From positions 1 to 48,180 of the forward strand of contig CAUJGQ010000029.1 of the NCBI GenBank assembly GCA_963170165.1: 48,180 nt of DNA, read 5' to 3'. The translations under genes and the position numbers were made by a program. Source of the DNA: Chloroflexota bacterium (GTDB lineage: Bacteria > Chloroflexota > Dehalococcoidia > CAUJGQ01). The first letter of the stretch is position 1. The number at the start of each line of letters is the position of its first letter. Positions 1-48,180 of the stretch are shown piece after piece. Below the pieces are notes generated by a model, which was given only the letters and a program-made list of their open reading frames with translations, searched no databases and was not told the DNA's origin.

Positions 1-1529
1 CGGTGGCCGGCGATCTTGATGATCTCGTCGGCGCGGCCGGAGAACCAGACATAGCCGTCGTCATCCATCGCCGTGGCGTCGCCGGTGAAATACACATTCT
101 TGCCGGGGATGCGATCCCAGTAGTCACGGCCGTAGCGCTCCGGCTCGCCCCACAGGCGGGCGATGAGACCGGGGAAGGGGCGGGTGATGACGAAGATGCC
201 CTTTTCGCCGGGTGGCAACTCCTCACCTTCGGGCGAAAGGATCGCCCCCTCGATACCGGGTAGCGGCACACCGGAGGAGCCGGGCTTGATCGGCAGCATA
301 CCGATCCCCCAGGGGTTGCCGACAATCGGGCCGCCGGTCTCCGTCTGCCACATGTGGTCGATGACGGGGATGCGGTCCTCCAGCAGTTCCTTTTGCAGCC
401 ACTCCCAGGCCGGCGGGTTGAGCACCTCGCCGGCGCAGAACAGCCGGGTCATGGCCGTCAGGTCGTAGCGGCGGGCCGGCTCTAGCCCGTAGCGCATCAA
501 GAGGCGCGCCGCCGTGGGTGACGTGAACATCGCCGACACGTGGTTTTCTGCCATGATGCGGTAGATGGTGCCGGCGTCCGGGTGGTCAATCGCCCCCTCA
601 AAGACGATGGTGGTGCAGCCGCGCAGCAGTGGCGCATAGACGATATACGAGTGGCCCACGATCCAGCCGATGTCGGAAGTGGACCACCACACATCGGTCT
701 CGCGCAGGCCGAACATCCACTCGGCCATGGCGTGGATATGGACGGCATAGCCGCCGTGGTTGTGCACCGCCATCTTCGGCTTGGCGGTGGTGCCGGAGGT
801 CGCCAGGATGAATGCCGGCTCGTTCGCCTCCATCACCTCATGGGCGCTGGATTGCCCCGCGGCCAGGGCAAGGAACTGCTCCCAGGTGATATCCCTGCCC
901 TGCACCATCGGGCAGTCCACCTCGGTGCGGCGGAGGATGACCACCTGCTCGATGCGGTTGCCGCTCGCCTCGATGCCGGCGTCCACCAGCCCCTTCAGCG
1001 GCACATCCTTGCCCTTGCGGTAGGTGGCATCGGCGGCAAACAGCACCTTGCAGCCGGCCAGATCCATGCGCTCGCCCAGGGCGCCGGCGCCGAAACCGGC
1101 GAAGACACCCAGGTGAATGGCGCCGATGCGGGCGCAGGCCAGCATCATCACGATCGCCTCGGGGCAGGTCGGCATGTAGATCGCCACCCGGTCGCCCCGG
1201 CCCACACCCAGACCACGGAGGGCGGCGGCGGCGCGCTTGACCTCCTCCAACAGCTGGGCGTAGGTGTACGTGCGGCGCTCACCGCGTTCGGTCTCATACA
1301 CCAGCGCAGCATGCCCGCCCCAGCCGCGATTGACGTGGTGATCGAGGCAGTTGTAGGCGAGGTTGGTCTCCCCGCCGATGAACCACTGAAAGGTGGGCGG
1401 CTGCCAGTCGAAGACGCGGTCCCACGGCCGGAACCAGGGCAACCCTTGCGCCGCCTCTGCCCAAAAGCTCTCGGGATCGCGCCGTGCCGCTTCCCGCTTC
1501 TGCTTCACCATCGGGTTGATGACTTCCAT
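1..1529 (-). CDS. acetyl-CoA / acyl-CoA synthetase (AMP-forming), 3' end beyond window
   Basis: ATP-dependent acid:CoA ligase of the ANL superfamily, which activates a short-chain acid (acetate or propionate are most likely) to the acyl-adenylate and then the acyl-CoA. About 509 residues are visible from the ATG at 1529; the frame stays open to the window edge, so the C-terminal domain with the catalytic Lys is mostly missing. The N-terminal part (FWAEAAQGLPWFRPWDRVFDW, then TNLAYNCLDHHV) is typical of the acetyl-CoA synthetase ACS_N region. The P-loop-like motif TSGTTAKPK lies at residues 244-252 (774-800), followed by WWSTSDIGWIVGHSY, MWQTETGGP and, near the edge, YFTGDATAMDDDGYVWFSGRADE. 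Acs, PrpE-like and acyl-CoA synthetases differ mainly in the acyl pocket, so substrate is not fixed here. Next gene upstream is the NUDIX fusion, 193 bp away. Confidence 0.92.
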   Translation of the reverse strand, partial: MEVINPMVKQKREAARRDPESFWAEAAQGLPWFRPWDRVFDWQPPTFQWFIGGETNLAYNCLDHHVNRGWGGHAALVYETERGERRTYTYAQLLEEVKRAAAALRGLGVGRGDRVAIYMPTCPEAIVMMLACARIGAIHLGVFAGFGAGALGERMDLAGCKVLFAADATYRKGKDVPLKGLVDAGIEASGNRIEQVVILRRTEVDCPMVQGRDITWEQFLALAAGQSSAHEVMEANEPAFILATSGTTAKPKMAVHNHGGYAVHIHAMAEWMFGLRETDVWWSTSDIGWIVGHSYIVYAPLLRGCTTIVFEGAIDHPDAGTIYRIMAENHVSAMFTSPTAARLLMRYGLEPARRYDLTAMTRLFCAGEVLNPPAWEWLQKELLEDRIPVIDHMWQTETGGPIVGNPWGIGMLPIKPGSSGVPLPGIEGAILSPEGEELPPGEKGIFVITRPFPGLIARLWGEPERYGRDYWDRIPGKNVYFTGDATAMDDDGYVWFSGRADEIIKIAGH

Positions 1530-1722
1530 CGCCCGCGCCTCCGCCTGCGTTCCTGGTGGGGACATGCTACCAGCTTTCGCCCGGACAGCCGCGCATCGCG
1601 CGCCCTGCTGGCCTTCACAGGATGGTCAGCATCGCCCGCAGCCCGCCGGTGGACCTGTCCGCCGCGGAACTGCGCCTGTCCGAACCCGTCAACCGTTGGC
1701 CGCCTCGCGCGGCTGGTCAGTG

Positions 1723-2589
1723 TCACTCCAGCTCGCGGGTGCGGCCGGGACGGCGCAGGAAACGAGCGCCCTCTTCGCCGGCGGGGAACGGCATCGATGC
1801 CACGTAGGCCAGGCGCAGCGCGGCGGCGATGCTCCACAGCGGGGCGAGGGCAGCAGGGCCGGCGGTCATCACCCACAGGCTGTCGCCGGGCGCCAGCGGC
1901 GCGGCCAGCGCCAGGAACCGGCCGGGGTCGACCGGTCCGCGCGGCCACCACAACGTCACGGCCGGATGCTCACCGGCGCCCGGCGAAGCCGACAGCCGCG
2001 CCCCCGCGGGTAGCAGCCGTCGCAGCGCCCCGGCAAAGGCGGCTGTGGCCCCGTGCACGGCGATGAGGGCGCCGGGCTTGATGCCCATATCCCGCGCGAA
2101 ACCTTCTGGCAACGGCGCCGGCGCACCACCGGAGGTGGGAGGCGCTGCCTCCGCCAGCAGCGCCGGCAGCGGACCGGCGGCGAAGGCCAGCATGTTGTCG
2201 ATAATCAGGGGGTTGAGGCGCAGTTCGGGCAGCGCCGCCACCGGCCACCAGGCCAGCCCCTGACCTTCGCCGAGGATCAGATCGTCAAGGGACCAGTCCA
2301 CGGCCGCGCCGAAGGTGTGAAAGCGATAGCGGAACCCCTTATCCTCCCGAAAGCGCTCCACTACCTGGAAGGGCACCAACTGTTCGGCGTCCCGACCACA
2401 CTCCTCTAGCAGCTCGCGGTGGCTGGCCTGCTCCGGCGTCTCTGCCGGCTCCATCCGACCGCCCAGCGTGGACCAACTGCCAGGACCGTCCAGCTCCGGC
2501 CGGTCATCGCGCAGTTGCAGCAGCACCTCACCGCGCCGGTTGACCGGGTAGACGCCGACGAACTCCCGAGCGATGCCTGCCTGCGTCAT
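1723..2589 (-). CDS. NUDIX hydrolase fused to a DUF3052-like domain
   Basis: 288 residues from the ATG at 2589. The first ~150 residues form a NUDIX domain: the box runs from Gly44 to Gly65 (GRMEPAE, seven residues, RELLEECG) and fits GX5EX7REUXEEXG, so a metal-dependent pyrophosphohydrolase acting on a nucleoside diphosphate-linked substrate is expected. From about residue 155 the protein reads GIKPG, then a region ending GDSLWVMTAG and ARFLRRPGR, which matches by eye the layout of DUF3052 proteins (LGIKPG near the start, a 'GALWVAWPK'-like strand, 'GLRFVRR' at the end). That second assignment is from memory of the family. The frame extends upstream to 2784 but overlaps the SDR gene; 2589 gives a clean 34-bp gap. 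It lies in the same direction as the SDR, so co-transcription is plausible. Confidence 0.8.
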   Translation of the reverse strand: MTQAGIAREFVGVYPVNRRGEVLLQLRDDRPELDGPGSWSTLGGRMEPAETPEQASHRELLEECGRDAEQLVPFQVVERFREDKGFRYRFHTFGAAVDWSLDDLILGEGQGLAWWPVAALPELRLNPLIIDNMLAFAAGPLPALLAEAAPPTSGGAPAPLPEGFARDMGIKPGALIAVHGATAAFAGALRRLLPAGARLSASPGAGEHPAVTLWWPRGPVDPGRFLALAAPLAPGDSLWVMTAGPAALAPLWSIAAALRLAYVASMPFPAGEEGARFLRRPGRTRELE

Positions 2590-2623
2590 GCGATCTCCGC
2601 TGAGCCGGCCACGGGCCGCCGCG

Positions 2624-3406
2624 TCATCCTCGCGCCGGACTGGCGACGGTGACACCACCGTCCACCACCAGGACCTGCCCGGTGATGTAGCGGGCTTCAT
2701 CTGACGCCAGGAACAGCGCGGCATAGCCGATATCCCAGCCGGTGCCCTCGATGCCCAGCGGGGCGGCACGGCGGCGGCGCTCACGCAGTTCCTCGCTCAT
2801 CCCGGCGCCGTACACCATCGGCGTGAACACCGGACCGGGAGCAATGCAGTTGACACGGATGCCCTGTCCGGCATGGTCAATGGCCATCGCCCGCGTCAGG
2901 GCGATGACAGCGCCCTTCGACGTGGAGTAGGGGGTCAGCCCGCGCGGGCGCAGCGCCGAGATGGAGGAGATGTTGATAATCGCGCCGCCGCCACCGGCGG
3001 CCATCACCGGGACGGCATGCTTGCCCGTCAGCATCATGCTCTTGACGTTGACGGTCATCACCCGGTCCCAGTCCTCCTCACTCACCGCCACCACCGAGCC
3101 GCCCTGACCGATGCCGACATTGTTGTCGAGGATATCTAGCCGCCCCCAGCGGGCCACGGCCCGCTCCACCATCGCCCGGCAGTCCGCGTCGTGCGTCACG
3201 TCCGCGACGAGTACCTCGGCCTCGCCACCGTCGGCCTCGATCATAGCCAGCGTTTCGGCGGCCGCGGCTTCGTCGCGATCCACGACCAGCACCCGCGCCC
3301 CCTCACGCGCGAACAGCACCGCCGTGGCCCGGCCGTTGCCAATTCCCGGTGCGCGTGAGCCGGCCCCGGTGACGATGGCGACTTTCCCCGCAAGCCGGCC
3401 GGACAT
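2624..3406 (-). CDS. SDR family NAD(P)-dependent oxidoreductase
   Basis: 260 residues from the ATG at 3406, which has a strong GGGAGGG ribosome site just upstream; the open frame reaches 3601 but that part has no family likeness. Classical SDR order is visible: nucleotide-binding VTGAGSRAPGIGNG with a slightly longer glycine loop than usual, acidic residue after the second strand (VVDRDE, suggesting NAD preference), ADVTHDAD, DNNVGIG in place of the usual NNAG, the catalytic Ser in NISSISA and YSTSK with Tyr and Lys intact, then RVNCIAPGPV and the C-terminal ITGQVLVVDGG. Reaction: reversible oxidation of an alcohol or reduction of a ketone; the substrate cannot be read from sequence. It may belong with the neighbouring acyl-CoA synthetase rather than with the RiPP cluster, from which it is separated by 480 bp and a repeat. 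Confidence 0.92.
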   Translation of the reverse strand: MSGRLAGKVAIVTGAGSRAPGIGNGRATAVLFAREGARVLVVDRDEAAAAETLAMIEADGGEAEVLVADVTHDADCRAMVERAVARWGRLDILDNNVGIGQGGSVVAVSEEDWDRVMTVNVKSMMLTGKHAVPVMAAGGGGAIINISSISALRPRGLTPYSTSKGAVIALTRAMAIDHAGQGIRVNCIAPGPVFTPMVYGAGMSEELRERRRRAAPLGIEGTGWDIGYAALFLASDEARYITGQVLVVDGGVTVASPARG

Positions 3407-3730
3407 GATGACCCTCCCTTCCCTGGCACGCTCTCCCGGCATTGTGCCTGCATGACCAGTGAGAGGATACACCGCCGCGGTGGAGGTGTCTGACGGTGGC
3501 GGGCCCGGGCAACCTGTGGCAGGAGCGCGGCTGACGGGCAGCGCACACCCGTGATCCACGGCCGGCCTGGAGACGGCGATCACTACCGACGGTTCGCCCA
3601 CGTGCTGGTCGGGGGCGACGGCCGGCCCGGCGAAGCGGCCGCCATGCTCAGCAGCCGTACCGCAGACGCCACAACCCGAATCTCACGGATGCCCGGCGCG
3701 GGTGAACGCCGCAGCAGGGTGGGGTGCAGA
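3407..3730. other. gene-free stretch upstream of the SDR gene
   Basis: No open frame here shows family likeness or a convincing ribosome site; the frames present are arginine/proline/serine-rich and of the kind seen antisense in GC-rich DNA. The right part leads into the tandem repeats at 3731. It should contain the promoter of the SDR-NUDIX pair on the minus strand, but I cannot point to a clear -35/-10. Confidence 0.5.
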
Positions 3731-3808
3731 CAGCAACAGGGGGACCTGATCTCAGCAACAGGGGGAGAGTGATCCCAGCGACAGGGAGGGGATGATCGCA
3801 GCGACAGG
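3731..3808. repeat. 22-23 bp imperfect tandem repeat, possible IS21-type end remnant
   Basis: Four units start at 3731, 3753, 3776 and 3799 (periods 22, 23, 23), each beginning CAGC(A/G)ACAGG; the first three each lead into a GAT-containing spacer of changing sequence. Read on the minus strand the unit is CCTGT(C/T)GCTG(A/G)GATCA-like. Multiple ~20 bp direct repeats at the termini are known for IS21-family elements, where they are transposase (IstA) binding sites; the resemblance is from memory. No transposase or helper ATPase gene lies in the window, so if it is an IS end it is a solo remnant. It sits right at the downstream edge of the RiPP cluster. Confidence 0.6.
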
Positions 3809-3885
3809 CAAACCTCAATGGGAACCACCAACATAAACCGCCAGCAGAACCGCCATTGTTGCTGCCGCCGCCTGGCGCCGGACGA

Positions 3886-4746
3886 TCATACCACACCGGT
3901 GACGGCGATCATCGGCTGGGTGAACGCCAGTTGGTCGCCGGTATCATACCGGCGCAGAGCAGCCAGCACCTCTGCTTCTACCGCCGCCCGCTCAACCGCG
4001 GACAGCTGCTCCAGCAGCGATGTCAGACCGGTGGCGTGATCGGGCAGGGAACGCCAGTACTCTTCCGGTGTGCCCGGCCAGGGCGAGGGCACGGTCAGCA
4101 CACCTTCCTCTACCTGCGAAAAGCCGGCCGCGCGCATCAGGGCGGCAAACACCCCTGGGGCAGCGAAGCGATACGGGCTGGGGTAGCCGGGCGCCGGCGA
4201 TGTGGCGGTTACGTAGCGCAGTACGACCCCGGCCGTACACATGAACGCCGGCGTCTGTGCGGGCGGCCCCAGCACGGTGAACGCCGCCCGGCCTCCAGGC
4301 CGCAGCAGCCGCCGCGCCTCGCACAGCGCCGCCGGGGCGTTGGGAAAGTGCATGGCGGCGAACCGGCAGGTCACCCGGTCAAAGACCGCGCTGGGGAACG
4401 GCAAACGCTCAGCGTCGGCGGCGGCAAACGCGATGCGCAGGTGCGGCTCCTCGGCCGCGCAGGCGCGCGCCACGGCCAGCATCTCCGGCGCGAGATCGGT
4501 CACCGTCACCTGCCCCTCCGGCCCTACCCGCCGCGCCAGTGGCAGACCCGGCTCGCCCGCTCCACCAGCCAGGTCCAGCACCCGCTGGCCGGAATGGATA
4601 TCCGCCGCCAGCAGCAGCACTTCGGTGGCAGCGCGCCCCGCCACGAGAAAGTGGTGCTTCCAGCGCTGCCAGCCGGCGGCCGCCTGAGCATAGCCGGCGC
4701 GCACGGCGCTCTTGGCCATCTGCTGCTGTTGTGTGCTCGTCATCAT
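3886..4746 (-). CDS. class I SAM-dependent methyltransferase, last gene of RiPP cluster
   Basis: 286 residues. Motif I VLDLAGGAGEPG at residues 56-67 binds SAM; VTVTDLAPEML follows as the acidic strand-2 loop, then FAAADAERLPFPSAVFDRVTCRF as motifs II/III and LLRPGGRAAFTVLGP as the post-III strand. This arrangement is that of the UbiE/Methyltransf_11 group acting on small molecules or peptides. The C-terminal third (PEEYWRSLPDHATG to the end) is probably the substrate cap. The gene starts 33 bp after the upstream P450 stop and is the last of the minus-strand run beginning at 11893, so I infer an O-, N- or C-methylation of the matured peptide, distinct from the B12 radical SAM methylation. A housekeeping quinone methyltransferase is possible but the context argues against it. 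Confidence 0.88.
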   Translation of the reverse strand: MMTSTQQQQMAKSAVRAGYAQAAAGWQRWKHHFLVAGRAATEVLLLAADIHSGQRVLDLAGGAGEPGLPLARRVGPEGQVTVTDLAPEMLAVARACAAEEPHLRIAFAAADAERLPFPSAVFDRVTCRFAAMHFPNAPAALCEARRLLRPGGRAAFTVLGPPAQTPAFMCTAGVVLRYVTATSPAPGYPSPYRFAAPGVFAALMRAAGFSQVEEGVLTVPSPWPGTPEEYWRSLPDHATGLTSLLEQLSAVERAAVEAEVLAALRRYDTGDQLAFTQPMIAVTGVV

Positions 4747-4779
4747 TGCCCCTGCCGTCCTGCTCGCCCGTGGCCCGCG

Positions 4780-6120
4780 CTACTCCCCGGCCAGCCTCAC
4801 CGGCAGATCCACCAGCCCGCGGATGTTGCGCTCCTCGCGCCAGTGCATTTCCCTTGGCTCCAGCGCCAGCTGGGGGAATCGCTCACGCAGCGCCGCCAGC
4901 GTCAGCGTCAACGTCAGCCGCGCCACGCCCGCGCCCGGGCACACGTGAATGCCCGCGCCGAAGCCGATATGCGGGTTGGGCCGCCGGTCCAGCCGTAGTG
5001 TCTCCGGCTCGCCAAAGCGCTCTGGGTCCCGGTTGGCCGCGGCCAGCAGCAATATCACCCGCGAGCCGGCGGGGATGGTCTGGTGACCGATGCTGATATC
5101 AGCAGCAGCGGTACGCCCCACCAGGGAGGAGACAGCGGTCCAGCGCAGCAGTTCCTGTACCGCCAGCGGCAGCGCGGCGGGCGTCAGATGCTGCCATGCG
5201 CCGGGGATGGATAGTAGCGTCCACACCGACAGCGCGACCGCATGGCGTACATTCTCGTGCGAGCCCAGCGCCACCAGCAGGCACAGCGAGGCGATCTCAC
5301 CGTCACCCAGCCCTGCCGTCCGCGTCAACGCCGTCACCATGTCATCGCCCCGAGCGCCGCGCCGGGTCCGCGCCAGCTCTGCCAGGTAGGCAGACAGCGC
5401 TGTCACGGCAGCATCGCCGCGCCGCATCGCCGCCAGCGTCGCCCCCTGCTCCGCCAGCGCTCCAGCAATCGCCTCAATGTTGGTGTCGTACCAGCTATGC
5501 CCTGCCGCGGGGATGTCCAGCAGCGCGCGGGTGATGGCCGGCGGCAGCGGCGCTGCCAGTTCTGCCACGAGGTCCACCCGGTCACGACCTGCGAGCCGAT
5601 CCAGCAGTTCGGCGACGATTGCGGCGATCCGCGGGCGGAAGCCCGCCACACGCTCCGGCGACAGGGCGGCGGCAAAGGCGCGGCGCAGCCGGGTATGCTC
5701 GGGCGGATCGATCTGGTTGAGCGCCCCCGCAATAAAGGCGGTGTAGCGCGCCACCTCCGGCTGCTGCGCCGGGGGCACCGCGCCCATCACCACCTCGTAC
5801 GCCCCGCGCGAGGACAACCGCGGGTCGTGCAGCAGCGCCACCACGTCGCGGTAGCGCGTCACTACCCAGGCGTTCGCGGCGGCGCTGTAATGAACCGGGT
5901 TCTCCTCACGCAGGCGGCGATAGTGTGGGTGTGGCTGTGCGTGCACGCCGGGTAGATACGGGTTGTACTGGATCGGGCAGGTCTCAGCCATCCCGGCCGC
6001 GATCAGCAGCCGCTCCAGCGCCGCCCGCTCGGCGTCGGGCAGCGTGTCGCGCAGGGCGCCCAATCGCTCCAGCACGGCCGCTACCTCGGACATCGAGACG
6101 CGGGCGTGGCCGCCGTTCAT
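4780..6120 (-). CDS. cytochrome P450 A with precursor-leader-like N-terminus and atypical I-helix
   Basis: 446 residues. Start taken at the ATG at 6120 because it overlaps the stop of the preceding P450 as ATGA, implying translational coupling. Heme-binding loop FGAGIHVCPG places the thiolate Cys at residue 394; the ExxR pair is in AVQELLRW; PNPHIGF precedes the Cys loop. In the I-helix, where most P450s have (A/G)Gx(D/E)T, this protein reads LGSHENVRH, so the oxygen-activating Thr is replaced by Asn. The first ~47 residues before the usual bacterial start (YNPYLPGVHAQPHPHYRRLREE) are extra and align without gaps to the leader of the two precursor peptides downstream of the radical SAM gene (RVSMSEV, then RL, LP and LL at the same spacing). 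Likely soluble, fed by ferredoxin/ferredoxin reductase encoded elsewhere. Confidence 0.93.
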   Translation of the reverse strand: MNGGHARVSMSEVAAVLERLGALRDTLPDAERAALERLLIAAGMAETCPIQYNPYLPGVHAQPHPHYRRLREENPVHYSAAANAWVVTRYRDVVALLHDPRLSSRGAYEVVMGAVPPAQQPEVARYTAFIAGALNQIDPPEHTRLRRAFAAALSPERVAGFRPRIAAIVAELLDRLAGRDRVDLVAELAAPLPPAITRALLDIPAAGHSWYDTNIEAIAGALAEQGATLAAMRRGDAAVTALSAYLAELARTRRGARGDDMVTALTRTAGLGDGEIASLCLLVALGSHENVRHAVALSVWTLLSIPGAWQHLTPAALPLAVQELLRWTAVSSLVGRTAAADISIGHQTIPAGSRVILLLAAANRDPERFGEPETLRLDRRPNPHIGFGAGIHVCPGAGVARLTLTLTLAALRERFPQLALEPREMHWREERNIRGLVDLPVRLAGE

Positions 6121-7487
6121 CGCGGCGCTCCCGCCACCACTTCCGCGCCACGTGCCACCGGCAGCGACACCAGGCCGCGCAGGTTCCCTTCCTCGCGCCA
6201 CACCGGCGGTCCCGCCAGGCGGAGGTCAGGATACCGGGCGATGAGCGCGCTCAGCGCCGCCCCCGCCGCCACCCGCGCCAGCGCTGCCCCTGGGCAGGTA
6301 TGGATGCCCGCGCCAAAGGCAATGTGCGGGTTTGGCCGCCGCTCGATATCCAGTGTGTCCGCTTCAGTGAAGCGCTCGGGATCACGGTTGGCCGCACCCA
6401 GCAGCATCATCACCTGCTGCCCGGCGCGCACCGGGCAACCGGCGACCTCAGCGTCCTCACGCGCCGTGCGCTGGATGATGGGCGAGATCACGTCGTAGCG
6501 TAGCAACTCCTCCACCGCGCCCGGCACCAGCGCCGGATCAGCGGCCAGGCGGGAGTAGGCACCGGGGGCGCTGAGCAACGAGTGCAACCCCACCGCCACC
6601 ACCTGGCGCACCGTCTCGTAGATGCCCATCAGGAACTGGATGGTGAGGGTGATCACCTCGTCGTCGGTGGCGCCGGGTTCGGCTAGCATGGCGCTGATGG
6701 CGTCATCGCCCGGAATGGCGCGCCGATTGGCCACGACCTCACGGAAGTACTGCACCAACTGTGGCACTGCCGCCTCACCGCGCCGCATCGCCTCGGTGCC
6801 GGCAAAGCCCTCACTGAAGGTAAGGATCACCGCCGCGCCCCAATCGAGGATCTGGTCTCGGTCGGCCGCGGGGATGTCCAGCATCTCGACGGCGATCAGC
6901 AGCGGTAGGGGGATAGCGAAGTCATCCAGCATGTCAAAGCGCGGGCGGTCGCCGATGGCGTCCAGCAGCCCTGCGACCGTTCGCTGAATGGCGGGGCGGC
7001 GGGCCGTGACCTGGGGGGTGGCCAGCGCGCGGGCAGCAATGCGTCGCAGGTGGGTGTGCACAGGCGGATCCTGCTGGTTAAGCGTGCTGGTGATGAACGT
7101 CGCCACGGTGCGTACGCCGGCGCGCTCCTCCTCGGGGATCATCGTCATCAGCCCTTCGAGATTGCCCTGCGAGGACAAACGCGGGTCCTTGAAGGCAGCC
7201 AGCACGTCGGCGTAACGCGTCAGCACCCAGGCCCGGGTGGCCGTGCTGTAGTGCGCCGGATTATGCTCGCGCAGCGCCTGATAGTGCGGGTGAGGATCGG
7301 TGTGCACGCCCGGCAGAAAGGGGTTGTACTGCGGCGGGTTGGTCTCCGCCACACCGGCGGCGCGCAGCAGCTCCTCCAGCGCTGCCGCCTGGCCGGGGGG
7401 CAGTTCGGCCCGCATCGCCTGGAGCCGGCCGATGGTTGAGCCGATGGCGGTCATGGTCACGCGCGGGCTATGCGGCGTATCAGTCAT
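6117..7487 (-). CDS. cytochrome P450 B with precursor-leader-like N-terminus
   Basis: 456 residues from the ATG at 7487; the frame is open further up to 7673 but runs into the hairpin region and low-likeness sequence. Heme loop FGAGIHTCPG puts the Cys at residue 398; ExxR in AVEELLRYD; I-helix MGIYETVRQ keeps the Glu-Thr pair, unlike its neighbour. The two P450s are clearly paralogous (shared YNPxLPGVHxxPHPHY, DPRLSS, REExNxRGLVxLPV near the end). Residues 9-47 are an extension that aligns with the precursor leaders: RVTMTAI matches RVTGTDI of precursor 1 and the later Leu/Leu-Pro/Leu-Leu positions coincide. Role inferred from position: hydroxylation or oxidative crosslinking of the peptide product, perhaps recruited through the shared helix. 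Its stop overlaps the start of P450 A. Confidence 0.93.
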   Translation of the reverse strand: MTDTPHSPRVTMTAIGSTIGRLQAMRAELPPGQAAALEELLRAAGVAETNPPQYNPFLPGVHTDPHPHYQALREHNPAHYSTATRAWVLTRYADVLAAFKDPRLSSQGNLEGLMTMIPEEERAGVRTVATFITSTLNQQDPPVHTHLRRIAARALATPQVTARRPAIQRTVAGLLDAIGDRPRFDMLDDFAIPLPLLIAVEMLDIPAADRDQILDWGAAVILTFSEGFAGTEAMRRGEAAVPQLVQYFREVVANRRAIPGDDAISAMLAEPGATDDEVITLTIQFLMGIYETVRQVVAVGLHSLLSAPGAYSRLAADPALVPGAVEELLRYDVISPIIQRTAREDAEVAGCPVRAGQQVMMLLGAANRDPERFTEADTLDIERRPNPHIAFGAGIHTCPGAALARVAAGAALSALIARYPDLRLAGPPVWREEGNLRGLVSLPVARGAEVVAGAPR

Positions 7488-7550
7488 GGGCCGGACACCT
7501 TCTGGAAACGATGCAGCATGCTGAACGGCAGATGAAGGGGCGCGTGGATG

Positions 7551-7620
7551 CCCCTCGCCCCCAGCCCCCTCGCCCGCAGGTCGCCGTCTCGGCAGGTCCG
7601 GGAGCCGGGGGAGTGAGGGG
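7551..7620. repeat. imperfect GC-rich inverted repeat between precursor 1 and P450 B
   Basis: Left arm CCCCTCGCCCCCAGCCCC (7551-7568) pairs imperfectly with GGAGCCGGGGGAGTGAGGGG (7601-7620). It lies in the only sizeable gap (169 bp) between the precursor genes and the P450s. A structure here could stop most transcripts after the highly expressed precursor genes and let a minor fraction read into the enzyme genes, or stabilise the upstream mRNA. There is no T-run. The same kind of CCCCTC/GAGGGG palindrome recurs at 10477 and 10544, so it may just be a dispersed repeat family. Confidence 0.45.
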
Positions 7621-7656
7621 ACGTCTCCTCTGTCCCCTTCTCCCTGTGGCCAGTAT

Positions 7657-7962
7657 CTAGAACATGACACCAACGCCCACGACGACGCTGACGCCGGCGA
7701 GCTGGCCGGGGTTGAGGCGGGCGAGTTGTTGCGCGCCTAGGCTCTGATACAGGGGTTGCCTGCCCAGGGCGGAGGCGCCGGCGGCGTACTGACTGAAATA
7801 GCCACTGACCTCGTTGTCAACGGGCGCGGCAGCGGCACGCTCCATTAGCCAGCCCAGGACAGCCTGTTCGCTCTCCGGCAACGACGCACCGAAGCTCTTC
7901 AGTTTCTCGTCGAGGGCGGCGATGTCGGTGCCGGTGACGCGCACCTCGCGCTCATCGCTCAT
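7657..7962 (-). CDS. putative RiPP precursor peptide 1
   Basis: 101 residues, ATG at 7962 with GAGGAG about 8 nt upstream. Three parts are visible. A charged leader, residues 1-47 (RVTGTDIAALDEKL, SLPE, VLGWLMERAAAAP), likely a helix. A middle segment VSGYFSQ and a Gly/Ala/Gln-rich linker. A C-terminal tail LGAQQLARLNPGQLAGVSV followed by VVGVGVMF, almost purely hydrophobic and beta-branched. The neighbouring paralogue keeps leader pattern, GYFSQ, PxYxxLGAxQ and the tail, while the linker between varies in length. No Cys is present, so lanthionine or sactionine chemistry is excluded; Val/Ile/Met/Phe are good substrates for radical C-methylation or hydroxylation. It lies two genes after a RiPP-maturation radical SAM gene. 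That it is a precursor is inference from context and layout; I know no named family for it. Confidence 0.75.
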   Translation of the reverse strand: MSDEREVRVTGTDIAALDEKLKSFGASLPESEQAVLGWLMERAAAAPVDNEVSGYFSQYAAGASALGRQPLYQSLGAQQLARLNPGQLAGVSVVVGVGVMF

Positions 7963-8018
7963 GTTGCAGCTCCTCGCTGGTGGCGGGACGGATGCCGGTG
8001 CCTCCGCCCCGCCGTGCG

Positions 8019-8327
8019 CTAGAACATGACGCCGACGACGATGCTGACGCCCGCCAGCACGCCGGGGTTGATCGGACCGATCTGCGACGCCCCCAGCCCG
8101 CGATAGGCCGGCGAGCGCAGCAAGGCGCTGCTCTGGAACTGCTGTGAGCCGAGCTGGCTGAAGTACCCCGCCACGTCGGAGTCAGCGGGCGCCTCCGAAG
8201 CGCGCTGGATCAGCCAGCCCATGACGTTCTTCTCGTTCTCCGGCAGCGAATCCTCAAACTGCACAAGCTTCTCGTTGAGGCTCTGGATGTCGTTGCCGGT
8301 GATCCGAACTTGCTTGGTCTCGCTCAT
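8019..8327 (-). CDS. putative RiPP precursor peptide 2
   Basis: 102 residues. ATG at 8327 chosen because MSETKQVRITGNDI then aligns with MSDEREVRVTGTDI of precursor 1; the frame upstream to 8435 has no counterpart. Leader features: KL at 20-21, SLPE at 27-30, VMGWLIQRA, EAP. Then DVAGYFSQ, a Gln/Ser-rich linker and the tail YRGLGASQIGPINPGVLAGV followed by SIVVGVMF. Relative to precursor 1 the tail lacks one Gly-Val pair (VVGVMF against VVGVGVMF) and the linker differs in length, as expected for paralogous precursors in which leader and core are constrained and the linker is not. Again no Cys. It starts 101 bp after the radical SAM stop and is followed by precursor 1 after 56 bp, so these three are likely co-transcribed. 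Confidence 0.75.
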   Translation of the reverse strand: MSETKQVRITGNDIQSLNEKLVQFEDSLPENEKNVMGWLIQRASEAPADSDVAGYFSQLGSQQFQSSALLRSPAYRGLGASQIGPINPGVLAGVSIVVGVMF

Positions 8328-8428
8328 GACCTGGATTTCCCCTCTCCCTTGCTGCCGGCTAGGCCGGTCGTGCCGCTGAAATACCACCGGTATTGGCCGA
8401 TAACGCCTCCTTGCTGGCCGGGGGCCGC

Positions 8429-10306
8429 TCACCAATTGGGATTCGCGGGCAACGCCAGACTGAAATAATGTCCGTCCTCTTCCAGCATCAGCCCCCGCTC
8501 GACAAAGGTGTCGAGGTCGCGGCGAACGGATGCGAGGTCGGTGTCACAACCCTGGGCGCGCAGGCCGTCCAGCACCTGGGGCGCGCCACGGGCGGCGAGG
8601 GCGCAGCACTCATACACTAGCGCCGCACGCTCGTCATACATCATCACCTCGGGCGCGGCGGGAGTGCGCCCATCAATCATCGTCAGGCGGCCGGCGCCGC
8701 GCTGATACGTCAGGAACGGGACGGCATTGCTCTTCCAGGAGTCCTTCCACCCCCGCACGAACGCCTCCGTCGCATGGTGCACGCAGTCGGGCAGCGTGCC
8801 GGGCGCGTCATACTCCCAGAAGTAGGCGATGCGCTCGCGGTCGATGTACTCCGGGTAGATGTGCGCGTACGTGGCCTCCGGCCGGACGTTGGTGAAGCCG
8901 GCCTCCGCTGCACGAGTGAAGTAGGGCGAGTAGCGCTCCAGCCAGATGCGGCCGATACCGGACGGCGGCTGCAGGTGGGAGATGCGGCGCAGCCACTCCA
9001 GCTCGCGGTCGTAATCCTCCGCGTGTTCGCCGGGAAAGCCGTAGAGCAGATTCCAGGAGACGCGCATCCCATAGTACTGCGCCCACTTCATCATGCGCAC
9101 ATTCTGCAGGCCGGTGGTGCCCTTGTTCATCAAGCGCAACACCGGCGTGCTCAGGCTCTCGATGCCAGGTTGCAGGTGGCGAACGCCGCCCCGTGCCATC
9201 GCCTTGAGCTGCTCCGGAGTGAGGTTGGCCTTCACCTCATAGAAGAACGTGTAGTCCTTGCGCTGCTCACTCAGCGGCCCGAACACCTCGGTCACATAGC
9301 GGCGGTCCATGATGTTGTCGACCGCCTCGAAGGCGTAGACATGGTGGCGCGCTGCCAGCGTGTCGATATCGGCGAGGGCACGGGCCGGGGACTTGCTGCG
9401 AAAGGCCATACCGGAGCCGTTCAGCCCGCAGAAGGTGCAGTGGTGCTTGGCGCCCCACCAGCAGCCCCGCGCCGTTTCAATGGGCAGCAGCACCGGCAGC
9501 CCGCGGGCCGTGCGCGGCACTTTGCGGCGGGCCGCCTCCGCGAAGAACGAGTTGTAGGCAGGGACCGGCAGCGCATCCATCTCCTGCACCGCTGGCGCCC
9601 GTCCACCGTAATCGACCGTGCCGTCCGGCAGCCGGCGGGCCACGCCGGCCATACTCAGCGGCTCCTCGCCACGGCTCAGCCGCTGGAGCAGCGCCGGGAA
9701 CACCTCATCTCCCTCACCGATAACGGCGTAATCGATCCACGGCACCGTGCGCACGAACTCCAGCCCCATTTCGTCGTCGAAGTTGGAGCCGCCGAACACG
9801 ATGGTGAGATGGGGATGGCGCTCCTTCAACAGTCGCGCCAGCGCCAGCGCCGCGCAGTTCTGTTCGAAGACGGAGCCGAACCCGACGACGTCGTAGTTCA
9901 GCCACGACGTCGCATCAAGGCAACTTTCCAGGAAGATTGGCACGAGCTCTGCACGCAGGCCGGCCAGCCAGGCGCGGTCTTTGCCCATCTGCGTCAGCGC
10001 CTCATCGAGGGTAGTGGCGTAGCGCTCCAGATACGGCGCGGGCGCGGGGGCGCACTCGCCCCAGGCCATCCCGGCAAACAGCCATTCGCCCACCATGTGC
10101 AGGCGGTTATGGCACAGCAGCTCGTAGTCATCCCAACCCAGCCGTTCGGCGAACGCCAGGTTGAAGTTGTGCGTATCGACCACCGTCCCTGCCTGCTCCG
10201 CCGCCGCATGCAGCAGCCCGAGCTGGATCGAGGGATAGCGCGCCGAGGCAAACGGCATGTTCACCAGGGCAAGACGCAACGGACCGCGGGTAGCATGGCG
10301 CTCCAT
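8429..10306 (-). CDS. B12-binding radical SAM RiPP maturation protein (rSAM_ocin_1 type)
   Basis: 625 residues from the ATG at 10306, which has GGAGGT five bases upstream; in-frame TTG 10333 and ATG 10318 are possible but lack such a site. Domains: N-terminal cobalamin-binding-like region (~10-240; ALVNMPF, YDVVGFGSVFEQN, IVFGGSNFDDEMG, VIGEGDEVFPALLQRL), then the radical SAM core opening with TARGCWWGAKHHCTFCGLNG. The cluster cysteines are C282, C290 and C293 (CX7CX2C instead of CX3CX2C), with GMAFRSKSP after; this signature is the one I associate with 'RiPP maturation radical SAM protein 1'. A C-terminal ~90-residue segment may be a winged-helix peptide-binding domain. Expected chemistry: methyl transfer from methylcobalamin to unactivated carbons (for example Val, Ile, Phe) of a peptide. 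The two candidate precursors are the next genes. Confidence 0.92.
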   Translation of the reverse strand: MERHATRGPLRLALVNMPFASARYPSIQLGLLHAAAEQAGTVVDTHNFNLAFAERLGWDDYELLCHNRLHMVGEWLFAGMAWGECAPAPAPYLERYATTLDEALTQMGKDRAWLAGLRAELVPIFLESCLDATSWLNYDVVGFGSVFEQNCAALALARLLKERHPHLTIVFGGSNFDDEMGLEFVRTVPWIDYAVIGEGDEVFPALLQRLSRGEEPLSMAGVARRLPDGTVDYGGRAPAVQEMDALPVPAYNSFFAEAARRKVPRTARGLPVLLPIETARGCWWGAKHHCTFCGLNGSGMAFRSKSPARALADIDTLAARHHVYAFEAVDNIMDRRYVTEVFGPLSEQRKDYTFFYEVKANLTPEQLKAMARGGVRHLQPGIESLSTPVLRLMNKGTTGLQNVRMMKWAQYYGMRVSWNLLYGFPGEHAEDYDRELEWLRRISHLQPPSGIGRIWLERYSPYFTRAAEAGFTNVRPEATYAHIYPEYIDRERIAYFWEYDAPGTLPDCVHHATEAFVRGWKDSWKSNAVPFLTYQRGAGRLTMIDGRTPAAPEVMMYDERAALVYECCALAARGAPQVLDGLRAQGCDTDLASVRRDLDTFVERGLMLEEDGHYFSLALPANPNW

Positions 10307-10476
10307 GCAGACCTCCATCGCGGGACAAGACAAGCGTCAGAACGCGGAGGGACGCTCGCGAACCATACGGCATGGGCGGGAAGGTTACAACACGGTGGGT
10401 GGTGCCGAGGTGTAATCTAGGCAACATTCGGGTGTGAGACTGTCGCAGCCGCGACACAGTTACCAAGCAGCTACGG

Positions 10477-10499
10477 CCTCTCCCGCAAAGCGGGAGAGG
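10477..10499. repeat. perfect hairpin CCTCTCCCGC-AAA-GCGGGAGAGG
   Basis: Ten-base perfect arms with a three-base loop in the 297-bp gap between the LLM and radical SAM genes. It shares its core CTCTCCCGC/GCGGGAGAG with the hairpin at 10544, so the two are copies of one REP-like palindrome rather than unrelated terminators. No T-run follows on either strand. It could protect or attenuate the cluster transcript. Confidence 0.8.
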
Positions 10500-10543
10500 G
10501 AGTCTGGCCCTTCCGGAGAACAACAGGAAATGGAGGCAGAACA

Positions 10544-10572
10544 CCCCCTCTCCCGCTACGCGGGAGAGGGGG
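10544..10572. repeat. perfect hairpin with 13-base arms, second copy
   Basis: CCCCCTCTCCCGC (10544-10556), loop TAC, GCGGGAGAGGGGG (10560-10572), ending 31 bp before the LLM stop codon. Together with the copy at 10477 it fills the gap between the LLM and radical SAM genes. The rest of the gap (10307-10476) shows no gene; a short 6-bp palindrome TGTCGCAGCCGCGACA is at 10441-10456. Confidence 0.8.
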
Positions 10573-10603
10573 CCGGGGGGCGCGGGCTCCCCGCGGCGGA
10601 TCG

Positions 10604-11893
10604 CTACATCGAGCGGACAATCTCGCGCAGACGGCGCATACGCTCGGCGCGCTGGCGCTGGGCCTCGGGAAGCTTGTCGAGGTCCACCTCGGCAATGTTG
10701 AAGCCGTACGCCTGATAGGCGGGGAGATCGTCGCCGGCTAGCTCCTGCATGCGCTGTTTGCGGGCGAGTGCCGCCTCGACATACGGCGCCAGCTCGTCCA
10801 TCTTGCGGCGCTGGCGCTCCTCCTCTTGCTCTTTGAATTCCCCCATCACCTCGCCAGCGAACAACTCCAGCGCCTCGCAGATGTGCTCGTGCTTGTTCTT
10901 GCCCCCCTGCTGGATGAATACCGTGGCATCGACGCCCGAGTCAGCGAAGGAGCGCAGGTGTGCACGCATCTCGGCCGGTGTGCCGATGCCACCGGTGCCG
11001 CCGCCCAGGAAGTCCATCCCCATCTTGTCGCGCACCGCTTCGTACATCGCCCAAATGTCCGTGCGGCCGGGGCGGTGCTCGCCGAAGTTGTAGTGGTGGC
11101 CCAGGGCGAACTGAAAGAAGCGGAAGCCGTCCATGCCACGGCGTACTGCCTCATCGTGGTCCTGATGGATGGAGAAGCTGGTGACCATGGCGATATTGGG
11201 GTTGACGGCATGGCCAACCGGCACACACTCCCGCTTGAAGGTCTCGTAGTAGTCGTCTACCCAGTGCTTGGCCTCGGCCGGATCAATGAACGCGAAGGTC
11301 AACGCGCCGATACCCAGCTGCGCTGCCAGGTGAATCGTGTCGCGGTTGGAGCAGGCCACCCAGATCGGCGGGTGGGGCTTTTGCACCGGCTTGGGCACCA
11401 CGTTGCGCACCGGCATCGAGAAGAACTGGCCCTGGTAGCCCGGATAGGGATCCATCGCCAGCATGTTCGCCACCTGCTCGGTGGTCTCCCGCCACATGGC
11501 GCGGCGCTGGCTAGGGTCAATGCCGAACCCCTCCAGCTCAGCACGCGAGGCGCTCTCACCCGTGCCCCACTCAACGCGGCCGTTGGATACCAGGTCCAGC
11601 GTGGCGATGCGCTCGGCGATGCGCGCGGGCGCATTGTAGGCAGGGGGCATCAGCACGATGCCATGGCCCAGGCGGATCTGCTTGGTGCGCTGGGATGCCG
11701 CTGCCAAAAACACTTCCGGCGCGGCTGAGTGGCTGTACTCCTCCAGGAAGTGATGCTCCACCTCCCAGGCGTAGTCGATGCCCAGCCGGTCGGCCAGCTC
11801 CACCTGCGACAGCGCATCCTGGAACAGCTTCAGTTCGTCGCCATCATTCCAGGGCCGGGGCAACTGGTGTTCGTAGAAGATGCCGAACTTCAT
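10604..11893 (-). CDS. LLM class flavin-dependent oxidoreductase (luciferase-like)
   Basis: 429 residues from the ATG at 11893; the frame extends to 12217 without likeness. The fold of bacterial-luciferase-type monooxygenases is evident: MKFGIFYEHQ strand, YAWEVEHHFLEEYSHSAAPEV, the IRLGHGIVLMPPAYNAPARIAERIATLDLVSNGRVEWGTGES region that contacts FMN, PHPPIWVACSNRDTI, and GGIGTPAEMRAHLRSFADSGVD near the end. A helical, highly charged C-terminal extension of about 90 residues (EFKEQEEERQRRKMDELAPYVEAALARKQ) follows. It uses reduced flavin, supplied by a separate reductase. It is the first gene of the minus-strand run and so probably part of the RiPP cluster, although similar proteins are also common as stand-alone genes in this kind of genome. 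Confidence 0.88.
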   Translation of the reverse strand: MKFGIFYEHQLPRPWNDGDELKLFQDALSQVELADRLGIDYAWEVEHHFLEEYSHSAAPEVFLAAASQRTKQIRLGHGIVLMPPAYNAPARIAERIATLDLVSNGRVEWGTGESASRAELEGFGIDPSQRRAMWRETTEQVANMLAMDPYPGYQGQFFSMPVRNVVPKPVQKPHPPIWVACSNRDTIHLAAQLGIGALTFAFIDPAEAKHWVDDYYETFKRECVPVGHAVNPNIAMVTSFSIHQDHDEAVRRGMDGFRFFQFALGHHYNFGEHRPGRTDIWAMYEAVRDKMGMDFLGGGTGGIGTPAEMRAHLRSFADSGVDATVFIQQGGKNKHEHICEALELFAGEVMGEFKEQEEERQRRKMDELAPYVEAALARKQRMQELAGDDLPAYQAYGFNIAEVDLDKLPEAQRQRAERMRRLREIVRSM

Positions 11894-12004
11894 GACGAGG
11901 CGCTTCCTTTCCTGACCGACCGAAGCCGGCCGGTCATCGGCCCGCGGGGCAGACCGATGACCGACGTTTCGGCGGCAACACTCTCCATCCCCGAAGATGT
12001 GGGA

Positions 12005-12033
12005 AGCATGGAAACGCCGCGCGACAGTGTCAA
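12005..12033 (-). promoter_or_regulatory. candidate sigma70-type promoter of the RiPP cluster
   Basis: Minus strand: -35 TTGACA (12033-12028, perfect), 17-bp spacer, -10 CATGCT (12010-12005, weak). Transcription would begin near 11998, giving an untranslated leader of about 105 bases before the LLM start. It lies between the cytochrome b stop and the LLM start, the right place to start the 11893-to-3886 gene run. Confidence 0.45.
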
Positions 12034-12057
12034 GCGAACGGTTTTTTGCGGAAACGC

Positions 12058-12714
12058 CTATCGCAACAGGCGGTAGTTCGTCAGCAACAGCACCGCACCG
12101 CCACTGACCAGGTAGAGCCACTGCATGGCGGATGCTCCGGTGCTGCTGCCGGCCATCACGCCGTGCGCCGTGGCCAGCGCGAACAGGGCGAAAGCGCTGT
12201 AGTGCAACAGCCGCCAAGCACGCTGGCCAATGCGCGCCCGTAGCCGGAAACTGACGGTGATCGCCACGGCCAGGTACAGCGATACGGTCCCCAGCGCCAT
12301 GGCCAGCGGCGCATACGGCGCCAGGCCGGGGATCAGCAGCGACAGCGGGGTGAAGCCGCTGTGGCTATCCTGCAATAGCAACACGACGTGCAGGCCGGTG
12401 GCGGCCAGCGCCAGCCACGACAGATACTCGTGCAGTGCAAACACCACGGCCCGCGACGCCCACCGGTCCAGGAGGCGGGTGCTGATGCTCAGTCCGAGCA
12501 GCGTGCTGCCTGCAAGCAAGAGGTAGGCGACAATGCCGGCCGCACGGCTGAGCGTCCAAGGCAGCTTCAGCAGCAGGCTCTCGCCGGCGCCGCGCAACGT
12601 CAGGTCAATCACGGCCAGCAGCGCCAGCGCCGCGCCTGCCCCCAGCACAAACGCGGCCGCGCCGCCCCAACCACTCGGACGCTGCTGCGCGTCGATTTGT
12701 TCACGTGCGGTCAT
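12058..12714 (-). CDS. ferric-reductase-like transmembrane cytochrome b protein
   Basis: 218 residues, about six hydrophobic helices. After a polar N-terminus the first helix is around 18-40; histidines in two helices, HEYLSWLALAATGLH and LLHYSAFALFALATAH, are spaced as the bis-heme b ligands of the ferric reductase/NOX-like fold. The loop before the last helix reads HGVMAGSSTGASAMQW. It carries no FAD/NAD domain, so it would pass electrons across the membrane between partners. Its ATG overlaps the end of the ApbE gene by 14 bases, so the two are coupled. In Actinomycetota and Chloroflexota similar small cytochromes are found with ApbE and a two-component system; here that gene order is kept. 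Confidence 0.85.
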   Translation of the reverse strand: MTAREQIDAQQRPSGWGGAAAFVLGAGAALALLAVIDLTLRGAGESLLLKLPWTLSRAAGIVAYLLLAGSTLLGLSISTRLLDRWASRAVVFALHEYLSWLALAATGLHVVLLLQDSHSGFTPLSLLIPGLAPYAPLAMALGTVSLYLAVAITVSFRLRARIGQRAWRLLHYSAFALFALATAHGVMAGSSTGASAMQWLYLVSGGAVLLLTNYRLLR

Positions 12715-13807
12715 GATGCCCCCGTCCTTGCGTTCCCATCAGCCGCCATCCGGCGGCGGCCGTCCCGACAAATGCCGGCGGTCCGGCAGGTGGGACCAGC
12801 ACGGCCGCCAGCGCTGGTGTCAGCACCACCGTCTGCCGCGCCCGTTCCCGGCCTAACAGCAGCAGCACCTTGGTCACCACCTCGGCCGTCGTTGCCGAGG
12901 GCGCAACCACGGTGACCGCCGCCAGGTCAACCGCCGCCGGCGCGCCTGTACGCGGGTCAATCAGGTGATGGCGCGCCTGTCCGCCGCTCTGCCAGCGCCG
13001 CCGCGTCACCCCCGAGGTCGCCACCCCGCCGCCACGCACCCCCAGCAATCCCAGCGCCGGGCCGCCGCGCGGACTATCCACTTCGATTTCCCAGTCCGGT
13101 ACGCTCGCGGCCAGCGGCGACAGGGCGATGTCGCCCCCCAGGTCGGCCAGCGCGGGCCCGTGGCGCGCCAACCGCCGCACGACCACATCCGCCAGCCACC
13201 CCTTGGCAATCCCGCCGAGGTCCAGCGCCACCCCTGCCGGGAGCATCACCGTTCGCGTCTGCGGTTCGAGCTGCACCCGCTCGTAGTCGGGTGTCCGGCA
13301 TCCTGCGGCGCCCTCCTTCCCCATCTGGCACGAAGCTCCGGCGAGGAGCGCGGGGATTGGCGTCACGCTGCTGCCTGCGACCTTTTGCCGGCTGCCGTTC
13401 CGCGCTCGGCGCCGTCTGCCCGGCAGATCGCCGCTCAGCTTCCCGGCATCGTTGCTCTCGCCGGATGCCTGGGCATCTAAGAGTGACCGGAAGTCGCGGT
13501 CATACCCGGCAGCGAGCAATGCGTGATACACGGTGGGGTCGAACAGGCCGCCGGTCGCGCGGGCTGCCGTGACGGCCGCCTCGATCACCCCGAACGTCAC
13601 CGGAGAAACGCGCACCGGGCGACCGGCGGCGTGGTTCAGGCGCGACAGCTCGCTGCCGGGGTCGAACCGCGACAGCCGCCGCTCGGCACGCCGCAGGAAG
13701 GCGATAGCACGGCAAAGCGCCGCCTCCGCCCGGGTCCGCGCGGGTGGCCGCGGCCACACCTGCAGCGTCACATCGGTGCCAAATGCCGGGAACGATTGGC
13801 TGAGCAT
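12701..13807 (-). CDS. apbE: FAD:protein FMN transferase (ApbE family) with an in-frame insertion
   Basis: 368 residues from the ATG at 13807 (a GTG at 13810 is equally placed). ApbE transfers FMN from FAD to Thr/Ser of extracytoplasmic redox proteins, with Mg2+. Family motifs: FGTDVTLQV at the start, RRLSRFDPGSELSRLN, TGGLFDPTVYHALLAAGYDRDF, DLGGIAKGWLAD, ADLGGDIALS, HHLIDPRTGAP and TAEVVTK. No signal peptide or lipobox is evident. Between YDRDFRSL and YERVQLEP there is a segment of ~63 residues (about 13289-13477) rich in Arg, Gly and Ser that normal family members, about 300 residues long, do not need; it keeps the frame. The gene is followed by the cytochrome b gene with overlap and preceded by the small membrane protein by 7-10 bp. 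Confidence 0.88.
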   Translation of the reverse strand: MLSQSFPAFGTDVTLQVWPRPPARTRAEAALCRAIAFLRRAERRLSRFDPGSELSRLNHAAGRPVRVSPVTFGVIEAAVTAARATGGLFDPTVYHALLAAGYDRDFRSLLDAQASGESNDAGKLSGDLPGRRRRARNGSRQKVAGSSVTPIPALLAGASCQMGKEGAAGCRTPDYERVQLEPQTRTVMLPAGVALDLGGIAKGWLADVVVRRLARHGPALADLGGDIALSPLAASVPDWEIEVDSPRGGPALGLLGVRGGGVATSGVTRRRWQSGGQARHHLIDPRTGAPAAVDLAAVTVVAPSATTAEVVTKVLLLLGRERARQTVVLTPALAAVLVPPAGPPAFVGTAAAGWRLMGTQGRGHHDRT

Positions 13808-13816
13808 CACGCCGCC

Positions 13817-14065
13817 TCACGACTGTCGGGTGCGCACCCGCCGAACCGGTTGGGCGGCACGTGGCGTAGTGGCGGAGACCTCCGCCGGGGCGCTGAGCGC
13901 CGGTGGCTGCTCAATCGGTGTACTGGCAGCGCCGGGCCCCACACCGCTGCCCGCCGGTAGTGTCGCGGCGATCAGCCCGAACGCTCCCAGCATTACTCCC
14001 AGGCTGGCCGCTGTCGCCCGCTGCTTCAGCGCCCGGTTGCGCTGGGCCCGCGCATTAGTCGTCAT
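13817..14065 (-). CDS. small single-span membrane protein of the redox module
   Basis: 82 residues from the ATG at 14065. A basic N-terminus (NARAQRNRALKQR) precedes one hydrophobic segment (AASLGVMLGAFGLIAATL), then a Pro/Ala/Ser-rich tail ending VRRVRTRQS. Its start lies inside the end of the Asp-rich gene, so the pair is translationally coupled, and ApbE follows within 10 bp. Comparable small one-helix proteins sit beside ApbE/ferric-reductase genes in Actinomycetota as I remember them; function unknown. The tail segment EVSATT is only remotely like an ApbE acceptor motif and I would not rely on it. Confidence 0.65.
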   Translation of the reverse strand: MTTNARAQRNRALKQRATAASLGVMLGAFGLIAATLPAGSGVGPGAASTPIEQPPALSAPAEVSATTPRAAQPVRRVRTRQS

Positions 14066-14339
14066 CGTCTTCGTCGTCATCGTCCCGCTCCCGGCTGTGC
14101 CGGCGCTCGCGCCGGTCATCGTCATCGTCGTCGTCGTGGCGGCGGACGCGCTCCAGGGCCGGAGCCCCTGCATCAGCCGCCGGCGCCCCTTCGGTCACGA
14201 CCGCCGGCGCCGCCTGCCAGTGCTCTTCGTCCTCGCCCCCGATGCCGAACCCTCCGCCCCGCGCGCCCAGCCCCACGACTCCGGCCAGCACGACCGCCGT
14301 CAGCGCCCCGGCGGCGGCCATCGCATACGGTCCTTTCAT
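14055..14339 (-). CDS. small membrane-anchored protein with Asp-rich C-terminus
   Basis: 94 residues, ATG at 14339. One N-terminal hydrophobic segment (~7-26, AAAGALTAVVLAGVVGL) could be an anchor or uncleaved signal. The remainder would be outside the membrane and ends in two acidic blocks: His then seven Asp at 69-75 and nearly all Asp at 86-94, separated by Arg/His (DRRERRHSRER). Such a tail is a plausible divalent cation or iron binding segment. First gene of the minus-strand redox operon, immediately next to the repeats at 14388 and divergent from the two-component system whose sensor loop carries a similar acidic patch. No family recognised. Confidence 0.7.
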   Translation of the reverse strand: MKGPYAMAAAGALTAVVLAGVVGLGARGGGFGIGGEDEEHWQAAPAVVTEGAPAADAGAPALERVRRHDDDDDDDRRERRHSRERDDDDEDDDD

Positions 14340-14387
14340 CTCGCGCTCCTGCTGCTGTGCTTGTGAGATTCACGCTACGCAGCGGGC

Positions 14388-14427
14388 ATGAGAGCATCCT
14401 GAGCGGACGATGAGAGTTCTCTCATGG
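14388..14427 (+). promoter_or_regulatory. candidate OmpR/PhoB-type operator in divergent region
   Basis: Heptamers ATGAGAG (14388), CTGAGCG (14399) and ATGAGAG (14410) are spaced exactly 11 bp apart with 4-bp gaps, the arrangement recognised by head-to-tail dimers of OmpR/PhoB regulators. The last copy also forms a perfect 16-bp palindrome ATGAGAGTTCTCTCAT (14410-14425). It lies between the Asp-rich gene (minus) and the response regulator (plus), so it could control both operons and autoregulate. Confidence 0.55.
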
Positions 14428-14470
14428 TGGGAGCCGGCCGGCGCGCTACGCTGGCGGCGAGGGTGATGGC

Positions 14471-15142
14471 ATGCGGGTGCTGGTGGTTGAAGACGAACCA
14501 CGACTGGCACGGATGTTGCGGCGGGCGCTGGAGGATGAGCGCCACAGTGTCGATACCGCCGCCACCGGGCCGGACGGCGAGGCGATGGCGCGCGCCGGTG
14601 ACTACGACGCCATCGTGCTCGACGTGATGCTCCCCGGCCGCGACGGATTCGCCGTGTGCCGCAACCTCCGCGCAGAGGGAAACCCCACCCCAGTGCTGAT
14701 GCTCACGGCCCGTGATGCCGTTGATGACCGCGTGCGCGGACTGGATGCCGGCGCCGATGACTACCTGGTCAAGCCGTTCGCACTAGCCGAGCTGCTGGCG
14801 CGGCTGCGGGCGCTGGGGCGGCGGCGGACAGGAACCGCGCCGGCCACCACGCTGGAACTGGGCGGCCTGCACATGGACTTGGTGCGTCGTGAGGTACGCC
14901 GAGACGGCCGCCTGATCGAGCTAACCCCGCGTGAGTACGACCTGCTCGCCTTCTTCCTGCGCCACCCCGGACATGTGCTCAGCCGCACCCAGCTCTTGGA
15001 CGGGGTGTGGCAGTACGACGCGGAGGTCACGTCCAACGTCGTAGATATCTACATCCACTATCTGCGCGACAAAATCGACAAGGGCTTTGCGCCCAAGCTG
15101 CTGCACACCGTGCGCGGTGCGGGGTATGTGCTGCGCATATGA
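14471..15142 (+). CDS. OmpR/PhoB-family response regulator
   Basis: 223 residues. Receiver domain 1-115: acidic pair EDE at 7-9, phospho-acceptor Asp51 in IVLDVMLPGRDGF, Thr in MLTARD and Lys in DYLVKPF. Winged-helix DNA-binding domain ~125-223: ELTPREYDLLAFFLRHPGHVLSR, then VVDIYIHYLRDKIDKG and HTVRGAGYVLRI at the end, all standard for the subfamily. Start at 14471 has GAGGG 8 nt upstream. The stop overlaps the kinase start as ATGA, so they are co-translated. Expected to bind the 11-bp repeats just upstream and regulate the redox operon on the other strand. Confidence 0.96.
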   Translation: MRVLVVEDEPRLARMLRRALEDERHSVDTAATGPDGEAMARAGDYDAIVLDVMLPGRDGFAVCRNLRAEGNPTPVLMLTARDAVDDRVRGLDAGADDYLVKPFALAELLARLRALGRRRTGTAPATTLELGGLHMDLVRREVRRDGRLIELTPREYDLLAFFLRHPGHVLSRTQLLDGVWQYDAEVTSNVVDIYIHYLRDKIDKGFAPKLLHTVRGAGYVLRI

Positions 15143-16425
15143 ATGAGTTTTCGCGGGCACGCCTTGGGCTGATGCTGCAATACGGCGTGCTGATCGCGCT
15201 GCTGCTTGCGCTGGTCGCCGGCGGCGTGACCTGCGTCAGCATCCGCGAGTCCGGCCGCGCGGACGACGCCGAGCTGCGGCTGTTCGCCGAGGCCGCGGCG
15301 GCACGCCTGGCCGCGGGGCAACCGGCCACGGATTCGCCGGAGCGCGGGCGAGATAAGGAGGATGAGGACGACGACGACCACGATCGTGACCTGGAGCACG
15401 CCGGGCTCGTGCTGTTTGTCCTCCCGATAACGGACGGAAGCTTGCAGCCGGTGGCGAGCACCAGCGACGGGCTCCCCGACCTCCCGGCTGCGACCGCGGC
15501 GCTATCAGCTGCCTCGGGCAGGTTCGCCACCGTCGAGCGTCGGGGCGGGGAGGTGCGGCTGTATAGCCTGCGGGTAGCGCGCGACGGCCAGCCGGTGGCG
15601 GTGGTGCAGGCAGCACGCTCGCGCACGGCGGTGCAGAAGGCCGTCGGGCGGCTGCTGCTGGCAGTGGCGCTGATCGGTGCGGCCGGCGGGTTAGCGGCGA
15701 TGCTCGCCGGATACTGGCTGTCCGGACGGGCGTTGCGCCCGGTGGCGACGGCGTTGGCGCGGCAGCGGGCTTTCACGGCCGACGCCTCCCACGAGCTGCG
15801 CACGCCACTGACGCTGCTGCGCGGCAACGCCGAACTGCTCGCCCGCCATCCAGAGCGGCCGGTAGGCGATTCCGCTGAGCTGGTCCAGGACATGATCGAT
15901 GAAAGCGCACGGCTGGGGCGGCTGGTGGCTGACCTGCTGACGCTGGCACGAGCGGAAGCGGGTCAGGCGCCGCTCACCCGCCAGGCGGTGGACCTCTCGA
16001 ACGTGGCCACAGCCACCATCCGTGACCTGGAGCCGGCGGCATCAGCACGCGGGCTGTCGCTCACCGGCGACATCGCGCCGGCGGTGATCCTCCAGGCGGA
16101 CCCCGACCGCCTGCGGCAGCTGCTGCTCATCCTGCTGGACAACGCCGTGCGGTACACCGAACAGGGATCGGTCGTCCTGCGGCTGGCGGAAGAGGGCAAG
16201 CACGTGCTGCTGAGCGTCACCGACACCGGCCGCGGCATCGCGCCGGAGCACATGCCCCGTATCTGGGACCGCTTCTATCGCGCCGACCCGGCCCGCTCCG
16301 GCGACGGTGCTGGGCTGGGACTGGCCATCGCCAAGTGGATCGTGGAAGCGCACGGCGGCCGCATCGCGGTGGAGAGCCGGCCCGGCCGGGGCAGCACCTT
16401 CACCGTACGGCTGCCGCGCCGGTAA
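15139..16425 (+). CDS. membrane sensor histidine kinase with Asp-rich sensor loop
   Basis: 428 residues from the ATG at 15139, overlapping the regulator's stop. Helix 1 ~12-33, extracytoplasmic loop ~34-170, helix 2 ~171-194, a very short linker (no clear HAMP), H-box FTADASHELRTPL with His218, N-box LLDNAVRYT, G1 DTGRGIAPE, F-box IWDRFYRADP and G2 GAGLGLAIAKW. The sensor loop has a block of Asp/Glu/His at 72-87 (DKEDEDDDDHDRD), recalling both the acidic tail of the small protein encoded divergently and, functionally, acidic cation-sensing patches such as that of PhoQ. I infer sensing of a divalent or ferric cation; this is not proven by sequence. Confidence 0.95.
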   Translation: MNEFSRARLGLMLQYGVLIALLLALVAGGVTCVSIRESGRADDAELRLFAEAAAARLAAGQPATDSPERGRDKEDEDDDDHDRDLEHAGLVLFVLPITDGSLQPVASTSDGLPDLPAATAALSAASGRFATVERRGGEVRLYSLRVARDGQPVAVVQAARSRTAVQKAVGRLLLAVALIGAAGGLAAMLAGYWLSGRALRPVATALARQRAFTADASHELRTPLTLLRGNAELLARHPERPVGDSAELVQDMIDESARLGRLVADLLTLARAEAGQAPLTRQAVDLSNVATATIRDLEPAASARGLSLTGDIAPAVILQADPDRLRQLLLILLDNAVRYTEQGSVVLRLAEEGKHVLLSVTDTGRGIAPEHMPRIWDRFYRADPARSGDGAGLGLAIAKWIVEAHGGRIAVESRPGRGSTFTVRLPRR

Positions 16426-16522
16426 GGCACGCGCCGGCGCTGCGCTCAGTCACCATTCAGGGCGCCAGGTGCGCCGTGCGAATCTGCTTCCAGTCACGAC
16501 GCAAGACGAACCGCCGGCGAGC

Positions 16523-16545
16523 GGCAGCCGTCACTTACGGCTGCC
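16523..16545. terminator. hairpin at convergent gene ends (two-component / S41)
   Basis: GGCAGCCG (16523-16530), loop TCACTTA, CGGCTGCC (16538-16545): eight-base perfect arms. It spans the stop codon of the S41 gene and lies ~100 bp after the kinase stop. No T-run, so it is a candidate, perhaps bidirectional, terminator only. Confidence 0.4.
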
Positions 16546-17878
16546 CCACCATCGCGCGGCGCGCCAGCAAATAAGCGGCGGCGGCCTCGAGCGCGGGATC
16601 GCCCGGGGCGCTGCGCGTCACCAGCTCGTCGGGTTCCACACCTGGTCCGTCCACAGCGCGCTGCAACGGGCCGGCCAGCAGCCGGGCGCTGGTAATCACC
16701 ATCGCCGAGCCGTCCGCCAGTTCGGTGAGCGTGCCGGCATTGGCGCAGCCACTGGTGCGCTGACCGACGATGCGAGCCCGGCCCGTATCCTGCAACACCG
16801 CGGCAACGATCTCGGCGCCGGAGGCGCTCTGCGGCCCGACGAGCACGGCCATTGGCCGCTGCACCGCCAGCGCCGGGCCGATGGGCATCGCCTCCACCGG
16901 CGCCCGGCCGCGCTGTGCGGTCGTGATCGCCGGGATCTCGCGGGCGGTAAACAAGCCAAGCACGCGCAGCACGCTGGTCACCGAGCCGCCGGGGTTGTAG
17001 CGCAGGTCCAGCACCCACGCGGTTGCGCCCTGTTCTTCCAGTTCCAGCAGTGCGGCCCGCGTTTGCCGCTCGGTCGTGCCGTCGATGGCGAAGGTGCTGA
17101 TTGTAACGACGCCAATGCCATCCGGACGTAGCGCATGGGCCACCGCAGGGACATGCACCACGCCGCGGATGACCGTGATGAGGCGCGCTTCCAGCTCGCC
17201 GGCCCGCGCCACGGTGAACGACACTGGTGTGCCCGCCTCCCCGGCGATGCGGGAGCGCAGCGAGGCCGGCGTGTGCTCGGCGGCCGGCACACCGTCGATC
17301 GCCAAAATCACGTCGCCGGCCAGCAGTCCGGCCCGCTCGGCCGGGCTATCGGGAATGACACGGGTGATGGTGTAGGGAGATGTCGATGAAATCGAGATGC
17401 CAGCACCAACGAACCGCTGCTGTCCATCCAGTTGCTGGCGGAAGGCGGTGTAGCGCGCAGGGGTCAGGAAGTAGGTATGACACTCATTTCGTGCTTCGGT
17501 CATGGCGCCGATGGCGGTGTGGGCCAGGTCGCTGGGCAGAATCTGTCCGGCGACACGCCGTTCAAGCTCGGCGTAGCTCTCGGCGAAGAGCGCCCACGCC
17601 TCGCGCCGGCCGGCAGGCAGCGGCGGCAGAGCGGGCAGCCGGTCCACACCCGCGGCCAGCGCCGCGCCGGCCACCCCGCTCCACGCCTCCCCCAGCAGGG
17701 CCGCAGGATCCAGCGGGTCGACGTACAGGTTTAGCAGCCGGTCGTAAGCATCGCGCACCAGCAGCGCCCCAGCACGCTGCGCCTCGGCCGTGGGGGGGCG
17801 GGCGGGTAGCAGCACCGGTACCAGCGTAGCCAGCGCCAGGAGCATGAGCAGGGCAGCGCGGCGGACCCGGTGCCTCAT
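16535..17878 (-). CDS. S41-family (C-terminal-processing-like) PDZ protease, catalytic Lys replaced
   Basis: 447 residues from the ATG at 17878; RHRVRRAALLMLLALATLVP then looks like a signal peptide, so the protein is exported. Region ~35-150 is helical; the PDZ domain includes FVGAGISISS, ITRVIPDSPAERAGLLAGDVILAIDG and SLRSRIAGEAGTPVSF; the protease core contains IGVVTISTF, AWVLDLRYNPGG and GPQSASGAEIVAAVLQD. By alignment with Tsp/CtpA the nucleophile is Ser353 and the conserved Asp is Asp364, but where those enzymes have TFGKG this one has TSGCA, so the general base Lys is Cys378. It may be catalytically altered or belong to a Lys-less S41 subgroup. Stands alone; flanks a 134-bp spacer to the MaoC-like gene. 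Confidence 0.88.
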   Translation of the reverse strand: MRHRVRRAALLMLLALATLVPVLLPARPPTAEAQRAGALLVRDAYDRLLNLYVDPLDPAALLGEAWSGVAGAALAAGVDRLPALPPLPAGRREAWALFAESYAELERRVAGQILPSDLAHTAIGAMTEARNECHTYFLTPARYTAFRQQLDGQQRFVGAGISISSTSPYTITRVIPDSPAERAGLLAGDVILAIDGVPAAEHTPASLRSRIAGEAGTPVSFTVARAGELEARLITVIRGVVHVPAVAHALRPDGIGVVTISTFAIDGTTERQTRAALLELEEQGATAWVLDLRYNPGGSVTSVLRVLGLFTAREIPAITTAQRGRAPVEAMPIGPALAVQRPMAVLVGPQSASGAEIVAAVLQDTGRARIVGQRTSGCANAGTLTELADGSAMVITSARLLAGPLQRAVDGPGVEPDELVTRSAPGDPALEAAAAYLLARRAMVGQP

Positions 17879-18011
17879 CGATAATGGCTCCAACAGCGTC
17901 ATTATGGGAACTACGCGAGCGGGCACGCGCATGGATGTGCCCGCTGTTCCCAGACTAGCAGCCACCGCCGGCGGCATCAGGCCGCTGGAAACCGGCGGTG
18001 CAGGACAAACG

Positions 18012-18995
18012 TCATCCCTGCGCCGTCATCTCGATAACGGCAGAGCCGGCAACGGAGCGTTCGCCGCGGCTGTTCTCGGTCCAGACCTCGCAGTCCAGCA
18101 CGCGCCGGCCCTGCTCCTGCGTAGCGCGGGTAACAACCCCACGGATGGTGAGCGGGCGGCCGGTGCGGTCCGGGCGGCGGTGAGCGGCACGGACCGTACG
18201 CACCCAGCCATCCGGCCCGGCCACCCCCAGCAGATACTTGGAGAGCAGCGCCAGCTTGAACGGGCCGGGGAGGATCGTGCCGGGCAGGCCCGCCCGCCGC
18301 GCCACCACCGGGTCGTAAAAGAACGGCACAAACGCCCAGGTAAGCCCGCAGTAGCGCACCACCTGGTCCAGGCTGGGCCGCAACACGGCGGGGGGCAATT
18401 CGTCACCTTCGGCGTAGGCGCGAAGCGCAGCCGGTGGGTGCGGCGTCACGTGCGGGACAGCGGCATCAGCCAGCCCGGCCTGCTCCAGCGCCTCCGGATC
18501 GGCCTCCTCGCCCTCCGGGTCGGGCGCATAGCCGCGCGGGCGCTGCTCCTCCCGGTCATCACGGGCCGGTGTGGCATAGCGGATCATCGAGCGGCCGGCC
18601 TCAGCGACGGTCTCGCCGGCGGCGTCCGTAAAGCGGTAGGCCATCCGCAGGTTGAGCGTGTGGCCAAAGCGGCTGCCAAAACGCTCGTGCGCCGAGGCTA
18701 GGCCGCCGGAAAGCCGCAGATCCTCACCAGTGCGCAACGGCCGGTACACCGTCCACTCGTCGCCAGTCACCAGGCTCTCACGCGCGGCAGGCACCTCGGG
18801 CAGGGAGATGCCGGTCTCCAGCGCCAGCAGCACGTACGGAGGGGCGATGCCGCTCTGCCAGCGAGGGTCACCGTCCTGCATGGTCTCGGTCAGACGGCTG
18901 ACCAGTAGTGGTGTGATGCTCACCGTGCGCGCAATCGTCTCCTCACCCACCAGGGCGGCCAGTTCCTCGGAAATGAAGCTCTCGTCAGCACTCAT
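18012..18995 (-). CDS. MaoC / FAS1-dehydratase-like double-hotdog protein
   Basis: 327 residues. N-terminal half carries a FAS1-like dehydratase N-terminal hotdog (LVTGDEWTVYRPLRTGEDLRLSG, then MAYRFTDAAGETVAEAGRSMIRY). C-terminal half carries the second hotdog with the MaoC-type segment FVPFFYDPVVARRAGLPGTILPGPFKLALLSKYL, then the long strands RRPDRTGRPLTIRGVVTR and DCEVWTENSRGERSVAGSAVIEM. In the usual catalytic position (D...H of MaoC) the sequence is FYDP...; His is not obvious, so hydratase activity is uncertain. Such proteins act on enoyl- or hydroxyacyl-CoA in fatty acid or aromatic catabolism. Transcribed away from the MFS gene across a long inverted repeat. No clear ribosome site. 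Confidence 0.8.
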   Translation of the reverse strand: MSADESFISEELAALVGEETIARTVSITPLLVSRLTETMQDGDPRWQSGIAPPYVLLALETGISLPEVPAARESLVTGDEWTVYRPLRTGEDLRLSGGLASAHERFGSRFGHTLNLRMAYRFTDAAGETVAEAGRSMIRYATPARDDREEQRPRGYAPDPEGEEADPEALEQAGLADAAVPHVTPHPPAALRAYAEGDELPPAVLRPSLDQVVRYCGLTWAFVPFFYDPVVARRAGLPGTILPGPFKLALLSKYLLGVAGPDGWVRTVRAAHRRPDRTGRPLTIRGVVTRATQEQGRRVLDCEVWTENSRGERSVAGSAVIEMTAQG

Positions 18996-19002
18996 GACGG
19001 GA

Positions 19003-19160
19003 AGGGTACAGGGATTAGGGGCGAGGGGTTAGGGATAGGGGCCAGTACCCCGGTGCGCACGGCGCTGGCGATCCGGAGCGCCGCCCCGGGGATGCCCGTA
19101 GGGCAAGGGGGCGAGCGGCGCACCGATTCCCTATTCCCTGCTCGCTCCCCCCTGTACCCT
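19003..19160. repeat. 158-bp imperfect palindrome bounded by 11-bp inverted repeats
   Basis: AGGGTACAGGG (19003-19013) and CCCTGTACCCT (19150-19160) are exact inverted copies; inside them GATTAGGGGCGAGGGGTTAG on the left faces ATTCCCTATTCCCTGCTCGC on the right, and GGTGCGCAC faces GCGCACC nearer the centre. The element fills the divergent gap between the MaoC-like gene and the MFS gene and stops 6 bp before the MFS start. It resembles a small non-coding mobile or REP-type palindrome; alternatively it is a regulatory structure. Confidence 0.55.
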
Positions 19161-19166
19161 CGGAAG

Positions 19167-20390
19167 ATGAGCACACCGCGCCGCCCGACCGAGGCGCCGT
19201 TCCCGTGGCGACGCAATCTGGCGGGCATCTTCATCGCGGCCTTTGTCAGCCTGCTGGGGATCAACTTCGTCTTTCCGTTCATGCCGCTGTATGTGCAGGA
19301 ACTGGGCATCGAGGATGCGGATGCAGCGGCGGCGTGGACCGGAAACATCATCCTGGTCAGCGGGCTGGCCGGGGTGGTGGTGGCGCCGATCTGGGGACAG
19401 CTGGCCGACCGGCACGGGCGCAAACCGATGTTGCTGCGGGCGCTGATCGGCGCCGGTATCGCGCTGGCCATGATGGCCTTCGCCCGCGGCGTATGGGATC
19501 TGCTGCTGTACCGCACCCTGTTTAGCCTGCTGGCCGGCACCATCCCCGCCTCCAACTCGCTGATCGCCGCTCATACCCCAGCAGAGCATCTTGGCTCTTC
19601 GATGGGGCTCCTGCAGACCGCCATCCAGGCATCGAACACCGGCGGGCCGGTGCTGGGCGGCGTGCTGGCGGAGCTGGTGGGGCTGCGCGCCGCCTTCGTG
19701 CTCACCGGTGCGCTGTATGTGCTCTCGGGCGGCATCGCGGCCGTAATGGTCAAAGAGCGCTTTCGGCGGCCACCGGCGCGCCACAGCATCGCCCGCGGCG
19801 TGGCGCGTGACTTCCGCGCGGTGCTCACGAACGGGCCCTTACGCGCCACAATCGTGGTGCTGCTGCTGGCAATCGGCGGCAACAACGCCCTGTTTCCGGT
19901 ATTCCCCGTGTACATCCAGCAGACGAGCCACCCGGGCAGCGCGACGGCGGCAGCCGGGATCGCGTTCGGGGCGGCGGGGCTAACCTCAGCCGTCGGGGCG
20001 ATCCTGGCGGGACGGGTGCTGGGGCGGGCGGGCTACCGGCGGGTAGTGCTGGCCGCGGCGGCGGGGACGGCGCTGCTGTACCTGGTGTTCGCCACCCGGC
20101 CGCCGTTCTGGCCGTTCGTCGGCCTGATTGCGCTCTCAGGCTTGCTGCAGGGGCTGATGCTGCCGGCGCTGAACGCGCTGGTGGCGCTGCGCTCTCCCCG
20201 CGGCGGCGAAGGCGGCACCTTCGGCGTCGTGTCGGCCTTCCAGTCGCTCGGCTTCTCCGTGTTTCCCTTCCTGGGCGGACACATCGTCCAGTGGCTTGGG
20301 CTACGGGCCGTGTTCCTGTTCAGCGCCGCGCTGCTGGCTGGCACGCTGGTGGCCGCCTGGCGGTTGATTCACGACGAGCGGCCACACTGA
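19167..20390 (+). CDS. MFS transporter, multidrug-resistance type
   Basis: 407 residues from the ATG at 19167; the frame is open from 19053 but that part lies in the palindrome. Twelve hydrophobic segments are expected. Typical DHA1-type motifs: LLGINFVFPFMPLYVQELGI in helix 1, GQLADRHGRKPMLLRALIGAG as motif A in loop 2-3, the LLYRTLFSLLAGTIPASNSLIAA region of helix 4, and GLLQTAIQASNTGGPVLGGVLAEL as motif C of helix 5, which marks antiporters. Probably a proton-coupled exporter of small molecules. It points away from the MaoC-like gene and is followed at 61 bp by the MBL gene; export of the RiPP product is not suggested by its position. Confidence 0.93.
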   Translation: MSTPRRPTEAPFPWRRNLAGIFIAAFVSLLGINFVFPFMPLYVQELGIEDADAAAAWTGNIILVSGLAGVVVAPIWGQLADRHGRKPMLLRALIGAGIALAMMAFARGVWDLLLYRTLFSLLAGTIPASNSLIAAHTPAEHLGSSMGLLQTAIQASNTGGPVLGGVLAELVGLRAAFVLTGALYVLSGGIAAVMVKERFRRPPARHSIARGVARDFRAVLTNGPLRATIVVLLLAIGGNNALFPVFPVYIQQTSHPGSATAAAGIAFGAAGLTSAVGAILAGRVLGRAGYRRVVLAAAAGTALLYLVFATRPPFWPFVGLIALSGLLQGLMLPALNALVALRSPRGGEGGTFGVVSAFQSLGFSVFPFLGGHIVQWLGLRAVFLFSAALLAGTLVAAWRLIHDERPH

Positions 20391-20451
20391 CGCTCATCTT
20401 CGATTCGCGGTACCCTATGCGCCGGCAACGACTTTATGAGGAGGCGTCGCA

Positions 20452-21288
20452 ATGGCAGGCAGCAGCATGCGGGTCGGCGATGTCGAGATCATCGCGGTGC
20501 AGGACAGCCACTTTCCCTGCCCGACGAACGTTGGATTCCCCAGCGTGGCCAAGGAAACGTGGGAACAGCTGGCGCCGGACGTGGCGGCAACGGGCGTGGC
20601 CCAGCTGACCATCGGCTGCTTTGCCGTGCGCGCACCGGGGATGACGGTGGTCGTTGACACCGGCATCGGGCCGGCCGGGGCGCCCGGCTTCGGCATCGGC
20701 CCCGGCCGGCTACCGGACGCGCTCAAGGAAGCGGGTATCGCCCCCGAAGATGTGGATGCCGTGCTCATCACCCACCTGCACATCGACCATGTGGGCTGGA
20801 ACGCGCGCCTTGAAAACGGGGTAGCCATCCCCACCTTCCCGCGGGCGCGCTACTACTTTGGCCGGCGCGACTACGAGTTTTTCACCGCCGCTGATCAGAT
20901 TGAAGGCTCGGCGTTTCTTAAGGTGCAGGCCGTCCCGCTGGTGGAGCAGGGGCGCGCAGAGCTGTACGACGCAGAGACGCGGCTTGGTGGGACGATCACG
21001 CTGATCGCCACCCCCGGCCACACCCCCGGGCACGCCACCGTCGGAATCGCTTCCGGCGACGAGCATGGCTTCATCCTGGGAGATGTCGCACACCACCCGG
21101 CACAGGTCGGCAACCCCGGCATCCGCGCCGGCTTCGATGCCGACGGCGAGGAGGCACAGCGTTCCCGCGAGGCGCTGTGGGAGCGGCTCACCAGCCTCGG
21201 CGCCAAGGTGGCCGCCGGCCACTTCCCGCCCCCCGGCTTCGGCCGCGTCGTTCTCACCGAGGGACGGCGGCTATGGCAGGCATTGTGA
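20452..21288 (+). CDS. MBL-fold metallohydrolase
   Basis: 278 residues, ATG at 20452 with GAGGAGG about 10 nt upstream. The dinuclear zinc motif HxHxDH is present as THLHIDHVGW, followed by the third His in TPGHTPGHA, the bridging Asp in ILGDVAHHP and a final His in AAGHFPPPG. N-terminal DSHFPCP and CFAVRAPGMTVVVDTGIGP are usual for AHL-lactonase/alkylsulfatase-like single-domain members. It hydrolyses an ester, lactone or thioester; substrate not readable. Probably cotranscribed with the DUF35 gene 99 bp downstream. Confidence 0.92.
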   Translation: MAGSSMRVGDVEIIAVQDSHFPCPTNVGFPSVAKETWEQLAPDVAATGVAQLTIGCFAVRAPGMTVVVDTGIGPAGAPGFGIGPGRLPDALKEAGIAPEDVDAVLITHLHIDHVGWNARLENGVAIPTFPRARYYFGRRDYEFFTAADQIEGSAFLKVQAVPLVEQGRAELYDAETRLGGTITLIATPGHTPGHATVGIASGDEHGFILGDVAHHPAQVGNPGIRAGFDADGEEAQRSREALWERLTSLGAKVAAGHFPPPGFGRVVLTEGRRLWQAL

Positions 21289-21387
21289 CGCGTCTCCAGC
21301 TTTCCGCAGGGAACCACGATGCAAAGCTGACGTCACGGTCTGCTCATTTCATTGCGGACTGCGGTGCAGTTACGGAGGGTACGAGCC

Positions 21388-21885
21388 GTGCCGGAATACA
21401 AGGCGATGAACGTGGTGCTGCCCGAGGCCGACACGGAACTGCGGCCGTACTTTGTGGCAGCGGGCGAGGGACGGCTGGTGGCGAAGCGCTGCGGCGATTG
21501 CAGCCTGCTGCGCTATCCGCCGGGCGTGGCCTGCCCGTGGTGCTCATCGCTGTCATTTGACTGGGCAGACCTGTCCGGTGAGGGGACGATCTACAGCTAC
21601 GAGATCATCACTCAGGCGATTCAGCCCGGCTTCCGTGACTGGGTGCCGTATCCGCTGGTGCTGGTGGAACTGGATGAGCAGCGTGGCGTGCCGGCGGCAG
21701 ACGAGGCGCTGCGCGTCATCGCCAACCTGGTGACGGCGGATCTGCGCCCAGAGGCTGAGCGCAACGTCGCCATCGGCAGACGTGTGCGCGTCGTATTTCA
21801 GCCGCTGGGCGATGGGCTGGCCCTGCCCCAGTTTGCGCTGAGCGACCAGCCACCGGCCGCCGAGCCCTGGCAATATCAGGACTGA
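21388..21885 (+). CDS. Zn-ribbon / OB-fold (DUF35) acyl-CoA-associated protein
   Basis: 165 residues. GTG at 21388 chosen because GGAGGG lies 9 nt upstream; the ATG at 21352 has none. The rubredoxin-like zinc ribbon is RCGDC followed by CPWC, preceded by TELRPYFVAAGEGRLVAKR; the OB-fold follows (LSGEGTIYSYEIITQ, PYPLVLVELDE, IGRRVRVVFQPL, LPQFAL). DUF35 proteins normally partner a thiolase-like or HMG-CoA synthase-like enzyme and help bind CoA substrates; no thiolase gene is next to it here, which is unusual. It may serve a partner elsewhere or the MaoC-like protein. Confidence 0.9.
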   Translation: MPEYKAMNVVLPEADTELRPYFVAAGEGRLVAKRCGDCSLLRYPPGVACPWCSSLSFDWADLSGEGTIYSYEIITQAIQPGFRDWVPYPLVLVELDEQRGVPAADEALRVIANLVTADLRPEAERNVAIGRRVRVVFQPLGDGLALPQFALSDQPPAAEPWQYQD

Positions 21886-21934
21886 ACGCGCTGCCGTACA
21901 CTAGCACCGAGCATCGAGCACCGTGGAGGACCGC

Positions 21935-23947
21935 ATGACCGCCAGCCCAGCGCGCGCGATGACGCCCGAGGATATCACCCGCATCCAGTGGGTGAGTGAT
22001 GCCCAGCTCTCGCCCGATGGCAGCCGGGTGGCCTTCGTAGTTACCACGCTCAATCAGGACAAAGACGAGTACGTATCCAACATCTGGATGGTGGACACCA
22101 CCGGCGGCACGCCCCGTCGCTTCACCGGCGGCCCCAAGCGTGACACCGCCCCGCGCTGGTCGCCGGATGGCACCCGCCTGGCCTTCATCTCCGAGCGCGA
22201 AGCGAAGAAGCGGCCGCAGCTCTACGTCATCCCCGCCGGCGGCGGCGAACCGCAGCGCCTGACGGACATCAAGCGCGGCGTCGCCAACCCCGTTTGGTCG
22301 CCGGATGGCACCCGCCTGGCCTTTCTCACCAAGACCGGCGGCTGGGAGGAGCCGGAGGACGAGGCCGAAAAGGCCAAGAGCAAGCCCGCCCGGGTGATCA
22401 CCACACTCAAGTACAAGATGAACGGTGAGGGCTTCGTCTACGACCGCCGCCCGCACATCTTCATCATCTCCGCCGAGGGCGGCGAACCGAAACAAATCAC
22501 CGACGGCGATTACTCCGACAGCGCCCCGTCTTGGTCGCCAGACGGCCGGCAGATCGCCTTTGTCTCCTCCCGCCACGACGACCGCGACTTCGACAACGCC
22601 TCCGATATCTTCGTGGTCAGCGCCGAGGGCGGCGAGCCGCGCCGGGTGACAGGCTCCAGCGGCCCGGCCGCCGCTCCCGCCTGGTCACCGGACGGCGCCA
22701 CCATCGCCTATCTCGGCCACCGCTACAAGAATGAAGCGGGGCGAAACGTGCGGGTGTGGACGGTACCGGCCCAAGGCGGCGAACCGCGCTGCCTGACGCC
22801 GAACCTAGACCGCACCTGCCAGCCGTTCAGCGGCGGTGAAGCGCTCGCCTGGTCGCCGGACGGCGGTACCGTCACCTTCACCATCGAGGATCAGGGCAGC
22901 GTGCCGGTCTATCGGGTGGCGGCAGATGGCAGCAGCCCTCCGCAGTCCGTGATCATCGGTGAGCGACAGGTGACCGGCTCCAGTCTCAGTCGCGACGGCG
23001 ACCGGATCGCCTTCACCGCCACCGACCCGCTGCACCCGGCCGAGGTGTACCTCGCGCAGGCAAGCGGCGCAGAAGAGCGGCAGCTCACCGATCTCAACGC
23101 CGGCTGGCGGGCGGAGGTGGCGCTGTCGCGGCCGGAACGGCTGCGCTATGAACGAGCGGGCTACACGCTCGACTGTTGGGTGATGAAGCCGTTCGACTGG
23201 CAGGAAGGGCAACGCTACCCGGCGCTGCTGAACGTACACGGTGGCCCGGCCACACAATACGGCTACACGTTCTTCGATGAGTTTCAGGTGTACGCCGGCG
23301 CGGGCTACGCGGTCATCTTCACCAACCCGCGCGGCTCACAGGGCTACGGTGAGGGCTTCACCCGCGCGGTCATCGGCGATTGGGGCGGCGGCGACTACGC
23401 CGATATGATGGCCGGGCTCGACACTGCGCTGGCCGCGCACCCGTGGATGGACACCAGCCGCCTGGGGATCACGGGGGGCAGCTACGGCGGCTTCATGACC
23501 TCATGGGCGGTGGGCCACACCGACCGCTTCACGGCCGCCTGCTCGGAACGGGCGCTGAACACGCATTACAGCATGTTCGGCTCCAGCGACATCGGCCACT
23601 CCTTCCCGGAGAGTTATAGCGACGGCGCGCTGCCCTGGGACAACCTTGACTGGTATCTCAAACACTCCCCGCTCACTTACGCCAAGCACATCACCACGCC
23701 GCTGCTGATCATGCACTCCGAGGACGATCTGCGCTGCCCGATGGAGCAGGCCGAGCAGCTGTTTGCCTACCTGCGCAAAATGCGCAAAGAGGTACTGTTC
23801 ATCCGCTTCCCGGACGAAAGCCACGAACTGTCCCGTTCCGGGCGGCCCCGCCACCGGCTGGAACGTTTCCAGCACCTGCTGGACTGGTTCGAGAAGTATC
23901 TCACGCCAGAGAGCGTAGCCGCGGGCGAGAGAGCCGCGGTGAGGTAA
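21935..23947 (+). CDS. S9-family peptidase (acylaminoacyl-peptidase/prolyl oligopeptidase-like)
   Basis: 670 residues; ATG at 21935 is preceded by GGAGG at the right distance. N-terminal ~380 residues form a WD40-like/TolB beta-propeller with recurring 'W(S/T)PDG(T)' blades (APRWSPDGTRLAF, NPVWSPDGTRLAF, APSWSPDGRQIAF, APAWSPDGATIAY). The C-terminal alpha/beta hydrolase domain has the nucleophile in GGSYGGFM, the Asp in HSEDDLRCP and the His in DESHELSRSG. No signal peptide is seen, so it is probably a cytoplasmic oligopeptidase cleaving short or N-blocked peptides. Single gene; 37-bp gap after the DUF35 gene. Confidence 0.95.
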   Translation: MTASPARAMTPEDITRIQWVSDAQLSPDGSRVAFVVTTLNQDKDEYVSNIWMVDTTGGTPRRFTGGPKRDTAPRWSPDGTRLAFISEREAKKRPQLYVIPAGGGEPQRLTDIKRGVANPVWSPDGTRLAFLTKTGGWEEPEDEAEKAKSKPARVITTLKYKMNGEGFVYDRRPHIFIISAEGGEPKQITDGDYSDSAPSWSPDGRQIAFVSSRHDDRDFDNASDIFVVSAEGGEPRRVTGSSGPAAAPAWSPDGATIAYLGHRYKNEAGRNVRVWTVPAQGGEPRCLTPNLDRTCQPFSGGEALAWSPDGGTVTFTIEDQGSVPVYRVAADGSSPPQSVIIGERQVTGSSLSRDGDRIAFTATDPLHPAEVYLAQASGAEERQLTDLNAGWRAEVALSRPERLRYERAGYTLDCWVMKPFDWQEGQRYPALLNVHGGPATQYGYTFFDEFQVYAGAGYAVIFTNPRGSQGYGEGFTRAVIGDWGGGDYADMMAGLDTALAAHPWMDTSRLGITGGSYGGFMTSWAVGHTDRFTAACSERALNTHYSMFGSSDIGHSFPESYSDGALPWDNLDWYLKHSPLTYAKHITTPLLIMHSEDDLRCPMEQAEQLFAYLRKMRKEVLFIRFPDESHELSRSGRPRHRLERFQHLLDWFEKYLTPESVAAGERAAVR

Positions 23948-24015
23948 CGACGAGCAGCGGGCAACAGGCGAGAAGTCCGCCGCTCATAGGCCGGTGGCCC
24001 GCTGTACCAACTTCC

Positions 24016-24049
24016 GCTGACACGCGCAGACACTGACAGGCTGACACGC
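24016..24049. repeat. short direct repeat GCTGACACGC
   Basis: Identical decamers at 24016-24025 and 24040-24049, with CACTGACAGG between them, just before the TTG start of the next gene. Probably a decayed tandem repeat; no function inferred. Confidence 0.6.
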
Positions 24050-24050
24050 T

Positions 24051-24467
24051 TTGGCTTACGAGTTTGGCTTTGATGTGGTACGCCTTGAGATCGAGGAGCT
24101 GGAAACCGCGCCGGACGAGGCGCGCGAGTTCGTGATCGAGGCAATGGCCGGAGATGTGGCCGCCCACATCAATGTGGACAGCCGCGGCATGGGACAGATC
24201 CTCGCCGAGATCGAGCGGGAACAACAGGAGGCCGGCTACCGCCCCGGCGGCGCTTGGGAACCGCAACTGCCACAGATGCGCGGCTTCTTCTTCCATCCCC
24301 GTATCGTGATGAGCGTGGTACAGGCGATAGGCCCGCACGATGGTGACGAAGAGGCGGACTTCTGGGAGTTCGTTTTCGATGACGACGATGGCTCACAGGT
24401 CGTGCTGCGCATGAGTGAAACTGTCACCCAGCGGCTACAGCGGCTCATCGAATCACTACTGGTCTAG
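24051..24467 (+). CDS. hypothetical protein, unknown family
   Basis: 138 residues. Start is uncertain: TTG at 24051 opens the longest version, GTG 24075 is an alternative, and neither has a good ribosome site. The sequence is acidic with regular alternation (LEIEELETAPDEAREFVIEAMAGDVAAHINV; ADFWEFVFDDDDGSQVVLRM; RLQRLIESLLV), reading like a compact alpha/beta cytoplasmic protein; no transmembrane segment, no Cys pair, no catalytic motif. Codon pattern is like the real genes around it, which is the main reason to accept it. Lies 58 bp before tRNA-Thr on the same strand. I do not recognise it. Confidence 0.6.
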   Translation: MAYEFGFDVVRLEIEELETAPDEAREFVIEAMAGDVAAHINVDSRGMGQILAEIEREQQEAGYRPGGAWEPQLPQMRGFFFHPRIVMSVVQAIGPHDGDEEADFWEFVFDDDDGSQVVLRMSETVTQRLQRLIESLLV

Positions 24468-24524
24468 GGCCCGGTGAGCGCGGCTTGCCCCGCCCGATCC
24501 CGCACGCTATCGTTAATGCTGCGC

Positions 24525-24596
24525 GCCGGCTTAGCTCAGCGGCAGAGCAGCTGTTTCGTAAACAGCAGGTCTCCGGTTCGAATCCGGAAGCCGGCT
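24525..24596 (+). tRNA. tRNA-Thr (anticodon CGT)
   Basis: Full cloverleaf: acceptor GCCGGCT pairs with AGCCGGC; D-arm around GCTCAGCGGCAGAGC; anticodon stem GCTGT/ACAGC encloses loop TTCGTAA with anticodon CGT (reads ACG, Thr); T-arm CCGGTTCGAATCCGG. Discriminator is T24596 and CCA is not encoded (CCC follows). A terminator lies 19 bp downstream. Confidence 0.96.
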
Positions 24597-24614
24597 CCCG
24601 GTTTTGAATCTGAG

Positions 24615-24637
24615 AACCGCCCCACGAGGGCGGTTTT
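24615..24637 (+). terminator. intrinsic terminator of tRNA-Thr
   Basis: AACCGCCC (24615-24622), loop CACGA, GGGCGGTT (24628-24635) followed by TT: eight perfect base pairs and a T-stretch of four, directly downstream of the tRNA. Confidence 0.85.
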
Positions 24638-24832
24638 CGGCGTCTTCAGGGCGTTAGTACCCCTTCTACGCGCGCTGCATGCCTCCCGTGGCTCGGCCGC
24701 TCGGCCGCTCGGAGATTGCCGCCGGCGCTGCGGGTACTGGGCTGATTGTTCATCACCACTTAACACATTGGCGCCGGCGCCGCTGGAGACTGGAGGGGCC
24801 CGCCAGGCGCCAGACGGCGTGGGAGCACCTGC

Positions 24833-25438
24833 ATGATTGGATATCGCACGCAACTGCTGATCGCGTTCGCGGCTGCCGTGCTGGCCGCCGGCGCCGCTTG
24901 TTCCGGCTCGGAGGAGAAGGCGGCGCCCGCCGCCAATGTCACATCCTCTGCCACGGGCACCGCCGCCCCCGCTGAACCTGCGGGCACGGCCACCCGCACG
25001 GCAACCGCCGCGGTAACCAGCAGCGTGGCAGCCAGCACACCGGTAGCCGTGTCGGGCGCACCGGCGATCACCCGCCTCAATCTCAACACTGCCACCCCGG
25101 AGCAGTTCAAGACGATCCCGAACGTCGGCGATCGCTTCGTTCGCGAGTTCAACGAGTACCGGCCGTACAGCAGCATCCTCCAGTTTCGCCGCGAGCTGGG
25201 GAAGTACGTCAATCAGGACCAGGTGCGACAGTGGGAGCAGTACCTGTATGTGCCGGTGGACCCCAACCAGTCTGATGCCGCAACACTCCAGCAGATTCCG
25301 GGTGTCACAGAGGCGGTTGCGCAGCAACTGATCAGCGCCCGGCCGTACGCCTCGACCGATGCCTTCATAGCGAAGCTGGCGAGCGTGATCCCCTCTGCTC
25401 AGGCCGAGGCGGCACGTGGCTTCCTGGCCCCACGTTAA
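24833..25438 (+). CDS. exported helix-hairpin-helix (ComEA-like) protein, possible lipoprotein
   Basis: 201 residues. Hydrophobic N-terminus (LLIAFAAAVLAAGAAC) ends at a Cys that could be lipidated, although Gly at -3 makes the lipobox imperfect. A low-complexity Ala/Thr/Pro linker (~25-80) follows, typical of surface proteins. The C-terminal 120 residues hold two HhH units: LNLNTATPEQFKTIPNVGDRFVREFNEYRPY, the ComEA signature, and a second, weaker ATLQQIPGVTEAVAQQLISARPY. HhH units bind DNA without sequence specificity, as in ComEA uptake of DNA, or act as protein-protein modules. The next gene, a small membrane protein, starts 12 bp downstream. Confidence 0.82.
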   Translation: MIGYRTQLLIAFAAAVLAAGAACSGSEEKAAPAANVTSSATGTAAPAEPAGTATRTATAAVTSSVAASTPVAVSGAPAITRLNLNTATPEQFKTIPNVGDRFVREFNEYRPYSSILQFRRELGKYVNQDQVRQWEQYLYVPVDPNQSDAATLQQIPGVTEAVAQQLISARPYASTDAFIAKLASVIPSAQAEAARGFLAPR

Positions 25439-25450
25439 GGCGGTGAGAGC

Positions 25451-25924
25451 ATGACCACCAGCGCCGCGGATGGCCGGGGCCAGTTCGCGCCCCACTCAGC
25501 CGCCGGCAGGCTGCGCCGGCTGGCGGGCTTTCTCTACGGCCTCGCCGCCGTCATCTTCGCCGGCACAGCGATCGAGTTGCTCCTGGCCAGCCACTGGGAC
25601 GATCCCATTCAGGTTCTGCCGTTCGCGCTCTGTGCCGTCACGTTGCTCGCCATCATCTGGGCGTGGCGCCGCCCCGGCCGCGGCAACGCCTTGTTGCTCC
25701 GAGCGGTGATGGTTGTCACCATCGCAGCCAGCGGTGTGGGAGTGGCACAGCACTTCTGGGGTAACCACGAGTTTGCCCGCGAGACTCACCCGCGGGCGAG
25801 CGAACTAGACCTGCTGCGGCCGTCGCTCCAGGGGGGTGTGCCGCTGCTGGCGCCGGGTGTGCTGGCGCTTGGGGCCATCGTGGCCATCACCGCTTCCATC
25901 GCGGCAACCCCCGACGCCGGCTGA
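25451..25924 (+). CDS. small integral membrane protein, unknown
   Basis: 157 residues, ATG at 25451. Four likely transmembrane segments: LAGFLYGLAAVIFAGTAIELLL, LPFALCAVTLLAIIWAW, AVMVVTIAASGVGVA and LLAPGVLALGAIVAITASI. The loop between segments 3 and 4 has HFWGNHEFARETHPRASELD. It follows the HhH gene with a 12-bp gap and so is likely co-transcribed. No family recognised. Confidence 0.75.
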   Translation: MTTSAADGRGQFAPHSAAGRLRRLAGFLYGLAAVIFAGTAIELLLASHWDDPIQVLPFALCAVTLLAIIWAWRRPGRGNALLLRAVMVVTIAASGVGVAQHFWGNHEFARETHPRASELDLLRPSLQGGVPLLAPGVLALGAIVAITASIAATPDAG

Positions 25925-25992
25925 CACACGGGACGCAGCAGCGACCGGCAGAAAGCCGCGCCTCGCTGAGGCGATAGCGGATCGCAGGCGGC

Positions 25993-26286
25993 TTACAGCC
26001 GGTTCAGCGGACGCTGGCCACGGCCAATGAACGTTGCTTCGTCCAGCAATGCTGAGGGTTCAATCACGGCAATCTCGCCCTCCTCACCCGACGGGAATTG
26101 CAGGCGGTAGTCACCCTGCTGCATAGCGCCGGCCGGAATGATGCGATGGAGGAATCCCTGCCATCGATCCACACCAAAGGCGTCGAGGTCAGCACGGTAC
26201 CGGCAGGCAGCACGCGCAAGCGGGCTGCCATCCTTGGTCATGATGGTGACCGGCCCCTGGTACCCGCCATCAGTTCGTCGTTTCAC
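25993..26286 (-). CDS. hypothetical small protein
   Basis: 97 residues starting at GTG 26286, which has GGGAG upstream; the frame is open to 26514 but the extra part is Arg/Ser-rich and antisense-like. Sequence KRRTDGGYQGPVTIMTKDGS, then LHRIIPAGAMQQGDYRLQFPSGEEGEIAVIEPSALLDEATFIGRG suggests an all-beta fold. Its start overlaps the end of the next upstream small gene by 17 bp, which supports both being real. Unknown function. Confidence 0.6.
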   Translation of the reverse strand: MKRRTDGGYQGPVTIMTKDGSPLARAACRYRADLDAFGVDRWQGFLHRIIPAGAMQQGDYRLQFPSGEEGEIAVIEPSALLDEATFIGRGQRPLNRL

Positions 26287-26521
26287 GTGCACTCCCTTCT
26301 TCGCTGCGACCTGCCAAGCCGGCGGTGTCTGCGCCCCCTCCAAAGCTACAAGTCCCTGGCGCCGGCATCGGCTCGGGCAGCACCGGCAGCCGTAGTCGTG
26401 CGGTGCGGAAGATGACGGGCGCCGGCAACGCGTGCGCACCGGCCATCCGTTCTGACTCCACTGCCCTTGGCCCCCGTGGAACACGAATCCGTACGAGGAC
26501 GGTGCGGTCATCAAGTGCCAT
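26270..26521 (-). CDS. hypothetical small protein
   Basis: 83 residues from the ATG at 26521, preceded by GAGGTAAAG. It begins ALDDRTVLVRIRVPRGPRAV with a beta-strand look and ends in a Gly/Ala/Glu-rich tail. No family recognised. Accepted mainly because of its ribosome site and its overlap with the following gene. The 209 bp upstream (26522-26730) hold no gene I can support. Confidence 0.45.
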   Translation of the reverse strand: MALDDRTVLVRIRVPRGPRAVESERMAGAHALPAPVIFRTARLRLPVLPEPMPAPGTCSFGGGADTAGLAGRSEEGSARETTN

Positions 26522-26730
26522 CTTTACCTCTTCGTGCACGCAGCCGTCGGTCGCTGAAGTCTCGTTGACGGCTGGTTGAATTACCCTGGAGAAGGGCGCG
26601 ACGGCCTCGCGTCGCCGGCGCGGGGGTAAGAGCTGCCATGCTGCTGATCGGCGCTCACGGCAGCTCTGGTGGCGGGCCGCCGTCGCGATCAGCGATGCCG
26701 CACAGGACCGCGCGAACAACGGCGCTTGGG

Positions 26731-27066
26731 TTAGCGGGCGGTGCGGCCGGCAGCGCCCTCCAGCCGGCCGCCGCCTTGGGCTCGGAAGCAGCCGGAGCAG
26801 TAGACCGGCTTGTCACCGCGCGGCTGGAACGGCACACGCGCTTCGTTACCACAGGAAGCGCAGGTAACCGCAAACATAGGCCGGCTGTCGCCATAACTGC
26901 CATGGCCGGAGCGATCACGCTGGGCCTTGCGCGCCGCGCGGCACTCGGGGCAGCGGCCCGGGTCATTGGTGAAGCCCTTGCTCGCGTGGAACTCCTGCTC
27001 ACCGCTGGTGAAGACGAAGCGGGCGCCACATTCAGAGCAGGTAAGGGTACGGTCCGGGTAGGACAT
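26731..27066 (-). CDS. CxxC-type zinc-ribbon domain protein
   Basis: 111 residues, ATG at 27066. Two zinc sites: LTCSECGARFVFTSGEQEF with CPEC ~20 residues later, and VTCASCGNEARVPF with YCSGC. This is the small 'probable zinc-ribbon' family with the EFHASKGFTNDPGRCPECRAARK signature, which often ends in a Gly/Arg-rich tail as here. Probably binds nucleic acid or a translation/stress partner; biochemistry unknown. Abundant in Chloroflexota as far as I recall. Confidence 0.88.
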   Translation of the reverse strand: MSYPDRTLTCSECGARFVFTSGEQEFHASKGFTNDPGRCPECRAARKAQRDRSGHGSYGDSRPMFAVTCASCGNEARVPFQPRGDKPVYCSGCFRAQGGGRLEGAAGRTAR

Positions 27067-27449
27067 GGGGACGACCTCCGTCGATACTAAGGAGATACGC
27101 TTCGGTCGTCGGTGCGAGTGTCAAGGTGCGTACGGAGGAACGTCCTGCGCAGACCGGGACGCGACTGGGAAGGTTCGCCTGCGGCAATTCTACCACAAAC
27201 CATTACGACACGCCGGCAGGGTAACCGGCGCGGACAACGTACCCGCGAGCAGGCACTTGGAGTGCTCACCGCATCGCCGGTGGCCATGCACCCAGCCGGC
27301 CGGCCCGACGGATCGGGCTGCACGTTTCCCGAACCCCACAGCCGCCGGCCTGCAACGCGTCAGACGCAATGACGCTCGTGATCACCAGCGCCGGCCATCA
27401 CTCCAATCGCTGTGCTGGGCGGTTGAGGGGATGCCGTCGTTTGACCACC
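27067..27449. other. gene-free stretch
   Basis: 383 bp without a frame I can support; the open frames here are Arg/Pro/Ala-rich and have no ribosome sites. It should contain the promoter of the zinc-ribbon gene on the minus strand; a TAGAAT at 27186-27191 area resembles a -10 box, but no matching -35 is found. Confidence 0.4.
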
Positions 27450-27626
27450 CTACGGCACAGTCCGTACCGGCGGAGGGAGATCCGGGGTGGGGATGGGCTC
27501 GCCGGGCGGCGGCATTGGCACGGGCTCCGGCCACGGCTCGGGCTGGGGGACGGGCGGGCCAGGATTGGGGTCCGGCTGCGGCTCTGGCGGCAGCACCACC
27601 GCGCTCTTCCACCGTCGTTCTGGCAT
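27450..27626 (-). CDS. proline-rich 58-residue protein
   Basis: ATG at 27626 with AGAGGCGAAG just upstream; stop TAG at 27452-27450. After a short basic start (PERRWKSAVVL) the protein is almost a Pro-Glu/Pro-x repeat: PPEPQPDPNPGPPVPQPEPW and PEPVPMPPPGEPIPTPDLPP. More than 40% proline. It follows the PRC-like gene by 17 bp in the same direction, so it probably belongs to that small operon. Such sequences form extended polyproline-II stretches and may be a spacer or interaction peptide; a spurious frame is possible but proline-rich antisense would not also give the start, ribosome site and close spacing. Confidence 0.5.
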   Translation of the reverse strand: MPERRWKSAVVLPPEPQPDPNPGPPVPQPEPWPEPVPMPPPGEPIPTPDLPPPVRTVP

Positions 27627-27643
27627 CTTCGCCTCTTCTGCGG

Positions 27644-27889
27644 CTACAGGATCACGTCTCCGGCCGGCCGCCTGCTCTCCGGCCCTTTGCGTTTGAGGTC
27701 ATCGAGCCTGTCGCCGGTGACGCGCAGGCGAACGGTGCGCTCACCCGACTCTAGTACTGCGTCCATCCCCAGCCAGTAGTCCGGCGCTGCCGGAGCATTG
27801 ACCTGAAAGCAATCGCCGCTGACATCCTTGACCGTGCCGAGGTCATCCCCGGCGATGGTCACCACCCGGGTGCCTGTGGCTACCGTCAT
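27644..27889 (-). CDS. PRC-barrel/DUF2171-like small protein
   Basis: 81 residues. VVTIAGDDLGTVKDVSGDCFQVNAP followed by DYWLGMDAVLESGERTVRL matches by eye the 'G..IG.V..V..DYFKVDAP...DYWLP.D.V' pattern of PRC-barrel-like proteins found with stress genes. It starts 8 bp after the plasmid-stabilisation-like gene, so those two and the proline-rich gene form a compact operon. Function unknown. Confidence 0.75.
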   Translation of the reverse strand: MTVATGTRVVTIAGDDLGTVKDVSGDCFQVNAPAAPDYWLGMDAVLESGERTVRLRVTGDRLDDLKRKGPESRRPAGDVIL

Positions 27890-27897
27890 CGCTCACC

Positions 27898-28068
27898 TCA
27901 CGCACCCTTGCGGTGACCTTCATCGTTGTGCTGCTTCATCACCGTCCGCGCGGCCACCTCTTCGGCACGGTCACCATAGCGGCCGGAGCGCTCCGCGGAC
28001 TCCTTGATGTGTTCATACTGGCGCTGCTCTTTATCAGACACGCCGCGCAGATGTTTCTTGCCTGGCAT
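27898..28068 (-). CDS. small plasmid-stabilisation-like / stress protein
   Basis: 56 residues from the ATG at 28068, with AAAGGAG upstream. Sequence SDKEQRQYEHIKESAERSGR, then RAEEVAARTVMKQHNDEG, is the short, highly charged helical family often labelled 'plasmid stabilization protein' and common on chromosomes of many soil bacteria. No experimental role is known to me. First gene of the small minus-strand operon. Confidence 0.8.
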   Translation of the reverse strand: MPGKKHLRGVSDKEQRQYEHIKESAERSGRYGDRAEEVAARTVMKQHNDEGHRKGA

Positions 28069-28385
28069 GGCTGCTCCTTTGCGATGCGGGCGAGATGGCT
28101 GACAACTGCTCGTCATGGCTACCGGCCGTTACCGGGCCGCCATGATGGCGTTGCAGTCGCTGCGGGTCTGCCGTTGAAGGTGACGGGTTCCTCGCGTGCG
28201 AGCCGTGTAACGTCAGTATCGCGCCCACCGCCCGGGCAAACGCCCCCCAGTCGCGGTAGGTCCGGCTGTCGCCGCACCGAAGTAACCACCCACACCCGAC
28301 AGCGCTCACGGCAGTTGCCCGATAGACGGCCGGGTCATCCGCGGTCACGCTCCAGGTAGAGGCGTCAGCCGAAGGGAGGCCGGCG
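28069..28385. other. divergent intergenic region
   Basis: 317 bp between the stress-type operon (minus) and a membrane protein gene (plus). No gene seen. Should carry both promoters; a GGGAGG ribosome site is at the plus-strand end before 28386. No operator or hairpin stands out. Confidence 0.5.
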
Positions 28386-29339
28386 ATGGTTGCCACACTG
28401 CCCGCGCCCCCCGCACACGCACCGATTCCAGACCTCCCACGCCGCGCCGCACTGGTGACGGCGGGGCTCATGGGAGTTGCTGTTGCCCTGGCCGTGATCC
28501 TAGGGGCCATCCCGACGGCACGGGATATCTGGGTGAAAGAAGCCAATGAGGCGGATCTGGCCCTGCCTGCCCTGTGGTTGGCCGGCATCGCCAACCTGGT
28601 AGTAGCAGCTCTCCTGATCGCCGTGGCATGGCTCCGGCTGTTGCAGCATCGAGCCGTGCGCGTCGCGTTGGCGGTACTGGGGATCGGTGCGCTGCTCCAG
28701 GCGCTTGGCCTGCTGGACGCAGCGGCGGCCTCGGGCGGGCGCGATCCACGCCTGGCAGACGGCATCCGCTGGACCCGCGCGGCCGCGCTCGGCGATGTCT
28801 CGGTGGGATTGTTGATGCTGTTCGCTGCCGTGCCACCACGGCGGCTGCTGCGCTGGGCGCGAAGCCATGCCCGCACGCTGCGGGGGGTATTCAGCGCGCT
28901 GCTGATCACGTTTGCCTTCTCAGCCCTGCTGGCCGCTGGGCCGGAGGTTCTGGCGGCAGTGCTCACCGCAGCCCTGTTGGGGGCGGGGGCGCTCACGCTG
29001 TGGCGGCATACCCAGCCGGCGACGCTGCCATCCATCCCGGGGATGCCGGTCACCCGGCCTGGCCGCTGGGCGGTAGCGCTGCTGAGCGGCTTCCTGTTCG
29101 CCTTCGCCGTGTTCCTGTGGGCGATTGCACTAGGCGCGCGCGGCGGTGAGACGTTCTTCTCTAACCCCTTCCTTTCCCTGTCACTGCTAACCGCGGGCGT
29201 GCTGGCAATCGCGGCCGGGTTGGTGGCAGCGGTAGCAGTGATCACCCAACGGGAACGCGCGCCGCTGGCCCTCTTCGCACTGGCGCTGGGCACGCTGGTG
29301 GCACTGTTCGGCGCTGCTGAGGTGCTGTTTCCCCATTAG
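28386..29339 (+). CDS. multi-span integral membrane protein, unknown
   Basis: 317 residues, ATG at 28386 with GGGAGG upstream. About eight to nine hydrophobic segments (ALVTAGLMGVAVALAVILGA; LWLAGIANLVVAALLIAVAW; VALAVLGIGALLQALGLL; LGDVSVGLLMLFAAV; and further segments up to the C-terminal LALGTLVALFGAAEVL). Loops are short, with no conserved charged pair or heme His pattern that I recognise. A long frame on the opposite strand (28034-29293) is its antisense shadow. Stands alone; converges with the repair operon. Confidence 0.8.
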   Translation: MVATLPAPPAHAPIPDLPRRAALVTAGLMGVAVALAVILGAIPTARDIWVKEANEADLALPALWLAGIANLVVAALLIAVAWLRLLQHRAVRVALAVLGIGALLQALGLLDAAAASGGRDPRLADGIRWTRAAALGDVSVGLLMLFAAVPPRRLLRWARSHARTLRGVFSALLITFAFSALLAAGPEVLAAVLTAALLGAGALTLWRHTQPATLPSIPGMPVTRPGRWAVALLSGFLFAFAVFLWAIALGARGGETFFSNPFLSLSLLTAGVLAIAAGLVAAVAVITQRERAPLALFALALGTLVALFGAAEVLFPH

Positions 29340-29508
29340 CCGGGCGCCGCGCGACGATTACTGTGCCGCCTTCGACCAGCGTAGCAGCGAGCGGCATAGG
29401 ACGGCCGGTACGAACGCCCTCGCCGCCCTGCCGGCCTGGCTGCCGGCGGGCCCCGTGGATGGAAAACAGGGCCAGTGTCAGAGATCACTCGGGGCCGGCG
29501 TGACCTGC

Positions 29509-32500
29509 TCAGCGCTCCGCAATCCGCTCAGCCTCGGCGGTGGCCAGGAACAACAGCCAAATCTCGGTGACGGGGCGGCCCAGCCGTTCGCTGATGGTGG
29601 CGGCAAGCAGGCGAGCGGCGGGTTCGTCACGCGGTTCATCGGGCAGCCGGTAGCACACCAGTGCGTAGCCGCCGGACGTGGCATACAGCAGGTCGATCCG
29701 ATCATGGCCCAGCGGGCGGTTCCACAGTGCCCGCGGGTCACGGGCGGCAGCGCGCAGCGGAGGTGTGTCCAGGCAGGCACGGAGCAACGCTGCCACCGCA
29801 CTGGTCTGGGGCGCCATTGCCTCATTCTCGGCGGCATCGGCAGCGGCCGAGGTTACGGCATCTGCGCCGTCGAGTTCGCCTGCCAGTTGGTCCAGCGCGT
29901 CGCGCACCGCCCGTGCCGGGCCGGTCGCGTCCGGTTGATCCGCCGCTGCCACGGCGCCACCCCATCGTGCAGCCCTGGCCGCCTGCCAGGCCTGACGTTC
30001 GGCCAGCGCCTGTGCCGATTCGGGACCGGTGGTGATCGTAAGCCGCATGGCGGGCACCTCCGCCGGCTCACGCCAAAGATCCGCCGCGTCGAGATCCAGC
30101 ACATCGCCGGATGCCACCGCTAACCCCAGCTCCGCGACGCTGCCCGGGTGGACGGGGATGACCAGATGATCCGCAGCGCGTGTGCAGGCGACGTACAGCA
30201 GCCGCCGCCGCTCGGCTTCAGCATGGCGTAGATCGCGTGCGGAAGCATCGTCGTAGCCGGGTGTGCGAAAGATGGTGGACTCGTCGCCCGCCCGCAGGTC
30301 GATGATGCCAGTCACGCGGTCCACGACGCAGGGCTCGGGCCGGCTCCGCGCGCGGGTGTTGGCCAGCACCACGACCGGAAACTCCAGCCCCTTGGCCGCG
30401 TGCATCGTCATCAGCCGTACGGCGTCCGCCCCCTCCTCGGAGATGGCCACGTCGGATTCGCGGGCGGTGCGCGCCCGTGCCCCCGCCAGCCAGCGCACAA
30501 AGGCACGAAACGGCCGGCCGGCGCCACCAAACGCCCGCGCCTGCTCCATCACCTTAAACAGGTTCCCCGCCGCCTGCTCCCCACCGTCAGCCAGCAGCGC
30601 CAGCTCCGCCATCCGCGCGCCGGCAATCAGCCGCTCGACGACCTGCGCCGGCGGGTCCACATTCCGGCGGTCGTGCAGATCGCGCAGCAGGGCGAAGGCG
30701 GCGCGGAGGTGCGGCCACTCCGCGTCTGGCTGCGTGAGGTAGTCCAACCGCCCGCCGCTGTCCACGTACAGGAACAGCTCTTCCTGGGTGAAGCCGAACG
30801 GCGCAGAAAGCAGCGTGGCGGTGAGGGCGATACCGTCGGTGGGGTCGTCCACCGCAGTTAGCGCGTTCGTCAGGTCGCGCACCTCCTGGCGGTCATAGAA
30901 CAGGCGCCCGCCTTCCATGCGGTATGGCACCCCGGCTTCACGCAGGGCATCCTCGAACAGGTCCACGTCGGTCATCGCGCCGAACAGCAGCGCCACGTCA
31001 CCGTAGCGCAGCGGGCGCGTGCCGCCTGTACCCCGCTCGCGCACCGGCCAGTGCTGCTCCTCCACCGCCCGGCGCAGCAGCCGCGCCACCGCGCCCGCCT
31101 CCAGCCGCCGCCGGGTACGGGCATCGGGTGGCCTGCCGCTGCCGGTGTCTGCGGGCAGGTGCAGCGCGATCACGCGCGGATGCGGCCACTGTGGATCGGC
31201 CGCAATCGCCGGTTCCAGCGGGTCATACGCCGCCTGATACGGTGGGTCACCCGGCCCCATCAACTGGGAGAACAGGCGGTTAACCCAGCCGATCAGCGGT
31301 GGCGCGCTGCGAAAGTTCTGGGTGATCGCCAGCGATTCCCCACCGGCCGCTGTGACCAGCCCGTGCAGCGCAAAGTACACGGACAGATCGGCACGACGGA
31401 ACCGGTAGATCGCCTGCTTGGGGTCACCGACGATGAACAGCCGGCCGGGCGCCGGTTGCGCCTGCTGCCAGCGCCGTGCGTGAGCGCCGTCCTCGGCAAG
31501 GAAGGCGACGATCTCTGCTTGCAGCGGGTCGGTATCCTGCACCTCATCCACCAGCAAGTACCGAAACCGGCGCTGGAAGGTCGCGCGTACAGCTGGATGA
31601 TCGCGTAACAACCCGCGCGCCCACACCAGCAGATCCTGGAACTCGGCTTTGCCCTCTTCGCGCCGTACCGCCTCATACCAGCGCACGAAGCCGGCCAGCC
31701 AGCCCATCACTGCCACCGTGGCCGACTGCCCCAGCGCCTGGCGCGCCTCCTGCAACTGGTGGTTGAGGTCCGTGCACAGTTCTTTCTGGCGGGCGCCAGC
31801 ACTGCCTTCCCAGTTGCGCTGGTTGCCCTTCGGCTTGAACGGCTCCAGGTGCGCCAGCAGCCGCTCAAGCGCCGGGGGGCTGGCCCGCAGGGCGATGTCG
31901 CGCCAGCGCAGCAATCCACGGATCTGGCGGGCGCCGGCGTCCTGCTCGCTGCGGCAGCGCGACAGAAGCTGCTCCAGCTCCTGCAGGATGGGCAGCGCTC
32001 CAGCCGGGAACGTTGCCACCGGCGGCGGGACGGCTGCAGTCTGCTCAGATAGGAGGTCGCGCTCCTGATGCAGCCACAACGCCATCTGCTGGAGATGCTC
32101 GATGCGCATCCCGAGATTGAGCGCCCGGCGGGCAGCCGCGGGCGCTCCCGAAAGTTCCGCGTCCAGCCATTCTTCCCACCGCCGCTCAAACTCCAGCGTG
32201 GCCGTCAGGTCATCCATCACGCTGAAGTCGGGATCGAGACCCACCTCCAACGGCCGCTCGCGCAGCAGGCCCTGGGCAAAGGCATGGATCGTGCTGATCT
32301 GCGCCTGGTCGAACCGGTCGAGCGCGGCCCGCAGCCGGGTCCGCTCGTCAGCGACCGCTACCCGGGCGGCGGTGTCCAGCTTGGCGCGCAGCCGTGCGCG
32401 TAGCTCGGCGGCTGCTTTCTCGGTGAAGGTGATGGCCACAATTGCGGGGATGGTTGCGGCGCCGCTGCGGAGCGTGTGCAGGATGCGCTCCACCATCAGC

Positions 32501-32640
32501 GTCGTCTTGCCGGTGCCGGCTCCGGCCTCTACCACGAGCGTGGCGGCAAGATCCGCGCGGGCACGGGCGCGGGCCGGCTCATCACGAGCCAGCAGGCTCG
32601 CCGCCGCTGCGTCCCCGAGTCCCTCCGGCGGGGCCGTCAT
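29509..32640 (-). CDS. addA: AddA-like UvrD-family helicase with degenerate C-terminal nuclease domain
   Basis: 1043 residues. SF1A helicase: Walker A EAGAGTGKTT at 38-47, motif Ia AITFTEKAAAEL, STIHAFAQGLL, motif II LLVDEVQDTDP, motif III/IV GDPKQAIYRFRRAD and ITQNFRSAPPLI, motif V/VI VRLMTMHAAKGLEFPVV and LYVACTRAADHLV. At the C-terminus, where AddA normally carries a RecB-type nuclease (DLLF...VDYKT), the sequence reads IDLLYATSGGYALVCYRLPDE: Asp-x-Lys is Cys-x-Arg, so the nuclease is probably dead, as is the GTLVH-type motif. Its ATG overlaps the stop of the AddB-like gene (ATGA). Acts with that protein to unwind and resect double-strand ends. Confidence 0.93.
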   Translation of the reverse strand: MTAPPEGLGDAAAASLLARDEPARARARADLAATLVVEAGAGTGKTTLMVERILHTLRSGAATIPAIVAITFTEKAAAELRARLRAKLDTAARVAVADERTRLRAALDRFDQAQISTIHAFAQGLLRERPLEVGLDPDFSVMDDLTATLEFERRWEEWLDAELSGAPAAARRALNLGMRIEHLQQMALWLHQERDLLSEQTAAVPPPVATFPAGALPILQELEQLLSRCRSEQDAGARQIRGLLRWRDIALRASPPALERLLAHLEPFKPKGNQRNWEGSAGARQKELCTDLNHQLQEARQALGQSATVAVMGWLAGFVRWYEAVRREEGKAEFQDLLVWARGLLRDHPAVRATFQRRFRYLLVDEVQDTDPLQAEIVAFLAEDGAHARRWQQAQPAPGRLFIVGDPKQAIYRFRRADLSVYFALHGLVTAAGGESLAITQNFRSAPPLIGWVNRLFSQLMGPGDPPYQAAYDPLEPAIAADPQWPHPRVIALHLPADTGSGRPPDARTRRRLEAGAVARLLRRAVEEQHWPVRERGTGGTRPLRYGDVALLFGAMTDVDLFEDALREAGVPYRMEGGRLFYDRQEVRDLTNALTAVDDPTDGIALTATLLSAPFGFTQEELFLYVDSGGRLDYLTQPDAEWPHLRAAFALLRDLHDRRNVDPPAQVVERLIAGARMAELALLADGGEQAAGNLFKVMEQARAFGGAGRPFRAFVRWLAGARARTARESDVAISEEGADAVRLMTMHAAKGLEFPVVVLANTRARSRPEPCVVDRVTGIIDLRAGDESTIFRTPGYDDASARDLRHAEAERRRLLYVACTRAADHLVIPVHPGSVAELGLAVASGDVLDLDAADLWREPAEVPAMRLTITTGPESAQALAERQAWQAARAARWGGAVAAADQPDATGPARAVRDALDQLAGELDGADAVTSAAADAAENEAMAPQTSAVAALLRACLDTPPLRAAARDPRALWNRPLGHDRIDLLYATSGGYALVCYRLPDEPRDEPAARLLAATISERLGRPVTEIWLLFLATAEAERIAER

Positions 32641-35600
32641 GCAATCGCCTCCAGCGCCCGCAGAGCAGCGGCATCGGGATCGTCCCGCCGGCGGGCACAG
32701 ATCGACGCGATCCCCCGCTCACAGACTTCTGCAAACGGACAGTAACGGCAGTTCTCCGCCTTCTCCCCAGGGTGCGGGAGAAACCGGCCGGCCGCCACGC
32801 CCTCAGCGGTGATCCGCAACACCGTGGCAATCTCCGTTTCCCGCTCGCGCAGCGTCGCCAGGTCAAACCGCACCCGGGCGAATGTGCCAGTGCGCGTCAC
32901 ATAGTGATACTCGGCGCTGCCGTCCGCATCGGGCATGAGCGCCAGCGCGCCACGCAGGTATACCGGCAACTGCATCGCCGTCCCGCCACGCAACAGCCCA
33001 TCCCGCTCATCGCGGCGCCGGCCGGTTTTATAGTCCACCACGCGGAACGTGCGACCATCAGCGGAGCGGTCAATCCGGTCGACCCGCGCGCGAAAGGCAA
33101 GCCGGATGCCGTCCACATCGAACGTCACCGCCGGATAGGCGCCGCCACGTGTGCCGAAGCCGGCCTCGTAGTGTACCGGTATCAGGCCGCTCTCCTGCGC
33201 GAGAGCGATCTCGGCGGTTAGCCACTCGGATAGGTCCTCCTCAATGGCCAGCCGCTCTACCTCCCAGACCAGCGGCGCGCCGGTCCGCCCGCGCTGCTCC
33301 TCCTCGGCGCAGCATTGGGCAGCCACCGCCGCCAGCCGCTGCCGGTAGCGTGGCTCGTACTCGGGATGCAGCGGCAGCTCGCCGGCGGCCTGGGTCTCCT
33401 CGTAGAAGCGTTGGAGGATGGCGTGCACCAGCGTGCCGCGCACGTCTGGACGAATGCGGCGCACCGCCTCCGGCTCCTCCGGCCGGTCCAAGCGCAACAC
33501 GCGCGACAGGAAGTAGCGGCGCGGACAGCGGGCATACATCTCGATATCGGTGGCGGCAAGGATGCGGCTGCCCAACCCGTGCCGCCGCGCCAGCCGCTGC
33601 CGCGCCTCCGCGCCCATGAACACGCCGCCGTGCGCGCCGAAGACGCCGGCCGCCCGCGCCACCACCGCCTGCCGCGCGCGGGCGAACTCCGGCGAAACCT
33701 GATCAAGGTAGCCGAGCCGTTCTGAGTGCGGGCCAGCGGCGAGCGCCCGTTCGAGCTCGGCCACGTCGTACTCCAGCAGCGTCAGCGCTTCTGCGGGATC
33801 GGCGGGCGCCAGCCGGGATGGGGACATGCGCTGCACGAACGATAACCGTGGCAGATCCCCAACCTCGACCGGGACACCGTTCAGCACCTCCGCCACGCGC
33901 AGCAGCAGATATGATGGCGGCCGTTCTCGCCCGTCCGCATCCTGCGACGGGTACAGCAGCAACAGCCGCTCGCGGGCGGCGTAGAGCACCTGCTGAAACA
34001 GCAGATCCTCGTAGCCCGGGTGCTGCTCTGCCAGCAGGGGTGTACCGGGCAGCGTGGTCGCGACAGCGTTGATCGCCCGGCGGGTGTCCTCATCCAGCAC
34101 CGGATCGCGCGGGGGCGGCGCGGGGAAACTCCGCTCGGCCACCCCCAGCAGCAACACGGTGTGAAATGACAGCCCGCGGGCATTGGTGAGGTCACCCACA
34201 AACAGGCCGGTGTCGAAGTCACCCACGGGGTAGGTGGTGGTGGCGAGCGCCCGCGTCACGGCCGCGTGCAGCGCCTGCGGATGTCCGTCCGGCTCCAAGC
34301 CTTCGAGCCTGCGAAGGTCATCCAGCAGCGTGATGACGTCCTCCACCCTGGGATCGTCGAACAGCTCCTGCACCTGAAGCTGAAGGTGCGCCACACCGGC
34401 CGCCCACGGGCGTGGTTGATCGAGCGCATCGAGCCGGGCGAACAGCGCGGTCACGACCTGCGAGAGGGCAGCCAGCCGCGTCAGCGTCTCAGTCAGCGCC
34501 TGGGCACGGGCGCCGGTCGCCTCCAGCTCCCCTGCCAGCATCCCTTCCAGATCGGCGCGGAGCGCGTCCGGCCGCTCGCGCCACTGCGCCGCGCCGCCCA
34601 CGATGCCGGCCTCGCGCGTCAGCAAATCCCATGCCTCCGGGGTGGCCTGCGCACCGTCGCTCAGCAGGGCCGGCCAGCGCAGCGGCGCGGTCAGCAGCAG
34701 TTCCATGACCGCTGCCCGCCGCCGCTCCGGCCCGGACAGCGCCAGCAGCCCCGCCAGCGCCCGCCCGACACGCGTCTCGCCGAGAGGCAACCCACCCGGT
34801 AGATAGTGGGGTACCTCCACCGCGGCCAGTGTCTCATGCACCAGGCGGCGATACGTGTCGCCGTCACGGAACAGGATGGCGATCTCCGGGAGCGGCACCC
34901 CAGCCTGTGCGGCGCGCACCGCCTCGCGAGCTGCCTCGCGCACCTCGCGCGCGCTGCCGGGAACGGCGATGATCGCCAGCTCTCCTGCCAGTGCGGGCGG
35001 TGGCCCTGCCGCCGCAGGGTCATCGGCAGACCAGGCGGCGCGCACCGCGGCCAGCGCGGGCGGGCCGGCGACCTCGTCCGCTACACGTTCAACACAGCCG
35101 AGCGAACGAAAGAAGTCGCGCGATGGATCAAGCCAGCGCGCGGCCGGGGTACCGTCGTGGGGCAGCAGCACTGTCAACGGCGTCCGCGCGGCGAGCGCCA
35201 TGATGAACTGCCGTTCCGCGCCGGAGAGATCCAGCACGCCGTACAGATACACCGGGCCAGGTAGCCAGGCGCCCCGCTCGACGGCACGGCGGGCCGCCGC
35301 CAGCACTCCCGGCGCGTCGGTCAGGCTGCGCTGTGCCAGTGCGGCCCGGTAACCGGCGATGGTGCGCGCCAAATCGCGGAGCAAAGCGGGGTTACCGCAG
35401 GTCGGATCATCGGCAGCGGTGATGAGGGCAAACGCGAGGTCTGCATCGTTCGCAAATCCAGCAGACTGCAGTTCACCGGCAGCTCGCAATGTGGCCCGGC
35501 GCAGCCCCGGCCGGTGCATGGCTGTGGCCAGCGGCCCGCCCGATGGCAGTGTGGCGGCCACCTGCCGCAGCAACGCGTCATCGCCGTAGCGGGGCAGCAA

Positions 35601-35840
35601 CCGGCCGGCATCGATGCCATCCACCAATCGCCGGGCCAGCTGACTGAGGGTAGAGCGCTGTATTCGGCGCGCGCTTACACCAGCGCCAAGCAAGTCCTCC
35701 TCCAGCCGCTTGCCCGCCAGGCCGGCGGCGTTGAGCAGCACGAACTGATCAGGTGCGGCCGGTGCAGACAGCGTCGCGGTGATGTCAGCGCGCAGCCAGC
35801 CGGCGAGGGCAGGGAACGAGCCGGTGATCAGGCGATGCAT
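32637..35840 (-). CDS. addB: AddB-like PD-(D/E)XK nuclease with iron-sulfur staple
   Basis: 1067 residues from the ATG at 35840; longer versions overlap HerA. N-terminal helicase-like domain lacks a working Walker A (LLNAAGLAGKR). C-terminal nuclease: first cluster Cys in MYARCPRRYF, His in RGTLVHAILQRFYEE, Asp in FRARVDRIDR, Asp-x-Lys in RVVDYKTGRR, and the last three cluster cysteines in ENCRYCPFAEVCERG (CX2CX5C). This is the AddB/RecB-type nuclease in which a [4Fe-4S] cluster holds the domain together. With the neighbour it forms an AddAB-like complex with one active nuclease, as judged by motifs. Starts 8 bp after HerA stop. Confidence 0.93.
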   Translation of the reverse strand: MHRLITGSFPALAGWLRADITATLSAPAAPDQFVLLNAAGLAGKRLEEDLLGAGVSARRIQRSTLSQLARRLVDGIDAGRLLPRYGDDALLRQVAATLPSGGPLATAMHRPGLRRATLRAAGELQSAGFANDADLAFALITAADDPTCGNPALLRDLARTIAGYRAALAQRSLTDAPGVLAAARRAVERGAWLPGPVYLYGVLDLSGAERQFIMALAARTPLTVLLPHDGTPAARWLDPSRDFFRSLGCVERVADEVAGPPALAAVRAAWSADDPAAAGPPPALAGELAIIAVPGSAREVREAAREAVRAAQAGVPLPEIAILFRDGDTYRRLVHETLAAVEVPHYLPGGLPLGETRVGRALAGLLALSGPERRRAAVMELLLTAPLRWPALLSDGAQATPEAWDLLTREAGIVGGAAQWRERPDALRADLEGMLAGELEATGARAQALTETLTRLAALSQVVTALFARLDALDQPRPWAAGVAHLQLQVQELFDDPRVEDVITLLDDLRRLEGLEPDGHPQALHAAVTRALATTTYPVGDFDTGLFVGDLTNARGLSFHTVLLLGVAERSFPAPPPRDPVLDEDTRRAINAVATTLPGTPLLAEQHPGYEDLLFQQVLYAARERLLLLYPSQDADGRERPPSYLLLRVAEVLNGVPVEVGDLPRLSFVQRMSPSRLAPADPAEALTLLEYDVAELERALAAGPHSERLGYLDQVSPEFARARQAVVARAAGVFGAHGGVFMGAEARQRLARRHGLGSRILAATDIEMYARCPRRYFLSRVLRLDRPEEPEAVRRIRPDVRGTLVHAILQRFYEETQAAGELPLHPEYEPRYRQRLAAVAAQCCAEEEQRGRTGAPLVWEVERLAIEEDLSEWLTAEIALAQESGLIPVHYEAGFGTRGGAYPAVTFDVDGIRLAFRARVDRIDRSADGRTFRVVDYKTGRRRDERDGLLRGGTAMQLPVYLRGALALMPDADGSAEYHYVTRTGTFARVRFDLATLRERETEIATVLRITAEGVAAGRFLPHPGEKAENCRYCPFAEVCERGIASICARRRDDPDAAALRALEAIA

Positions 35841-35848
35841 GGGCGGCG

Positions 35849-37696
35849 TTACTCCACCATCAACAGGCGGCAGGGAGTCGGGTCGATGGTGACGAGCAGC
35901 GGGCGGGCATGCCCCTGGAACGACACCACCGCCTGCCCGGGCGCAAGCGATGGGATCCGCCCCCACAGCGCCTGATCAATGCCACCGATAGCGCGCTGCA
36001 GGCGGTTGATCGTACTGGCGTCACTGATCTTATGCAGGACCCAGTTGTTGATCAGGCCCAACACCTCATCCGGCAGGTGCTGGGGGAGCTGCGTGACGAA
36101 CACCAGTCCCAGCCAGCGCTTGCGCCCGCGCCGGGCGATGCGGGCCACCTGCTGAAACAAGACGGGCATCTGCTTGATACGCTCGGCAGACAGAAACTCG
36201 TGCGCCTCCTCGATCACGATCACGACCGCCGGCGGTGGCGCATCTCGCTGCTCGGCGGCGCGTGCGGCTGCATCCTGGTACTCGTGCATGCCACGCAGCA
36301 GCTCGGCGATGGCCAGGTTGTTAATCTGCGGCGAATCCGTATCCGACAGATCGACGATGGCGACACTGCCGGGTGTGGCTAGCGCTGCGTACGGGATACT
36401 GGCCGCTTGCGGATTATCGAAGACGCGCAACCGCTGCATCCGCCGCAACTTGCCGCGCAACGCGTTCCAGGAGGCCGCGTGCTTCGAGAGGTTGTGCTGC
36501 TTGACCAGCCGGGCGAAGTGCTCCTCCTTGCCCCGGAACTCGGGGGTGTCCGGCTCCTGCCACGGCGTACCCGCGAGCAGATTGGCGATGGCGCGGACGG
36601 CATCGAGCATATGCGTGAGCGTCATGCTCGGGTAGCCGCTCTCCTGGTCGTCCAGCTCCAGCAGTTGCTGGTAATCCTCATCATTGCGGGGGAAGATGCC
36701 CAACTCGCGCAGCAGCTGACAGCAGATGTCATAGGACTTGAGGTAACGCTCCTCCTGCGCGTCGCTCAGCTCCAAGATCTCCATCACGGCGTAGGGAGAC
36801 AGATTGGCGAACGTCAACGAAAATGGCCGGCGCCGTGTGTGTCTGGGGTTGCGGGTATCACGGCCAATGAGGTGATAGATGGTGGTGTTTTCGACACCGG
36901 CCGCCGCCAGCCCGCGCCGGCGCAGCGCCTGCAACATCCGCGGATCGGAGGTTGGCTGGTCGATGGCGGTGTATTCGCCCTCCGTGTCCAGCAGCACCAC
37001 CGCTACCCCGGCAGCCTGGAGCTGGGCGATCAGGCCGGAGACGGTGGTCGACTTGCCGCCGCCGGTGGTGCCGAGGATGCCGGTGTGGCGGGGTAGCACC
37101 AATTTGCTGGTGGTAGGGAACCGCACCTCGAGCTGCTCGTGACTCTCCGCCACACCGAGGCGGACGTTCCCTGCCACCCGCAGCACTGCTGCCGTCTCCT
37201 CGTCGCCCAATGGAAACACCGGGCTGTTGGGCAATGGCCGGCGGCTGGGTGGCACCAGCAGGCCATCACGGCGTTCGCCCATGACCTCCACCTGTACGCG
37301 GCCGTGGTAGCGGGGCAGAAACATGCTGCCACCACGGACCGAGGTGGTAACGACAATCGGCGCATCGGCGCGCAGCCCATCCGGGTCGGCGAATGGCCCC
37401 TTGACGACCACACCGAGATAGGTGCGGCCGTCGCGGCGGCTCTCGATGCGCACCAGGGATTGGCTTTGCAGCCGCTCCATCTGGGCGGCCGGCAGCAGCA
37501 CCGTGAGGGTGCCGTCCTCGCTGTTGGGCGTGTCGAACATGGTGCGGCCGGCGCAGTCCTGGTCTTCCGGCCCTTCCTGCCACAGCCCACCAGCCTGGGC
37601 AATCTGCTCGTCCAGCGAGCGATAGACATCGTCGGGGATGGCGTGGATGCTGTCATCCCAGGTACGGTCTCGGGGCGGATCGGCGCCGGGGGTCAT
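35849..37696 (-). CDS. herA: HerA-like hexameric DNA translocase ATPase (DUF87)
   Basis: 615 residues. N-terminal HAS-barrel-like beta domain (~60-180; VRIESRRDGRTYLGVVVKGP), Walker A GTTGGGKST at 209-217, then LLDTEGEYTAI, Walker B VVIVIEEAHEFL at 491-502, and the sensor/arginine-finger area LVFVTQLPQHLPDEVLGLINN and ISDASTINRLQ. HerA rings pump DNA and pair with the NurA nuclease to process double-strand breaks; other HerA relatives act in phage defence. Its ATG overlaps the NurA stop as ATGA and AddB begins 8 bp downstream. Confidence 0.94.
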   Translation of the reverse strand: MTPGADPPRDRTWDDSIHAIPDDVYRSLDEQIAQAGGLWQEGPEDQDCAGRTMFDTPNSEDGTLTVLLPAAQMERLQSQSLVRIESRRDGRTYLGVVVKGPFADPDGLRADAPIVVTTSVRGGSMFLPRYHGRVQVEVMGERRDGLLVPPSRRPLPNSPVFPLGDEETAAVLRVAGNVRLGVAESHEQLEVRFPTTSKLVLPRHTGILGTTGGGKSTTVSGLIAQLQAAGVAVVLLDTEGEYTAIDQPTSDPRMLQALRRRGLAAAGVENTTIYHLIGRDTRNPRHTRRRPFSLTFANLSPYAVMEILELSDAQEERYLKSYDICCQLLRELGIFPRNDEDYQQLLELDDQESGYPSMTLTHMLDAVRAIANLLAGTPWQEPDTPEFRGKEEHFARLVKQHNLSKHAASWNALRGKLRRMQRLRVFDNPQAASIPYAALATPGSVAIVDLSDTDSPQINNLAIAELLRGMHEYQDAAARAAEQRDAPPPAVVIVIEEAHEFLSAERIKQMPVLFQQVARIARRGRKRWLGLVFVTQLPQHLPDEVLGLINNWVLHKISDASTINRLQRAIGGIDQALWGRIPSLAPGQAVVSFQGHARPLLVTIDPTPCRLLMVE

Positions 37697-38901
37697 CGGG
37701 CTCCTCCGGGGATGCGCGCGGCGTAGCCGCCGGCGGCGGGGATGCCGGCCTCCAGCAGCGCCATATGCGCCGTGGTCCGGAATGAGGCCGGGTCAAAGGT
37801 GGCGGTACAGATGTAGGCGGCGATATCGAGCAGCATCGGGAAGCCCCGGTGCTCCTGCAATGCGCTGTCGGCCAGGGCGATCAGTGCCGCCAGGTGGGCA
37901 CTTTCACGATGGGCGTAGAAGATCTGCGCCGGGGAGGCGGCTGCGACCCGGTACACTCCAACGACCACCCGGCTGCCGGTATCGCGGGCGAAGTCGCGCA
38001 ACCGCTGGAGCCGTGCCCCGCCCCATTCGCCACGGTAGTGCCCTGCCTCAATCACCCGGCCGGTAATCCAGGGCTCCAGAGTATCGACGATGGCGTACGT
38101 CAACGGCGGCAGGGCGTCGCCCAGCGTCAACAGCCAGCGCGGTCCGCCACTGGGCACGTAGACAAACTGCCCTTGGTCCACCAGATCCCGCATCAGATCC
38201 AGGCCGTGATCCAGCAGCCGGGGCATCCCAGCGCCGGTGAGTAGCTCGTACGCCAGTGGGTTGCCGTGCCCCATGCGCCAGGGGGCGCACGCGTGGTGGA
38301 GCAGCGCCGCCCGCTCGGCGTACGCCATGATGCCCCGCCGCCCCAGCGTGCTGAGCATATCGCGGGCGTCATCGGTTTCGCGGCGCCGGTGCTCCAACGC
38401 ATCCATGGCGGCGTCTACCGGGTCATCGCCCAGCCGGAGATCACGACGCAGTAAGCGTTGAGCCCAGGCGCCCTGGTCCCCCTGGTAGTTCACCAGGCTG
38501 ATGCCGAGCTGGGTGAGGGTCAGCGGCAGCGTGTCGTGCATGACACTGGCGCCGTCGCAGGCCTCGACCTGGGCGCGAAACAGCAGCCCGCGGTGTACAC
38601 GCTCGATATCGGCGACGCGGGCCCGATAGACACCGGCGTTGGGCGGCGCGCTCGGACGTCTGGGGATCTGGGGAAAGACGTAACGGCGAATCCCCTCGCG
38701 GATCAGTGTCTCGCGGGCGGCCGCCGCAGCGACGTGCTGCTCCAGGCGCAGGTAGAGCTTGGCCAGCTCTTCGCCCGGCAACCAGGAGGTGAGGTCAAGC
38801 ACGCGCTCTAGCGGCTCACCCGTGACGGTGGTGAACACCTGGCCGCCGGTGGCAGCGCCTGCTTCCTGTTCGGCGTCCAGCTCGGTATCCACGGCTGTCA
38901 T
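37693..38901 (-). CDS. nurA: NurA-domain nuclease
   Basis: 402 residues, ATG at 38901. NurA is the 5'-3' nuclease partner of HerA. The N-terminal metal-binding motif is in VEACDGASV (usually 'vDGS'), followed by LTLTQLGISLVNYQGDQ; later conserved segments include ALLHHACAPWRMGHGNPLAYELLTGAG, TLEPWITGRVIEAGHYRGEWGG and a C-terminal AHLAALIALADSALQEHRGFPMLLDIA, in line with the RNase H-like NurA fold in which HRGFP(x)xLDIA closes the active site. Sequence likeness in NurA is low generally, and much of the confidence comes from coupling to HerA. Confidence 0.85.
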   Translation of the reverse strand: MTAVDTELDAEQEAGAATGGQVFTTVTGEPLERVLDLTSWLPGEELAKLYLRLEQHVAAAAARETLIREGIRRYVFPQIPRRPSAPPNAGVYRARVADIERVHRGLLFRAQVEACDGASVMHDTLPLTLTQLGISLVNYQGDQGAWAQRLLRRDLRLGDDPVDAAMDALEHRRRETDDARDMLSTLGRRGIMAYAERAALLHHACAPWRMGHGNPLAYELLTGAGMPRLLDHGLDLMRDLVDQGQFVYVPSGGPRWLLTLGDALPPLTYAIVDTLEPWITGRVIEAGHYRGEWGGARLQRLRDFARDTGSRVVVGVYRVAAASPAQIFYAHRESAHLAALIALADSALQEHRGFPMLLDIAAYICTATFDPASFRTTAHMALLEAGIPAAGGYAARIPGGAR

Positions 38902-39010
38902 CCGCGCCGCCTCCTGCCTGGATCACCCGGCATGGCACATGTGGGCGTCATTCTAAGACATCATGATCTTCGCCGCAGCCGGGCAACACCCCACCGCCGC
39001 GGCTGCCACC

Positions 39011-39757
39011 TTATCCCGCCAGCCAATCGCGGAAGGACCGGCCACCAAAGGCAGCGCGGCACAGCGGCTCTGCATATCCGGCAGCGATCACCGGCGGCAG
39101 GCCGAAGTCACGCATCAGCAGGCCCTCAGCCAGCTTGACGCGGTCGCGGTGCGAGCGGGGCGGGCCGGCCACGCGCAGCCGGCGCTCCACCTCGCCGGCC
39201 GGCGCCAGCAACTCCAGCGCGAGTTGATCTGCCCGCGTCTCCGCCCCCTCGATCTCCTGGCAGCCAATCGGGCCATGTTCGCGCCGGGCCATCAGGTGCA
39301 TGTGCAGCCCGATGGGCGCTCCGGCCAGCGCCGCCGCTGCCCGCTCGGCCACCGCAGGCGGACGCATGCCATCGAGCGCCTCGGTGATGGCGGGGCCGAT
39401 ACGCTCGACGGCGCGGGCACGGGGGACGAGGTAGTCACAGATAAAGTGCGCCGTCTCGTGGGCGAGCGTGAAGCGGCGTTCCTCCGGTGGGGCTGCGCCA
39501 TCGAGCATGACCCATCCCTGACCCCCCAGGGCAAACAGGCAACCATGCAGCGGCCGGTCAGGCTCACCACCCGGGACCGGCAGCTGAGCACGGGCTAGGT
39601 AGGCCTCGGCATCACGCAGCCACAGGCGAGGTAGCCGCGTCACCGCCAGCGGTAACGCCACCGCGATTGGCTCGTCCAGGTCGCGCGGGTAGGGGACAGG
39701 GCGGCCCGCCCTGCTCCAGAAGGCGGCGGCCTGTTCGAGAATGAAGCCGGTGGTCAT
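39011..39757 (-). CDS. ImmA/IrrE-family zinc metalloprotease
   Basis: 248 residues. HETAH at 100-104 gives two zinc His and the catalytic Glu; the third ligand is in ETRADQLALELLAP (Glu173, then AD). N-terminal segment FWSRAGRPVPYPRDLDEPIAV is typical of the family, and the C-terminal ~70 residues add a helical domain (RVKLAEGLLMRDFGLP). ImmA cleaves a phage repressor and IrrE/PprI of Deinococcus cleaves the repressor DdrO after DNA damage. Its start overlaps the stop of the HTH-like gene (ATGA), which I infer is the substrate or partner. NurA begins 109 bp downstream of its stop. Confidence 0.93.
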   Translation of the reverse strand: MTTGFILEQAAAFWSRAGRPVPYPRDLDEPIAVALPLAVTRLPRLWLRDAEAYLARAQLPVPGGEPDRPLHGCLFALGGQGWVMLDGAAPPEERRFTLAHETAHFICDYLVPRARAVERIGPAITEALDGMRPPAVAERAAAALAGAPIGLHMHLMARREHGPIGCQEIEGAETRADQLALELLAPAGEVERRLRVAGPPRSHRDRVKLAEGLLMRDFGLPPVIAAGYAEPLCRAAFGGRSFRDWLAG

Positions 39758-40233
39758 GTGGCGCGGTCCTCGTCCGGCCGAGATCGCTCCTGCGTATCGC
39801 TATCAGCACCCAGCTCGGCTCGGAGCCGGTGGCCGGGATCGTAGTCCGCGCGTTCCTCTCGCAACTCTGCGGCCGGCACGGGCGCATCGCGGGCGGCGCT
39901 CAGCATAGTGGCGCCGGACCCGGCCACCTGGCGCATCCGCCGGATGGCCGCCGCGTCGCGCAGGACGCGAGTCAGCGCAAAAGCGTTGACCCCGGCGTAC
40001 TCGGCGATGCGCTGTACATCAGACGGAAACGACGGCGCGTCACCATCGGGCCAAAGACACAATCCGGCACGCGGCAGATCATCAACGGTGCAGCCGAGCA
40101 CGCGGGCAAGGGCCAGGTCATCCATGTGGTTCATCATCTGATACGTGGCGAGTGCAGATGCGACGAATGCATCACGGCCTGCTGCGCGGCGCATGGCATG
40201 GCGCAGCAGGCGATCCTTGTCATTGCTGGTCAC
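39754..40233 (-). CDS. small HTH-like protein, possible repressor partner of the ImmA/IrrE protease
   Basis: 159 residues from GTG 40233, which lies inside the end of the sigma-like gene (14-base overlap) with GAGAAG upstream. The middle has two HTH-like helical pairs, LALARVLGCTVDDLPRAGLC and DVQRIAEYAGVNAFALTRVLRD. N-terminus is basic and the last 40 residues are acidic/disordered (ELREERADYDPGHRLRAELG). This resembles small XRE-like partners of ImmA/IrrE proteases, but the HTH assignment is only by pattern. It is coupled at both ends to the sigma-like and protease genes. Confidence 0.65.
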   Translation of the reverse strand: MTSNDKDRLLRHAMRRAAGRDAFVASALATYQMMNHMDDLALARVLGCTVDDLPRAGLCLWPDGDAPSFPSDVQRIAEYAGVNAFALTRVLRDAAAIRRMRQVAGSGATMLSAARDAPVPAAELREERADYDPGHRLRAELGADSDTQERSRPDEDRAT

Positions 40234-40837
40234 AGAGCTTCTCCCCCAGCCGGTGCAGCGTCTTCTTGATCCGATCTTTGTGCTGGTTGACCAACTTTGC
40301 CTGCTCCTTCCGCTCCAGGTGGCCAATGCCAAGGACGGCGGCGGCCTCCGCCGTCGTGCTACGGCCATCGAGGATCAGCTCAAGCAGCCTGCGATCGGTG
40401 GGATCGGGCAGCGCCTCGGCCACTTTCACCCGCAACACTGCCGCCACATCTCTCAACTCAACCGCCTCGAAGCCGTCCTGCCCACTGTTCCGGACATCAG
40501 GGCGTTGTTCGACAGATTCCAGCGTCGTTTGCCGCTTGCGCTGTGTGTCGAGTTGCTTGCCCTTGTTGGCGATGTCTCCGCGGGCCGACATCTCAAGGTA
40601 TCCCAGGAGCGTCCGCTTCTCCGGGTGGTACTGCGCGGGCCGCTCGCAGTAGCTGAAGATGGCGTCAGTGACGGCGTCAAAGTGGTCATCGGGGGACAGG
40701 TGCCACTTCCGTGCAGTGGCATCGGTCTGCCGCAGCACCTTGGCAAGGTACGTTTCAAAGAGAATCGACGATGCAGTGGGGTCTTTCCTGAGCAGCCGCT
40801 GATGGATCTCCGCGTCAAACGGGGTGGCTTCGCTCAC
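40220..40837 (-). CDS. sigma-70-like (ECF-type) regulator
   Basis: 205 residues from GTG 40837, with GGAGG five bases upstream. Region 2-like: FDAVTDAIFSYCERPAQYHPEKRTLLGYLEMSARGDIAN, matching ECF region 2 (acidic helix, 'Y.P.......L...A...I.N'). Region 4-like: DRRLLELILDGRSTTAEAAAVLGIGHLERKEQAKLVNQHKDRIKKTLHRL, with the HTH in it. No anti-sigma gene follows; instead an HTH-like protein and a protease do. As the first gene of the operon it may drive its own promoter or a damage regulon. Function as a true sigma factor is inferred. Confidence 0.78.
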   Translation of the reverse strand: MSEATPFDAEIHQRLLRKDPTASSILFETYLAKVLRQTDATARKWHLSPDDHFDAVTDAIFSYCERPAQYHPEKRTLLGYLEMSARGDIANKGKQLDTQRKRQTTLESVEQRPDVRNSGQDGFEAVELRDVAAVLRVKVAEALPDPTDRRLLELILDGRSTTAEAAAVLGIGHLERKEQAKLVNQHKDRIKKTLHRLGEKLCDQQ

Positions 40838-40955
40838 ACAGCCTCCGTGGAACTCCGGCCGAAGCGCCGGCGCAGCACAAGGGATTGCCGGTTGCGTTTA
40901 GGAGCGGCAGGGCGCCGCAGGTGAGGGGGATCGATAGTGTGCAGTCAAGGCTAGT

Positions 40956-40985
40956 AGCATAAGACAATTCGCGATCAGAAGTCAA
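40956..40985 (-). promoter_or_regulatory. sigma70-type promoter of the sigma-HTH-IrrE-NurA-HerA-AddBA operon
   Basis: Minus strand: -35 TTGACT (40985-40980), 18-bp spacer, -10 TATGCT (40961-40956). Transcription would start near 40949, giving a leader of about 110 bases before GTG 40837. It is the best promoter match in the window and lies in the AT-richer divergent gap with the 41037 gene. Confidence 0.6.
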
Positions 40986-41036
40986 CTACCACCCACCTGT
41001 TAGCATGTGAGCATCCGGTACAGGGGAGGGCGCGCG

Positions 41037-41405
41037 ATGCCCCAGGAGTACACCGCCACCGACACCCGCACGGGTCTGAAGGTCACGATCCACGGCGAAT
41101 TCCCGCCGGACAAGGATGACCGCATCCGCATCGCCGCTACCTCAAACCTGTTCACCAAGCTGATGGCCACGGTGCTGGCGACGGAGAACAGCACTGAGCG
41201 GCGGGCGCTGTTTCGCTCGCTTGAACTGGCGCTGGAGTGGGCCGACGCCGCCGCCCGCCAGGACATGCCGGAGATGAATGCCATTCTTCAGCGCTTCCTG
41301 GCCGAGCATGGCATCACCCAGGAGCAGATGCAGGACATCATCCGCCAGTTCCAGGAAGGCCAGGGGCCGGACGGCTTCCCTCCTGTGGGGCCGGGCGAGC
41401 CCTAA
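41037..41405 (+). CDS. hypothetical protein, divergent from the repair operon
   Basis: 122 residues from the ATG at 41037, preceded by GGGAGGG; the frame opens at 41007 but without such a site. Two parts: a beta N-terminus (PQEYTATDTRTGLKVTIHGE, FPPDKDDRIRIAATSNLFTKLMATVL) and an alpha C-terminus (RALFRSLELALEWADAAARQDMPEMNAILQRFLAEHGITQEQMQDIIRQFQE). Soluble and acidic. No family recognised. Its divergent position suggests it shares control with the repair operon. Confidence 0.75.
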   Translation: MPQEYTATDTRTGLKVTIHGEFPPDKDDRIRIAATSNLFTKLMATVLATENSTERRALFRSLELALEWADAAARQDMPEMNAILQRFLAEHGITQEQMQDIIRQFQEGQGPDGFPPVGPGEP

Positions 41406-41580
41406 CGGCGGCCACAGGGCGGGACGCACCTCCGGGGCCGGCGCCTGCTGGTCACCATGCATCGTCCTCCTGTCTCTGGCTCACCTCGTTCATTCCTGAA
41501 TCTTCCTCGTTTATCCTTCCGTGGTACCCTGTCCCGGGCCGCTCTCACCTGCAGACGGGACCGGCTCGGGAGAAGATTGT

Positions 41581-42414
41581 ATGGCGCTACCATCCACCCG
41601 CCTTGATGGCAAAGTGGCGATCATCACTGGTGGCGGGCGCGGGCTGGGCAAGGCGATGGCAACCTCGCTGGCCGAGGCCGGCGCTGAGGTGTGCCTCGCC
41701 GCACGCACCGAGCACCAGTTGCGCGCCGCCGCCGATGAGATCCGCGACATCAGCGGCAAAGAAGCATTGCTCGTCCCCACCGACATCCGCGACTCGGCCC
41801 AGTGCCAGGCGCTGATAGACCGGACCGTTGCCCACTTCGGCCGGCTCGACATCCTGATGAACAACGCCGGCATCGGCGACCGGCGCGGTGGCGGCCACCG
41901 CATCTGGGACTGGACCGATGAGGATTGGCGCGACACGATCGATGTCAACCTCTCCGGCACCTTCTACTGCAGCCGCGCCGCCGCCAAGGTGCTGACCGAG
42001 CAGAACCAGGGCGGCGTGATCGTCAACGTCGCCTCCGGCACGGCGCTGCGCTCGTCGCCGCAGTCCTTCGGCTACGCCACCGCCAAGGGCGGCGTCATCT
42101 CCTTCACCAAGTCGCTCTCTGGACTGCTGATCGGCTACGGCATCCGCGTCAATGGCATCGTGCCGGGCTTCGTCTCGCAGGCGCCGGCCCGCGACGAGGA
42201 GGACGCCCAGCGCCGCCACGAGCGCGGCCAGTTCATCACCGCCCGGCGGTTGGGCGAAGCGTGGGAACTGGGCCCGCTGGCCGTCTACCTGTGCTCAGAC
42301 GCCTCCAGCTACATGACCGGCGAATGCTTCATCATCGACGGCGGCGGCCTGGCCGGCGGCATTGCGCCCACCGGCTACCGGCCGGACGCTGCGGAACAGG
42401 GGGCCCGCGCATGA
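41581..42414 (+). CDS. SDR family oxidoreductase
   Basis: 277 residues from the ATG at 41581 with GGGAGAAG upstream. Motifs: ITGGGRGLGKAMA, AARTEHQ after strand 2 (NADP-type Arg), PTDIRDS, NNAGIGDR, catalytic Ser in NVASGTALR, YATAKGG with Tyr and Lys, RVNGIVPGFV and YMTGECFIIDGGG. All catalytic elements intact. The stop overlaps the next SDR-like gene (ATGA), indicating a coupled pair. Substrate unknown; members of this group act on sugars, hydroxyacyl groups or steroids. Confidence 0.93.
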   Translation: MALPSTRLDGKVAIITGGGRGLGKAMATSLAEAGAEVCLAARTEHQLRAAADEIRDISGKEALLVPTDIRDSAQCQALIDRTVAHFGRLDILMNNAGIGDRRGGGHRIWDWTDEDWRDTIDVNLSGTFYCSRAAAKVLTEQNQGGVIVNVASGTALRSSPQSFGYATAKGGVISFTKSLSGLLIGYGIRVNGIVPGFVSQAPARDEEDAQRRHERGQFITARRLGEAWELGPLAVYLCSDASSYMTGECFIIDGGGLAGGIAPTGYRPDAAEQGARA

Positions 42415-43193
42415 CCGACCGCAGCGGCTGGGACCGCAAATCGGGATTTGATCTGGCGGGCAAGACCGCGCTGGTGGTGGGCGCCGAGACCCCCGCCGGC
42501 GCCGCCACCGCCCGCACGCTCGCGCAGGCGGGCGCCGCCCTCGCGCTCGTTGCCGCCACCGGCGACGTCACCGCCCTGGGCGCGCTGGCCGGGGAGATCT
42601 CCGCCAAGCACACCACTGCCTGGGACGTGACGGATGATGCCGCGGTGAATGCCGGCATGCGGGCGCTGTTCGCGGCGGGGGCGGCTCCCAGCATTCTCGT
42701 CACCGCCCAGGACGCGCCCTTGCTCGCGCCCATCGGCGGCACCGACGCGATTGCCTACCGGCGGACGATGGCGGTGGTGGCAGGCGGCACCTATTACGCC
42801 GCCCGCGCCTTTCTGGCGAGCCTGCCGGAGAGCATGGCCAACCCGCGCATCATCTGCATCACCACGGTGTTCGGCGAACGGGGCATGGATAACATCAGCG
42901 CCTACGCCGCCGCGCACGGCGCCGTGCACAACCTGGTGCGGGCGCTGGCCCAGGAGGTAGGGGCGCGCAACGGCGCCACGGTGAACGGTATCGCTACCGG
43001 CTGGATGACCGATACCCCGGGGCGCGGGCCGGATGTCCTCGGCCAGAACCGGCTGATGCGCTTCGTGCCCATGCGCCGCTTTGGTGAGCCGGCCGAGATT
43101 GGCCCGCTGGCGGTGCTGCTCGCCTCCGACGCGGCGGGCTACATCTCCGGCCAGGTGCTGCATATCGACGGCGGGGTGAATACGCACCTGTAG
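42411..43193 (+). CDS. SDR-fold protein with altered active site
   Basis: 260 residues, start overlapping the preceding SDR stop. SDR scaffold is clear (FDLAGKTALVVGAETPAGAATARTLAQ; AGEISAKHTTAWDVTDDAAV; ATVNGIATGWMTDTPG; SDAAGYISGQVLHIDGG), but the glycine loop is VGAETPAGAA rather than TGxxxGIG and the YxxxK motif is Tyr-Ala-Ala-Ala-His (ISAYAAAHGAV), so Lys is absent. It may be a catalytically weak partner of the first SDR, as in heteromeric FabG-type pairs, or bind cofactor differently. Ends 3 bp before the convergent oxidase gene. Confidence 0.88.
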   Translation: MTDRSGWDRKSGFDLAGKTALVVGAETPAGAATARTLAQAGAALALVAATGDVTALGALAGEISAKHTTAWDVTDDAAVNAGMRALFAAGAAPSILVTAQDAPLLAPIGGTDAIAYRRTMAVVAGGTYYAARAFLASLPESMANPRIICITTVFGERGMDNISAYAAAHGAVHNLVRALAQEVGARNGATVNGIATGWMTDTPGRGPDVLGQNRLMRFVPMRRFGEPAEIGPLAVLLASDAAGYISGQVLHIDGGVNTHL

Positions 43194-43196
43194 CGG

Positions 43197-44273
43197 TTAG
43201 CGGTCAGCGGCGCCGCGCTCCCTGCTGATTGCCGGCCCTTGACCGCCGGCGCTTAGCAGCGAGCGGTCGACGGTATCCACCCCGGCGCGGCCGCATAGGG
43301 TGAGGGCGGTGGCGATCTCGTCACGCAGCAGGCCGAGCAACCGCCCGACCCCCTGCTGGCCGTCCACCGCCAGCGCCCACAAGTAGGGGCGGCCGATGCA
43401 GACGACGCGAGCGCCGAGCGCCAGGGCGGTGAGCACGTCCGTGCCACGGCGCACGCCGCCGTCCAGGTAGACCTCGGCCCGGCCCTGGACCGCCGCCACC
43501 ACCTCGGGCAGCACCTCAAGGGCGGCCGGAGCGCCGTCGAGCTGGCGGCCACCGTGGTTGGATACGATCACGGCGGCCGCGCCGTGTTCCACCGCCAGCG
43601 CGGCATCCTCGCCGCACATGATGCCCTTGAGCACCACTGGCAGCCCGGATAGCTCCCGCAGCCAGGGCACCACGTCCCAGGTCAGCGACGCGTCGAAGCT
43701 GCCCTGACGGCCGTCGGGGAAGTTACCGCGATGCAGCCGGCGGCGGACGGCATAGCCGGAGCGGATCTCCCGCTCCCGCCGGCCCAGCACCGGCGCATCG
43801 ACGGTGAGCACGATAGCGCGATAGCCCGCCGTCTTCGCCCGGGTCACCAGTGAAGCAGTCAGCTCGCGGTCCGAGAAGCAGTAGAGCTGAAACCACAGTG
43901 GCCCGGTGGCGGCGGCAGCGATCGCCTCCAGCGGCAGGCTGCTGGCGGTGCTGGCGATCAGAAGTGAGCCGGCAGCAGCCGCGGCCCGGGCGGTGGCCGC
44001 CTCACCCTCCGGATGGGAAAGGGCGTGCTCCCCCGCCGGCGCCAGCAGCACCGGCATCGCCACCGGCTGGCCCAGCACGTTGGTGTGCAGCCGCGGCGCG
44101 GTGACACCGGTGAGCACCCGCGGGCGCAGCGCCCAGCGGTCGAACGCCTGGCGGTTGCGGCGCAGCGTCCGTTCATCCTCGGCGCCGCCGGCGATGAAAT
44201 CCGCCACTTCCACGGGCAGCCGAGCGCGCGCTAGCGGCTCATACTCGTCCAGGTTGACGGGGCTGTCGGGCAT
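43197..44273 (-). CDS. FMN-dependent alpha-hydroxy-acid oxidase/dehydrogenase
   Basis: 358 residues from the ATG at 44273 (a GTG at 44282 is possible). Family of lactate/glycolate oxidases and L-lactate dehydrogenases. N-terminal DFIAGGAEDERTLRRNRQAF, FMN-contact strands MPVLLAPAGEHALSHPEGE, WFQLYCFSDREL and LTVDAPVLGRREREI, Lys in LPVVLKGIMCGEDA, catalytic His in SNHGGRQLDGAPA, and FMN phosphate site YLDGGVRRGTDVLTALALGA and CIGRPYLW. All key residues present. Oxidises a 2-hydroxy acid to the 2-oxo acid. It starts 28 bp after the ispG stop, on the same strand. Confidence 0.93.
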   Translation of the reverse strand: MPDSPVNLDEYEPLARARLPVEVADFIAGGAEDERTLRRNRQAFDRWALRPRVLTGVTAPRLHTNVLGQPVAMPVLLAPAGEHALSHPEGEAATARAAAAAGSLLIASTASSLPLEAIAAAATGPLWFQLYCFSDRELTASLVTRAKTAGYRAIVLTVDAPVLGRREREIRSGYAVRRRLHRGNFPDGRQGSFDASLTWDVVPWLRELSGLPVVLKGIMCGEDAALAVEHGAAAVIVSNHGGRQLDGAPAALEVLPEVVAAVQGRAEVYLDGGVRRGTDVLTALALGARVVCIGRPYLWALAVDGQQGVGRLLGLLRDEIATALTLCGRAGVDTVDRSLLSAGGQGPAISRERGAADR

Positions 44274-44301
44274 GGCGGGCACCTCGGCCGTGGCCGGCAG
44301 G

Positions 44302-46692
44302 CTACTCGACGATGGTCAGCGGCAGCGGGCCGGAGCCACGACCGCGGCCCAGGCCGGCATTGGCGGCGGGACCGGCCGGCGGGATGACGCTGCCCTCCGG
44401 CGGGTCACGCCAGACACCATCAGCCTGTAACAAGCCGATCAGCTCGGCCACTCCCTGCTCCTGCGCGATGGACTCCTTCACCACCTCGCGGCCACGGTAC
44501 AGGGCGATCTTGCCGCCGCCCTTGCCGACGTAGCCGTAATCGGCGTCGGCCATCTCCCCCGGCCCGTTGACGATGCAGTTGTGGACGAGGCACAGCGAAC
44601 TGACGTAGGTGTGCGCGCTGGCTACCTCGATATTGTGAACCGGGCCGTGATAAGGCACGGCGCGCACGGCTTGCACCGGCAGATACAAATACTGCTGATC
44701 AATCCCTAAGCGCGCCGTCTGATACGGCCGCTCCGGCAGGTCAAGCGACAGGCCTACCTGCACCGCCAGCCGGCGCAGGCCATCGGCGGCGGTGACCGAG
44801 ATGTAGTGGGCCATCTGCCGCCGGGCCGGACGGCGCTCCAGGAATGTTGCGGCGATGCCCTGCCGCAGAAGTAACTGGTGGACCTGGAGGGCGAGGGTAG
44901 GAGAAACGGTGACATAGGTGGCGCGTGGATAGCCACGCACGGTGCCCACATAGCCATCGCATTGCCACAAGGTCTTGACGAGAACGGCTTGTTGCTCTTT
45001 GGGCAGGAAAAGCATCCATTGGGGTAGGCGCTTGTTCGCGGCACGCCGCCCGAACATCGTGGTGAACAAGCGTGCCAACCGGGAGGATGAAACTACGACC
45101 TCGCAACTATGGCGCAGTGCGTGCTCGCGCACACTCACGGGCGCGCCCATATTGCGCACCATCGATGCCACCCGGTCGGCTAAGGCCCGTTCGTGCAATC
45201 CGAATGTGAAGAAGAGCTGATGCGGTGCGTCTTTGGGTCCACCCGCCGAGCCTTCGGCAACATAGCATGCCGCGAGGGTGAGCAGGTTGTCATCGACCGG
45301 GATGTCGGGCGCTTCCGGCACATGCCCGACCGCTTCTTCTCCTTGGAGAATGGGATAGAGCAGCACCGAGTCACGCGTAATCGCCTCGGCCGGATACCAT
45401 CGTGCCGCAGTCTCGCCGGTGACTGTACGGGTGACGTTCTCCCACCGCCGCCGTCCGGCCTTGACTGTGCCGGGGCGTGGGAGCGCCATTACGGGATGAT
45501 TGGGCGTCATGCGCACGGCCGGCGCACCACGCGGTTTGATCTCGACCAGGGCACCATCGAACTCGTGCGTCTGTACGGCCGTGACCGGCGCATATGTCCC
45601 CCTATCGGTCAGAACCTCAGTGCCCTCACTGAGGTTCGCGATCCCCGTCAGCCCCTGCGTGGTCACGACCCGTTCATCGGGCGGGAAGCACCCCATCACG
45701 GCGACGTTGAGGCCGACGAGATGGCGGGTGGCATCGCGCACCTCGTTGAGGACCGTGGGCAGGTCGAACTTGGTGCGGCCACAGCCGGGGCAGGCGACGT
45801 ACTCCACCTGCGTGCGCCGCAGACCCAGCGCCTGCAAGATCTCGTAGCAGACCGGCAGCTCGTTGATCGGGTCCTCGGAGAGTGAGACGCGGATGGTATC
45901 GCCGATGCCCTCGGCCAGCAGGGTGCCGATGCCGGTGGTGGACTTGATGCGGGCGTACTGGCCGTCGCCCGCCTCGGTGACGCCCAGGTGCAGCGGGTAG
46001 TCCATCCCCTCTTCGGCCATTCGCTGCGCCATCAGCCGGTTGGCCTGGATCATCACCGGCACCCGCGAGGCCTTGAGCGAGATCACCAGGTTGCGGTAGC
46101 CGTGCTTCTCGCACAGCCGTAGGTACTCCATGGCGCTCTCGACCATGCCCCGCGGCGTATCGCCGTAGGTGACCAGCATCCGCTCGGCCAGCGAGCCATG
46201 GTTGACGCCGATGCGCATGGCGATGTCCCGCGCCTTGCAGGCCTCGATCACCGGCAGCAGCGATGCTTCAATCGCCGCCAGCTCGGCCGCATGCTCGGCG
46301 GCGGTGTACTCCTCGGCACGGCCGCGCGGCTTGCGGAAGACAAACAGGCCGGGATTGATGCGCACCTTGTCCACGAACTGGGCGACGGTGACGGCGATGT
46401 CGGTGCCCTGATGATGGACATCGGCCACCAGCGGAATGTCGTAGCCGCGGGCGGTGAGTTGCTGCTTGATCTCGCCCAGGCAATACGCCTCTGCCATGGT
46501 GGGCGTGGTGACGCGCACCAGCTCGCAGCCGGCCTCGGCCATGCGGATAATCTGGGCGACGCAGGCGTCAACGTTGCGCGTCTCCTCGGTGATCATGCTC
46601 TGCACCAGCACCGGCGCATCGCCGCCGATCACCGCCCTGCCCACTCGCACGGCACGTGTCCGGCGGCGCGGGTAAACCATCTCCGGATGCAT
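44302..46692 (-). CDS. ispG: IspG (HMBPP synthase) interrupted by an intein
   Basis: 796 codons from the ATG at 46692 (GGGAGGGG upstream): 334 N-extein, 371 intein and 91 C-extein residues, giving a 425-residue IspG after splicing. IspG converts MEcPP to HMBPP in the MEP isoprenoid pathway with a [4Fe-4S] cluster. N-extein shows [57 protein letters not shown] and the cysteine pair of [11 protein letters not shown]. After the intein [21 protein letters not shown] supplies the third Cys and the Glu ligand region. The uninterrupted reading frame argues against decay. Confidence 0.95.
44578..45690 (-). mobile_element. LAGLIDADG-type intein within IspG
   Basis: 371 residues in frame. Block A: Cys1 ([17 protein letters not shown]); block B: TPNHPV with the T-x-x-H at 62-65; homing endonuclease blocks C ([13 protein letters not shown], 139-151) and E ([13 protein letters not shown], 237-249), with acidic residues Glu146 and Asp245; block [13 protein letters not shown] (352-363); block G LCLVHN, ending His-Asn, with Cys as +1 extein residue. 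All splice residues for a class 1 intein are present. Composition looks less GC-rich: 45181-45240 has 55% GC against 68% for 46021-46080 in the extein (hand counts). Removal leaves the Gly-Cys of GCIVNGPGE intact. Confidence 0.95.
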
Positions 46693-46961
46693 CGTCGCTC
46701 CCCTCCCGCTGTCGATGCGCTCGGACCGATCGTAGCACGGGGCAGGGGTAGCCACGACGCCATAACGGCGGCCGGCCATCGCCGCGCATGCGCCGCCGGG
46801 GCCCTCAGCGCCGCGGCAGGCGTGGCCGTACGCCGGCCCCTGAAAGACGGCCGAAAACGGCCGCCCAGGAACCGCAATGGTCGCCTAGCTGACACCCGCG
46901 CCGCGGACCGGCCGGTAGGGTGGACCCATCAGCAGGCGAGCACACGACAGGAGGCACTCCC

Positions 46962-47180
46962 ATGAGCAGTGAGCCGATGCGCATTCCCTCGGTGGCCGGT
47001 GACGTCCAGGGCTTCATTCTTCCCCTTGTCTTCGGTGCGGCCGCCGTTGCCGGCTTTGCGGCGGGCTACTTCGGGACGAAGAGCGCGCTGGAGGACTCCA
47101 ACTCGGGCCCGACCACCGGCCAGATGATCCAGGGCTGGGTGGATCAGGCCAACGGCGCGCGCGCCCGTACGATTCGGTAG
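46962..47180 (+). CDS. small single-span membrane protein
   Basis: 72 residues from the ATG at 46962, preceded by AGGAGG; the frame opens earlier at 46920 but lacks such a site. One hydrophobic segment, FILPLVFGAAAVAGFAAGYF, then a polar, acidic stretch and GQMIQGWVDQANGARARTIR. No family recognised. A long-arm hairpin follows at 47199. The 269 bp upstream, between it and ispG, contains no gene and should hold both promoters. Confidence 0.65.
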   Translation: MSSEPMRIPSVAGDVQGFILPLVFGAAAVAGFAAGYFGTKSALEDSNSGPTTGQMIQGWVDQANGARARTIR

Positions 47181-47198
47181 ATTCGGTGGATAAGGAAC

Positions 47199-47242
47199 GG
47201 CGCCTCCCTGGCCACCGGCGCAGTGCCGGGTAGGGAGGCGCC
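47199..47242. terminator. long hairpin at convergent gene ends
   Basis: GGCGCCTCCCT (47199-47209) and AGGGAGGCGCC (47232-47242) form eleven perfect pairs around a 22-base loop. It lies between the small membrane protein (plus) and the glucan phosphorylase (minus), which face each other; probably a bidirectional terminator, though no T-run follows. Confidence 0.6.
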
Positions 47243-47267
47243 CTCACCTGCGTGGTGCGGTGGCCGG

Positions 47268-48180
47268 CTAGCCCACCACCTGATAGGCGTTATGAACGTA
47301 CTGGGACACCATGCGCTGAGCGTTGAAGAAGGAGCCGTTGATGGCGATGGTCGAGCGCATCGTCTCTGCCCAACGGTCAGGCTGGTCGTAATACAGCGGC
47401 AGGATAACCCGCTCCAGCTTGCCATACAGCGATTCGGCCTCCGCGGCCGCATCCGGTGAACCCTCGATAGACCAGCCGGTCACGTTCTCCACGTGGCCTT
47501 CCACCCACCAGCCGTCCAGCACACTCAGGCTGGGCACGCCGTTGAGCGCTGCCTTCATACCACTGGTGCCTGAAGCCTCGTGCGGGGCGAGCGGTGTATT
47601 TAGCCACAGATCGACCCCAGCCACGAGCAGGCCGCCGAGTGCCATGTCGTAGTCCTCCAGGTAGACCACGCGGACGACGTCTTTCACCTCATCCGCTGCT
47701 TGGAACACGCGACGGATGAGCGCCTTGCCGCCTTCGTCGTGCGGGTGCGCCTTGCCACCGTAGATGATCTGCAACGGTCCGCTGCGCCGGGCCATGCGCT
47801 TGAGCCGGTAGGGGTCGGTGAACAGCAGGTCGGCGCGCTTGTAAGCGGTGGCACGGCGGGCAAAGCCGATAGTGAAGGCCGTGGGATCCAGCCGTTCACC
47901 GGTGCGCCGCTCCACCTCGGCGACCAGCGCCCGCTTCGCCTCATGGTGGGCAATGGCGATATCCACCCGCGGCAACCGCCAGGCGTAGCGGAGATAGAGG
48001 TTGTCGCGCCGCCACTCGGGGATGTGGCGGTCATACAGCGCCATGAAGGCGGGGCTGGTCCAGGTGCCAGCGTGCACGCCGTTGGTGACAGCGGCGATAT
48101 CGTGGCCGGGGAACATATCGCGCGAGACTTCCTCGTGGCGCTTGGAGACGCCGTTGACGTAGCGGGAGCAGGCCAGCGCC
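47268..48180 (-). CDS. glgP: alpha-glucan phosphorylase, C-terminal part (5' end beyond window)
   Basis: About 304 residues visible, frame open to the window edge. PLP-dependent glucan phosphorylase, which releases glucose 1-phosphate from glycogen or maltodextrin. Seen: VTNGVHAGTWTSPAFMALYD, TIGFARRATAYKRADLLF, QIIYGGKAHPHDEGGKALIRRVF, VVYLEDYDMALGGLLVAGVDLWLNTPLAPHEASGTSGMKAALNGV (PLP Lys in SGTSGMK), and WWVEGHVENVTGWSI. This is the shorter, bacterial/archaeal 'alpha-glucan family phosphorylase' type rather than the GlgP of enteric bacteria. Ends at the hairpin. Confidence 0.92.
   Translation of the reverse strand, partial: ALACSRYVNGVSKRHEEVSRDMFPGHDIAAVTNGVHAGTWTSPAFMALYDRHIPEWRRDNLYLRYAWRLPRVDIAIAHHEAKRALVAEVERRTGERLDPTAFTIGFARRATAYKRADLLFTDPYRLKRMARRSGPLQIIYGGKAHPHDEGGKALIRRVFQAADEVKDVVRVVYLEDYDMALGGLLVAGVDLWLNTPLAPHEASGTSGMKAALNGVPSLSVLDGWWVEGHVENVTGWSIEGSPDAAAEAESLYGKLERVILPLYYDQPDRWAETMRSTIAINGSFFNAQRMVSQYVHNAYQVVG

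Follow-up and report, generated by a model that had tools for sequence, protein, structure and literature searches.

Six genes on the minus strand of a 48,180-nucleotide stretch of DNA from a Chloroflexota bacterium (the window) probably make up a rare RiPP biosynthetic unit, in which the Val-rich tail of a short precursor would be C-methylated and oxidised, and the P450s are tagged by a domain resembling the precursor leader. The probability of this reading is put at about 0.75. Direct support comes from gene content, conservation, predicted folds and the similarity of the P450 N-terminus to the leader. The most interesting feature of the locus is the leader-like domain carried by the P450s, not the LLM flavoenzyme gene found next to the unit.

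The features of the locus are listed in Table 1. Genes follow one another, in the direction of transcription, in the order LLM, radical SAM enzyme (rSAM), A2, A1, P450a, P450b and methyltransferase, and the start of P450b overlaps the stop of P450a (ATGA). As read from their sequences, the flanking genes encode a short-chain dehydrogenase and a Nudix-like protein at one side, a ferric-reductase-like and an ApbE-like protein at the other. No obvious peptidase or transporter was found in the cluster or in adjoining genes. An earlier note on this DNA described seven genes separated by short gaps. The seven reading frames, their strand and their coordinates were confirmed; because LLM and rSAM genes are set apart by a 297 bp gap hosting a strong inverted repeat, the unit is made by six genes, the LLM gene being a neighbour.

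Table 1. Features of the RiPP locus and of its immediate surroundings (window coordinates).
Feature	Position	Strand	Remarks
Putative B12 rSAM C-methyltransferase (P0003; TIGR03975)	8429..10306	(-)	625 aa, CX7CX2C
C-terminal RRE-like winged-helix domain of rSAM	8432..8719	(-)	residues ~530-625; AF2 topology
Precursor A2	8019..8327	(-)	102 aa; 55% identity to A1; relatives adjoin rSAM in L013, L014
Probable core of A2, LAGVSIVVGVMF	8022..8057	(-)	boundary inferred; AG..V...VMF* kept in four precursors
Precursor A1	7657..7962	(-)	101 aa
Probable core of A1, LAGVSVVVGVGVMF	7660..7701	(-)	boundary inferred
Cytochrome P450a	6117..7487	(-)	456 aa; PF00067 4e-18; intact haem motif FGAGIHTCPG
Leader-like N-terminal hairpin of P450a	7338..7463	(-)	leader profile E 0.14 alone; profile-profile comparison
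Cytochrome P450b	4780..6120	(-)	446 aa; PF00067 5e-17; intact FGAGIHVCPG; AF2 pLDDT 80.9
Leader-like N-terminal hairpin of P450b	5986..6102	(-)	leader profile E 6e-6 (own genome); AF2 helices
Class I SAM methyltransferase, UbiE-like	3886..4746	(-)	286 aa; PF13649 8e-22
Strong inverted repeat between LLM and rSAM genes, likely unit boundary	10476..10570	(.)	fold z-score
Luciferase-like (LLM) flavoenzyme gene, neighbour, probably outside cluster	10604..11893	(-)	PF00296 4e-52

The comparison with TIGR03975 proposed in the earlier note identified the rSAM as a full-length member of this family (2e-193; 644.2 bits, cut-off 281.85; profile positions 2-606 of 606). The enzyme features the motif C-WWGAKHH-C-TF-C, corresponding to CX7CX2C, and passes PF04055; PF02310 (B12-binding) scores 31.7, just below the cut-off of 32.1. 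The AF2 model (pLDDT 91.5) matches OxsB, TokK, CysS and TsrM at VIA Z ~20 over ~400 residues, and fold matches mainly span residues 8-529. Residues 532-616 are arranged as b-b-b-a-a-a-b-b in the model. RREs are made by three helices and a three-stranded sheet (PMC11117315), and have been reported by RRE-Finder as C-terminal fusions in proteusins (PMC7470986). The C-terminal domain of the rSAM may be viewed as RRE-like by predicted topology rather than by database match; a PDB sequence search with the domain gave no meaningful match. The same CX7CX2C motif is found in PoyC, which Cbeta-methylates Val in polytheonamide (PMC11285071, PMC5682303), and in this respect the window rSAM resembles PoyC-type Cbeta-methylases. 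Since Val and Ile abound in the probable cores LAGVSVVVGVGVMF and LAGVSIVVGVMF, which contain no Cys, Tyr or Trp, Cbeta-methylation of Val/Ile is most likely the reaction catalyzed.

Precursors A1 and A2 are 55% identical (BLASTP 6e-39) and Cys-free, in line with the earlier description of two paralogous peptides of ~100 residues lying beside a B12 rSAM of the C-methylating type. Neither matched Pfam or NCBIfam at E 0.1. Four precursors (A1, A2, and those of loci L013 and L014 described below) have in common the leader, nearly all of the SLGxxQ..PG stretch, and a C-terminus ending in VMF; 27 positions, VMF terminus included, are invariant. The prediction of a Val/Ile-rich peptide holds for the C-terminal core. 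Biaryl cross-linking of the core by the P450s seems unlikely, because Phe is the sole aromatic residue therein. Homologues residing away from any rSAM gene, regarded in the earlier note as an argument against a precursor role, do exist for the leader; every full-length homologue found that carries the VMF core adjoins an rSAM gene.

Scanned with the rSAM, about 85,000 species genomes yielded at least 79 loci. Among the matches listed, the rSAM-precursor-P450-methyltransferase unit is found in three genomes: the host, Kitasatospora sp. MAA19 and one actinobacterial MAG. In Kitasatospora (L013), rSAM1 (10001-11848) is followed by the precursor (11950-12261), a P450 (to 13729), the methyltransferase (13749-14633) and rSAM2, ending at 16576. 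In the MAG the genes are distributed over two contigs, rSAM1, precursor and P450 in one (L014), methyltransferase and rSAM2 in the other (L015). The methyltransferase ortholog is thus located 3' of the P450 in L013 (2.7e-73), and ahead of rSAM2 in L015. A second TIGR03975 rSAM accompanies the unit in both actinobacteria. The duplication giving rise to rSAM1 and rSAM2 appears to be later than the split from the window enzyme, because P0003 groups in the tree with both actinobacterial paralogues (91/64; 100/98 for the wider group with L016). Further copies of the unit were found neither in ~400 genomes of the host phylum nor in 395 of the Kitasatospora family, nor in 396 genomes of the MAG phylum; the last P450 search was uninformative, as it missed its own partial positive too.

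Being conserved across phyla, the gene set is more than a chance association. A short precursor with a conserved leader adjoins the modifying enzyme, and the two are kept together in L013 and L014. The interpretation of the locus as a RiPP cluster, put forward in the earlier note, is well supported by the recurrence of the unit, and both P450 and methyltransferase, assigned there to the cluster, are kept in Kitasatospora and, over two contigs, in the MAG. Of the set expected in homologous clusters, rSAM, precursor, P450 and methyltransferase are present, and the LLM gene is missing.

Both P450s retain the haem-cysteine motif, and P450b was assigned the P450 fold in a PDB search. In both proteins, ~45 residues ahead of this fold read like a precursor leader (..I....KL..F...LP..E...L..LL..A). 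The AF2 model of P450b features helices at 10-24 and 29-41 (pLDDT ~62-83), followed by a low-confidence linker. In the own genome, the leader profile detects the P450b hairpin (E 6e-6), and that of P450a alone weakly (E 0.14). From these similarities the P450 hairpin is probably homologous to the precursor leader, as the reading given above implies. This is a new observation; a search of literature that included few subscription journals found no paper describing a RiPP enzyme with a leader-like domain fused to it.

Leader profiles detected further small proteins in the own genome, on contigs C52, C26, C168, C64, C95, C138 and C37, mostly solitary. In nearly all, the hairpin is followed by a [DE]VxG[YF]-like motif, and the C-termini are unrelated. 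A7 scores of these proteins are not independent, profile A7 having been built partly from own-genome members; in the own-genome search that detected P450b, member scores are independent, with the exception of C52 (in A5). At least 7 leader-family proteins are encoded by the sister genome G001. Members scanned against Pfam and NCBIfam gave no match. Judging from the profiles, these leaders form a family that has no name as yet and includes orphan members in both the host and the G001 genomes, also a new observation. A second cluster was found in the host genome on contigs C112 and C151, which share an exact 75-base end overlap. Jointly, they carry a TIGR03975 rSAM, a precursor, two SPASM rSAMs and a TIGR03975 rSAM, in this order. 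The arrangement parallels that of the window unit, with SPASM enzymes in place of P450 and methyltransferase.

The similarity of P450 hairpin and leader might reflect nothing but convergence of short amphipathic hairpins. The domain measures about 35 aa, and the leader profile also picks up one histidine kinase (2.6e-4), showing that fold can bring about a match between short hairpins. Yet such convergence is unlikely, as the alignment of four P450 N-termini to four leaders scored 43.0 in hhalign, against 15.9 for the best of 400 column shuffles, and retrieval is reciprocal: leader-family proteins account for 7 of the 10 top non-P450 matches of a P450-hairpin model searched over 23,830 ORFs, a set holding 36 distinct leader-family ORFs. 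Moreover, the LPxxE turn motif is common to hairpin and leader, and each of the four P450s of this type has the hairpin, which the P450s of the neighbouring loci L033 and L080 lack. Alternatively, hairpin proteins could form a general family of small proteins (adaptors, regulators or secreted proteins), the rSAM acting on another substrate and the P450 hairpin being another copy of the adaptor. This would fit the presence, in the own genome, of at least 6 solitary leader-family proteins among unrelated genes, and of so many members in G001, where no P0003-like rSAM was found at E 1e-50. The proposal is nonetheless improbable: two leader proteins of G001 (contig C22) flank a HemN/HutW-like radical SAM enzyme, a methyltransferase and a SPASM radical SAM enzyme, a leader of the same type lies immediately ahead of several TIGR03975 genes in actinobacteria, and, like families of RiPP precursors, these proteins combine a conserved leader with hypervariable C-termini.

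The LLM flavoenzyme, encoded on the same strand by the next gene upstream of the rSAM, had been included in the pathway by the earlier note, and could oxidise the core together with the P450s. This is very improbable. The inverted repeat separating the two genes has a fold z-score of -5.42, none of 200 shuffles being equally stable; the LLM gene is absent from the L013, L014 and L015 clusters; an ortholog (82%) is found in G001, a relative of the same family with no P0003-like rSAM at E 1e-50; other LLM paralogues reside in the host genome. Synteny of the LLM gene with the window flanks is not conserved in G001. On account of the stem-loop boundary, the absence from other clusters and the 82% ortholog, the LLM gene was discarded as a cluster member, and it probably is not part of the cluster.

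In the RiPP unit favoured here, the positions methylated and oxidised, the part of the hairpin in recruitment and the order of the steps are predictions. The precursor (~100 residues) would begin with a helical-hairpin leader, continue with a conserved SLGxxQ...PG-like stretch, and finish with a core that is rich in Val/Ile and terminates in VMF. The rSAM would hold the leader, probably through the C-terminal RRE-like domain, and methylate, with SAM and methylcobalamin, unactivated Cbeta carbons of core Val/Ile, as PoyC does. The core would be oxidised by the two P450s, and the class I methyltransferase may cap a hydroxyl, carboxyl or amine. The P450 hairpin is most likely a recruitment domain, which would pair with the precursor leader or bind the same rSAM site. 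Leader removal and export would be provided from elsewhere in the genome. More tentatively, the P450s may have captured a copy of the leader, and a new mode of recruitment, based on leader-leader pairing or on mimicry at the RRE-like domain, may replace a P450-borne RRE within the new leader family; scattered orphan precursors may be modified in trans.

If correct, the reading adds a rare RiPP architecture, a PoyC-type methylase combined with leader-tagged P450s, and suggests a specific, testable mechanism by which a stand-alone P450 lacking an RRE could locate its peptide. None of the leader members scanned is covered by Pfam or NCBIfam, and routine annotation therefore probably overlooks precursors of this kind. 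TIGR03975 clusters were excluded as likely false positives in one sponge study (PMC9426513).

The earlier note regarded the combination of enzymes as unfamiliar. Part of it is known: B12 rSAM, P450 and methyltransferase act on one peptide in aminopyruvatide (PMC11117315), and rSAM Cbeta-methylases with CX7CX2C, P450 and O-methylation are found in bottromycin (PMC5103208, PMC5682303). The window unit shares the three enzyme types with aminopyruvatide, but contains no MNIO gene and no Tyr in the core, and scores are far below the equivalog cut-offs (rSAM 84 bits against 750 for ApyD, P450b 56 against 525 for ApyO), so an aminopyruvatide locus was rejected. The bottromycin system is similar in the respects just named. 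It was rejected because no YcaO is found among the genes of the unit, and the leader-type hairpin is N-terminal and the conserved Val/Ile-rich core C-terminal, in contrast to the follower of bottromycin. In clavusporins, as cited in PMC12257519, a B12 rSAM C-methylates the peptide. The window rSAM is 35% identical to a TIGR03975 enzyme of Streptomyces clavuligerus (L165), presumably the clavusporin locus as suggested by its DUF5825 neighbour; unlike this locus, the window unit has neither a DUF5825 partner nor an alpha/beta-hydrolase. Proteusins were rejected because A1 and A2 have no nitrile-hydratase-like leader (no Pfam/NCBIfam match at E 0.1). The window unit also differs from these systems in lacking dehydratase and epimerase and in having P450s, but resembles polytheonamide biosynthesis (PoyB, PoyC) in the CX7CX2C B12 rSAM, in the Cbeta-methylation of Val/Ile predicted here, and perhaps in the RRE-like C-terminal domain, RREs being fused at a C-terminus in proteusins (PMC11285071, PMC5682303, PMC7470986).

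The two larger gaps between the cluster genes hold GC-rich palindromes; that between the LLM and radical SAM genes has high stability and resembles a repeated element.

Small proteins with a helical-hairpin leader like that of the window precursors (leader family) reside in several contexts. In the sister genome (G001) and in the genome holding the window they adjoin a CxxCxxCC (PF03692) putative metal-binding protein, and the two may possibly form a further peptide-modifying pair. Elsewhere in G001, two leader-family peptides lie on either side of a group of genes for a radical SAM of HemN/HutW-like type, an unknown protein of 271 aa, a methyltransferase and a radical SAM with SPASM. Leader-family proteins at six loci (L134 to L139) stand alone, among unrelated genes; nearly all carry a [DE]VxG[YF]-like motif, and their C-termini are unrelated.

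Location of the features
Feature	Coordinates	Context
GC-rich palindrome	window 7520-7650	A1-P450a gap
GC-rich palindrome	window 10476-10570	LLM-rSAM gap
Second RiPP-like cluster	L005:11499-15001; L006:1487-4725	own genome, contigs C112 and C151
Leader-family peptides, 3 in tandem	L157:6591-8094	G001
Leader-family peptide, 1	L161:5035-5738	own genome, contig C37
Leader peptides with radical SAM genes	L158:3316-9897	G001, contig C22

The genome holding the window carries another RiPP-like cluster, on two contigs sharing 75 identical bases as overlap, in which two TIGR03975 radical SAMs enclose a precursor along with two genes for SPASM radical SAMs. In a Streptomyces globosus plasmid (L166), a pheganomycin-family precursor, an amidinotransferase, DpgABC genes and a P450 adjoin a TIGR03975 radical SAM.
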